The notes under the pieces: model-generated
What the model saw: the letters and a program-made list of their open reading frames with translations, nothing else
What the model was told of the DNA's origin: nothing
The model's database searches: none
Assembly: GCF_008831285.2 (NCBI RefSeq)
Contig: NC_045146.1
Span: forward strand, 23,577,703-23,641,702
DNA: 64,000 nucleotides
From: Nymphaea colorata
Lineage: Eukaryota; Streptophyta; Magnoliopsida; Nymphaeales; Nymphaeaceae
Direction of reading: 5' to 3'
Translations under genes and position numbers: made by a program
In this document: piece by piece, positions 1 to 64,000 of the stretch
Position numbering within the stretch: the stretch's first letter is position 1
How the letters are laid out: every line of letters starts with the position of its first letter

Positions 1-573
1 GAATGAGAAAGACTGCCTAATTTTATTAAAGAAAAAGGTTTTCTTCACCATGCCATGAAGAGCTTTTTCTGGATACTGTCCCCCCAAGTCGTCCGACTCC
101 TACTTCTCGATCGGAGTCCAAGTAAAGAGGTCGCGCCCTTGCCGTTCAAGGGAAGAGAACGGTGAACGGTATTCGATCGCTTTCACCATCATCTTTTAAA
201 AAGCGTAAAAGAAAGAGAGGCCAAGCCCTCAAAAATAATTGCAAAAAAACATAAAATAAGAAAGAGGAAGGATCACCGAGCAAGCGCCCTCGCCTCAAAA
301 CAGCAAGTAACGATTTTCCTCCCTCTTCATTCGTTTCTAAAATTTCAGGCCTCCATGTAGTTTTTCTATTTATTACACCAAAAGAAAAACCAAATGCAGG
401 TGAAGATACACAGTTGCCCTTCAATATAAGTTACTTTTGCAGTTTTGTCCCTTCCGAGATTCAGGGTAATACGAATTATACAAAAAAAAAAATCGACCAG
501 GTAAAAAGAAAAATAATAGTTACTGCGGAAAGGGGTAAAAAAAGAATGGCAGGTAACGGATCTAACCGCCCGA
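1..573. other. 3' flank of the DUF7796-like gene, no gene seen
   Basis: AT-rich sequence downstream of the minus-strand DUF7796-like stop codon. It probably holds that gene's 3' UTR and terminator region. Open frames here are short, lack family resemblance and end in low-complexity A/T runs. No tRNA, repeat family or transposon end was recognised. Confidence 0.5.
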
Positions 574-2524
574 TCAGAGCCCTCGTCTGCAGATATCCGA
601 CGGTGAGGGCGCGTCCCAAGAAGCCGTCCGCTTCCGCATCGACTCGAAGTTCTCAACGCACTGGGAGACGTTCATCGCGGCGATCCGACGTCTCCAAGCA
701 GCCAGCCTCTTCCCGGCGGCCCGGTCGAACTCCCGCTCCCAGCCCTTCCCCCACGGCCCACTGGCGTCGCACAGAGCCGCCGAGCCGCGCGACCCGTCCG
801 TCCAGCTCCACCCTCTGTCCAGGTTCCCGAGCACGTCCGCCGCGCACGCCCCCCTGCAGACGGCCTTGCACGGCCTGCACTTGGCCCCGCTCAGCGGCCC
901 CTCGCTGCTCACAGCCGCCACCGGGACGCCGTAGCGCACCGGCGGGAAAGCGTACTGGCGGTCGCTCAGGACGCAGAAGGGCACGCGCCGCTCCACGAAC
1001 CGGACCTTGCGCGTCTTCAGCTGCGCTTTGAACGCCGACTCGGAGTTGAGCTGCTGGTACCCCGCCTTGTAGAGTTCCGGGATCAACGAGAGGCGGGACA
1101 GGGCAGCCCGAGACGTGTTCAGGTCGCCCACCCCGTAGCGGTCGTTGAGGCCCCCGTACCGCGACCCGCTGGGCACCACGTACTTCCCCGGGACGAAGTT
1201 ATTCGGGGAGATGGGCGCGGACCAGAAGCCGTCGACTCGGGTACGAACGATCCAGTCGTACTTGAACCCGTTCTCCTCCTGGTGCTTCTCGATCATAGTC
1301 AGGCAGCCCTCCACGAGGTTGAAGTACTGAAGCAGACCCTGCGAAACCGAGACGAGACGTCTAGGTCAGACCGGATCCCAAACCGGTGTGAACAGAACCT
1401 TTATAAGGCTATATAACCAACACACCGACTCAAAACCGAGACCCCATCCAAGTCAAGAGCCACCCTTTCGTCGGTTTCCAAAAGTTGGGTGGGGAGGGAC
1501 GGAAGGGGATGGCCTTTTCCAGAGGAGAAAATGACTAGAAAGCCCTCAAATCATTTATGCTTTTTCCTTATTCCGATCAAAATTGAAGGTCGTTTTGGTC
1601 ATTGCAGAACACGATAACGTCAGCACGAAAAAGCACGCCAGGCTGCCCTCCTGAATACTGAAACGCGCTGAAGAATGGGGGCAGTTTCGTAAATGAGGAG
1701 CCTTGCTCCTTTCACCCTGCAGAAACGGCCACGTCACCCCCCCCACCCCGGTTGGCGCCTCGATTTCTCGTTCCGACTCTGGCGACTTGAGACTCCGAGT
1801 CGACACAGAGTCGGGGGGAAAAGGAGGGAAGGTTGACGCCCACGCTAGCGAGTAGCGACGGGCAAAGCTACCGCAGACGCAGCACGAATGACGAAAATGC
1901 CCCGGGTCTGGAAAGGACGAAAACGGAACGGAACGGAGCGGGCAGAGAGCGAGAGAGGGGTTTGTGATGTTATACCTGCAGGCCTTTGGGGGAGTTGCTG
2001 GAGGTGAGGACGTGCTTCTGGAAGTGGTCCTCGGGTATGGGTTTCGGGTCGAAGATCTTTACTGCAGCGATCCGAGGGGCGGCCTTGAGGAGGGACAGCT
2101 TGTACGCGTCCTTGTCGAGCGGGCTGTGCAGGAACAGGTCCGAGTTGTTGAAGGCGCCTACGACCCGCTCCAGAAGCGACGGCCCCGTCAGCTCGAACCG
2201 TCTCGCCCCGCCCACCAGGCAGATCGCAACCCGAGACGCGTCGATCCTCCGCCTCTTCGCCCCCTCCGCCTCCGCGCTCCTCTTCTTAGGATTCACGGCG
2301 GAGGGCGCCCGCGAGACCGGGAAGGAGTAGAAGGAGAGGGATCTGAGAGGGGATAAGGGAGGGGCGTAGAAGTGGAGGACGGAGAGGATGAGGATGAGGG
2401 AGAGGGGCACGAGGATGAGGATGACGGCCCGGTAGTTGATGTCGACGGCCGTCCATCTCCACACGGCGAGGGCCGACGTGGGGGAGGTCGAGCTCGTCGA
2501 CTGCTGCTGCTGCTGCTGCTTCAT
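574..2524 (-). CDS. DUF7796-type putative Golgi glycosyltransferase-like protein (2 exons)
   Basis: Minus-strand gene, exons 2524-1976 and 1338-574, phase-0 intron of 637 bp with donor CAG|GTATAA and acceptor TCGCAG|G. The product is about 437 aa. It starts with MK and a run of six Gln (a CAG/CTG microsatellite), then has one hydrophobic segment (about residues 35-56, [17 protein letters not shown]) typical of a type II Golgi anchor. The lumenal part has [19 protein letters not shown], then [12 protein letters not shown] and [10 protein letters not shown], plus a Cys-rich stretch, ending SDICRRGL. These blocks match my recollection of the plant DUF7796 family, whose activity is not established; Golgi glycosyltransfer is inference. 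I chose MKQQQQQQ as the start because it sits just before the membrane anchor; an upstream in-frame ATG (2731) would add 69 unconserved residues. The CDS is very GC-rich. Confidence 0.8.
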
Positions 2525-5500
2525 GGGTATCCCTTCCTTCTCCTCCTTCTGATCGCCTTCCTCCGGGCTCCCCCTTCCATCCAAGAGTTGCCTTCCGGTT
2601 TTCTTCTCTCCGAAGGCTAAGGACGCCGGCGACGACAGCCTCGCTCGTGAATTTAGGGGGACGGGGGGGGAGGAGATAGTGGAGCCCATTAATATGGGTC
2701 GATAACGGATCGCCGTCGGGCGGATTCTCATTTATCCAGAAGACTGGATTGCCCCTACTCCCGCCGTCAGGTTTGAAGTTTGAACAAGGGGGGGGGGGTT
2801 CAACCACGGCGGTGGGTCCGAGCCAAGATGGGTAGGCCGGGGCCTTGGCTAGGTCGATTTGGGCGCGCCTGGCCTGAGCAAATTCGTCAAACCGTCAAGA
2901 GTTCGATGCGTGAAGTGGGTACTTTGACTGTTATTTTCTTTTCTTGTTGCTTAAAGAAAAATAGTAATAATAGTAAAGGGGTTTATGCAACCGTTGCATG
3001 TTGTATGCCTGTGGTTATCACGACTATGGGTACCAACTCAGCCAATTTCATTCATGTCTTAAATTTCAGATACATTACGTCTCATTGACTACAATAGTGT
3101 TAATAAAACTTTGCATCCATAAAAATAATTTATGTGAAGTCTGATTAGGTGTATTCAGCTGACCGCGCCCACAAAGAGTGTTTTTTATTATTTTAAGAAA
3201 CACATATATATATATATATAGTTCTGCCAATTTTTTCTCCGTATTTAAGTTGAGATCAAAAGATGAGACATGCATGTCCAGCTAAGATTAGGTAAATTTT
3301 TTAATTTTTTTATCCCAAAATGTATGGAGCTATAGGATTTGCAAATGGATCAGATTTGGGCCGCATCTTTTGTCCCACAAATCTGAGCCTGCATTTGGAT
3401 CGAAAGAAAATAATCTGTTCAAGTTAGAATCATGCAGTATTGGTGCGAACAGCTAGCAAGGGTTTAGATCCTAGTTTCGGATCAAGATCTGTAAAAGCAA
3501 TACCAAGATCAAGTAGAGCTTCCCAGTTTTACTGCACATATATATATATATATAGAGAGGATGTAACCAATATATTTTATATTAAAAGAAGCAATAATGA
3601 GGGGATTAATTATCGAAGCTTTAGATGACTTCTCATTGTTTTTGGACTTCTGACTTATTGGTTGCTTATTTTTTTAGGGAATTGAATATCAATGTTTGCA
3701 GGGCGGTAACTGAGGGAGGAAAGAAAAGAGAAGCGATCTGTTGGATTCCTTATTTGTTCAACACGTTTGGTTGAACGTCTTGGAAGATGGAGACGAGTTC
3801 GGTGCTGAAAAATGGACGGCGTACCTGCAGAAAGCAACTCTTGAAGCGTCGTCATCCCATGGGCCGCGTGTCCGCGTCTTTTGCTGCAATGTGAAAGCCG
3901 CCTCACATTTTGTAGTAGGTAAAAACGACGAGCAGCTTTCAGCTTTTCGACCAAACAATTTGATCGGGCATTTTCTCCTTGTTTGCTCGCGAATCTGCCC
4001 GTCAGCCGTAAAATTATTTAATTGAGTGTTAGCCCCAGCCGGCAGAAGATTCGATCGACAGAATCGCAGAGTCTGGAGATTGGTTGAGGCTCTTCAACTT
4101 GATCTTTTTACATTTTTTTTCTTACAATATTGTTCGTTTCATGTATTGGGAGATAATATATTTATGTTATGAATTATTATTGGACAATAAAATCCGGGAA
4201 TCACAAGCGAAGTCTTTAATGTTCAACTACAAGATTAATTATCCCAATGTGCATCAACTACCACAATGCTTCTACTGATCTACTCTACCTTTGGCACATG
4301 AACGTAATGCCTAGAGGAATTGATATGCCCATTCGGATTAAAATTTCCAAAATATTGAAACGTTTTCACCAAACTGAGAATCTTGTGACTATGGCAAGCT
4401 TCACCTAGCTTGGAAGTCGCCATGAATGTTTATTGGCATATCTTGATAAAGAGGTTTACCTAAAATTTTGCCCGTTTGTATAGCTCTAAAGCCATGTCCA
4501 GAAACCTAGTTTCAGCATCAATTTAGTTTGTGAAAAATGATTTGGGTGGTAAAATAAGATTTTGATATGACACTACCAAGAATGGGTGTGACTAAAAGGC
4601 TCTTGATGAAAAAGTGAGAGAAGAAAAAACAACTTTTTCTGTCATTTCTTAATGGAAACAAGGATCAGCATCACCAAACACTCGTGTTGGTCCCTTATTG
4701 CCCACAAGCTTTTGTCGCTATGCGGTTGAAGATCATTACCGAGTGGTTGAGATGGTTTGAGTACGCTAACAGGTGAGACATTTTCTGATATCTGTGATTC
4801 CTGTTGCAGTTTGATTTGTTGGATCTGAATCTAATTAGTAATTGAGCTTACAATTCCCAAGTGATCGGTTATGCGAATCTGAACGCATATCAAAGTTCCA
4901 ATTAAGTTTTATTTAGTGTCGATCCAAAATCGAATGAGACTCCTGGTCCGAATAGGCAGTATTCAATTAGTGGAATCAGGTAACAGCTACATCCAATCTG
5001 AACAAGTTCCACTTTCTTCTTGTTTTTAATAAAGTAGGGTGACCCCCCAGCCCGATTTCTTCGGCATCCAATTTTCTAAAATCCCAAATCATACTAATCA
5101 AATTTAAATTCAGTATAAAATTACAGATAGACAAGTAAAATTATGTGTGAAGAGGTTCATGGTGACGGAGGTAGGATCAATCATCCTGCTCACCCAATTT
5201 CGCGTTTCTGAAATCTAAGCCGACGTCCAAGCAACATCCATTCAAACGCCACATGTCGAACGTGTTCAGACCTCTACTCTGGGACTTTTTTCTCAGAAGA
5301 AATCGAAGAAGACTTTTTATCACAATTTTTTTCTTTTTCTCCAGGCTTCTCAAGGTTCAGGAAACAGTTGTCTAGGTGCCTTCTTTTCTGGACAACTCTC
5401 TCTATTTTGACAAATTTCCCGGACAATATCCTTCTTGTGGAAAGGTTAGTTTTGAACCATAGGCAGGAAGCTCGACAGAAATTGCAGAGCCTTTGCATCT

Positions 5501-6066
5501 ATGCGTGTGTATAGCATTGCAAAGGGAGCAGATTCGTAAAAGCAAAACGCATTAGAGATCAGATCGAAGTCAGTTCTAGTACACTAGAAATTAGCAAAAT
5601 TCTCCAACCAGATCCAGGCCACTAGAACTTGTAGTGCGTATGTGCTTTTCTCTGTGATGTGTGTCTTTGAATGTAGGAACGGGAGTCATGGAGAAGAAAA
5701 TCACCCATTTTTTCATGACCAGCAAGTGCTGCCGTCGACCAAGTCATGCATCACAGCATCAGGATGATCCCAACATTTGAGCAACCACTCTTCATTATAT
5801 AGCAGAACGCCACTCATTGCCTTACGGCAAAAGGACTTCTTTGTTCAACCCATGCCGTCGGTTCAACTTGAGATGCACAAGCCAATCTACTAGTAACGAA
5901 CACAGAACCCTTCACGATTAAGACAGGTTGCTGCTGTAATATTCAAGCGTTAGTACAAGAAAACTACGCGAGGAAACGGAAGCTCATTTTCTTACTCTGA
6001 CTAGTTACATGGTTACAATGGTACTCAGCAACTCCATGAACTCTACATATATCTCGTGTATCCCTC
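2525..6066. other. intergenic region with microsatellites, no gene supported
   Basis: About 3.5 kb between the 5' end of the DUF7796-like gene and the 3' end of HCF244. The first 200-300 bp are GC-rich and probably hold the 5' UTR and promoter of the DUF7796-like gene. The rest is AT-rich with two (TA)n runs (about 3203-3220 and 3537-3554) and a G run near 2789. Open frames are all short, with no signature motifs. The last 100-150 bp probably contain the HCF244 3' UTR. Confidence 0.5.
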
Positions 6067-9000
6067 TCAAAAGTAAATGTCTGTTTGCTTTGATTGTGCT
6101 TTGAGATCTTTTAATTTTTTCAATATGTTAGTGAAGTACTCCTGCAGATATCTCTCTAGAGTGATGATGTCCTTTGCATCCACGCCAAGCAGACTATATG
6201 TCTCGTTCATTTGAGCAGTGAAAACTGTGTTACTTGAAAGAACCTGAAAGGTGAAAACATGATGAACAATAAATTTGAGATGCCATAGTCATGCTAAAAT
6301 TTTTCATGAGAAGATTGCTTCTCGGTATTGTCATCGCACCAACATGATTTTCAGTTCATATTCACGGTACTTAACAGAGAATTTGACCGTCTCCAGCAAC
6401 ATTGGCCCCCAACTCCCACATTCCATGGTGCATGTTCCTGGCGACTGCTAGTGGGAGCTAAAACCTTCCTAAAACAGTTTTTTACACTGAAAAAGATGCC
6501 ACCATCTCTTTAAATATTACATGAGAAACATGACACAAGATTTACTCCTGTAAGCTTCCAGCAGGAATCAGGGTAGTGACAAGACCAATATGTCACATCT
6601 TAGAAGCACCATATGGACAATGCTAGGATCGCCACGGTCTGATCCACAATGCAGCCAACAATGAATTCGAGGGGAAAACATGCAATACTCTTATGCAGAC
6701 TTGCAGCCACACCTATAGACATGTTTCTTTGTGTCAAGATGTGTCCAAACCTACGGTTATGTGTCTGTGCATACGTGTGACTAACAAGATTGGTAGGTGA
6801 AGATGCCAACAAGCCAGACATGAATCAATGCCACACAAGAAGATCGAAGATTTTTCTTTACTGCTTTGTGTCTCATAAGGTAAGAAGAACTACGTGTTGA
6901 ACATCACCTCAGAGAATGCAAGTCTGTCAGCAACATCATTTGTCCACTGGAAAAACCGAGTGATTTGTCGAGTAAGCTTCAGAATGGAAACAGGAACAGT
7001 TGTCACATTGGCATCTTGTCCAGCAAGTCTCTCACATAGAGTTACCACCTACAAGTCATTTACTTCCGCAACATAAATAACTCACAAGTACATATTATAT
7101 TATTATCAAATCAAATATAATAGTTACCACCTACAGATTAATGCTTTGCAGTATAAACAATTTTCAAGCATATACTATTATACTTCAAACTAAGTACAGT
7201 ACTCCAGTGTGCCTTGGCATATGAAAAGGTGGGGATCCCCCAATATACATTCAGTAAATATGCATGCTACAAAGTGGCACTTGATACTTAAAGCCATGGA
7301 TGCTTTGCAGTAATGGAACCCAAATAACTTGCAAGTTGCAGGCACTCAGGCGGCACAAGAATAAAGGATCTCTACTCAAATTGCAAATTCCAATAATCAT
7401 AAATTGTATACCATATTCATAACTTTGTAACACCTCCAAGCCAAAATAGTATGGAGAACCAATTTTGTACACACCCAAATAGAAATTTCCTCAAGAACAT
7501 GTGGTGACTAGACAAGTTCAGTAGTGGATTATCATTTCATGGTTACAGAACTAAATTAGATAAGCAGGATAAATTGAAGAATGAAAGAATATATCAACTA
7601 TGGATCCATCAGGACAGAACCATTCAATGCACTATAACCATGGATGGATTGAATATCTCAACAGTTCTTGTGCAGCAAAATGGAATATAAGTATGTACAC
7701 CTCCTGGGTTGTCCATGCACGTGGACCAGCAAACGTCAAAACCTTCCCATCAAGTTTTGGATTTCGCAAAGCTATAAAGGTTAGTCGAGCTATATCCTGA
7801 AAGAACAGAATTCCCTTTTCAGATATACAAATCAACACAAGTATTCTAATCAGAAAAATACCGAAGGTAGAAAAATGCACACATGCTGATGCCACGATCT
7901 TAAAAAAACAATGGACCTGTGTATCCATGTAAGCAATTCTTGTGGGTGCATCAGTTCCCCAAACAGATTTCTGTTCTAATATTGGTACTGCATACTGTCC
8001 AATTAAACCCTGTAGAACATGGAATTGGTTAGAAGTAGTAAACAATATGATCTTGAACAGGATGGATAATTGAATGCTTCTCCTAACAACTCAAGGCATG
8101 TCCCTACTTTGCTGATACAGAAGCATATTGCAGCCAACCCAAATTTCACCAAAATTTTTTATAAACGATGACATTGAAAGAGGTATTGCACGAGATGGAT
8201 AAAAACCAAAAATGAGCAGGATGTGATGCAGATTGATGAAAGATGATATATAATGTGTGAACTCAGTCATTGTAGAACAGCTCAGTTCATAATGCTTTGT
8301 AGGGCTTACCACTTTGAAATACAAATTCTTGATGAAATCATCATTACCAACAATGGAAGAACTAACAATGTGATGCAAAATAGATACGTGTCAGAAATGG
8401 AAATAGCGCAATAACTACGTTGACAAGCCTTAGTAAATGTTTTTAAATTTTTTTGCAACACAGCTCAAATTTCCAAGTTATAGCATTTTCATATGCAACA
8501 TGGTGTAGTGTTTTTCCATGACATTTTGAAGGTTTATCTTGGGAGGCATAATTTTCAAATATTGATTATATCAAAAGTCACAAGCCATGAACTTTGTATA
8601 ACTGAAGAGGTAAAACAAGATTTTCCAAGGCATCTTTAACATAACAACTACCTGCATGAATCCACATAATCGGATTGTAATATGATTTAGACCCGAGTCT
8701 TGAAGATATCTCTCTGTGCATCGCTTGATCTCCATTAAAGGAACTTCTGGGTGCATGTCACAATTGTGAATTGAAAAGAAAACATACTTTTGAATTCCCA
8801 TAGCCTTTGCACACTGGATAAGAGAAACTTTTCCTTCCCAGTCCACCTAAGTGCAACAAAGAGAACTCACAATAGTTAATTTTCTATCTCATGAAATTCA
8901 AAAAAGAAAAAAAAAAATCTTTTGCCTATGAAAACAGTGACTGAATTATACATTATCACAACAAAAAGCATATAGACATGGACATACATGCTTATGTACA

Positions 9001-12000
9001 TATATATAATTACACACACACACATTATACGTATAATTAAGACAACGTATATTTCATCAGCCAAGGGAAGAGCTGTTCTTTACTGGGGGTATTTTGTCAT
9101 TATATGTCAAAAATTAATGTTTTTTGTCAGTAGGTAGCTTTTTGAGAATTTATCTTCAAAGTTGAGCACCTATTTATTAACTTTTAAAGTTGAGTGAAAG
9201 TTGAGTGGTGATTTGTTATTTACTCAAACATTAGGTGCCTTTTTTTAAATAAAAAAATGAAAATAATCAAATGTATGATAACTCTATAGATTGTCTTCAT
9301 TAGTAAAGTACGGTTCCTTCACTGTCTTGAATTCGGGATTGCAAGTCTTCGGCAAAAGATTCAACAGAAAAACTGCATAAATTCTTGTTCAGGCTATGTC
9401 AAAGTTGAATTGATCAGGTAAGCAACCATAAATGTCAGAAGACTCAGAACCACACTAGACAAAAGACACATTACACAAAATCCCCCTGCAAGATTGAAAT
9501 CTGAGGCTCTTAATATCATACATTGTCTCCAATATGCCTCAGCAATGGACAAGCAAATAGACTGTTTCAACTCAGATATCTAGAATGAAGCTTACTTTCA
9601 AGATACAGCAAAGACCAATACATGTTGCTTGTCACAATAAAACCATGGAGAGCCGAAACTTTTAACTAACCACTCTAAAGGTACTCTACCGGCAACAAGT
9701 TCACATGAACAGTGAACACAAAACCCACAGGCATTCACAAACAACATAAAAATTTTAAGCTTTTATGGCAATGTATATTCCTACCTGAGCAAATAACTAA
9801 AGCTGAGCCAAACATTATGAAACATACGTACAGTTTGAATTGGTTCTTCAGGTCTGCCCGTGGCACAATCTATTATAGTGTGGACACCTACTAGTGTAGC
9901 TGGTATGGTATCTGGCTTGCTTAAGTCACCCTGCGTGTTGGTCCCCATGCAACTAAGTAAGTAGATAGAAAAAGAAAGCTTAACAAATAAAATTCACATG
10001 AAAACATCTTGTCCTAAGGAAACTATTACCTGTGGCATCAAAGTAAGGAAGAGCTTACATGCATAATCTTCCTTTATGATATAAGAAAATAAAACAGTTG
10101 ACCCATTAGGGAGAAAAAAAAAAGAGAGAAAGAAAGGAACATAACTGACTTTTCTCTTGTCCTGCCATTTGTGATGATATTCTATTTTACATTCATTACA
10201 TTCCCCAGCCAGCAATTCTTGTGCAACTGAATGTACACATTCTACACACACACACACATGCATATATATATAAACCACAAATGAAATAGTGATGCCATTG
10301 ATTGACATATTTATAATGGATATAAACGTCATTGTCACCCTTCCCAATAATATGGCACCAGAAACATAACAGCATCAGCTGGAATATCATATCACATATC
10401 TAGTCAAGCTTTACTATCACCAGAATATGAGTCTCTGTAAGTGCTAATTACAGCAATTTTGTAGGATCCATGCACTTATGGTTTTTATGAACATTATGCA
10501 TCAGATAGATCAGACAAACTTATGAAACTGTGCTGAAGTTCTGTTGGTGCTGCAGCTGGCCATTGAACATAATATTGCAGGAGTAGGACAAAAACAAGAA
10601 TAACTGCAACTTTAAACGTTGCATCCATAAACTCAACCTTTGTTTTTTTTGGGTGACAAGGGTGAGCCCCAACCACCAATTTATTCTGAGAGGATTGCAG
10701 CTGCTTAGAAACTTCCCAGTTTCTATCAACCTCAAGGTGCTTGGAGCTTAACTTTCTCTGTCATATGATTGCGTGGGGATGGGAGGGTGGGGGGAATCTA
10801 CAGTAGACTAAAGTTGTATTAGAATGTCATGTTGCAAAGCAGGTCTGAACTTTAATTCTAAAATACCTCTGCTTCATATGAAGGAATTCAATGTCAAGAA
10901 AATGCTTCTCTCATCAGATAAAAGCAGGAATAAAAATCAACACCAAGCTGCTGTCAACAACACGAGAGAACTGATTTGCAAAACTAGCAGTCCTCAGAGA
11001 ACGAAGGGTTTGGCAAGGAAAATCTTACATTCACTATCGTTGCACCCCAATCTCGAAGGAAGTCAGCAGGAGTTGGCCGAGGTCTTACAAGACATCTGAC
11101 ATCATAGCCCTCGTCTAGTGCCCTCCTAACAACCTGACGTCCCAAAGTTCCAGTGGCCCCAACAACAAGTAGGCTTGTTGCTCTTACAGGAGTCCCAGAT
11201 GCCATGGCACTTGGTGCAGTTGTCTGAGCATTACATGTTATAGAGGCAGGTCTAACAGGCCTACCTAACCAAAAGAAAATCTGGGATAGTCAATTTAACG
11301 ACTGCTAGTCTATAAATGTACAAAGGACGACCATAAAAAGTTCCAGACATACAAGATATGCAATCATCAATCAAACAAGCCACAATGCTTCAGGTCAGCA
11401 TATACAAGAAATCAGCGTACTTCCAAATCAGAGCATTGATATAGAAGCAGAGGAGATCAGCACATCAAACGCCCTCTGGCTCTTGAGTTACAATTCATAT
11501 GGAATCCGTATGAAGAGTGAATTAGATCATTTAGGTCATGCATATATAAATTACACATAGGAGATAAAAGCAATTGAAAGTTTACAATGGAACTGAGCAA
11601 GAATAGATCATTGACCTTTCACAATCATAAAATTCATGAACCACATAAAGGCAAAACAAATTTTAGTTACACGGCATGTCAAATCTTATCGACTCTTCTT
11701 ATGCACTTAAAACACTTTCTAGCCGTTCACATGGCATCTGGCAAACATATGTTAATCTCGTCCTACGCATCTGCACAGGTAAACTCGCAAACCAAACAAT
11801 GAGGCTCTTAGCACTAGTGTCATGATTCAGCAATTGGGCATTGAACAACGTATACAACAGAGCATGGCACAATATTAAGTTAGGTCGGCCGGGAGACGAG
11901 GCACGGCCATCTGCCATTTTCTCTTGCTTCATCGACAGTCAGTTACGACAAAAGCAAACAAAGAAAGGTCCCCTATAGGTGGTGCCACCGCCAGATTTTA

Positions 12001-12184
12001 AGAAACAAGAGTTAGTGGGCGTACCTGCGCATCCCGAATTGGAGATGAGGGACTTGAATAGGGCAGATACATTGGAATCAACTTGTCGAATGGAGCGCCC
12101 CCAGAAGACGGAAGTGCCGCGCCGGCGGGAGAGAGAGCGGGCAGTCGACAACTGAGGGAGAGGAACACTGCAACTCGACGCCAT
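6067..12184 (-). CDS. HCF244: HCF244-like chloroplast NAD(P)-binding photosystem II assembly factor (8 exons)
   Basis: Minus-strand exons: 12184-12025, 11264-11029, 9930-9832, 8846-8652, 8009-7917, 7796-7701, 7048-6908, 6243-6067; all phases agree and give 398 aa, close to Arabidopsis HCF244 as I recall it. Residues 1 to about 75 look like a chloroplast transit peptide (Ser/Arg-rich). The Rossmann dinucleotide motif GATGTLG is at about residues 89-95. Highly conserved blocks follow: DEGYDVRCLVRPRP, VDWEGKVSLIQCAKAMG, IHNCD, GLIGQYAVPILEQKSVWGTD, LTFAGPRAWTTQE, FFQWTNDVADRLAFSE, and the terminus KQTDIYF. Family knowledge: HCF244 is an atypical SDR at the thylakoid that works with OHP1/OHP2 in psbA mRNA translation initiation and D1/PSII assembly. 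An in-frame ATG at 12280 would add 32 residues encoded partly by a TC microsatellite; I prefer MASSCSV. The gene diverges from ESV1. Confidence 0.96.
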
Positions 12185-12185
12185 T

Positions 12186-12240
12186 AGAGACACAGAGAGA
12201 GTGAGAGAGATAGAGAGAGAGAGAGAGAGCGCGCGAGAGA
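12186..12240. repeat. (GA)n/(TC)n microsatellite in HCF244 5' leader
   Basis: Nearly pure GA on the plus strand, so a TC tract in the HCF244 transcript immediately 5' of the preferred start codon. Pyrimidine-rich leaders of this kind are common in plant genes. The tract is open in the HCF244 frame and encodes Ser-Leu repeats if the upstream ATG at 12280 is used. Confidence 0.85.
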
Positions 12241-15200
12241 TCAAAATCAAGTTTGCTTTTGTGAGCAATCGTCCAACCACGTCGCCCGTTTTCCTTCCCC
12301 CAACGGATCAGTTGATTACGTCCACGCTTCGCACTGCCGCTGGATGCCTACATAATCGGGTCAGATTCGGGTGGGGTCAAAATGTTATCAAAAACCGATT
12401 CATTTGGATTTGGACTTGGAAGTCAAATTAGATTAGTTGAAAGAGATTCGGATCTAACTAATTTTAAAAAAAATGGATTTTACCAATTTCGAATCTGACC
12501 CCACTTGGATCCAATATTTGTCACTGAATCGAACTAATAGCGTTTGGATTTGCTCTATATCCAACCCGAATGGGAACGACGAATGCTATGGAACTCATGT
12601 AGGCTACTCTAAAAGAAAGTTGATGTGTTTGCCTTTTCTTTTTAACTATTTTCTCATATATGACGTAAAACGACTTATTTTGCAACAAGATGCCGGACTC
12701 AATATTTCTGTACCTAAGCATTTGTTAAGGGTGTGTTTGATTGCCTGGTTAAATAAGTCTAGGGATGTTTTGATTAAGAAAAACATGGAGTGCCGTACTA
12801 TATTCACACAAACACATGTCTTTTAGCCAACATAACAAAAGTGTGTTCCCGTATCAAGGAACAATGATGTGTGGTTACTGAATGTGTTTACATCATCTTA
12901 TTTACTACGAAAGTGGTTAATTATGATTGCTACATGTATTTCAAGACACTGAGAATAAATGGTTAAAATATAGCACTGAAATGAACTTAGCGCATTAGAA
13001 GAGGAAATATAAGCTACATTGGAAACGATTCAAGATTATACAAGGAATCATTTATTTTCTTAATCAACTTGGGTTGATCGATTTTAAATCCCGCTTTTCA
13101 CAATATATGTATGATGAAAGAGGCTATACGACAACTTTTTAAGTTTTTAAAAAGTCATAGATAATATTATTTTTTTATTAAGATAATAGCGATGAAGGAA
13201 AGTGGGCATTCTGTGGGAAGACACGTGTCACTCACGTGAACGGCCCACAAGTACGAGCGCACGTCCTTCTGGGCCCCGTTGTTGGAAAGCATCGCCTGGC
13301 TGACGTGGCAACTGAACCAACCACAAGCCCACAAGCGTAGTCATCAGCCACGTCGGACGCCACTCCCACTCCCTCCCCGCCTTTTTCCGCCTTATCCGCA
13401 TCTCGTAGCCCACCTGCCTTGCCACGTCATCCTCAACCCGATTGCTCCCTTTCCCTCCCGCCACGTGCCCCCTCTTTCTTGGAGCTGACTCGGATCGACC
13501 ACCGCCCTCACTTGCGGTCCTCAACCCCGCCACGTGGTCGATCCTTGTCCTCTCATCTCCACGATGAACGGACCTGGAAGCCCCCCCGTTGATGCAGGAT
13601 AACGCTCCGCCGCGTGTTTGTATTTGTCCTCCTAATTATCGTCGCTAATTCTTTTTGGTTAACCCTTTCGGAAAAAGACTCCGTCGACCAAAGGGGTCGT
13701 TCTTTGTTTAGTCTGCTTTCAAATAATCCTCGACATCATGAGATTTTCTGTGATCAGACTGTTTATCCCGACCTCGTTGGGACTCGATGTTTCGGATCTG
13801 GATCTATAAGGACTAAAAACTAACCACCCATTTATACTTTTATGTATTTCCTATGAGATGTGGAGCGGTTCAATACAACAAGAATAGTGTTGGGATCGGA
13901 CGAGAGTAGGAAATCCACCTCCATTAATGGTAACCGTGTTTGTCTTTGTTATTTCTATTTGAATGCTGTATGTATGTTTTGTTTGGCACATCGACGTGCC
14001 TTTGTTGGTGTTGTTAGGTCTACAGTGGCGCACTCATGCTCCCTCCTCGTCTCTTGGTCACCACAAAGCGTTCGGGACGCGATGGGCTTGCTAACATAAA
14101 GAGTTGCCTGTTTACAATCAATTATGATGCCTAGGAGTTCATGTCTCTCGTTGCATACATACAAGCATGCATGCATGCATTCTAAATTTAAGATATAGTG
14201 TCTACATATATATGAGGATATCCTTATCTCAAAAGTTGGATAAGACAACTACAAATGATCATGACCACATTTTTCTTTAATAATATTCAGGATTTTTTGT
14301 TCAATGAGGCCTTTAATTGTTCCTTATATGTGGTAAAGAAATAATGCACAACATGTTGGTGCGAGAGAGGCACTCGCCAAAAGGATGATTGCTGCTGCAT
14401 CTAATAAATGAGACGTACAAGGATTGTGACTCTCAAAGTAACATGATTTTGAACAAGTGGGAGTTGTTGTTTTTTTTTTGTTATTGTTATTTTTATGCTT
14501 TTTGTAATTGATTACAATGCTTAATATCTCAATATGCGCTTTTAGTCAGTTACAATTTATATAAAAAAGTTACAACCAAGACATATAAAGCCAAAGTTTA
14601 TAACAAATATCGAACATTTGATGACCTTAATTTTGATTATAAAGTGGAAATTTTAGAAACAAAATTCCACTTCAATTTGGAATTAGTTCCATAGTTAAAA
14701 ATGATGTATTTGACGAAATAATAATTAAAATTGTAGAAGTAATGAATTAAAACCATCATGACATGCATGTCTTTAAGGATGAACAGAATAAAAATTCTAT
14801 ATTCATACTTCAGCCTCATAGGCAAAATCATAATTCTAAAATTTTGATTCAAGAATGAATCTATAATTCATAATCTAAGTTCTTTGTTCTATAGAACTCT
14901 ATAATTCCGGCCTCGTCAGGCGCCCTATTAAAGAACACTAGTGACTGCCTCATATCGCAAGCGATTTTAGTTTGCATTAAGAAAAAACTATAAATTAGAA
15001 CAACTAAGTGTGATACTTAATAACTGCATAAATCTCCAAATTCCTTCACGACCATATTAATACAACACTTAATTTATTATGAATTTGGTACTGTAAATAT
15101 ATATACATATATTCCCATCGTCTGAAATTTTAAATATTAAATCAAATTAAGATTAGTTTATCGGTATTAGTTTTTCAAGAAATCACATCAAAAAATGAAA

Positions 15201-15675
15201 AGGCTGCAAGAGAACGATACTGAGAAGCGACTTTAACAAAGGTTAATATGACAGACACATCTAGGTGTCTCTATTATCCTAAGAGCAGGCCATGGAAACT
15301 CTGAAACAAACAAAAACAAAATCAGGGAGGAGATTGTGAGAAATTTTACTATTGTGCACATTTGAAAGCTTGGCATATAATAATCCAGGGAAGGCGCTGT
15401 CCCGGCAGCGCCTCCATCACGTGCAGGGCCTTCCCCTGTATCTGCGTTCCGTCGCCGTCGATCTTCCCAGCCAACGGACACTTGCTCACTCAGCATCCTT
15501 CTACTCTCCTTTTCCTTTTCCCCGCCATCCGTAAACAGTGGGAGGGAAGAAGGCAGCACCGTTGCGGACGGCTCCCTTCTTCGTCCTCTCCTCAACCATC
15601 AGATCGGCATTGTCTCCGACGCCTTTATCTGCCGGATACCTAGGGTTTGTCGGTTTTAGTATTTGCCGCATTTAA
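12241..15675. other. divergent intergenic region between HCF244 and ESV1
   Basis: About 3.4 kb separating two genes transcribed away from each other, so it should carry both promoters. It holds a GC-rich ACGT-element cluster (about 13,221-13,541) and GC-rich sequence at about 15,390-15,650 that is probably the ESV1 5' UTR or core promoter. AT-rich DNA with no coding signature fills about 13,850-15,350. The stretch 12,350-12,540 holds imperfect inverted words (GGGTCAGATTCGGG and GAATCTGACCCC), possibly a degraded transposon. Confidence 0.5.
13221..13541. promoter_or_regulatory. cluster of ACGT-core (G-box/ABRE-like) elements
   Basis: Within about 320 bp I count seven ACGT cores in G-box or ABRE-like context: ACACGTGTCA (13,221), TCACGTGA (13,232), TGACGTGGCA (13,301), GCCACGTCGG (about 13,348), GCCACGTCAT (13,421), GCCACGTGCC (about 13,460) and GCCACGTGGTC (about 13,529). 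ACGT cores are the known binding sites of plant bZIP, bHLH (PIF) and ABF factors. The block is GC-rich in AT-rich surroundings and lies about 1 kb upstream of HCF244 and 2.2 kb upstream of ESV1. Which gene it serves is inference. Confidence 0.5.
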
Positions 15676-15699
15676 ATGGCGTCGCTAATGGACAGGTAG
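15676..15699 (+). CDS. short upstream ORF in the ESV1 leader
   Basis: ATG followed by six sense codons and TAG (MASLMDR), ending 17 nt before the ESV1 start codon. If the transcript begins upstream, ribosomes would meet this ORF first. Function is not known; short uORFs often lower main-ORF translation. The transcript start is not visible, so its inclusion in the mRNA is inferred. Confidence 0.35.
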   Translation: MASLMDR

Positions 15700-15716
15700 A
15701 GAACTGAGCGGGGGAA

Positions 15717-18700
15717 ATGGAGGCGAGCCGCTGGGGGGCGTTTTATGCGCCTTACGTCGGTCTGAGGCTGAAACCGTTCGGACCGCCGACGGCGTGTTCG
15801 TTTGGCCGACGGTTCGTCTGCGTCTCCCTCGACTCGAACCGCTCCGGCTTGGCCGACACCAGCCGGAATAGGAAGGTGAAGCCCGGGAGCGGGGAGGGGG
15901 CGGAGGAAGCCGTCGATCGGGGGCTCGAGCGCGGCCCGTGGGAGGGGCCGGCGAAGAAGCGGCCGCGGGAGGCTCGCGTTCGCGCTCTGCAATCTCGGCC
16001 CTTCACCGCTGCGAGGTGCTTTGTTTCTATTTGCCTCCTTTTTTTTTTCTCCTACGGTGCTTTGTTTGTCAAGACATTGCATTGTATGTATGGTGTTTCT
16101 CGCGAGTTTTCTGGATGCCTGGTAGTTTTTCATTTTTCCTTCTTTACAACTCGATCTTGGTGCAAGGAATTCGACGTTTCGAATTCTTTCCATGGACAGG
16201 AAAGGATTCGAAAAGAGTAGCAAGGGAAATGCGGCTTATGTTTGAGTTGAAAAGTTAATATCTTGTCTGCTTTCATCTAAGAATTTAGTGGGTGAACTTG
16301 ATAAACTCTGCCATCTACGATATGGAAAATGTTGTTCGTATGGTAGGTTCTAAATGCTAGAGTTGGTGCCTGGAAGGATGGTTGGACAGTGAAACAACGG
16401 GGTCCTAGCCGAGGTCCTCTGGCTGAAGTGGATTTTCTGGCTATTCGCCGACCAATTAAGAAACAGTGCAGATTGTATGAGAATGCTTAAACATGACAAA
16501 ATCTATTTGCTTGGGTGTCGAGCACAGCATGGTACATGGCAAAATCTTAAGTATTCAGGTGCGGCGTTCGAGTAGTATCGATTTAGATTGACTGAGTCAA
16601 AAACCTTTATTGAATTTAGTGTTCTTGTCTGTGGAAAAAGGAATCGGACGCTATTTCAAAAAGCTTTCGATTGTTGTTTTTTACGGTTGCGTCCGTTGAA
16701 ATCTGTACTACCTGGCATGACAAGGAACGATCGGTTTCGGATAATTGTAGCTTTTGCTTTATTCAAGTTTTAAACAGTAAAATTCTGGTGTCTGCAAATG
16801 TTTTGTGCCCCTCTGTTTCTTCTGCTCTCATTCGTTGGCTTGTTTTACTCTATCTCTTGTTTGATCCTGTCAGATCACTTGCTGCTTCATTCCCTAGATC
16901 CAGTTTGAGGTAGGAGAGTGGATTGTTTATTAAGTGAATAATACACGGTTCACTTAAGCCATTAGGATCAAATTTCTTCACTTAAACCATTAGGATCAAA
17001 TTTCTTTGGCAGGGTTTGTGAACTTCAGAATATACGTCTTCTACCTTGTTATATACTTCAGTTGAAGTATGTTACTTCTAGCACGCTTTTCAGGTCTCTT
17101 TGTCACAGGTATGCGATATGAAGTGGTCAACTTCCATTTGAGAACTAAAGGTGTAAAACATGTGAAAGGATACATTATTATAGTTGACTTGAATCAGATA
17201 ATGAGTGTAGGCATTTCTGATATTGCTGATTAGATCGCAAATGGATGAGAAAGACTCACAAAGTCTGTTGATCCATGCTTCAGGAGTCCCTAGAGCGACT
17301 TCAAATAGGCACTGGTACGTGGATATGTTAGGAGAACCCTATATTACTTGGAAAGCATGTACAAATACACATAGACATGTACATGTATATGAATCACCGT
17401 TTATCATGCATCTTCCAGCTTGTCCTCTTTCCTGGATAAAGTTTCCCCTATGTTTTTGACCTTTTAATTGTTAAAGTTTTTTCTGATATATTAGTTTCCA
17501 TGTCCTTTGGAAGTTTTGACCATATTTATCTACTAAATTTGTGAAACTTTTGCATTTATATATATAGCTGTTAAATGCTCTTTCTTTACTTGCAGACCTA
17601 GGGATGCCTCCGTGCAAGATCAGTTCTTTCCTCGCTGTAGTCCAAAAAACTTTCCTCCACAATCTCGTGATACTCCACCCAAGAGGGGTTCGGTTCTACA
17701 CTGAAGTAGCATATTTAGATTCTTGAATGTTGCAAGAGTTCTCCAAATAAAATTTTCAAAATATTATTTTGAGAGTTTGTCATTGACTTTCTGTAATTAG
17801 TTTTTGACATTTCCTCTGGTTTATTCTATACGTTAACATGTCTCACTTTTTTTCCTTCATGCTTCGTTATGTTACCCTGTACCATGTCTATGTAGAACAA
17901 ACTATATTTCTTAGTTTATCTATCTTGTGTATTGGTCTTTTTGACTCATCTTTGCTTTTTAACTGATCTAGTAAGCTTGACGCAGATACTGGCATTGCTA
18001 GTGAAAAAGACTGGGGGATCAATTTGCTAAACGAAAATGTAAATGAGTCTGGCACAAATAAAGATGGCAGTACATGGTACCGTGAAAGTGGGGAGGATCT
18101 TGGTGAAAATGGATATAGGTGTCGTTGGGCCATCATGGGTGGTCGCAGCCAGGATGGTTCTTCAGAATGGAGAGAAACGGTAAATTGAGCTTTACTTAAT
18201 TTTTCTTGTGTGGCCATCTGGTGGATCTGGGAGATATTTCTGGAATCATGGGAATATATAATTTTGAAATTCTAAAGCTTCACATTTGTAACTTTTTTTT
18301 TTTTACATACATCTCGATCGACATGATTATCTTGGGGTTAGATGAATTTGAATTATAGATAATTTGGCAAAAGTCCACATGGTAAATTGTGCTTATATTC
18401 TCATTGGTAATGAGTGAGACTTAGGATCATGGTTATACTAATAAATTATTTGAGGTGAAAATTACTCCCAGAGGAATCCTCTAAAATGAATTGGTCATTT
18501 GGCTCTGATCTTTCTTCAAAGGAATATTGAAGGGGAGAAAAAACTAAAAAACAATGAAAAAAATGACAAAAGAAAAGGAAATTTCATTCTATGTTTGATG
18601 CTTATGTTGAAGAGTTGGTTTCTCTTAGTTTTACCCATTGTCATAGTAAACACGTTTTATTCTAAAAAGCATGAAAAAAAAACACTAAAAACAGAGCAAC

Positions 18701-21700
18701 AGAAACAAGGGAAAAAATGCATTTTTTCAATGCAAAAATGAAAAACACGTTTTATATATTTTTTTTCCATTTTTTTGCGTTTTTATGCATTCTTTACATT
18801 TTTTAGTTACCGGATTTTTATTTTCACATGTTATTTTTAAGATTTTCATTTTTTAATTTTTAAAAACTTGTTGATATTTTTCCAATATTTTCTCGAGAAA
18901 AACAACTCTGCCGTATTATACCTGAAAAACCCTCACTGTTTAATACCCCAAAACGATATTTGTGACAAACTTTTAGCTGTACTTCTTAAGTATTGAGTAC
19001 CTTTAGTTAATGCACTTTTGTCGTTTCATTTTCAGTGGTGGGAGAAAGCTGACTGGACTGGGTACAAAGAACTAGGTAAAAACACTTTTGATGAATAGAA
19101 ATTTCTTACCTACTGCATCTTGATATCTGAAAAAGTTTGATCTATTTCATCTGTTCAACTTTTTGTCACTATTTCTTCTGTCTGCTGAACCCACTAGCCA
19201 TGAGCCTGTCTTCCAACCTTTCCTTGTCTTATTTATTTTGTCCTAGGAAATTATTCCTTCTTGAGCTGTTGAGTGATAAATGTGTATCAGAGATATTGAT
19301 GTCACCTTCTCAAAGTAATTGTTATCTCCAAAACCCTCCTTTTTGGTGTACTATTTGAAATGAACTTCATGGTTGGACTGCAATTGTTTGTCATGGTTCA
19401 ATTCTTTCATCTATATTGACTTTCTTTTTTCTTTGTGAGCAATTTTGTATTTTTTCAGGAGTGGAGAAATCTGGAAAGAATGCAGAAGGTGATTCATGGT
19501 GGGAAACTTGGAAAGAAGTTCTTTATCAAGATGAGTGGAGGTAGATCTGCATCACATTTTTTGTCGTAATGTGGTTCATTCTGAGAATCATAATAATTAA
19601 ATGTTGTGTAAATGGTGGAAGTATCTGGTCTCTCAATGAAATTTTGTTCTGCCTGTTAAAGTTTTGTATGTTGTCCTTTTTAGCTGAAAATTATTGTCAA
19701 AATCTTTTGACTGTCTGTCTCGCTGTCTTTATTGTACAATCATGTTTTTTTCTGATAATGGAACTGCTATTCCAAGTATCCCCTGGTCCCATTATTTATT
19801 AACTCAACAAACAGTGTGCTTTATTTTTCTTCAACCAATAATTTTGCCTTGTTCATGGCTAGAAGTCTCCCAGATATCTTTGGGACTGTAGGAAGAATAC
19901 CATTGTTTATAGACATTGACTACCACAACAAAGTAATCTAGGTGAATGTGATACAGAGATTGTTTTGAATTTTGTCTATTTTATCATGAAGCCTCACTCA
20001 TAGGATTTATGTCCCTCAATTCAGGGACGCTGGAGACTGTCAACAAATGAGAAAAGGAAAAAAAAGGTATAGATTTAGGATATGAAAATTCGTTACATAC
20101 TGCCACTATTAGTGGCTTCCGGAACTAACTTATTCTTCTGAGCTTTGAGGAGATCAGGTAGATTTGGACCTCAGATACGTGTCAGTTTTTTTTTTAAATC
20201 GAAGTCCTGTGAAATGGTTTCAATTGGATTTCCCAGAGTTTGCTACTTTCTTTTTACCATGTAAGAGGCTCCGTCAATATCTGGCTGGGTGTCTTGATTA
20301 TCCTATGGGCTCCTGTTGTCTCTCTGACAAATTCCTCTCTCAAGTTTTTCCTGTCCTTTCTATAAATAAGACCCGTAGGGTTTTCCTAAATCATGATTGG
20401 CAATGATGTTGAATCGTTGATACATAGAAATTGCATCCTGGTGCTGAAAGTTTCATAGGACATGAATATGTTGTCCAAATTTATTTGAAGTGACACTTCC
20501 TTAAGTGTAGACTACTGGCTTAAGACTTGTCATGGATGCATATCCAAAAATGGTAATATTAGTTAGCCGATTGTCTTTGCTTCTTTAATTCATATCTTTA
20601 TTTTGTTATGTTTTGACATGGGAGCTATTCTTCCTTGGAAGTTGGAACATATATAAGAATATAGCCATTGCTGTTGTCTCCAAATCTTATGAACTGTTAT
20701 GGTTATTAGAAGGGTTGTCAACTTAAATTTCGTTGTATTGAGGTGGTCTATTGCTTTTGTTTTCAGTAACCTGGCACGGATAGAGAGAAGTGCTCAGAAA
20801 CAAGCAAAATCAGGAAACGGCGATGCTGGTTGGTATGAGAAATGGTGAGGGCTGGAGATAATGAACTCCAAACTTATCAGAGCTTTCCATGTGCACATTT
20901 GTTTTCTGTATCCACATCCCACATTCATAAAATGTGATACTGTTCTTCTTGCCTTTTTCTGACTTTATTAGGTGGGAGAAGTACGATGCAAAAGGTTGGA
21001 CTGAGAAAGGTGCTCACAAGTATGGTAGATTGAATGATCAGTCATGGTGGGAAAAATGGGGAGAGCAGTATGACGGGACAGGATCTGTATTAAAATGGTT
21101 TTCTTCATTTCCTTTTGACCTTCAAGACATTGAAGTGGTCTATATCTTTTCATTTTTTCCCATTTTCTAGATCTTTTGCCTTGGTTGGCAAGTACAAAGT
21201 ATTTTCTCAGTATAGTGGAAAGAACATGCTTTCACAAAGTTAAGGATTAATGAACTTACATCTGAAAACACAGTAATGTATGAAGACATGCATCCCATTC
21301 TGCAAACAGTATGGGCCAATTGCATCTTATGCCCCTTACATGCTATGTAGTTAAAAGCTTGTAGGCAGATCTAGGCGGCAGACTCCACAAAAAGGTTTAG
21401 CCTATCCTATTGACAGAAAAGGAGTGGCAGGGAAGAAGAAAAAGAGGAAAAGGGGCAGACTGGGTCACTGGGGGTCTTGAGACTCCTCCACCTCAATCTA
21501 TATGCTATAAGATAAAAGCAACCAATTAAAATATTAAAAGGGAAGACCTTTTTTGTTTGGCTGCTTGGGTGCCTCAGACTAGGCATCTAGGCTGCTTCCT
21601 AGCATCTAGGTGTGCCTTTTACCACAAAGGTCACATATATCGATATGCTCTCATTCTATTGTTTTTCATATGAATTTGTTCTAATAACACTTTTGTGGTT

Positions 21701-22894
21701 TTTTTCAGTTCAAGTTGGTATTCCAATGTGATTTTTTTAATGTTACATTAACAGTTATTTGCTTATTTGTTGAAATCTCGTTGTGAAACATTAAGACTTC
21801 CAGTCTCCATATTGTTTAATTTGAACATTATCTTGTCAGTTGAATGTCTTGTCCTAGTTATTACTGTAGTTGGAGAAATTTTGTTTATTCTGCCTTCTTT
21901 TTTTCTTGGTTCTATGTTCTCAGGACCGATAAATGGGCAGAGACTGAACTTGGCACCAAATGGGGAGACAAGTGGGAAGATAAATTTTTTGCTGGCATTG
22001 GTGCAAGGCAAGGAGAGACATGGCATGTGTCACCTAGTGGTGATCGTAAGTTTGTTAATTTGTTCATTAGCTTGGTGTTTAGTTTATGCCTCTAGCATAT
22101 ATTGTTTTTAATGCGGCAATATGGAGATTGGTTCGTGAATTTATGGTCAACAAATTCTTTTCCTCCCTGTAATCAGGGTTCATTGGTTGACTTGAAGGGT
22201 CACTCATGCTTGTTAGCCGCAAATAAATGTCTCAGCTAAATGAATGCAGACTCTCAGTAAGATTTGTTTCAGTGGAATAAAAAAATCGCTAGGCCTCACT
22301 CTGGATTTGGTTTGTTTACACTTTAATGGATGTGGGCAGGATGTTTCTCTCCTTTTTTTCGGTTTGAGTCCACAGGATGCCTGGGTGTAAATTTTTGCTG
22401 GCATTGGTGCAAAGCAAGGAGAGACATGGCATGTCTCACCTAGTGGTGATCGTAAGTTTGTTAATTTGTTCATTAGCTTAGTGTTTAGTTTATGCCTCTA
22501 GCATATATTGTTTTAAGTGCGGCAATATGAAGGTTGGTGCGTGAATTTATGGTCAACATTTTTTTTCCTCCCTGTAATTAGGGTTCACTGGTTGACTCGA
22601 AGGGTCACTCATGCTTGTTAGCCACAAGTAAATGTCTCAGCTAAATGAGTGCAGACTCTCAGTAAGATTTGTTTTAGTGAAATAAAAAAATCGCTAGGCC
22701 TCACCCTGGATTTGGTTTGTTTACACTTTAATGAATGTCGGCAGGATGTTTCTCTCTTTTTCTTTCAGTTTGAGTCCACAGGATGCCTGGGTGTTGGTTC
22801 CAATGCTAATACAGGTGCCCAATTTCCAAAAAAACCTAGCTTGGTATATAAAAGCAGATAGCCAGATAACTAACTAAATCTATATATCTATACA

Positions 22895-22932
<38 letters not shown>

Positions 22933-23496
22933 AACACATGTTATACCTTGTTGAGATTTATGCTTATGTGCAGTTGGAGAAATGTCTCCATGATTTGTGC
23001 TGAATTGTGCATAACAACTTTCACGTGGAAGAAAAAGGTTTTGCAATTTTAGCATCAGGTAAATCAGTTTATCACTTAAGACACTGATAGCTGCTCATTT
23101 TTAGGATGGTCGAGGACGTGGGGAGAAGAACACTTTGGAACTGGGTATGTGCTCATAGTTTTATATTTCTGAGGAAAAAGTTAAACACCTGTCTCGTCAT
23201 TGTAACACTTTGAAAATATCTTCTTTCTTCAGGTGGAATTATCTGGATTTTTTATTTACTTTCATGTTACATGCTCTGGTTTCTTACCTAACAGTTAAAA
23301 TATGTTGTGTGTTTATAATTATCTTATAGTAAGTGTATTTTGCTCTTTCCTTTTTTTAAGATGATTAATAACCTAAAGATTAAGAGAATAAGAACGTTAC
23401 ATGGGGAAAGTTTCTCTTGTACTTTTGACATCCAAAAGCATTAGAAGACCCATATTAACATGTAATGTTGGTTCATAGTGAATGAGCTTGAAAGAT

Positions 23497-23560
<64 letters not shown>

Positions 23561-25951
23561 TCCCAAGTCCTTTGAGAAACACTTCTCTCCCTAAATGGTG
23601 TTTCTTCTAAGGCTGGTAAACAAGTTGAAACAAGCGAAGCTGATGGATGCTTGTATATTAGTTTTTTCCATTAAAAAAGCTAAGGGCCTTCTAGTTAAGA
23701 AGAAGAACAAGAAAAAGTATCCGGGGTAAGGGAAAATTTCTTCTCTTGGAGGGGGAGTGCTTCCGAGGCTTTTTTCTATCCGCTATACCCCTTTTCAAGG
23801 TTTGATTACACTATACAATGAGGAAGCCTAAAAATTTTGGTTTAGACCCCCTCACCTTGCAGAGAAGCCTTCCTCCATGTAATTCGTCTGCTAATTCCTC
23901 TATTAGCAGAATTAGGTATTTATTTTTCATCACGACTCTGTTTAATGGTTAATGACATGCAAATTGCAAAACCTCCATCTCCTGTCTTTCTTTGTTGATA
24001 AGCAACATCCAAGATGAGAGGGGATGGCTACTAGGTTAGATGATGCCTTCTTCCTGCATTTCAGCCACCAGCTTCTCAATCTCCCTTTTCTTGACCTATG
24101 CACATAGATATGTTGTAAGTTGTAACTGAGACAGGATTAGCACTGAGTTCCAAGAAGATTTGATGGTCCAGGTCCCTCCTTATTTTCAGGGCTGCCGAGC
24201 TGGGTTCTTGCAGCTGAGTTTCCTAACTGCATTCACTTATGCGGGCCTCCCTTCCTTGTCAAAGCATGTGGACATCACTACAGAGTCTCAAAATCACGTT
24301 CTGTGAGGATCTCAACTAGCATACTCTAGCACTATGTTGGCCTCTTTCGTTGGCAGCATATGTAGGTCAATGTCAAGACCTTCTTCCCCTTGAAATCCTA
24401 CTTACTCCCGAGTACAGTTCTTCCTGGCTCATTGTTTTGCCATACCTTACACCCACATCAAACAACATTTGACTTCTACCGGTACCCCAACATTTTCAAG
24501 GTTCCTTCCACGAGGAAGTTATGCTGCGTGTACATTAGGGTCAAATCAGATGTGTATATTATTGGAATACTTGTTGGATACTCAAATTATGAGAAAATTC
24601 TCTCTCTCTATCTCTCTCCTGTGGAAAAGGAGGAAGAATGCATTTTCCATAAGGGAGAATATCAATAAACATGTAATTTGAAGTATTTTTCATGATTGGT
24701 TGTTAGAGTCGAAGCTGAAAACACAAAGTGATAACTTCAAAGTCTCAGACGATTCATGAAGGGTAAGAAGCACTGCCATTTACCGAAAATTATTCAGGTG
24801 AAATATGTAAAATCATGTGAAGCTGTGTTCTGCTGAGGAAAAAAAAAGCTATGGAAAGGGAAGTTCACTATGCTAATTATGTTTTTCCAGAAAATATCTT
24901 GATCACTGAAAAGAACATATACAGCATTTATTCATGAAATAAAATATTTGATGTTGTTAGCCTCTCTAACCAGAAAAGGTTAAAAACACCAGAAAGTAAA
25001 AATGGCATGAAATGTCTGGCAGATTTATTGCAGTTTTTTATTTTCTAAAGAAACCAGGTTACTTGGGTCTCCAAGTTGGATATGTTCTCCCTTAATATTT
25101 TTCTCAGAACGAGATCAGTCACACACCAAGATCCTTTATGGTATACTTGTTCAGTCACAATTGTAACCTGTGTGGAACCCAAATTTCCAGATCGTGCATA
25201 GCTTTTTGCATCGTTAAACTAGTAGCTGCATGTCTGGTGTTAGCTGTCAGGGTAACTCTCTTGCACATGTTCATGTTTTGTGCCTGTGACTGGTGAGCAA
25301 ATAATCAGTACTTGGAGTTTTATATACGTAGAATCATATTGATTAATATGTTAGTTAAATTTCTGTTGGAAAGATTATGACTTATGAGCTTGAAATTTGA
25401 ATATCTTTGTTCTACCTGGAAACTGCCATACCAAAATCTGTTGCATTGAATTCATTATTTATTCTTTTGCACCCTCATGCAGTGGGAACAGAATATGCAA
25501 TGCTACCAAGTTACTAACTCATTCTTGTTCAAATTGTCAACGTTACAAATACTATTTACTGTTGCTGCATTGTCCATTTTCTCCCAGGAAAGTGCATAAA
25601 TATGGTCGGAGTACGACTGGGGAAAGTTGGGACATTGTGGTGGAGGAGGAAACCTATTATGAGTAAGATATACAAGTGGCATACATGTTCAAGCACTAAC
25701 TATTACTTACTGTTGGTAGTATTTTGTCCTGAAAGCCTCTAATGCATGTTACTGTACGGGCATCTGTTTGAAGGGCTGAACCACATTACGGATGGGCTGA
25801 CGCAGTGGGGAACTCAACACAGCTGTTGTCTATCCAGCCTCAGGAAAGGCCTCCCGGTGTCTATCCACTCATTGATTTCGGATCATCCACCGCAGCAACT
25901 GAGCCACCAAAACAGCCACCTGGATCACCGCCAGCTTCAGACGAAGATTAG
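15717..25951 (+). CDS. ESV1: ESV1-type tryptophan-rich starch granule protein, chloroplast (12 exons)
   Basis: Exons: 15717-16015, 17234-17314, 17602-17687, 17986-18179, 19036-19075, 19459-19540, 20767-20844, 20972-21097, 21924-22045, 23105-23144, 25588-25662, 25774-25951; phases agree throughout, giving 466 aa. Residues 1 to about 60 look like a plastid transit peptide. From about residue 155 there is a long Trp/acidic/Gly repeat region with blocks such as WWEKADWTGYKELG, GDSWWETWKEVLYQDEW, WWEKWGEQYDGTGSVLKW, WGDKWEDKFF, QGETWHVSP, WGEEHFGTGKVHKYG and ESWDIVVEEETYYEAEPHYGWAD, then a Pro-rich acidic tail ending ASDED. Family knowledge: ESV1 and its paralogue LESV bind glucans in the plastid and control organisation and turnover of starch granules. 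Length and tail suit ESV1 better than the longer LESV. Exon 3 needs the second of two nearby acceptors, and exon 9 is partly duplicated downstream. Confidence 0.92.
16951..17006. repeat. 28 bp tandem duplication in ESV1 intron 1
   Basis: Two adjacent 28 bp copies (16951-16978 and 16979-17006) beginning CACTTAA and ending TTTCTT, differing at one position. A simple slippage or unequal-exchange duplication in an intron; no function is suggested. Confidence 0.85.
21982..22794 (+). repeat. 0.4 kb tandem duplication of ESV1 exon 9 3' part plus intron 9
   Basis: Two head-to-tail copies, about 21982-22388 and 22389-22794, with only scattered mismatches by eye. Copy 1 starts inside exon 9 and runs through donor GATC|GTAAGT into intron 9. 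Copy 2 repeats the last 63 bp or so of the exon and the same donor, but has no genuine acceptor in front of it. It has one T fewer in the T run (five versus six), and in the frame leading into GCTGGC a TAA lies directly upstream. The second exon copy is therefore an intronic pseudo-exon carrying a good 5' splice site. It may serve as a decoy or alternative donor. Confidence 0.9.
22899..22931. repeat. (GA)n microsatellite, ESV1 intron 9
   Basis: Uninterrupted GA dinucleotide run of about 33 bp in intron 9, between the tandem duplication and exon 10. Confidence 0.9.
23499..23556. repeat. compound (AC)n(AG)n microsatellite, ESV1 intron 10
   Basis: About 28 bp of AC dinucleotides directly joined to about 30 bp of AG dinucleotides. 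This is a compound microsatellite likely to vary in length between individuals. Confidence 0.9.
24000..24560 (-). pseudogene. degenerate Ty3/gypsy-like polyprotein fragment in ESV1 intron 10
   Basis: Read on the minus strand, 24092-24040 gives KREIEKLVAEMQEEGII, which resembles the start of the Ty3/gypsy reverse-transcriptase domain (consensus around EIEKLV-EML--GII). Further 5' on the same strand, about 24378-24315 gives LDIDLHMLPTKEANIVLEYAS, resembling the conserved DLH-LPL----VLG block between protease and RT. Stops and frame changes separate the blocks, so this is a dead fragment. No LTRs were recognised around it. The family call rests on short motifs. Confidence 0.45.
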
Positions 25952-28900
25952 TAGTATATATTTCTTTTGTTATTTTTGGAAGATAATACTGAAGGAGTTT
26001 TTCAATTGTAGGACACTTTCATTTCATTTAATTGCTCTTAATTCATTCATTCTTTGTGCAGTAAATCTCTTCGCTTTTTTTGGCATGTACGTGCTAGTAC
26101 CTTTTCATCCAAAGAATTGAAACTTGCATCTTTTTATTTGCTTAGAACACTGGGTCTCCTTTCCTTTATCCGACGTTGCTGTCTGCTTTTCAGATATATG
26201 TTGGCCAGGAGGCCTCATGTCAAAGACTCAAAGAGTTAAACCGGATTCTTATTTCTCAGAACAGCCCGAGATGCGTTTATATCAGTAACGATCGGACTGG
26301 GGTAGGGTAGATTTGGATACGAATAAAAACAGGTAGCTTCCACTTGCCTACTAAACAACACTAGAAAAAAAAATCTACGAACTTTTATATCTTTATTGAG
26401 CGGAGATTACTTTCGTACCTATTGGGTTTTCTGTGAGAACCTCTAAAGAGCTCCGTGAGTTTTGGTGGTTGGTGCATTTCAGTACCATTCTGTGCAATGA
26501 GATTGTCAGCTGGTCCGTTGCATCGGAAGATTAACGGTCTACACTATAGATCAGAAGTACTCGTTTTTATTATCTAGCCGGCCATCCGGCGTCAGCTTTC
26601 TGATTTCAGAGATCCGTCGTCATCCATGTGGTTTTAGCCACTGGTCGCAATGTACTGCCCACCCAATAAGACTGGGCTTGGTCCACCGCTCTGGCCTCTG
26701 TTCTCCACTAGCAAAAGTAAACAGGAGAGGGAGAGATGCAGGACAACTTGAAAGGTGGACAAAGAAATATGATCAAATACAACAAATGAAAATGATTAAA
26801 GAGAACTTGCCGTGTCAGAATCAGTTCCAAACGTGTCCACATGAAAAGCTTTTTTTTTTTTTCACTTTTTCAAAAATCTAAACATGAACCGACACCTTCA
26901 CGCGACCAATGTCCCCTAAAGTTATTTTTGCGTCAAATATTCTCTTAAAAACGAAAGGCCGCAGTTTGTTTGCCGATAATTCTTCACAATGAAGTAGCTT
27001 TAGAAGTAAAGCCAACAGATTGCGACTTGTCTGGCTGGTTGGTAAGAGTTCGGTCGTTGGTTGGTAAGAGTTCGGTCGTCATTGTACGGGTGCTATTCTT
27101 TTGGTGTGACATTTTATTTGACAGGTGTATTAAGAGTCTATATCTAGGTCCTGAAGCAGTTCTGAATGTCTCGAATGACTTTCACTAATATGATCTTGAC
27201 TTGTTTGGGCTCCCCATAGGGATTCAGCAATATTTATGAGATAGAGCAATATGGTGAAGTAAATAAGTGCCTTGCCTGCTTAATTATGTACGGTTCACCA
27301 AATGAGAGTACACTTGGAAGTGATGTTGAAGCAAGCTTCCCTTTTTGAGCATACTCTCAGCCTCTCACATGATGGGTTGTGTGGCTGCTTTGGTTGATGA
27401 GAGATATCTTCACATGAGAAGTGGCCCAGTGGGCGTTAAAGGTTCGCTGTCACTCCACCTATAGAAAAATGCATGAACAATTAATTTCTTTCTTATGATA
27501 GATTTGGTAAGTTTAAACTGCCGCCAAGATGGCAAACTAGGCTTGTTTGAATCACGTTTAGGGACCGCACGTATTTTTCCCCTCTTCTTTTCTATCGACT
27601 AGTTTGATAATGACATTTTCGAAGCATGAGTTCATTAGTTACCAATCTAACAGGAGGCCAATTGCTTGGCCTTTTCTTCCTTTTTATTCCATCAACGTGG
27701 GCATGAAGTGCCAATGTTATTTTTTCTAATAAGTCTGTAGCTTCTGTCAAAATTTTGTCCCTTTGTCCTTTGCTTCCCACTCGAGAAAAGAGCCTGTTTG
27801 GTTTATTCTTGCGTATAAAATAAGAAAGAAGCGATTACAATGTCATGTAGTGTTTCTTTCTGAATGCTGAGTTTGCAGCACTAGCGAGGTAATCGATGCC
27901 ACGAACATGTGAGGCCGTTGAGGTTCTGCGATCTACAAAGAAGGGAGATAAGATGTGGCTTCTAATGGAAGAAGATGCCCGAGTTTCTTTCCCACGCATG
28001 TTCATTAGATTCAAATTAACAAATTCATGCGTTTGTCGCCTTCCTCCCTGCAACTAAACTGAGTGGCTGTCATGTTGCACGTTTTGAGGGGTTTTGCCTT
28101 GTGGGTAGTCGAGAAAAAAGACAAAAGAGAGTCGAGAGAAAAGAATAAAATTAGTTCTGCGTATCCAAATAATTTTTTCTCTAAAAACAATTCCCACTTA
28201 GATAGAAAGAGTTTGGCCTAGTGGGAGGGTCTGTAGCTGTCATGTGGCCAGTCGTGGTGCGAACTTTTAAGGGGCATTTTTCTTTGCGCAAACCATTCTA
28301 CAGATGTTCAACTTGTGCTCTAGAAGATATACACGCAGGTTTGGCTGGCGCTGCTCCCAAGGCTCAAGAGATTTTTAATCTATGTTGAATTTCAAACCAA
28401 TCCATTAAACTCTTCTAACATTAACTCTGGCAAAGGCATGACCCCAAGACATCAAAAGCAACTCTGAATCTTAAGAAATGAGAGAAGGGGTAAGCTTTGG
28501 CTTTCACATACTGTAGGGTTAACCTTCCACTCACCCAAAAACTTCCAAAAGACAGTGAAAATTAGAAAGTTTGGCAAAACAGGGTGAGTTCTTGAAGCGG
28601 ATTTTGCACTAAGAAGGTGGTGATTAAAAGGCTATATTTTCTCTTTGTACAAAATAGGATAACCAGATGTTGCGAAAGGTTTGCATACTTTAGCTGCACT
28701 TTCTTAGTTATCTGTCACCTCCGTCGCTTCCTGCATCCAGAACATGATATTTTGGAAGGCAAGTATATCTTGGAAGTTTGTTTCAATAGGGCAGGCAACC
28801 TTCAATGTCGAACTAATGACCCAGTGACTTAGTTGGCATGAATCTATTGGCCTGCTAACTCTTTGGAACGGTCCTTTAGATTTGAATATTGCTTACTTTT

Positions 28901-29961
28901 TCAGTAACATTTAATTGACCGCTCGCTCCAAATAGGAGGAAGTGTAACGTTTTTTCGAAGTTACAATGAAGACTCACATAACAAAAAAGTATAATTTTTA
29001 AAAATAATTTGCTTGTATGCATGTATATTCATACAAGATCGTTTATATGATGCGATTAAGATGATAACGACATGACCACAAAAAATAAACAGTCACCATT
29101 TTTCAGCTTGTCACGATTTCAAGATATTTTAAGCTATTAGAATCCTCGAAATGTCAACAGAGTTGTTGCCGGATTGCAGAAAATTGAAGACCGGGCAGGT
29201 TGGGGAGTTTGAACCAGCTTACCAGCCCAACTCTGTACAGGCAATTCTGTAAATGTGGAACATAACTGCAGCGCTGAAAGGTCAGCCTTATCCGTTATAG
29301 ATGTGCAAGGGGATTTGAACATCCTAAATATAGCTCCTCGAAGGCTCGAACTACCATTTTCAAAGCATGTGGGCGAGTAAACCTAAAACTGTGCACACTT
29401 TACATAATGCATTTAAAACCCGTTTAGAACAGATTAAGGTTTATAACCATTTAAAACGCATTAAAGTTTTCTTCTGTTAGATAGAACTGGCGTTACAGAG
29501 ATAGTCACTGCAACAATTTGCATGAAATTTTGCTGCTATTACACAAACTCTGAATGAATGACCAAGGGTATTTTGGAACTTAAACAGAGAAGGGACAAAG
29601 AAGACGGATGCATACGTTTTTAATATGTATAATACGCTAACAAAATACAATAAGATACAGTAGAGAGAGTCTCTCCTTGTAATAAATTCCATCTTCCCGA
29701 GAGGACTTGTCCAGCACTTAGTCATCTCACGCCCATTCACTTTTCATATATATAATACGCCAATAAAATACAATAGATACGGTAGAGAGAGAGAAAGCGA
29801 GAGAGAATCTCTCCATTAATAAATTCCGTCTTCCCGAGAGGGCCTTGTCCAGCACATAGTCATCCCTCACGCCCCTCCTTTGGGCCTATGTACCATCTCT
29901 CCAGAAGCTGAGTTCTGTAGAAACTTGAAACGGGGAGAGCGGGCTTGGGGGGGAGGGGGAG
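25952..29961. other. intergenic region, no gene supported
   Basis: About 4 kb between ESV1 and the O-fucosyltransferase-family gene. The first few hundred bases are probably the ESV1 3' UTR. A 21 bp tandem duplication (GGTTGGTAAGAGTTCGGTCG, twice) lies at about 27,037-27,080. Open frames are short, without motifs, and interrupted by simple A/T tracts. I recognise no RNA gene or intact transposon here. Confidence 0.45.
29623..29874. repeat. tandemly duplicated promoter/leader segment of the O-fucosyltransferase-like gene
   Basis: Two imperfect direct copies, about 29623-29734 and 29746-29874. They share ATAATACGC, AAATACAATA, a GAGAGA run, AATCTCTCC-like sequence, AATAAATTCC, TCTTCCCGAGAGG, TTGTCCAGCAC and TCACGCCC in the same order. 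The second copy has a longer GA stretch and ends about 125 bp before the start codon at 30000. The duplicated piece therefore overlaps the likely proximal promoter or 5' leader. Confidence 0.85.
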
Positions 29962-29997
29962 ATGAGACTCGGTAGATCTTGGAGCTGCCGCCATTGA
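29962..29997 (+). CDS. short upstream ORF abutting the O-fucosyltransferase-like start
   Basis: ATG plus ten codons and TGA (MRLGRSWSCRH), with the stop only 2 nt before the ATG at 30000 and in a different frame. It would precede the main ORF on any transcript starting in the duplicated segment. Regulation by termination and reinitiation is possible but inferred. Confidence 0.3.
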   Translation: MRLGRSWSCRH

Positions 29998-29999
29998 AG

Positions 30000-32900
30000 A
30001 TGGCGCTCTTCTCGTCGCAGAGAAGACGCTCGCCGTCGACGTCGTCATGGCGGATTACGCTCCCTTCGCCACTCGTCTGGCTCTCCTTTCTCATCCTTTT
30101 TGTCCTATTCTCTCTCCTATGTTTCTCCCTCATCGATCTCGATGTTTTCTTACGACCCCCACATCCTGTTAGTAAGGTATTTTCACCACCCATCTTTTTT
30201 CTTCTTGTTCTTCTCTTCCGCTTCCATCCCATGATTCTTGTTCTGTTGCTGGTGGGAAGGTCCGGAGAAAAATAGAGCTAGAACCCAAGATTCCAAGCAT
30301 ATTGGACCGTGAGGAAACAGTCTTCCGTGTTCCTGTAAGAACTATGGTCCCTATCTTTATTGTTCCGTTGGATTTGCTATGGCGGTAGTCGTTCTAAGGC
30401 TAGATTTTGGGTTTGTCGGTGGCTCTAATGCAGAATGGTGGACGCTCGAACACGTCGAATAGGCTCTGGAGATCAAAGAGAGCAAGTCTCTTCTATGGTT
30501 GTAGCAATTCCAGCAATAAGTTCGCAAGTATGATTTCATTTTATATTCGTAACTGTGTTTTGTCCTTTCATATCTTCTCGTCTCCTTCACCATACCCTTC
30601 ACATTAGATGCTTTTGCTTTATGGTTCTAGATCCGGTAATTTTGATTTTCTAGATCTCCAAAGTTTTCCCATACACAGCATGAATACTAATCTCAACCAG
30701 GCAAAGGTGGTAGGTCATGCATTTATGGCACGACGAAGAAGGAGATGGAACATGGACTTAATGATGCTGAAATGTGTTATTAGAAAAAATGGAGTTGATC
30801 TTGGAGAATTTAAATCGAAAAAGTTTGTGTGTGGAACTTATGTCCTAGACATTGTGGGGACAAATCGTTGAGAATCTGCTCCATGCAATTCAAGAGGCAC
30901 TTAACATTGTGCTGTTTGCTGTCCTAGTGAACAAATGATTAGCTGCACACTGCAGTTGGAAGGCGAAGGATGGTTTGGCCAATATTGGACTCCCAGAGAT
31001 GAAAGGAGCGTCTGAGAAAGTAAACTAGGAGAATGGGGAACATTACGGTGTCAGAAGCTAGATGGAGGAAATGTAAAGCATGTGGGCAGTGCCATCTAAG
31101 GCCTTTGGAGTTCAAATAGGTTTGCCAACAACATTCCATGACAAAATGGCATAGAGTGTAGGTCAATAGAATAGTTTCTTCAGGAAAAGGAAAGGATGCA
31201 GGGGGTGTTGATGTGCACATATTCGTTTATATTTTTATTTTCACTTATAGGTTTGCAGTCTCCTCAAGGAACAGCAGCATCCTGAAAGTAGAACTTGGTT
31301 TGAAATTTATGTTATCTGAGACATTGAATTCTGATATTGATTTATCTTAGTCAAAGACTGAGGTCAATTCATCCTGGGAGTAGAGATGGGTACCAAGAAA
31401 TTTATTTATTTATTTTTACCAAGTAACATGTGGGAATTAACATTATTGATCAATGACAAGTGCATAAATAGTTAATGGTAAGTGCACATTTAAGAGGTCC
31501 GTAGGCACTGTCGGGGAAATGGTAGCTGCATAGAGTTTATGGCTTTATGCATTTGAAAACATGTGTGCTGCCGATTCCTGTATTTTACACCTACCCGTGT
31601 TAATTACTAAATCCAGTTCTCAACGCAAGTACAAAGGCAAGCAATCTTCCAGAATACTCAAACCACCTTATTAATGCCCCTCCCAAGCAGCAATCACTGA
31701 TGTTGATTGACCAATCTTGTTCACAGAAAACATCTTACCGTACATCTTTTCTCATCACTATGCACAGGAAAGAATTACAAAACATAGTGTATACAGGTAG
31801 TGATAAAACAAGGGCAACCAAAGGCTGGACAAGAAGTTCCTGGCTAACAGATTAGGACGTGGATCATCTCCATGCTGTCTGATTGGTATCAGCACGAGGG
31901 GTTAACAGCAGGGAAATAACATTCTCTTTTAGGTTGGGGTGAACTAAATTTGCATCTGGGCAGCAAATAGAGAAAAGTAAGAAACAAGGTTGAATACCTT
32001 CCGCTGGTCCTGTCTTTCCTTTTGTTTAAAGCTACCAACCTTGCTTACTACCAAAAATGACCACTTTCTAGAAGTGACTTCTATGTACTGCAAGCAACTC
32101 TCCAGAGTTCTCGCTAATTTTAAGAAGTTCTAGATTTGAATCTGAGGATCCTGGAAATAAAAGAGTTTGTGTTGTCTTTCAACTGCAAACACAAATCTGT
32201 GTTCACTTCCTAGTCGTAAGGCTACTTTTGCCACCACAACTAGAGGACCTATGTCTGGCCGTGGATCGGGCTTGATTCATGATCTCATTATGCACAAATT
32301 TCCTGTTTTTGCTTCTCATAACCTCTGATATTTGGCTATATAGTCAAAATTGTGCTTAGGAACTGACTAGCAACCTAAATGGCTAGGCACATCACATAGG
32401 TGCCTCGAACAACGAAACTTATTAATGCTAAAAATCTAATTCCTTTGTTTGTTTGAGGTGAAGGAATTTCAGAACCTTCATTTCCCCCTCTTTTTCTCTT
32501 TTTCCTTCTTCCTTCTTTCTTCTTTTCCCCACATTTTCTGTGGAATATGACTAACTAGGCTCCTGCCTAGGCTTTTTTCGGGTCTTCTCCATTGTCTTTC
32601 CTAGCATTTAAATTGCATAGATATTTAGAAACTGGACTATGGAAGAGGACCAGATGGCATTCTTCATCCCTTTCACCATCCATTCATGGAGATCTTGCAT
32701 GACACTACTCCTAATGGGCGAAATTCTCCAAACCCCTGTAGGTAGTATTCAGCCCCAGCATTTCTTGACCCATCTAAATTTGAAGCTGCCTTTTTCTGAA
32801 CCGTATAAGCTCCTCGTGAGAATCTCCTCTGAGGTTTCCTTTTACAGTGAACTAGCTCATTAAAATTTTCAAGTCATTTGCTGCATCAGAACTCTCAAAA

Positions 32901-35900
32901 GATAGGTGATTTTGCACATCACAATTAGATCTATAAAGCATGCATCAGTTAGCCAATGAAACTCACAACATCTTTAGTCCATCCATTGTGAATACGTGCA
33001 CTTTCATGCAATTCATGAACACCATCACAGCCTTGGTTGATAGAGCTGCTGCATATCCTCTTTCCTGATTCCTCTTTACTTAGACAATTATGAATTTATT
33101 GCCCATCCATAAACCTGTCTATTACCAGATAGAGCCTTTTCACAGCCAGAAAATTCATTGTCTGTTGTGGTGGAGATGGATGGCGATAAGAATTCTCAGC
33201 CTGTTCCACTAAATTAGATGTTAAATTTAGAATATGTTTTCCTGGAAATAAGTTCTTGAGTATTGAGACCATTCATGTATTGGATATTAAAGTCTAAAAA
33301 GCTGATGAGCTTTGGTGTAAAGATTTCAATTTGGACAGAATTCATTGCACAGATGTCTAAATCTTTCATCAGTATTTTCTTGCATATCTCTGCAGCCCTT
33401 TGCAACATACTGAGTCTGGTTATTGCTATTTGCTACCAAGGTCTATAAATGGTTCTTCAAATACTAGGGTTAATGAATGTCATGGAGAGAGCAAGCAACA
33501 CATAGAGGTGAAATTAGATGTGCTGTAAACAGTTTTTTGTGCTTAAGAGTCAAGGTGATGAATCTGAATGATCCTTACGGAAAGGGAGATCAAGGAACTT
33601 CCATGCAAAACTGATATGGTGGTTGCTGAGAGAAGTAATAGGCTTATTTGTTTGTCAGAGGAGATGAATGTTAGCAACATGATCTAGGCTAAGAGATGCC
33701 AAAATTCCTAGTTTGTTTCTTTATATTTGCTCAGACCCTAACTTTGCTGCTTGTGTAAGATGTAGTTTGTTCACTGGCTTGTTTAAGTTACTGTGATGAA
33801 CTTGTTCCGATATGGCCAACCATTAGACTGAGACACCTCACCAAATATACCTCCATCTTCTGCTATTTCAAAGAATCAAGTGGCCTTAACTTCACTACCC
33901 AAACCAAGTACCCATCAAGGTACTGAAAAACCCAGAGTCACAATGTACCTACATGGTTTGGCGGATCCCAACAAGCCCTCTAGCAGTTTCGTTCGACAAA
34001 AGGCTAAGGAACCAAGAACCCCCTCATAAGTCCCTCAAAGATTCCTTACTGTAATAGATGGTATCACCTTATCAGTCTTCATCCAATTTAGAGGCTGCAT
34101 AGTGCTGGAGCAAGAGGCTGTGTTACATCTGTATGAGATTGACTATGCAGGGAAATTTTCTTATGTGTACTAACACACATCCACTTACATACTTTTCAAG
34201 TTAAGACTTAGAACTTTAATTGGCAGTGGTTCTGTTCAGGCGTACCTGATAAGTACTGAACTTCATTTGAGACAGGCTGTAAAAGTGTAAGACATATAGA
34301 TATAGGCATAGGGGAGACGTGTACAAAACTATACATGTTTTCTGACATATTCTTTGGTCATGGAAGCACCCATACGCAGTTGAGGTCAGTATCTCAGCGC
34401 CCTAGAATACCAAAAGAATGGTGAATATAGAAATCTTATAGCACCATTATTGGATCGGCATCTGGGTTTTATCTACCAAGTCAGGTGCTTGACTTCACCG
34501 TATGATCTTTGCAGGCTGCCCCTTGCTTTGCCTCTTTTTTTTTCCACTGTGATCATAAGGATTTTTTTCAATTAATTCAAATGAATCCTATGCAAACTGC
34601 CTTTCTTTTTCTACGTAATTGTTCCCAAAAAGTTTCTTGAATTAATTTTAACAAATGCACATATTAGTGTTTTGACAGTTTCGTTTGATTACCTCTTCTG
34701 GAAAACTGAAGATTTTATTCCATTTTGTTATCCTCATAAATGCAGATGTTTTCTTTTGTATAACAATATGTTTTATTGTTAAGCAGTGCTCTAAGAAGCT
34801 ATTTAGGTAAGAGATTCTTGATGTGCTCTTGTTCTTGCTATAACCTTGGAATTAATAAAATATTGACTGAAAGGGATTGAATTTTGTTATGCCTTTTAAA
34901 TTACCCTTTTTTGCCCCTCATTGTATGTTAGCTGCTAATGCGTTGGATAATTACTTAGCAACATTCAGTTATTTTTTTTGGCTTTATCATTTTTGTAGTC
35001 ATTTCACTTGTGCACATTTCTTCATGTTTGGCGTTCTTATTTGTCATGTGAAATTGCATGTTGGACATGCAGGAGCTGAAGTCAATACCCAACCAAACAG
35101 ATATTTAATGATTGCAACCAGTGGAGGGTTAAATCAGCAGAGAACTGGTGTATGTTTTCTTGCCAATTTTTCTATTGTGCTTGACCTTACACTGATTCCT
35201 AGTTTGAACATTTCTAATTATGTGGAGATTTTCAAATTCCAAACATGGTTGCAAACTTTGGGAGTTAAATAGTGGCTTGCATGAGTTGTCTCATATCAAA
35301 TGAGTCAGAAAAACAAATTAACTTGTTTAAAGTGAGATAGGCAAGGTATTGTCTTGGCCCAAGTCATATGAATTTTTCGGGGACTTGTCTTCATTCCTTT
35401 CCTTTTTTCATAATAATGAAACACTCATGTGCTTTTTGAATGTTTTAGCTTATCAAGTATATTGTTTACCTTTTTATGAAATTAAATAGAAACAGTGATT
35501 TACGTTGGTCAGCAGGTTAGACTATAGCGAATCTGGTATTGGAGTCCCAAATATGTAAATTATGGTTTCAAATGCTTACTATCTTGAATTTTGATGATAG
35601 TTTCACTGACATTTACGCAAAAAAGTACATTGCATTATGTAATGTAACATAACCATGAGGAACAATACTTACTTTCTGGGGTGTAACCGTGCCATGTTGA
35701 GTGTACTTAAGATATGCTTCTGTATCATAAGTTACATGCAATGCTAAGTGTTTCTTGTTCTACAAAATGACAAAAAAATCCTTTTTGTTTTTGGAACCTA
35801 AAGTTACATGACTTTCTTAAGGCTGAATATTAAGTTCATCATGAAAGACATACTCACACAATTAAAGTAATTCAAAAAATTTCATGTGTTCATGATTTTC

Positions 35901-38900
35901 TATGTAAGAGTTTATGTTTGTCCTGTTTAAGCTTTATGGCCATTAAGTTATTTCAACTTTCAAGACTCCAAGAAGGAAGTCATACAAAATGAGAACTTAT
36001 TTATTTTGATTCCCATTTAAGTACGAGAGTAATTTAAATAGTCAATTTTAATTATTTCTAATAAATTATGCATGTAAAGTGCTTGCTATTTTGTTATTTT
36101 TATGCAATTCCTGTTTCTTCACAGGTTTTTCTCCTATTTTCTTGGGATCTTGTTTTCTTTTCGTATTTGTTCTGTTTTTAATTTTTCTGTTAAAAATTTG
36201 AAGACCTTGCCATCTCTACAACGAAATGCATTAACATATATGACAAATAAATTTCACTATGAAGTATGAACTGAGGAGATGGAGTGCCAATGCTTTTGTT
36301 TTTCAACCTGTAAGGAGATTATAAAAAAATTGAGCTGTGTACTTTGTTCATATGTGTGGGGTATATGTCAAGGTGGAGACATTCTTAAAATAGTTTCTGC
36401 GCATGTTCAGCAATACATACATACATACACACACAATACATACATATATACATATGTACATATATATATACACACACACACAGACATACACAGGCATATA
36501 TGCAAAAACTTATCTTTTGTCTTCATTCATGTGTTCAGACTTCAGAGTGACCTAAGGAGTAATGCCCTATCTCCTTTCGGGGCTCGATTTCGTGAGTCCA
36601 TACTTCTACTACGTTCAGATGGTTCATAGCCTTACTGTAACAATTATTCCATATTATCACTGCTGTGGGGAAAAGGCATCAAAGCTTATGATAACTCACT
36701 TCACTTTGGCTTTATTCATGAGCAACTTTGAATCATCATATTGATCGTTTGTTTGAGGATCGCAACTTCAAGTGCTTAAGGACTAAGGTCACGTCGCATC
36801 AGAGCAAGAACAGCTTAAGCATCAAACCAAAACTAATGCTATTCAAGATGTTATTAATCTCTATTTCCTGGAGCTACATCCAGTCTTATGTCCTCACGTG
36901 CTAATTGCCTATGAACTGTTTAAAGTTGCTGTGGACATTGGTATATAATAAGTGAAATAAGGTGCCAACATGAACTGATTGCTATTGTTTCACTTCATAA
37001 ATGGAATTTGAAATATCTATCTGCAATACAATAGTGCTGGTCCACTGTGACAATACTATCAGCATCCGTTGATGTTAAGTCATACTAAAGATATTAATCT
37101 GCAGATAACTGATGCTGTTGTTGCTGCTCGAATTCTTAATGCTACTCTTGTGGTTCCTAAGCTGGACCAAAAGTCATTCTGGAAGGATGCTAGGTTTGTC
37201 TTCACCTTTATTGTCTATGGAGTCTGGATTAGCTAATTTGCCACTGTTTCAATTTGAGGAATAAAGGAATAAACTAATACCTGTTATTCCTTTCAATTTT
37301 TCAGCAATTTCAGCGACATATTTGATGTTGATTGGTTTATATCTTACCTTGCAAAAGATGTTACAATCATCAAACAGCTCCCCAAGAAAATCAGAAGGTC
37401 CAAGGGGAATCCATATACAATGCGTGTTCCGAGAAAATGCACACCGCGATGTTATCAGAGCCGTGTGTTGCCTGTGCTTCTGAAAAAACATGTAAACTTT
37501 CTTCTTAATTATTTACTTTAGATTGCTGATGCTGTGTCCACTTGTAATTCAATCATTCCTCCACTAATATGATAACACTGATATGAAGGGTTTTTGGTCT
37601 TTATCTGTGCACATTCTCCCTTGCAGTCATTTTACAATGCTTGTTTTTCAATCATTTTTAGAAGGTTTTTGTTTGCAGGAAGATCCCTTTTTCTTTTATA
37701 TCATTGTGAATTCTGATGACTTTAGAGCCTCGTGTCAAACTTGCTTAATTGTTCATTTTGTACATTTTGGTTTATTATGGTTACTAGTGGCTGCAGTTAG
37801 TTATTGCTAATGCAAACACCTTCCCCCACCCAAAAAAAAGCAAAGGGTTCTTTTTGGACATTGCATGCTGACTTTTGCTTTTTTGCTTAATACAGGTAGT
37901 TGAGCTCACCAAGTTTGATTTCAGGCTTGCAAATAAATTAGATACGGATCTGCAAAAGTTGAGATGTAGAGCCAATTACCATGGATTGCGGTTCCCAAAG
38001 TCCATAACCTGGATGGGGCAGAGACTAGTCCACAGAATGAAGGAGAAAAGTGGCCATTTTGTTGCTCTTCATCTCAGGTAAATATCTAGTCATGTGAAGT
38101 TTTCAACTTTTGTTGGTTGTCAAGGACAGGGAGGTCTTCCAATGCGATGTCTGTAACTAATTTTCTGGTAGAAGATATGGTTGATGATAGTGTTCCTAAA
38201 AAACACTTGATTAATGTCCTAAATTGTAACCCATGAAAATGACAGGTTTGAGCCAGACATGCTTGCATTTTCAGGATGCGACTATGGTGGCGGTGAAAAA
38301 GAAAAAAGAGAACTTGGTGCAATACGCAAAAGGTGGAAAACTTTACATGTAAGCTCACAAACTTGATGTGATAAATAGTGTGAGGAGCTTCTCTTGTTTT
38401 AAGTTGTTTGAGATGTACATTTGCAGAAGAACAACCCTGAGAAGGAAAGACGGCATGGAAAGTGTCCTTTGACTCCCGAAGAAGTGGGTCTGATGCTGAG
38501 GGCATTGGGTTTTGGCAGGGATGTATTTCTCTATGTGGCATCCGGGGAAGTATATGGTGGAGAAGAGACATTAGCCCCACTTAAAAAGCTCTTTCCAAAT
38601 TTTTACTCAAAGGAATCTTTAGCCACGAAAGAGGAATTGGCACCTTTCTCTTCATTTTCATCTCGAATGGCTGCACTTGATTACATTGTCTGCGATGAAA
38701 GTGATGTGTTTGTGACAAATAACAATGGCAACATGGCGAAGATGCTGGCTGGACGAAGGTATGGTTGTGATGGTGAAGATAATTGCAGTGTTGTAATTGC
38801 TTTATCTTTTGGTTCATCACCTCTTATTTCTTTTGTTGGTTCTGATGTTTTAGGAGGTATTTTGGACACAAACGCACGATAAGACCAAATGGGAAAAAGC

Positions 38901-39304
38901 TGTATTCTCTGTTCCTCAACCGTGCAAACATGAGTTGGGAAGCATTTGCATCTAAGGTCCGGACAAGCCAGAAAGGATTCATGGGAGAACCAAAAGAGAT
39001 GAGACCCGGAAGGGGTGAATTTCATGAGAATCCTTCAACTTGTATCTGTGAACTTACAGAAGCCGAGGCTAGGGACAAAAAGAGTCTTGCAAATAAGCCT
39101 AGTCGAAAGATTGGACAGGGGGAGAGCAGCAAAGAAGCTGAACCTGTTGAAGATGATTCAAGTGATCTTGAACCTGACCTTTCTGAATCGGACTATGTGG
39201 AGGATGGATTGCTTTCTCAACGGCAGTTGAACGAAACTGATGCCGATTATAGTCCATTTTTCCAGTCAGAAGAGACTGAGTTGGAGGATATGCTGTCGGA
39301 TTAG
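30000..39304 (+). CDS. O-fucosyltransferase family protein (plant GT106/DUF246-type), 10 exons
   Basis: Exons: 30000-30176, 30260-30334, 30434-30527, 35073-35149, 37105-37193, 37305-37491, 37896-38077, 38246-38348, 38427-38758, 38854-39304; all junction phases agree, product 588 aa. A hydrophobic segment at about residues 25-45 (WLSFLILFVLFSLLCFS) predicts a type II Golgi membrane protein. Conserved blocks: NRYLMIATSGGLNQQRTG (about 124-141), ARILNATLVVPKLDQKSFWKD, FDVDWFI, HFVALHLRFEPDMLAFSGC (about 287-305, with the H-x-R motif of GDP-fucose enzymes), LTPEEVGLMLRALGF, YVASGEVYGGE, and DYIVCDESDVFVTNNNGNMA. The C-terminus after about residue 500 is highly acidic and Ser-rich, ending EDMLSD. 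Members act in cell-wall polysaccharide synthesis or protein O-fucosylation; the substrate here cannot be read from sequence. Upstream TTG codons are in frame, but 30000 is the first ATG. Confidence 0.93.
30528..35072. other. 4.5 kb intron 3 of the O-fucosyltransferase-like gene
   Basis: Unusually large compared with the other introns of this gene (roughly 80 bp to 2 kb). Both strands contain only short open frames interrupted by stops. The part from about 31,500 to 34,200 has a more even base composition than the flanking AT-rich DNA and may be an old, decayed transposon, but I could not identify a family, LTRs or terminal inverted repeats. Confidence 0.4.
36412..36500. repeat. (CATA)n/(TA)n/(CA)n compound microsatellite
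   Basis: Mixed ATAC, TATA and CACA tracts of about 90 bp in intron 4 of the O-fucosyltransferase-like gene. Confidence 0.85.
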
Positions 39305-41197
39305 CAAATGATACTCTCCCCCTCCAGGGCTTTTTTGTAGTTATTGATTCTTTCATCATTTATTTTTCGTATTTTGGGGTTCTTTATTACAGCTTTATTA
39401 CTGTTTCAGGGGGTATTTTTCCTGTAAGTAGGCTTCTGGAACAGTTGTATAGTTTATTTCTTTTTAAGAAAGTCCCCGAGGAAATGAAAATATAGTTTCA
39501 GCTGCTACCAAGTCCATGTATTGGTAGGAAGCTTGCACACGAGCCTGCACGCCCAATAATTCTACATAAAATTATAGTGCAAAAAATCTATCTGGTCTTG
39601 ATACCAGATACTTGCAACGATTCCAATTCCACGTCGACCTTCCTGTCTTCTCCTCAGCCTTCGATTAGCATAAACCTCATGGTGAATGAGAAAGACGGAT
39701 TCCTCTTCAACGTCCGTCTACGATCAATCCGGGGAGTCTTTTTGCAGGCTTAAGTTTACTTATTTTTGTAGCAAATGGGCTAAAACCAGGTGCAATTCAT
39801 GGAGCGTGTTGGGTAATTTAGGAGTGACTGAGACTGAGAGGCTAAGTGGGTGTTTGAGAAGAACATTCGTGTTGTCCGAACACATGTTTATGGAATGCAT
39901 GTTTCAAAGACATCGTGTTCTTGTGTTTAGAAATCATCGTATCATTCTTGATGCCGTTCTTCAATAATCAAACACTAAATATAATCACAATATGTTTCCT
40001 GGAATAAAGTATACTGTTCTTCGTACATGTGTTAGTATGTTGTTTAAAAACGCAATGTTATTGCTATCAAATGCTCCCTGTGTTAGTGACAAATTTAATT
40101 TTAATAACTAATTTGAAATATTAACAAGGGAAATGTCGGAATAATGTAATCTTGTGGATAGTTTTTTTGTTTTTCTTCATGCTGCAACTTAGCCGCGTGA
40201 CGCAAGCCAAGGACTAGGAATAGTTAAAATTTAGCACTTTGTTCTCGAGACTGTCAAGACAATAATAATATCATAACTGCTTATAACCTATGTCACAAGT
40301 ACACTTCACCTTATGCTGTTTATTGCCCATTTAGATTATTTGAAAAAAAAAATGACACTGATAGGGGCAATGTCATGCCTTTTTGATCGTGTCCTTTGCA
40401 TGTGAATTAAAGCCAACTAGCGGTCAAGGCCCGTCTTTAAGTTAATTTTCGGGTATTAAAATGATAAAAATATGCTTTTCATTGTCTGGGAATTAAACTA
40501 TTCTCCTTATAACATTGCATGTAACAATAGGATTTTACAATTTACAAAATTTCAGAAATCGTAGACATAGATTTTTGATTTTTATGAAAACTTAGATATT
40601 AGTTTTTTGAATTTTATGAAAACTTAGTTCTAAAAAAGTATTAAATTAAAAAAGTCTAAAAGCTTTCAAAATTTTAAAAATAGATGCAAACTTAATATAG
40701 TCATTCTTTGCGGAGGAAAGATGCAGATGGTTAGACGTGGTGTTGAAAATAGGGGGGGGATAAGATTTTGAGATTTTAGTTATTTTAATTATATCCAATT
40801 TGACTTTAGGCTCTGTAAATCCGAACCATTTTTTTCTCTGCATGAGATTTCCAGCAAAGTTCAGAAAAAATCATCTCGTGCCTCCTCAGGGAGCGTATGT
40901 GTCTCAAAACCAAACATGATTGCTTGGCCGAGCGATCGGCCATACCCAGGGCTCATGATGGTTCCTTGGTGGTGGCATGGTTTACTCGGTGCACGCAATC
41001 CTTTCACCTCACTCTCTCTCCCTCTCTTATGCTATCTTCTTGGGAACCAAGGAGGGGCGGCTCTTGGGCATTTTAACCTGACGTCCATGGCCGTTGCATC
41101 TTGGGGGTTAGCGTCTATCGTTCCTGAAGATCTCCTGCTGTGTTAACTACCACCAATTTGCAAGAGGCATCATTCTTGCTGCTGGGCTATTCACTAA
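39305..41197. other. intergenic region, no gene supported
   Basis: About 1.9 kb between the O-fucosyltransferase-like stop and the DUF760 start. The first part is a T-rich 3' UTR-like stretch. From about 39,845 to 39,975 there are GTGTTTGAGAAG and ATCAAACACTA words in inverted orientation, reminiscent of MITE ends but without a clear target duplication. Sequence from about 40,900 to 41,197 has a higher GC content and is probably the DUF760 promoter and leader. Confidence 0.45.
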
Positions 41198-41428
41198 ATG
41201 GCTCACTTCGCCCAGCACTTCATCTTCAGGCCTCTGACTGTTAATCGCCATCCCTGCTTCTGGTCTTCATCTTCTTCTTCCGAATTTGTTTGCTTCCGTA
41301 GGTTGAAATACTGGAGGGGTTTGGGAATACCACAGAAGGACGGTAGGATACGGTTGGTGGCCCGGGCGGAAGCTACTCCTAATGAGTCGTCACCAAAAGA
41401 TACCAATCCTCCCAATGGGAACATGGTA

Positions 41429-41486
<58 letters not shown>

Positions 41487-44400
41487 CGCATTCATGGTTA
41501 AAAGATGGGCTTTGTAGTGGACGCAGCCTCAAGTTCGCTTGATTCTTATGTGATTGTTTGCTGAACGATTAGTGGTTAGATGGGTGTGAGTCATAAACTA
41601 CGTTTGCTGAACGATTCTTGGACTATCTATCAGCCAGGTATGGTTTTTGGGAGGTGCCATGGTAAAAGATGTCTAGATTAATTTTCTCTTTGTACTTTCT
41701 TTTCTTTTTCTCTTTTTATGTCATTGCGAGGAGAAAATTCCAAACATCTCTGAGAAGTTATGGATGTGGAGGTAGGAACAGTTTGTTGAATGAATTGGTA
41801 TTCATTTCTATATGTCAGGTATCGATTGGACCTGAAGGAAGCTTGAAGACGATTCTCGGAAGAATGGACGTTAGGCGCTGCATTGTGTGTGTATGAGACC
41901 AAGATAAAAAAAAAAACTTGACATTCTTTGAGCGAAATGCAAGTCGGGTTACAGGCGTTTAGTCAAAAGCACTACATAGGGCCTCTGCAGCAGGTGAACA
42001 GAGAGGTCTGTAAAAGGCTTGTAGGTGCATAGGTAGACAAGTTAACTTAGTTGGGTCCTGAAAAAGGATGAAAAGTTCAGATTAGCTTAAAAATTTAAAA
42101 TAACCAAAGACGCATAATAAGTTGTTGATTATGTGAATCCTGATGTTAAGCAACGAGGCTCAACATTCCCGCAAAAATAAGCAAGACAAGTTCCGCTTGT
42201 TAGAGCAGCACGGATTTTGCGCAGTCGTTTGGTCGTGCGCACCTGAGTGGAACTTGAGGCTGACTTACTCAAAGAGGTTTTTTTTTGCTATGATTTCTAT
42301 CTTATTACAAAATGGGAGTTTGACAAATTGGCAACTATCCTCTTACAATTTGGGAGTTTATATTGGAAGAGAGGACATCTCACTGGCTCATTGGCATGAG
42401 AGGTGGTTGTTGTTGGGACACGTAGGTAAGAGTCTATATGGAAACCTAACAAGCTTGAAACGTAACCTTGTCCCTCTATATTGAAGGTTGTGAGTTTTTC
42501 TTTCATACTTTAATTGTTTGTATAATCTTTCTGATTGTTCACATCCACAATATAAATTGCTGAAAAATTATTCTGTTTGATTTCTTCTTGCACTTGTACT
42601 TTTACAGTTTACACTCGTTCCTTTTCATTGTGTTTAGCTTGTCATCATAAGACAGATTCTCTGCACCTGCACACTGGATATTCCCACATAATATGCTCCA
42701 CTTGTTTGATATTTAGAGACCTAAAGTTTTCCTTTCCGTTTCTTCAATCAGCCAAAGAGCCGAAGGGATATCCTGTTGGAATATGTTAAAAACGTGCAGC
42801 CAGAATTTATGGAGTTATTTGCAAAAAGAGCATCTCGTCAGGTAACATTCTTTACCTTCTAGATCTGGGTTTATTTACTCATTTTCTCTTGTAAGGATGC
42901 AAGTTTTGAGCCACTTGGGCTTTGGCTGCTAGAAAAACCGTCAGAATTTAAATCTCATGGCCACCATCCTCTGCACAAGCCAAACCAAACATAGGACTTG
43001 GGAGCAGGGGTTCTAGGCCATGGAGTTTTACACCGTTCATTTGTGACTAATTCATTTCCCAGGTGTGGTTTCCTCATGTTAGAAACAAAGAATGGACAAA
43101 TTATTCAAGTTCAACCTTATCAATCAGCCATACAGGCTCATCAAAATTCTTATATAAATAGTTACATGCTTAATGCAGTGTTGTATTATTTCTGCTGGTA
43201 TTAAGAAAATTTAGTTGTCTGCTGAAGGTTGTTGAGGCAATGCGCCAGACAGTGACAAATATGATTGGAAGTCTCCCTCCTCAGTTTTTTGCTGTCACTG
43301 TGACCACTGTAAATATGCTAAACTCTTTTTGGTTTATGCGTTTTCTTTGTTATTTCTATGATGCTAAGCGTATGATTTCAAATCAGGTTGCAGAAAATCT
43401 TGCACAGCTCATGTACAGTGTTATGATGACGGGATACATGTTCAGGAATGCACAGTACCGTTTGGAACTCCAGCAGAGTCTAGAGCAAGTTGCCCTTCCA
43501 GAAGTTCAGTCAAAGAAGGTGGGCATGCTTTCAAAATGTACTTGACTTCTTGTGGGGGACTTTGTACACCAACTGTTTGTAATTTGTACAACATGGTTGC
43601 TTCTGTTACATGAGGATTTAAACTCTAATCAAGTTGACATGTGCACGTTAAATGTATTTTTGTTATGGATGACTTTGAATTTTGGGTGATGACGTTCTGT
43701 GTTGGGGACAGAGCCTTTCCATCATTCCATGTATGCATTTGCAAGATTTACTTTGGAAAGATGAGCAGATTATCAAGATTTTTTGGTTGATGATAATTGC
43801 AGGCTTGACAATGCTTATTTTATTTCCTTTTGGGCTGTTAGAATATGTTGTTATGGGAACCGGGTCCATATCTGGACCCGGTTCTATGGGGCGCGGGTAC
43901 CGAGGCGGGCTCGGTACCCTAGGCGGCTTCTCCTCTCTCCCTCTTTATATTGTCACTTGTGTTTAGTGTTGAAGCAGTGAAATATAATTTTCTCTCTCCT
44001 AGGGTTGCGGTGAGCCCCTAGGTCAGAGCCTCCCCGTGGTTTTTCACCTCTTTCTGAGGTTTTCCACGTAGATTGTGTGTTTGTTCTCCACTCTCTCTCT
44101 CTGTGGTTCGTGTTTCTACATGGTATCAGAGCCAGGTTAGTTGGAGAAGCGTTTTTTCCGAGGATCGTCAAGTTTTTTCGTTGCCCGACGCCGTTGAAGT
44201 TCCGGCGCCGCTGCTGCCCGTTTGACGTCGCCCTGCTCTGCCGCCGCTGTCCTTTGTTCCGCCGCCGCCGTCCTCTGTTCCGGCGCCGCTGCTGCACTTG
44301 TGACGTCGCCCTGTTCCGCCGCCGCCGTCCTCTGTTCCGCCGTCCTCTGTTGCGCCTCCGCGGTCCTCCGTTCGGCCCGTTCTTTGTTTCTGCCACCGTG

Positions 44401-47400
44401 GGTGGCCTCTGTGTTGCGCCGTCGCCTGCTTTCCGTTGCCGCTGCCTCATTCCCGCCGCCGTCGCCGCTGCCTCCTTCCCGTCGCCGTTGCCTCATTCCC
44501 GCTGCTGTGCCTCTTGTTGCTGTGTGCTTGTTTGTGATGGCAGAAGCGATGGGGACTCAAAAAGATGCTGTTCTTGACACGGGCAGCGCCTCCAAGACTG
44601 AGAACGTGCCGCTCCAGGTCACCTCCATCCGTCTGACCAAGGACAATTACCTATCTTGGTCTGCCGCTCTCGAGATTGGGATTACTAGCCGTGGGCGTCT
44701 CTCTTACATCACTGGCGACAAACCTGCGCCCATCAAATCTGATCCTCAATGGGCAACGTGGGCGTTGGAGGACAGCCAAGTGAAGGTGTGGATTATCAGC
44801 TCCGTATCATCCGATATCCAGCCCCTCATTCTGCGGAAGCCGACCTCTTTTGATATGTGGACTGTGCTTGCAAAGATGTATGGTCGCAAGAAGAGACATC
44901 TGCGTACCTATCAGATTAAACGCAGTATTTACTCTCTGACACAGGGTGATTTGTCTGTTGCTGCCTTCTATGCTGCCCTGAAGACCAAATGGGAGGAGCT
45001 AGATTATCATGTGACTGATGAGTGGACGTGCGGTTCAGATCATTCCCTCTACTGGGAAAAGGAATGGATGGACCGTACGTTTCTGTTTCTGGGAGGCCTG
45101 CGGGATGAATTCGAGTCTATTCGTAGCCAGATTCTTAATGGTGATGAGATTCCGGGGATAGAGGAAGTATATGCTCGTGTTGAGTCTGAAGAACAACGTC
45201 GCCAGGTGATGCATCTTGACACCGGTCATGGCCCTTCTGCCTTTGTCAGCCGTGCCTCAGGGACTGGGCAGCGTCCTGCCCGACATTGCACTCATTGCCA
45301 CAAGTTGGGGCATTCGGTGGATTTCTGTTGGGATCTTCATCCCGAGAAGAGACTGGTCAGAGGTCGTCCTCCCTCTGGCAAGCGTAGCCCTACTGTGTCT
45401 GATTCCAGTCAGAGCAATTCTTCTAGTGGTGCAAAGTCCAAGTTGTCTCCTGCTCAACTCAAGGAGCTACAGGCGTACATCAGCCGTCTATCTACTACCC
45501 CTGAGGAGTCCTCCACGTCTGAAGGGGCTCAGCTAGCCCAAGCCCTCATTGCCTCGATTGATCAAGGTAACCCTTCTCTTGGTGATTGGATTGTTGATAG
45601 TGGAGCCACTCACCACATGACAGGGGACTCTAAACTCTTTCAAGAATATCAACTTTCCTCTGGCAAGCAACGCGTGTCTATGGCAGATGGGTCTTCTATC
45701 TCTGTGGCTGGGAAAGGGAGCTTGTCCCTGCTGAACAAATACCATCTCCACAATGCCCTGCATGTTCCAAATATTCCTGTGAACTTACTCTCTGTCAGCA
45801 GTATTACTAAAGAATTAAACTGTAATCTAATTTTCTCTGCTGATCATTGTTCCCTGCAGGACTTGGTGACGGGGAAGAAGATTGGGATTGGTTCGGTTAC
45901 TGATGGGCTCTACAGGCTGCCGGTACAAGTTGCTTCAGCGTTGATTTCTGCCACGAGTGGTCACTTGTCTGGTGTGAATGATAGATCTACTGTTCTGCGA
46001 TGGCACGAGCGTCTTGGACATCTCCCCTTCCAGTTAATAAAGAAGTTGTTTCCTCATTTGTTTGCTTCTGTCTCCATTGACTCCTTCGCTTGTGAAGTGT
46101 GTCAATTGGCTAAACATGTCAGGGCTTCATACCCTATTTCTTTGAATAAATCCACCCATCCGTTTGCCTTAGTTCATTCCGATGTTTGGGGTCCTTCTGG
46201 AGTACCCACGTGTGGTGGTTGTCACTATTTTTTGACGCTTATTGATGATTACTCTAGATGTACGTTCGTGTACTTGTTGCGAGAACGTAGTGAGGTTCCA
46301 GCAGTTGTGAAAAACTTTGTTGCCTTTGTTGAGACTCAATTCCATACTACTGTTCAAGCTTTCCGTACGGATAATGCAAGAGAATATGTCTCCCAATCCC
46401 TTGATGAATTCTTGAAAGGAAAGGGTATTGTTCATGAAACCTCTTGTAGTTATACCCCTCCTCAGAATGGTATAGCTGAACGTAAAAATCGTCATCTATT
46501 GAATGTTACCCGGGCCATTATGTTCCAACGTCATGTCCCGAAGCGGTATTGGGGTGATGCACTTCTCACTAGTGCACATCTCATTAACCGTATGCCTACT
46601 AGAGTGCTGGATGGTCAGTCTCCTTATTCTACCCTGTGGCCTACTCAGAATCCGTGGCCTCTTACTCCTCGTGTCTTTGGGTGCAGTTGTTTTATGCATA
46701 ATCATAGCCCTACTCTCAAAAAACTTGATCCCCGATCTATTAAAGGAGTTTTCTTGGGGTACTCTTCCACTCAGAAGGGGTATAAATGTGTGGATCCCAC
46801 TACTTCCAAAGTATATGTTTCGAGGGATGTCACATTTCATGAACATGAGTCGTATTTTCCGGTGAATACTCTTCAGGGGGAGTGTCTTGGGAACAAAGGG
46901 GAAGAGTATTCCTCTAATCAGCTGATTCAATTTATGGAGTTTTTGGATTACAAGGTTAGTCCCAGTGTGATTGACACGGTCACGGTCAGTAATGAGAAGG
47001 GCAGTCATATGGAAGGGGTCACGGTGGATGCTCAGCCCACTGTTGCCCGGGATCACTTGTTTGGCAAGGTTTATGTCAGAAAGGAGAAAGCTACTGTGGA
47101 AGATGTTGGTGATGAGGATAGAACCAATCCTAATCTTGTGATCTCCCCGGATGACCCAAGTCCATCGAATGAAGAGCTCCCTATTGCTTTGCGCAAAGGC
47201 ACCAGGTCATGTACTTCTCACCCTATTCAGAGATTTGTTTCTTATGCTAAGCTCAGTACAAATTACAAATGTTTTATCACAACCTTATCCAAAGTTGTTA
47301 TTCCCAGGTCGGTGGATGATGCTAAGGATGATCCCAAGTGGTTACATGCTATGACGGAGGAGATGGGTGCGTTAGCTAAGAACAAAACATGGGAAGTTGT

Positions 47401-50400
47401 TGATATCCCTAAAGGGACACACTTAGTTGGCTCTAAGTGGGTTTACAACGTGAAGTACAAACCTGATGGCACTGTAGATCGATATAAAGCTCGTCTGGTT
47501 GCAAAGGGGTTCAGCCAGAAGTATGGGATCGACTATCTTGAGACCTTTGCCCCTGTTGCAAAGTTGAAGACTGTGAGGGTTATTCTTGCTCTTGCTGTGC
47601 ACAAGAAGTGGCGCATGGACCAGCTTGATGTTAAAAATGCGTTCTTGAACGGCCATCTGGAGGAAGAAGTCTATATGAGCATGCCTCCCGGGTATGTTCA
47701 AGAGGGAAAATGTTGTCACCTCAAGAAAGCTTTGTATGGCTTGAAGCAGTCGCCTAGAGCCTGGTTTGAGAGACTAAGGATCGTTATGAAGTCTACTGGG
47801 TACAAGCAAGGAAATGGAGATCATACCCTATTCATAAAGCAGAGAGATGGTCTGGTGAGTCTTCTCCTTGTCTACGTTGATGATATGATTGTCACGGGCA
47901 GTGATGAAGAAGAAAACAGAAAGATGAAAGAGAGATTAGCTAAAGAATTCGACCTCAAGGATCTGGGTAAGCTGAGATACTTTTTGGGGATAGAAATTGC
48001 TCGATCAGAGACAGGGCTGGTTATGAATCAAAGGAAGTACACTCTTGACTTATTAAAGGAGACAGGTAAACTTGGTTGTAGGCCCTATCTTACTCCTATG
48101 GAGTCGGGAACTAAGATAAGTATCAAGACGGGCACCACTCTGGATGAGGAAGGAAAAGGGCGATATCAGAGGCTAGTCGGTAAGCTTATCTATCTTACTC
48201 TAACTCGCCCTGATATCACGTATGCGGTAAATGTGCTAAGTCAATTTATGCATGCTCCAACGGATTGTCATTGGAAGAGTGCAGAACGAGTGTTGGGGTA
48301 TCTAAAGAATGACCCAGGAAAAGGGCTGCTGTATACTCGACAAGACAAACTTACTATTGAGGGCTACTCAGATGCAGATTGGGCAGGTTGCACTGACACA
48401 AGGAGGTCTACTACAGGGTATTGTATCTTTCTTGGAGGTAACCTAGTTGTTTGGAGAAGTAAGAGGCAAGAAGTATGTTCGAGGTCGAGTGCTGAGGCTG
48501 AGTACAGGGCTGTTGCAATGGGGGTTACAGAGATGCTGTGGCTGAAGATTCTTTTGACTGATATTGGTGTGGAACTGGGAGATAAAATGAAGATGTACTG
48601 TGACAACAAGTCTGCGATTAATCTTGCCAATAATCCAGTTCTACATGACAGGACCAAACATGTGGAGATTGACCGTCATTTTATCCGGGAACGCATTGAC
48701 TCAAAGGAGCTGATTCTGCCATATATGAAGTCTGAAGATCAAGTTGCAGACGTCCTAACTAAAGGGCTTTGTACTTCTTCATTTGAAAAGAATGTTAGCA
48801 AGCTTGGCATGTTTGACATGTATGCCAAGCTTGAGGGGGAGTGTTAGAATATGTTGTTATGGGAACCGGGTCCATATCTGGACCCGGTTCTATGGGGCGC
48901 GGGTACCGAGGCAGGCTCGGTACCCTAGGCGGCTTCTCCTCTCTCCCTCTTTATATTGTCACTTGTGTTTAGTGTTGAAGCAGTGAAATATAATTTTCTC
49001 TCTCCTAGGGTTGCGGTGAGCCCCTAGGTCAGAGCCTCCCCGTGGTTTTTCACCTCTTTCTGAGGTTTTCCACGTAGATTGTGTGTTTGTTCTCCACTCT
49101 CTCTCTCTGTGGTTCGTGTTTCTACATGGGCAAATGTATTGTTTGAGGCTTTCCTGCTTATTAGTTATCACATTAGAATTCCTATGTAGCACGCTAGCAA
49201 CCTTTGCTCTAGAGGTGAAGTATCCTTTTACTCTCTGTTTCTACTTTTAAGAACCTCCTGATAGTTTAGCTACTATATATTTAGGTTCTTGGCCCTCTGT
49301 CTCCTTGTGGACATGGTGTTTGGTGCTTGGCTTTTAGCAGGAGTTTGTTTATCTCCAATATGCGATTCATCTCATCTAAAAAATTGAGTTCATATTCGAT
49401 ATGAGATATTGCGAATCTTGCAAAATCTCTTTAAATGTTTCTCTGAATTTTTTGGTTGTATCATCTAATCCCTCTCAAGAACATATTCTTATGCATTGTG
49501 AAACTACCATCTGGAGCCCAAAAACGTGGCTTATGGTTCTTGTCAGTCAGTCACCTTCAACCATGAGTAAGAATTTCTGCCAAATTGATCTGACTAGACT
49601 AGCAGGTGGTGTCCTTGAGGCAGCAGTTCCAAAACTTCTGCTGACTTCCTTGTCCCTGCGTGAAAGTGTCTCTTTCTTTGCCGCCACTTAACTATGAACA
49701 TGTTAACAACCAAAAGAGCTTATTAATCATTGTCTGTTGGCTTTGTGGTAACTGCCTGGTTTTTATCTCTGTCAAAATAGTTTGTTGGCTTTGCTTCCAA
49801 CCACGTTGCTATGTTGAAAGAATTATAAAAGAAAAAACGAATATTTTGTATATCATTCTGTGATAATGGAATTCCGTTTATTTTTCTTCCAAATATACAG
49901 GATGCACCAGATTATGCACCTGGTACACAGAAAAATGTGACTGGTGAAGTCATCAGGTGGAACAATGTTTCTGGGCCAGAGAGAATGGATGCTGTAAAGT
50001 ACATTGAACTGCTAGAAGCTGAAATCGAGGAGCTATCACGCCAAGTAGAACGCAAATCCACAAATGGGGAGAATGAACTTTTGGCATATCTCAAATCTCT
50101 TCAACCTCAAAACTTGCAGGTATCTTTCAAAAATTTATGAGTATAAACTATCTGATTCTTTCTTCCTAGATTAACTGAAAAGTATACATGAAAATTATTC
50201 TTTGTAAGTTGGTGCTAGTAACCGGATATGGGATATGAATCGGGTCCCATTAGGGCTGATCCAACAATGCTTATAAATAGGTCGAAGGGCCCGAATTAAG
50301 GATCATCACTAGTATTAATCACCTGGCCCTCTGGTGAAGGAGAACCCTAATCGGGGATTAGGGTCAGCATGGGTGAATTTAGAGGCCTTATCGGGTGCCT

Positions 50401-53400
50401 TGCTCTTGTAACCAGCTGTGTTAGCCAGAGGTTAACAGTTGGTTAGTCTCTTACACCCCATTATATAACCCCCCAATGTTAATTATATAACAATGGACAA
50501 AAATAAAATGTTATTTGTACAAAAATCCACAAGAATGTGCTTGTTAATATCATGTCCTTCCTTTCCAACTATGTAAAGCACCCACAGAAGTGTTACTAAG
50601 TATTTTGCACGAGAACTCTATCAAAGATCACTGGACAGGTACTGGCTAGAGATAGTATGTGTATAGAGTGTGTGTGCAGTTCTGTTTAATGATTAATCTT
50701 TTGTACCATCTTATTATATTCCTACTTTTTGTCATTGAGATTGGTGTATTTATTCATTCTGCTAGTGACTGATTTCGTTTGCTGGGTAAGCTGAAGATAC
50801 TAGATATCAGAAGCTAAAATTTCAGATTTGCATTTGGTTTTATTAACAAACCAAGTCAGAGGAACTGAAATTTGGCTTGCGTCAGTCCATTACTGTCTGC
50901 CTTGTGACGTGATGGAGGACTATGGAAATCTTCCTGGAGCCACACCAAGTTTATAAACAGCACAGGCAAACCTTTAACAGCCAACAGTTGTAGCTTATAT
51001 AAGTGATACCGTAGCTGGAAAACTCTCTGCATTCTATCTATCTATTTAAATTACTACACTTGTATGTTCAGTGCAAATATGAAGAGCTGAAAAAGTGACT
51101 GTGTTCAATCCTAGTCTCAATACATAATGCTACTTCCTTTGATCAAAGGTCTTTGGTTTCATAAATCAATTTATAATCCTTTAGTTCCTTTGTTCAAGGG
51201 TCTTTGGTTTTATACATCAATTTGCTGAATGGGTCTTTTGCATTTCACTAGTTTCAAAGAATTGGGGGCCCTGGAGTATTTTAGCCAATGTTGTAAAAAG
51301 CGTATCATAAGCCGTATCGGTCTGGCTTTAAGATACGCTGTATCGTAAAATATCGTAACGTATCGTAACCGTATCGTTTTTTTTTAAATAATTATAAAAA
51401 TATAAAAAATTCTCAAAAAATAATAAAAAATCAATAAAAATTACCGTTTTCGTACCTCTATCGTGTTGTATCGTAACCGTATCGTAACGTATCGTGCCGT
51501 ATCATAACTGTATCGTTGCCGTATTGTAACCGTATCGTACGATACGGTGCCCGCATCGTAAATGTACGATACAGAGGGTGTATTGTATTGTATTTTACGT
51601 ACGATACGGCTCCGTATCGTACGATACGTACAACACTAATTTTAGCATAGACTAAGAAATTATAGTTTAAAAGTCTGAAGTTGGGGTTTTGAAAAATGTT
51701 GGTCTGACGACCACCAATTGTTCAAGTTCTGCATCAAATAGATCAGTTCCGTTCCATGAACCCTTTCATGTAGGAGGTGACTTGATGAGCTTAGCTGGAA
51801 TGGCTCGATGCCTACAAGAACCTGATATAGGCTTGGGGACAAAGGGCACAGTTATCGTGGCTCATTGAGTGGGTTGGACCACTTTTTGCATAAATTGTCA
51901 CGAGTAGTGTACACTCATATAAGATGGTTTAGATCCGTGGTGTGATGTGGGCTTCTACTAGAAGTATTTGCTTCCATTGCACTGTAATATAAAGGATGGT
52001 TCTTGGTGTCATTCACGTTTGGCAGCAGCCTCATTTTGCCACTCACCGCATCTTTATGGAGATTATAAAGACAGCAAAATCTTGTGTTGCTTATGCCCCT
52101 TAACTTGCATGATATTTTTTGTGGTTAACAAAGGTGAACTATTCAGTACTGATTCTAATGATTCTTTCCATTTCTCATATCAAAATTCTTTTTAACTTGT
52201 TCTTTCGTTACACTTCTACTTTTGGATTATTAGACTATCTTTTCTTTTCTTATAAAGTTGCTATATTGGTGCACTCTCTACTCTTATTGCATGCTTGGGT
52301 GATCCTAGAGCCAGATTAGAAACCTGGTTTTAGCATCAAAACTAGTTTCAAGGCAAGCATGGTTTGATGCCAAAGTCAAATTTCTAATCCGTTTCTAGTT
52401 TTAGTTGTGAACTGGCTATCATCTTGTGCCATTATGCTGATTTGTTATGATACTTATGCTTTCTGTGGCATACATCTGGAGTACTTGATGTATGTTACTG
52501 AATTCTTATACATGCCATATGGCTGCCTCTTATATGACTAGCTTGTGCAGGAACTAGCCAGTGGTGCTGGTGAGGATGTTGTATTTGCAATGAATACATT
52601 CATAAAGCGTCTTCTTGGGGCTTCAGATCCTGAACAAATGAAGGTATGGAATCAGTGTGCCACATTCCTTGCACTTCAGCTGAAAGACACTCCGTCTTTC
52701 TATTCTTCAATTGAAAACGATTGCCTCTCATTAATTTCATAATTGTCATTGTGTGTGAAACATAACTAAGCATATTTGTGCTAGTAGGCGTTTATTGTAG
52801 ATCTGCTATGCCTGTGTTTGTCTGTTTCTTAGAAGGTAATTAGGCTTTTCAAATGTGGAGAGAGAGATGATTTCCCATAATTTGGATCCTTATTGTTTCA
52901 CAATACTTTCATGTCTACAGTTAACATAATCGTGATATGATGCTTATGGGAGTTGGTGGTGAAATTGTTGACCAAAAAGCTTGGATTATTAGCAGGCCTC
53001 CTGTACATAGGAAGCATATAGCCATGGCTGCAGGCTTCTTGTCTGTAAAACTCAATTATTGTCATAGAGGCTAGATACTTTTGCTGTTGGATACAAGTCT
53101 TGATCTTGGCATGGCTGTGATTTTTGAGTTTCCATAATAGCCAAATAGCCAGATTAGGTTTATTAATGAGTTTCTGTTGCAGAGGTAGGTGCATGCGGAT
53201 GTCCAGGCAGGAACTAATTTCGCATTTCCTGTCATTCTGCAGGCAGCAGCGACACAGACTTCAGCTCCGGAGCTTGCAAATTTGCTCTACTGGCTGATGG
53301 TTGTGGGTTACAGCATCCGGAATATTGAGGTGCGGTTTGATATGGAGCGGGTTCTTGGCACTACCCCAAAACTTGCTGAGCTACCGCCTGGTGAGAGCCT

Positions 53401-53404
53401 CTAG
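41198..53404 (+). CDS. DUF760 family protein, probably chloroplast (8 exons)
   Basis: Exons: 41198-41425, 41819-about 41890, 42752-42841, 43228-43308, 43387-43518, 49901-50119, 52551-52643, 53243-53404; all introns phase 0, product about 358 aa. The end of exon 2 is uncertain (donor after TGT at 41890 or after ATT at 41884). The first 60-70 residues are Ser/Arg-rich with few acidic residues, like a plastid transit peptide. Conserved parts: RRDILLEYVKNVQPEFMELF, VVEAMRQTVTNMIGSLPPQFF, AENLAQLMYSVMMTGYMFRN, DAPDYAPGTQKNVTGEVIRW, DAVKYIELLEAEIEEL, ANLLYWLMVVGYSIRN and GTTPKLAELPPGESL. The two GY-RN blocks (MMTGYMFRNAQYR and MVVGYSIRNIEVR) reveal the duplicated DUF760 architecture. The biochemical role is unknown. 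Intron 5 contains a full copia element in the same orientation, and intron 6 an hAT-like MITE. Confidence 0.9.
41432..41486. repeat. (CT)n(GT)n microsatellite just after the DUF760 exon 1 donor
   Basis: About 47 bp of CT repeats followed by GT repeats, starting about 6 nt after the intron 1 GT. Its closeness to the 5' splice site means length changes could affect exon 1 splicing. Confidence 0.9.
43836..44120 (+). repeat. 5' LTR of the copia element
   Basis: 285 bp, TG...CA ends. U3 contains two near-adjacent perfect hairpins: GAACCGGGTCC/GGACCCGGTTC (arms 43857-43867 and 43874-43884) and GGGTACCGAG/CTCGGTACCC (arms 43895-43904 and 43910-43919). A TATA-like TTTATATT lies at 43944-43951, so R probably begins about 25-35 nt further on. 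Confidence 0.95.
43944..43951 (+). promoter_or_regulatory. TATA-like box in copia 5' LTR
   Basis: TTTATATT in a CT-rich context roughly 110 bp into the LTR, the expected position for the element promoter. The same box is present in the 3' LTR (about 48950-48957), where it could drive transcription into downstream DUF760 exons. Confidence 0.5.
44121..44138 (+). other. primer-binding site (initiator tRNA-Met)
   Basis: TGGTATCAGAGCCAGGTT begins at the base after the 5' LTR. TGGTATCAGAGC is the standard copia primer-binding site complementary to the 3' end of initiator tRNA-Met. Confidence 0.93.
44202..44340 (+). repeat. GC-rich direct repeats in the copia 5' leader
   Basis: Two imperfect copies of a unit near 78 bp (from 44202 and from 44280), both starting CCGGCGCCGCTGCTGC and containing GACGTCGCCCTG and CCGCCGTCCTCTGTT. 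A strongly GC-rich CCG/TTCC leader follows up to about 44,500, unlike the rest of the element. It may fold strongly. It is open in the gag-pol frame but has no ATG. Confidence 0.75.
44537..48847 (+). CDS. copia gag-pol polyprotein
   Basis: Single frame of 1436 aa from the first in-frame ATG (44537, context GTGATGGC). Approximate residue positions: gag to about 240; CCHC zinc knuckle C-x2-C-x4-H-x4-C at about 250; aspartic protease DSG at about 353; integrase with H-x-H/C-x2-C zinc region and catalytic D, D, E at about 548, 611 and 646 (contexts HSDVWGP, FRTDNARE, NGIAERKN); RT from about 968 with YVDD at about 1112; RNase H with DADWAGC at about 1279; KHVEIDRHFIRE near 1374. No internal stop or frameshift was seen. 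The last Cys codon and TAG stop fall within the first six bases of the 3' LTR, and the polypurine tract encodes the residues before them. The frame is open further upstream, but only from a non-ATG codon. Confidence 0.95.
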   Translation: MAEAMGTQKDAVLDTGSASKTENVPLQVTSIRLTKDNYLSWSAALEIGITSRGRLSYITGDKPAPIKSDPQWATWALEDSQVKVWIISSVSSDIQPLILRKPTSFDMWTVLAKMYGRKKRHLRTYQIKRSIYSLTQGDLSVAAFYAALKTKWEELDYHVTDEWTCGSDHSLYWEKEWMDRTFLFLGGLRDEFESIRSQILNGDEIPGIEEVYARVESEEQRRQVMHLDTGHGPSAFVSRASGTGQRPARHCTHCHKLGHSVDFCWDLHPEKRLVRGRPPSGKRSPTVSDSSQSNSSSGAKSKLSPAQLKELQAYISRLSTTPEESSTSEGAQLAQALIASIDQGNPSLGDWIVDSGATHHMTGDSKLFQEYQLSSGKQRVSMADGSSISVAGKGSLSLLNKYHLHNALHVPNIPVNLLSVSSITKELNCNLIFSADHCSLQDLVTGKKIGIGSVTDGLYRLPVQVASALISATSGHLSGVNDRSTVLRWHERLGHLPFQLIKKLFPHLFASVSIDSFACEVCQLAKHVRASYPISLNKSTHPFALVHSDVWGPSGVPTCGGCHYFLTLIDDYSRCTFVYLLRERSEVPAVVKNFVAFVETQFHTTVQAFRTDNAREYVSQSLDEFLKGKGIVHETSCSYTPPQNGIAERKNRHLLNVTRAIMFQRHVPKRYWGDALLTSAHLINRMPTRVLDGQSPYSTLWPTQNPWPLTPRVFGCSCFMHNHSPTLKKLDPRSIKGVFLGYSSTQKGYKCVDPTTSKVYVSRDVTFHEHESYFPVNTLQGECLGNKGEEYSSNQLIQFMEFLDYKVSPSVIDTVTVSNEKGSHMEGVTVDAQPTVARDHLFGKVYVRKEKATVEDVGDEDRTNPNLVISPDDPSPSNEELPIALRKGTRSCTSHPIQRFVSYAKLSTNYKCFITTLSKVVIPRSVDDAKDDPKWLHAMTEEMGALAKNKTWEVVDIPKGTHLVGSKWVYNVKYKPDGTVDRYKARLVAKGFSQKYGIDYLETFAPVAKLKTVRVILALAVHKKWRMDQLDVKNAFLNGHLEEEVYMSMPPGYVQEGKCCHLKKALYGLKQSPRAWFERLRIVMKSTGYKQGNGDHTLFIKQRDGLVSLLLVYVDDMIVTGSDEEENRKMKERLAKEFDLKDLGKLRYFLGIEIARSETGLVMNQRKYTLDLLKETGKLGCRPYLTPMESGTKISIKTGTTLDEEGKGRYQRLVGKLIYLTLTRPDITYAVNVLSQFMHAPTDCHWKSAERVLGYLKNDPGKGLLYTRQDKLTIEGYSDADWAGCTDTRRSTTGYCIFLGGNLVVWRSKRQEVCSRSSAEAEYRAVAMGVTEMLWLKILLTDIGVELGDKMKMYCDNKSAINLANNPVLHDRTKHVEIDRHFIRERIDSKELILPYMKSEDQVADVLTKGLCTSSFEKNVSKLGMFDMYAKLEGEC
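48832..48841 (+). other. polypurine tract of the copia element
   Basis: A purine run reading GAGGGGGAG sits directly before the 3' LTR, in the position of the plus-strand DNA primer. It doubles as coding sequence (Glu-Gly-Glu) for the end of gag-pol. Confidence 0.88.
48842..49126 (+). repeat. 3' LTR of the copia element
   Basis: 285 bp, the same ends as the 5' LTR, with a single mismatch seen by eye, in the loop of the second U3 hairpin. The gag-pol stop codon lies in its first six bases. Transcription termination or polyadenylation signals here could truncate DUF760 pre-mRNA. Confidence 0.96.
51286..51638. mobile_element. hAT-like MITE in DUF760 intron 6
   Basis: A 353 bp element flanked by an exact 8 bp direct repeat ATTTTAGC (51278-51285 and 51639-51646), the target duplication size of hAT transposons. 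Its ends, CAATGTTGTA and (reverse complement) TAGTGTTGTA, match at 8 of 10 positions and both fit the hAT terminal consensus YARNG. The interior is unusual: many copies of CGTATCGTAAC/CCGTATCGTA words and self-complementary GTATCGTACGATAC, with an A/T-rich centre at about 51,378-51,450. No coding capacity, so a non-autonomous element. Confidence 0.8.
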
Positions 53405-55675
53405 TACTGCTGTTGGACTGTCGGGCCAGAAATGGACGCGGGCAGATGGCGATCAACAGAGCATGATTCATGCCTTGACTTTCTTGCAAAGACATTCATA
53501 TAACAGCTTTAATTTGCTCGGCCGTTTCTAGAGCTTCTTGTCTAGCGAAAATCATCAGTATTTTTATCAAGTTGAAGAATGGTAGTTGAAAGCCATAGGT
53601 TGAACGCAACAAACTTTATAATCACTTCGGTTCAATCATTACGCCCATGAGTGGGATCAATTTGAATGATAACACAACCATGGAATGCGATTTCTTGTAA
53701 CCATGGAATGCAATTTCTTGAAGATTAACTGAACTCTGTATTCGTGCGTTTGTGTGCGAGTGTGAGAGAGAGTGGGAGACCTATCAATGGGATGGGAGAG
53801 TTGTAAGCCATCTCTCTTCCTCTTATCTCCAAGGTTTAAGGTTGCTTTGAAATTACTGTCATACGGTATATATTTTAACTTGAGTGTTTGCACGCCACCA
53901 TTGTCCAGAAAAGTAGAATCCACAAGAATTAAACTGAAAACACATCATCTTTGCTGCCCTAAAACAGCTTCCTGGGATCATATGTTGCACAATTGATAAG
54001 TCATAGATTTTTAGGAACTTTTATTATATTAAAGGCCAAACTTTATTTTTAATCAGCAAGAATAAAAAATATATATCTCTTTGTCCTTTTGACCTGGTTT
54101 CTGTGAGACCAAGACATAGGAATAAGACAAATATCATTGGAAAACTTGGAAAAGAAAATTGTCTTGCATATCTCATTTGCGATAAAGAGGTTTTCAAAAG
54201 ACTCATTTTTTCGTTCAAAGCCATCGACTAACTTTCAACTTCAGGAAGTGCCTTGTCTGAATTATGACATTATCCTTTTCTTGAAGATTATACATATAAA
54301 GACATTAATATTCACTAATTGGCTCCATCGTGACGAGAACGTTGCATGAGAGAATTCTTGGCGACGTTAGTGACTGTCGGTAAAGACCAGCAACCATTTT
54401 TCCAAGCAAAACTGACCACTTATTGAGCCAGGCTAGAGATACACGCCGAAGCTTATTGTCCACCAAGAATCGTGAATAATTGATACGGTGTGAACTGATG
54501 AAACATTTCTGTTCGACTAAGCGACTTCCGATGAGTCTAGGCTCCATCTTTTCAAAAATTTGTTTGATTGGGTCCAAGCAATTTGTCTCTTATCTTGAAG
54601 AGGTCAACAGACCCAAGTGCAAGACACCATTCACAAATCAATCAGAAATAAATTTTGCTTGAACTGGCTTTTCAAGCCAATCTACAATGTTAGCAAAACA
54701 TGGTAATTAGCAAACTATATATTTCTCATGAGGAAGCCACGCTCACTCTCCTCTTTAACTGCTAGACAATACACAGTGTCATGCTTAATTAGAATAGACG
54801 AAATGCAAAATAATTTAAAAAGTTATTAGCAAAAACTAAGCCTTTCCCAAACACAGGTCCTGTTTTTCAGTTGATGATGAAAAGGTGGACTTTTAGAAAA
54901 TCTTTTTTCCGACATTCCCTTTTTTTTTTCAGATAAAAAATTAAAGTTCATCTTCATTCTCCGCTCTGAAGGTCCTTTGAGACCTACATGAAAACTAGAC
55001 GCTATAAAATGTGGAAAGAGGGAAAGCGGATGAAATGCGATCCTTTTTCACTGAAACGGACAAAGGCTGTGGGTCCAGCGGAATGGAAAACTCATTCAGT
55101 TTCCGGTCTCCCATTCCAATCGAAACTGGTTGTGGCAAAATTCTCTCTCGAAACTCCTTGGAATGGAAAAGCCCAACCGGGAAAAAGGGCGTTCGGAAAG
55201 GGATGTGGCCATGTCGGCCGTGTGCTTCCCATTTATCCGTCAAGAATATGCCGGCGATATTCTTCAAATTATTCTAACGGGAAGAAAAAAATTAACCGTT
55301 GAATGGCCACAAATTTCAATGATAATTACCGTCTATATAAAATTCTTTTCTTTTACCGACACCAGCATTGATCTAAGGTAAATCATGAATCGAGGCGCCG
55401 TATAGGGACCCTTTTTCTCAAGTTGGTGTTTGTCATCTTTAGATTGTCAATTTTACAGCCGTATTATTCCGCTCAACTAGATGAATCATGCCAGCATCGA
55501 CAATTCAAGAAAAGTCAAACTTCAAACTTTGTAACATTTATGTCTGTCTAATTCATTGGTGGGGCAGTATTAGCTGATATGGGTTGACATATCTTGATAC
55601 CGGCAATATTGTTTTTGATTATTTGGTATATAAGACAATGCAAGTTTGTTTGATCATTGCACTGGAAAACTAAAG

Positions 55676-55964
55676 GTAGCGTTTCGATGTACACTAAAAA
55701 AAAATTAGTTTTGCGAAAACTAGTTTGGAATCGATTTTGAAAAACTGGTTCGTGTGTTTGACTACAGGATCAAAACACTTTTCCTTTTTTTTTTCTTTTT
55801 TGTGAATAACCTGAGGTGCCATGCTAATTCATTTCCTTATAAAAACAATTTTTGCCAAAACTCATTTTTGGTGTCATCCAAACTTCTTGGAAACGGCATT
55901 TTGAAAGTAAAACCATTTTTTACTTCAAAAAATGGTTTGGGGCTGTCATCTAAACGCCTTCTTA
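55676..55964. mobile_element. possible MITE with GCGTTT-GATG ends
   Basis: Imperfect inverted ends: GTAGCGTTTCGATGTACA at the left and, reverse complemented, AAGGCGTTTAGATGACA at the right, enclosing about 260 bp of A/T-rich non-coding sequence with TTTTGAAAACTGG-like words. GGCGTTTGGATG-type ends are common in plant hAT-like MITEs. I could not find a clean target duplication, so the boundaries are approximate. Confidence 0.4.
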
Positions 55965-56683
55965 GAGTTCACCATGCTTTATCTGCTCAATATCCAAGAA
56001 ATTATAAACGACGAAGTTCCAATTGGGACTCTAATTTGTGATCGTCTCGATTCCAATACTTGGCACTTGAAGTCACGTTTGTTTTGCAATACGAAATACA
56101 AGGCACTAAAGAACTTCTTAATTATAACAGTAACTCCAGAGAAAACGTCGCACGTTTCAGAGAAGATGATGAGAATCTCCGACGCCGTAAGACGCCTCGC
56201 TGCGTGCCGGGCGTCGGAATTTCCGTCGCAACCTGAGGCGCTTGTTATACAGACATGTTTCGTTTCACTTTGACGTGAAATTCCGATTTCTTCAAAAATG
56301 CATAAAACATTTGTTCCAACTCGAATCGTACTTCGACACAGTTAAATCTCTTTTCCGGAAAGAGATAAACGGGAAAAAGACGAAGACTAACGTTCATTTT
56401 GCGTGCTGCGAAAAAAAAAGAAGTCCCCAGCTCATCTTCTGCGCTTCCCGCCAGGCAGACGCCGGAAAAAGGAAAAGGAGAATTTCTTATCTATGGGTTT
56501 TTACTTGCGCTTTCATTTATTTGAGAAAGGCCTCAACTTTCCAGGAAGGAACTACAACAAGAAAAGGTCGAAGGCCTTTATATGCTTCAGAGCACGCGTT
56601 CTTCGTGAAAACAAAAGTCGTCCACTTCCGGGGGTAAAAAAAAAAAAAGGACAAAAAGAAGTTACTTCCACATGTTCTTCCCC

Positions 56684-56690
56684 ATAAATA
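56684..56690 (+). promoter_or_regulatory. TATA-like box of the first LysM gene
   Basis: ATAAATA in the context CTTCCCCATAAATACAGC, about 105 bp before the start codon, followed by a CT-rich stretch that would be the 5' leader. Confidence 0.45.
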
Positions 56691-56793
56691 CAGCTTGCTT
56701 TGTACTCCACCGTCGTCACTCTTCTGCAACTATTACGCGCTCTTTTAGAGCGTGACAGAGGGAGAAGGAGGGGTCATCTTTTCCCCTACCACC

Positions 56794-59529
56794 ATGAATC
56801 CCACCCCTTTTCTGCTCTTCCTCCTGCTGCTCGGAACCTCCACAATCAGCAGCGTGGCCGCGTTGGGGTTTAAATGCAGCGGCACCGCTACGAAATGCCA
56901 AGCCTTGGTGGGATACACCCCAAAGAATGCGTCGACTCTCTCCGCCATCGCCTCCCTCTTCGGCCTCAAGTCCCACTCCTCCCTCCTGGGGCCCAACGCC
57001 CTCCCGCTCAACACCTCCAAGCACCACAAGATCACCGCCGGCCAGGCGGTCCGTGTCCCCATCAGCTGCAGCTGCGGCAATGGCAGGGGCTACTCCGACC
57101 GTTCTCCGGTGTACGTCGTGAAGCACGGGGATTTCCTCGACCATATTGCGAGGGACGTGTTCTCCGAGCTCCTGAATTACAGCTCCATCGCGACTGTCAA
57201 TAACATCCCCGACCCCAACCAGATTCAAGGGGGGCAAAAGCTGTGGATCCCGCTCCCTTGCAGCTGCGACCAAGGGGAAACCTTTCCGATTGAACACTAC
57301 GCCCACGTTGTGGCGAAGGGCACGGACCTGACTGGAATCGCCGCCCAGTTCGGGACTACCCAGGCAAAGCTCATGACTCTCAACGACATCTCCGACGCCA
57401 CCACCCTCCAGGCAGGCCAGGTGCTCGACGTGCCCCTCCGAGGTGAGCCCTCTCCTGATCGCCCCTCTCTCCCTTCTTCACGCAGGCGTGCGTATGGTTC
57501 AGTCATTAGTCTGAAACAGGAACGCGATTTTTCGTGAACGAATTTACGATCTTGTCGTTTCGGGCTCCTGCCTTGGTAAGGTTTTTGGGTTGGAGAGCCA
57601 AATTCCCAAAATAGCTTAGTCATTTAGGGCTTGCGCTGGGATGGTAGTAGAACGATTCTCTTTAGAACATATTCTTATATAGTATCATGTTTGTTGAGAA
57701 TGATTTGATACATTTTTTGAGCAACTTTATGTTGATGAGGTTGGCGCATCGTGGTGGTCAACTTTGTTTTGTTACGGTGGGTGGTCGCTTTTAGTTGAAG
57801 CAAATCGTTCGACTATGGATCTTAATCGAGGCAATAACAGAACTTTTTGTTCGTTTATTTCTTGCAGTTTGCTCTTCTGCAATCCAGAACACGTCGTTGG
57901 ACAGTTCTTTGGCAGTGGCTAATGGCAGCTATGCTTTTACTGCTAAGAACTGCGTCCTGTGCAAATGCAGCAGCGCCTCCTGGCAGTAAGTCCTCATCCC
58001 TTCTCCATCTCTGTTTCTTTTATGCTCTCTGCTAAAGCGACTTCAATTTCTCAGGGAATTCCCTACGGATCGCCGCCTGATTCGTTGTTATCCTTTCTTT
58101 TCTGGTGTTGCTGCAGATTAGATTGTGCGCCCAATACCTTAGGCAACTTAACCTGCCCTTCCATGGAGTGCAGCAGCACGGGCATGACCATGGGGAACCG
58201 GTCTACCGTCACCTCCTGTCAAGAAAATGTGTGCTCTTATGCTGGTTACACAAATAACAATACCATCCTGACCACCATGATCTCCCAATCAACTTGCCCT
58301 GTTTCACGTAAGTGCCTCCTTCTTCTTCTTCCTGAAGACGATAAATCTTGGACCTCTTAGTGCATTAGAGGTGATTAAGCCCTTTTCCATGAAAAAAGAT
58401 TAGGGAACCATGCATACTTGGTTGGTGGGTCAGCTGTAAAGCTTGTCGTGCTGGTTTAATCTGTTCTCTTCTTCATATGGTCGACTTCTCCAAGACATAA
58501 ATCTCCAAGTTGAATGATCTTTGAGCAACATCTGGGCAGGCAGGGCCAAAAGACCTCGGCCTCTCAAGAGACCACAGTGTTCATTGATGCCATTACAACT
58601 ACACTTGCTAAGTTCACCAACATATTAGATAAGAAACTGTAAACGCATGTTTAGATAGAGCATTTGATTGCGTCGATCTGCTTAAACAAAAGTATGTTGG
58701 TGATACCATCGTTAGTATTCGCGACGGTGGCTCTTGATATCTAGAATAAGCACGATGCTGAGCAGAAATTTAAAGGGGCGGACCAGATTAGAACTTTGAT
58801 CTTAAGAGCTGCCCTGTAGAACTTTGGATCTACCTCTATCTCTAGGTTGTTGTATAAAGCGTGGCCCAATGCGCCCCCACTTTATTTAGGTCTCACTTGG
58901 TGCTTGATTACTTCAGATTTATGAATGTGATGTGGCGTGCTTTTGTTGACATGGCAAAAGCCTTACATTAAAATTCACTGTGCTCTGATTTTTGTTTCCA
59001 ATGTTTGAACGTGATGTTCTTTTGAGCGATGTGTAGGCTGAGCTCCCACTGATGTTACTTCTTCGAGCCATGTGCTTGTAGGGGCTAAGTGGTTGTTTGC
59101 TCAGCTCGAGTTTTAAAAAATTCTCACCTGTAGTGCGTTGAAACACGTGAAAATTTTAGTATACATTTTTTGGTTTAAACATGAAGAATGTGAATGTGAA
59201 GTTTTATGCACTTGAACATGGAAAAATTATAAGTTTCGCTATTTGTGACAAAATTTGTCGTGCTGGTTTAATCTGTTCTCTTCTTCATATGTTCGAAATG
59301 ATTCATGTTTAGAAACGCATTCTAACAAGTGAAGCTAGTGAGTGGCCTTTAGTAGAAGAAGAGCCATCGCTATTTGTGACAAAATTTGTTGGATCGGTGC
59401 GATGCAGCTGCTTCGTCTCCAAGCGAGAGTTCTCCTGCAAGCGCAGTCATGGGCCGCGTAAAAGGAGCGAGATGGGGTTGGCCATTGATGTTGGGGTTGC
59501 TTGCTTCTGTACTGCTGATCCATGCATGA
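56794..59529 (+). CDS. LysM domain GPI-anchored receptor-like protein (LYM/CEBiP type), copy A
   Basis: Exons 56794-57442, 57868-57985, 58117-58307, 59408-59529; phases agree, 359 aa. Residues 1 to about 23 are a signal peptide (FLLFLLLLG). An N-terminal Cys-rich degenerate LysM-like part (about 28-90) leads to CSC, then LysM at about 106-153 (YVVKHGDFLDHIA...LWIPLPCSC) and a second at about 169-214 (HYAHVVAKGTDLTGIAAQFG...LDVPL). Paired C-x-C motifs separate them, as in the family. A Cys-rich C-terminal region contains CKCSS and CSYAGYTNNNT. The last exon encodes a Ser/Pro-rich segment (PASSPSESSPASA) and a hydrophobic tail, fitting a GPI-anchor signal. Known members bind chitin or peptidoglycan at the plasma membrane and act with LysM receptor kinases in immunity; the ligand here is not predictable. 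An ATG at 56752 is in frame but would push the signal peptide inward. Confidence 0.93.
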
Positions 59530-60189
59530 GGTCTAGCTTTTTCTCTTAACGGAAGTGCTCAAATGGAAGTGCACCCAATCGGATCCACCGTGATTCCCTC
59601 ATCCTGTTGTGTCGCCTTCTTGTCATTTATTTATTTTTCCTTCTTTGATCATTTGTGGTCTTGCTGTATAATGTGACCAAGAAATTCGGAGCTGCGTATT
59701 GGTAAAACCTTGTTTTGAACTTTTTGAATGTCATTTTCCTTTTCTGCATGGGTCAAGAAATCGGCGTTGAGGGGCCAGCAACATCTGTCTTCCTGCCATA
59801 CTGTTTTACTTATGTTGCTTTTGATAGCCTCGGCAATCAATTATATTCGACACTGTATTAAAAAACGTGAGATCTTGGTAACGTTGATTTTCAGTTGATG
59901 TTACATGTTAAAAAAAAAAAAATCATATATTTAAGGTTGGATCTTAGGCATCTTCTATCACTGTGGGTCTAAGAATGGAGGTGAAACAAACAAGTCCTTA
60001 ATCAATTTCCATTTTGTGTTCTATCTCTCTCTCTCTCTCTCTCACCAACCAATGTATAACATGGTTGGATCTGTGGTGCATGAACAGCATGTCTCTCATG
60101 ACCATTATCCTTCAATCGGCATTGGAGGTTATAGGCTAGAGGTGATGTCCTACAGCCTTTCAGGACAAGACATAGGTGTCGATTTCTTT

Positions 60190-60570
60190 ATAGCAAGCTC
60201 GATCAAGCTTGACTCGACTACATAAAATTAAGCTATCGAACTTAACTCGTTTGATGGTAACTCGTGTAAGTGTTAATTTATGTAACTCGTTTAATTTATG
60301 TAAACGTTTAATTCGTGTAACTTGTGAAATTATGTTTTTACCTTAAAAGTTGAAACATGTGGATCGGGTATTATATAGAGTATTGGTTTGCAAATGGAGT
60401 CAAATATAAACGAATCTTGAGTTCTTGAAACTCGAACTCGACTCATTTATCATTTCGAGTTTTTTTTTAAGTTCAAACTTGACTCATTTATAAACGAGTC
60501 GAACACGAGCCAAGCTTTTTCGAGCGAGTTCCAGTCAAGCCCGAGTTAACTCGCCTCGTTGTGCAGCATT
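60190..60570. repeat. AACTCG/CAAGCTCGA-rich repetitive segment
   Basis: Dense short words such as AACTCGTTTAATTTATGTAA, CTCGAACTCGACTC and ACGAGTCGAACACGAG in both orientations, starting near AGCAAGCTCGATC and ending near CGAGTTAACTCGCCTCG. The arrangement resembles a decayed non-autonomous transposon common in plant intergenic DNA, but I cannot name a family or find target duplications. Confidence 0.4.
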
Positions 60571-61146
60571 ATTTCTCCCCACTTCCAAGGCTTTCAAGCT
60601 CGCTTTTTCCACCTTTTTATAGTAGCTAGAGTTTAATTGGACTCTGTGGTTGCATGTCCATAAAAACTAAGGACCATTATGAGCCAGCGTTTCGAGTAAA
60701 ATTTTCGTTTACTAGAACAATGTAATGGGGTCAAGTCAAGGAAGAAATAAGACAGGCCCTACTTTACTCATTTTCTAGTTTCTCACGGTGGACCAGTGAA
60801 GTCCAGGACTGTGCAACAACGAACTAATCTTTGTCAGTATCTCTCAAGATCTTGAATGGGAACAAAAAAATTAAAGCCAAGATGTTGCGCCTATTCGTTT
60901 TGCTACTTCCAGCAAATTTCCTTCTTGACAAAACATCACCTCTTTTTCTTCTCCTTGTGGAGAAAATATCATGGATTGTGTTCATTTCTGCGACCATTTT
61001 CCTACTCCAAACCTATCTTCAAACGGAGACGGAGACTAAGAAAATCAACATTCGCACTGGCTTTGATTGAATCAAACTTACTCGGAAGCCACCATGCAAG
61101 CTCACAGATGGTTAAGTTGTGCAATCATAATAAGTGGTCACAGGAC

Positions 61147-61957
61147 TTGACTGCACCAACTCAAGAAGAAGACAAGTTGAGTCACCGTGCTAGTCAATTG
61201 GCCGGTTGACAAGTGTGCGTCCGCAATCAAAGATTTGGTTGACTGTTGACTTCGGATTGAGATTTGAGCATGACTTTTTTTTTTATTAACACTTGTTCAC
61301 AAGCTGTTTCGGCCCTAACTGATTGAGGATCGATCCATCTCTATTTCATTGTGATCGACAATCAGTTTCAAAAACCTTGAAATCTTAAGACAAATTCGTC
61401 ATTTTTCTACCTCTATAATGATGAATTAGGCGCCGCCACGTACTTACTTAAACGAGTTTATATCAGGAGAAGTGATCATATTCTTGAAGGAAACTATTAA
61501 TGGGCAAATTTAATCTGAAACGCTTTATCTATTCTGGATTACTTGAGAAATGGTTGAGATAAATTGGTCAGTAGCAACAGCGCAGGCATGGATTTCGTTG
61601 ATGGAAAAAGAAAACTCTTACTATCGTCATCATTTTCTGTCTAATCAGTCAGTGGGTCAGATGATGCATTGAGAAAGAAATTTGAACTCTTATATTCTGA
61701 ATGTGAATGCGCAGACTAGAAGGCGGGACCGTGGAGTCCAGGTCTTCTCTGCAAATAAATTTCTATGCAGGGAGCCAACTAGCAAGCATCGTGGTTAAGA
61801 TCTGATTCCAGAATTTGAATACTAACAAGCACAGTATGAAATCCATTGACATCCCCAAGACCACAATATGTTAGAAGAGTAAAAATCCCGGTCGTCACGG
61901 CCGGTCGTCCCGTCGTCGACGGTTGACCCCTAACATCGATTGGCCCACCCCTTGACT
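61147..61957 (+). promoter_or_regulatory. W-box cluster upstream of LysM gene copy B
   Basis: TTGAC(C/T) cores at 61147, 61239, 61246, 61923 and 61952, plus TTGACA at 61206. The 61239/61246 pair are 7 bp apart (start to start). W-boxes are the known target of WRKY factors, which regulate pattern-triggered immunity genes. WRKY control would fit the product, but is inference. Confidence 0.4.
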
Positions 61958-61962
61958 GTCTT

Positions 61963-61970
61963 TTTATATT
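61963..61970 (+). promoter_or_regulatory. TATA-like box of LysM gene copy B
   Basis: TTTATATT directly after the TTGACT at 61952, followed by a GA-rich leader; about 135 bp upstream of the start codon at 62104. Confidence 0.5.
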
Positions 61971-62103
61971 CAGATAAAGAGAAGGAGAGAGAGAGAGATT
62001 TATTCATTTTCAGTATTAAAATTTAAACGCACAAAGCAAAGCTCTGCTCAACCAAAAATTTCTAACTCCGTCACCGCCGTCGTCGATTTCTCTGATAGAC
62101 GCC

Positions 62104-63467
62104 ATGAAAGTACGGACCACCCTCTTCTTCTTTCTGGCGTTGCTGATAACCACGCATCTGAGAGCCGCTGCCCTGGGATTCAAGTGCTCTAGTGCCACCA
62201 CTCACACCTGCCAGTCCATGGTCGGCTACATCGCGTCCACAAACACCACCCTTGCCGCTGTCGCCACCAAGTTCGGCCTCCGCTCCTACGCCGTTCTGCT
62301 CGGCCCAAACTCGCTTCCCCTCAATGCCTCCGGCCACCACCCAGTCGGATCCGGACAGACGGTCCGGGTCCCCATACCCTGCCGCTGCACGGACGGAAGG
62401 GGTTATTCGGATCGGGTCCCAGTGCACACGGTCCAGGACAATGAGTACCTCTACGTGATAGCCACGGAAGTGTTCTCGAGTCTCGTGGACTACCCATCCA
62501 TCGCCGCCGTCAATCGGATTCGGGACCCCAACACGATCCATAACGGGCAGAGGTTGTGGATCCCGCTCCCGTGCAGCTGCGACCCGGTCGGGAAAAAGTT
62601 CCCGGTCATTCATTACGCGCACGTCGTCCTGCCTGGCTCCTCCTTGGACGGCATCGCCGCCCAGTTCGGTGATGATGAGGGCCAGATCATGAAACTGAAC
62701 GGCATTGAGAACCCGAACCTCCTTGCAGCAGGGCAGGTCCTTGACATCCCCCTCAGAGGTGAGTCTGTTTCGGATCCGATCTAACTGGGAACCGTACTTG
62801 TTTGTCCTGAAAATGGATTCCCCTGCAGTTTGTTCCTCTCAGATCCGGAATTCTTCATTGGACAAGTCCTTAGCGGTCGCCGGCGGCAGCTACGCCCTTA
62901 CTGCACATAACTGCGTCCAGTGCAAATGCAGCAATTCTTGGCAGTAATTCCTTTCACTCTTTTTTGAGCTCATCTGTCTTATTCTTGACCATTCCTGCCA
63001 TGGGAAGAAGTGTTTGGTTCAATATTGTTAGAAATTGCCTCGATGTGATCTGAGGTCGGCCGGATTCCATCTGTGTTTAGCTCTTATAGATAATTATAAG
63101 ATCATTCCTCAACGACGCTTAACATCTTTTTATTACTACGAGTTGTCAGGGGAAGAGATTTCATAGGAACGGTTGTCCAAATTTTGGTGGTACAAAAGTT
63201 TGATTCTCTTTTTATTTAAGCAACTTTTTGGTGATTGTAATTCCTAATTTTTGAGGTTGCGTTGTTAAATTTTCAGACTGCAGTGTGAACCAAATCCTGT
63301 GGCGAATATGTCCGCTTGCCCCTCCATGCACTGCAAAGGCACAAACATGGTCATCGGCGACTCTGTCACCGGCACTGGTTGCGGTTCGCCGACTTGTTCA
63401 TACGCCGGTTACACAAATCAGAGCATTCTCACGGCCATCGCCGCCGGACAAACATGTGTACCCGCCG
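62104..63467 (+). CDS. LysM domain GPI-anchored receptor-like protein (LYM/CEBiP type), copy B, 3' end outside the window
   Basis: Exons 62104-62758, 62829-62943, 63277-63467, with the same intron phases (1, 2, 1) as copy A. The predicted part is about 320 aa: signal peptide (residues 1 to about 20, LFFFLALLIT), Cys-rich N-terminal part starting ALGFKCSS, LysM around PVHTVQDNEYLYVIATEVFSS to LWIPLPCSC, second LysM from HYAHVVLPGSSLDGIAAQFG to LDIPL, then CKCSNSW and a Cys-rich region ending CSYAGYTNQS and TCVPA. Copy A has a fourth exon coding the Ser/Pro region and GPI tail; no convincing equivalent lies before base 64000, so the gene probably continues beyond it. Introns 1 and 2 (70 and 333 bp) differ greatly in length from those of copy A (425 and 131 bp), so the duplication is not recent. 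Confidence 0.9.
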
Positions 63468-64000
63468 GTGAGTTCACATTCTATTGCTGAACATTTGAAA
63501 CACCACGTCGCAGTATTACAACCCGATTTTTGGTTGGTCAACATGCAGATAAACATAACATCATCATTTACATGTACATGTAACTGGTATTAATAATTTC
63601 TCGCTATATTTTGACAAGCTTCAATTAAAAATGACTCAAAAGCCATCAGCGACTTGTTCTCGCTATCCATCATAATGTCTTTTAAGACCATATTGTTAAA
63701 TGCGTTGACGTGAAGCGATGCATTGAGCTTGCCAGGTAAAACGATGCGCAATGTGGTGATGTAATTCTTATGCATTTGGTCCAAAATTTTGAAATATATA
63801 ATATCAATGTAAAAAATAAAAAATAAAAAGGTAAAAATGATCTGGAAGTCTAACTTATTTGAAAAACTACCTATATACAATTTTCTATAAATTGAAACTA
63901 ACTAGAAAGGTATGATCTCTAACTAACTTGAAAAATCTAAAATCTAAGATAAAAAAACATGTTTTTTCAAAGTACAATAAAATTTTATGAAAATTCAAAA
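63468..64000. other. probable intron 3 of LysM gene copy B, open at window end
   Basis: AT-rich non-coding sequence after donor CCGCCG|GTGAGT. In copy A the matching intron is 1.1 kb, so the last exon is expected just past the window. A CAG at about 63,548 followed by an 11-codon frame ending in TAA has no GPI-signal character and was not used. Confidence 0.6.

Follow-up and report, generated by a model that had tools for sequence, protein, structure and literature searches.

A full-length Ty1/copia retrotransposon within intron 4 of a DUF760 gene of Nymphaea colorata

The window, a stretch of 64,000 nucleotides of Nymphaea colorata DNA, contains a plant DUF760 gene model whose intron 4 is 6382 bp long. 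An earlier note, made from the sequence alone, had proposed a very young copia element at this position. Our analysis identifies a full-length Ty1/copia LTR retrotransposon at window 43836–49126 (5.29 kb), in sense orientation relative to the host gene. The element is almost certainly the product of a recent insertion of a complete copy into intron 4 by ordinary integrase-mediated retrotransposition, as documented by an LTR pair, a target site duplication, a putative primer-binding site and a purine tract where they are expected, a gag-pol frame that is open and carries signature residues, and exons of a single gene model on either side.

Architecture of the element and its host intron

The features of the element and of the host gene, with their window coordinates, are as follows.

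43831–43835, no strand: left copy of the target site duplication TGGGC (read from the sequence)
43836–44120, plus strand: 5′ LTR, 285 bp, TG...CA ends (LTR comparison)
43856–43919, plus strand: two GC-rich hairpins in the 5′ LTR, repeated in the 3′ LTR
44121–44138, plus strand: primer-binding site TGGTATCAGAGCC, presumed complement of the plant initiator tRNA-Met 3′ end
44139–44536, plus strand: leader with GC-rich imperfect tandem repeats (~65% GC, CpG ratio 1.25)
44537–48847, plus strand: gag-pol frame, 1436 codons plus TAG (ORF, Pfam, motifs)
48833–48841, plus strand: polypurine tract GAGGGGGAG, coding (read from the sequence)
48842–49126, plus strand: 3′ LTR, 285 bp, differing from the 5′ LTR at 48913 only (LTR comparison)
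49127–49131, no strand: right copy of the target site duplication TGGGC (read from the sequence)
41198–53404, plus strand: host DUF760 gene model, 330 aa, seven coding exons (frames, splice dinucleotides, Pfam)
41198–41425, 42752–42841, 43228–43308, 43387–43518, 49901–50119, 52551–52643 and 53258–53404, plus strand: host coding exons
43519–49900, plus strand: host intron 4, 6382 bp, containing the element

The direct LTR pair, the TG...CA ends and the TGGGC on each side identify the element as an LTR retrotransposon, with termini and target duplication exact to the base as the earlier note had given them. A repeat finder pairs 288 bp rather than 285 bp; the three extra bases are the TGG with which the primer-binding site and the target duplication alike begin. 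TGGTATCAGAGCC begins at 44121, directly 3′ of the 5′ LTR, and is presumably complementary to the 3′ terminus of the initiator tRNA-Met of plants, in agreement with the primer proposed before. ARAGORN finds no tRNA genes in the window. At the other end, GAGGGGGAG extends up to 48841 and abuts the 3′ LTR, where a polypurine tract is expected and had been described. The LTR contains TATA-like words at bases 111 and 148 and no AATAAA, and the whole window yields no Rfam match at the gathering threshold.

The host gene model is a prediction from open reading frames, the dinucleotides at splice sites and similarity to Pfam DUF760 (E 4.4e-27, with exons 1–5 as the query). Consistent with the proposed intronic location, exons of this one model flank the element on both sides, and 6 of 6 introns are GT...AG. 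Removal of the element and one target duplication leaves an intron 4 of 1086 bp. The gene may resemble AT3G17800 or AT1G48450. In Arabidopsis, four DUF760 proteins are enriched in a chloroplast CLPC1 trap, according to an excerpt of PMC8889267.

Near-identical repeats are prone to misassembly, so that the element could have been misplaced, or its LTR pair polished to near-identity. Against this stand the single base difference between the LTRs, the target duplication present at each junction, and flanks that together form an ordinary intron; such an artefact is extremely improbable.

Several other features lie in the window. Degenerate short repeats with GTATCGTAAC-type units occupy 51340–51539, within a DUF760 intron that follows intron 4. 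Upstream of the same gene, at 38412–38882 on the plus strand, lies an exon for an O-fucosyltransferase (O-FucT). Two LysM receptor-type genes (56752–57537 and 62020–62781) match LYK4/5-like Pfam models, share 67% identity over 512 aligned bases, and are probably a tandem pair. Furthermore, two stretches at 577–2731 on the minus strand match consecutive parts of DUF7796, and a 405-bp unit is present at 21981–22794 in two head-to-tail copies that are ~93% alike.

Coding capacity and classification

The gag-pol frame reads from the ATG at 44537 through 1436 codons with no internal stop, as had been claimed for it. Its TAG (48845–48847) coincides with bases 4–6 of the 3′ LTR; the polypurine tract is therefore part of the coding sequence, and the LTR supplies the codon for the last residue. 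When the frame was submitted to Pfam in four pieces, gag_2, gag_3, Pol_BBD, gag_pre-integrs, SH3_retrovirus and RVT_2 scored above the cut-off. The integrase core, rve, was recovered as two halves below the cut-off (21.1 and 24.1 bits vs 32.6), because a boundary between query pieces splits it.

The domains are arranged in the order gag, protease region, integrase, reverse transcriptase and RNase H, the last placed by motif. Integrase precedes reverse transcriptase in pol and the RVT_2 domain is of copia type, the arrangement that identifies Ty1/copia and that bears out the class assigned earlier. Specifically, the polyprotein carries CCHC at residues 251–264, DSGA at 354, HHCC at 490–522, D549-D612-E648, YVDD at 1113–1116 and, by eye, the RNase H motifs DADWAG, SSAEAEY and CDNKSA from ~1280. 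No piece of the frame has a Pfam match to RNase H. Against the PDB, the integrase piece matches best to 7z0h chain W, named 'Integrase' (E 1.6e-15, first among the 30 sequences listed), which is presumably the Ty1 integrase, while the piece spanning reverse transcriptase and RNase H gives two weak matches (E 0.011 and 0.082), neither of them named a reverse transcriptase.

As far as its features were tested, the element conforms to the Ty1/copia superfamily. Excerpts of the REXdb survey report 5-bp target duplications, as in the present element, in 93.4% of the plant Ty1/copia elements surveyed, a complete tRNA-Met primer-binding site, as TGGTATCAGAGCC may represent here, in most copia groups, and five basic domains, of which RNase H is here placed by motif (PMC6317226). 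The putative tRNA-Met primer-binding site speaks against the self-priming TAR lineage and against Bianca, which uses a half tRNA-Ile site (PMC6317226). In SIRE, 74% of elements carry an additional frame downstream of pol and upstream of the 3′ LTR (PMC6317226, excerpt). The present element has none and offers no room for one, since its gag-pol frame runs into the 3′ LTR. Membership of SIRE is unlikely.

Relatives of the element were sought in the window and in two sequence collections. Within the window, comparison with the element gives six alignments of 15–33 bp, all with E 0.99, which we take to be chance, and thus no other copy; four of the six involve one CT-rich LTR stretch of 15 bp that is counted for each of the two LTRs. 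In viral_contigs, the integrase piece gave 10 pattern stretches and the reverse transcriptase piece one, none of which was confirmed as a relative. In genome_contigs, 4 of 24 stretches were confirmed for the reverse transcriptase piece, at 27–43% identity and in records filed as bacterial; these are too distant to inform on family or age. The four loci (L001–L004) carry copia-type RVT_2 and come from two metagenome bins and two Frankia assemblies, with the domain in L004 below the Pfam cut-off. The Frankia loci have 43–44% GC, which is low for Frankia, and short broken frames; the domain in these records is likely host or other eukaryotic contamination.

Age of the insertion

The earlier note had counted a single mismatch between the LTRs, and exact comparison finds one difference in 285 bp, at LTR base 72, which is G in the 5′ LTR and A in the 3′ LTR. 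At assumed rates of 7e-9, 1.3e-8 and 2.6e-8 substitutions per site per year, this corresponds to 0.251, 0.135 and 0.067 My, with 95% Poisson ranges of 0.006–1.40, 0.003–0.75 and 0.002–0.38 My, respectively. The arithmetic behind the proposed age of about 0.1 My is right at 1.3e-8, but this age, like the youth of the element, rests on one base difference. In addition, the difference is a G/A transition at a CpG; such sites usually change faster where DNA is methylated, and the insertion may accordingly be younger than calculated. CpG ratios (0.63 in the element, 0.66 in the remainder of the window, 1.25 in the leader and 0.52 in the frame) give no usable age signal as an independent clock.

The insertion could also be older than it appears, if gene conversion had homogenised the LTRs and the frame had stayed open by chance or selection. 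Conversion between LTRs can hide changes, and potential converted regions were found in 25% of LTR pairs across fifteen plant species, according to an excerpt of PMC7251063; even without conversion, the range at 7e-9 reaches 1.4 My. The open frame offers a second, weak clock. Of the 12,924 possible single-base changes in its 1436 codons, 539 create a stop, and with a ts/tv weight of 4 and indels ignored, the chance of a stop-free frame at 1.3e-8 is 0.78 at 0.135 My, 0.25 at 0.75 My and 0.06 at 1.5 My. These values argue against an old insertion, although the argument is weak at 7e-9, where the chances are 0.87, 0.47 and 0.22. We consider the older date unlikely and retain a recent insertion.

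A recent insertion is compatible with, and not opposed to, the element being intact in sequence yet methylated, inactive and no longer mobile. Most plant LTR elements are methylated and inactive, and the single LTR difference is the CpG transition that methylation would favour. Furthermore, new ONSEN copies in Arabidopsis are efficiently methylated, as stated in an excerpt of PMC12112155. We regard a silenced copy as rather probable.

LTR structure, mobility and the host transcript

Two structures that the earlier note did not describe are present in the 5′ part of the element: a pair of LTR hairpins and a GC-rich repeated leader. Hairpin 1 (43856–43885) has a perfect stem of 12 bp and hairpin 2 (43895–43919) one of 10 bp, and both lie in the upstream part of the LTR, 5′ of the TATA-like words. 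When the LTR was simulated 2000 times with a first-order Markov model, no simulation contained a perfect stem of at least 10 bp with a loop of 3–8, the longest being 9, and the folding of the LTR has a z of −4.63, with 0 of 200 dinucleotide shuffles equally stable. The LTR mismatch sits in the loop of hairpin 2 and leaves the stem unbroken. The hairpins may act as a promoter element or as an RNA structure. An excerpt of PMC8656106 does not describe LTR hairpins of this kind, and we make no claim that they are unpublished. In the leader, imperfect GC-rich tandem repeats with units of ~15–78 bp extend over 44199–44513. The gag-pol frame is open upstream through the leader to a TTG at 44222 (1541 codons) and contains no ATG there; the leader (44139–44536) is presumably untranslated.

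From these features, a course of events can be proposed. Transcription would start from the 5′ LTR, tRNA-Met and the purine tract would serve as primers, and the encoded integrase would make a staggered 5-bp cut. With less certainty, splicing of intron 4 may normally remove the element from the host transcript, and some transcripts may terminate prematurely in the 5′ LTR. A transcript ending there would be translated for 8 codons into intron 4, giving a computed product of 185 residues. The idea of early ending is slightly weakened because the LTR lacks AATAAA.

By their published descriptions, two intronic copia elements resemble the present one. RAC, the Rhg1 alpha-SNAP copia of soybean, is likewise an intact intronic element with both LTRs, judged recent, and its polyprotein is also uninterrupted (1438 residues vs 1436), whereas RAC measures 4.77 kb and lies antisense in intron 1 (PMC6712407, excerpt), as against 5.29 kb and sense orientation in intron 4 here. 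RAC was found in all true rhg1-a haplotypes tested and not in the rhg1-b or single-copy soybeans examined (PMC6712407, excerpt). COPIA-R7 also lies within a host intron, intron 1 of Arabidopsis RPP7; its 5′ LTR is a proven polyadenylation site under the control of EDM2 and H3K9me2, a role that is only a possibility for the present LTR (PMC7529245, excerpt). In Arabidopsis, most new full-length ONSEN copies within genes are spliced out, as stated in an excerpt of PMC12112155.

As the earlier note suggested, the family may still be active and the insertion may be polymorphic within the species. It would be conceivable that both hold and that, in addition, the sense 5′ LTR with its hairpins yields the shortened, 185-residue DUF760 form, in which case gene output would depend on whether the element is present. 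We consider this combination very doubtful. The element is an ordinary, well-preserved member of a known and very common kind, and by itself it does not change general understanding. As a clean full-length copia copy within a gene, it can serve as a marker and is a candidate for a recent source copy of the family. Should the insertion turn out to be polymorphic and to shorten the DUF760 transcript, it would add another intronic copia to those that act on gene output.
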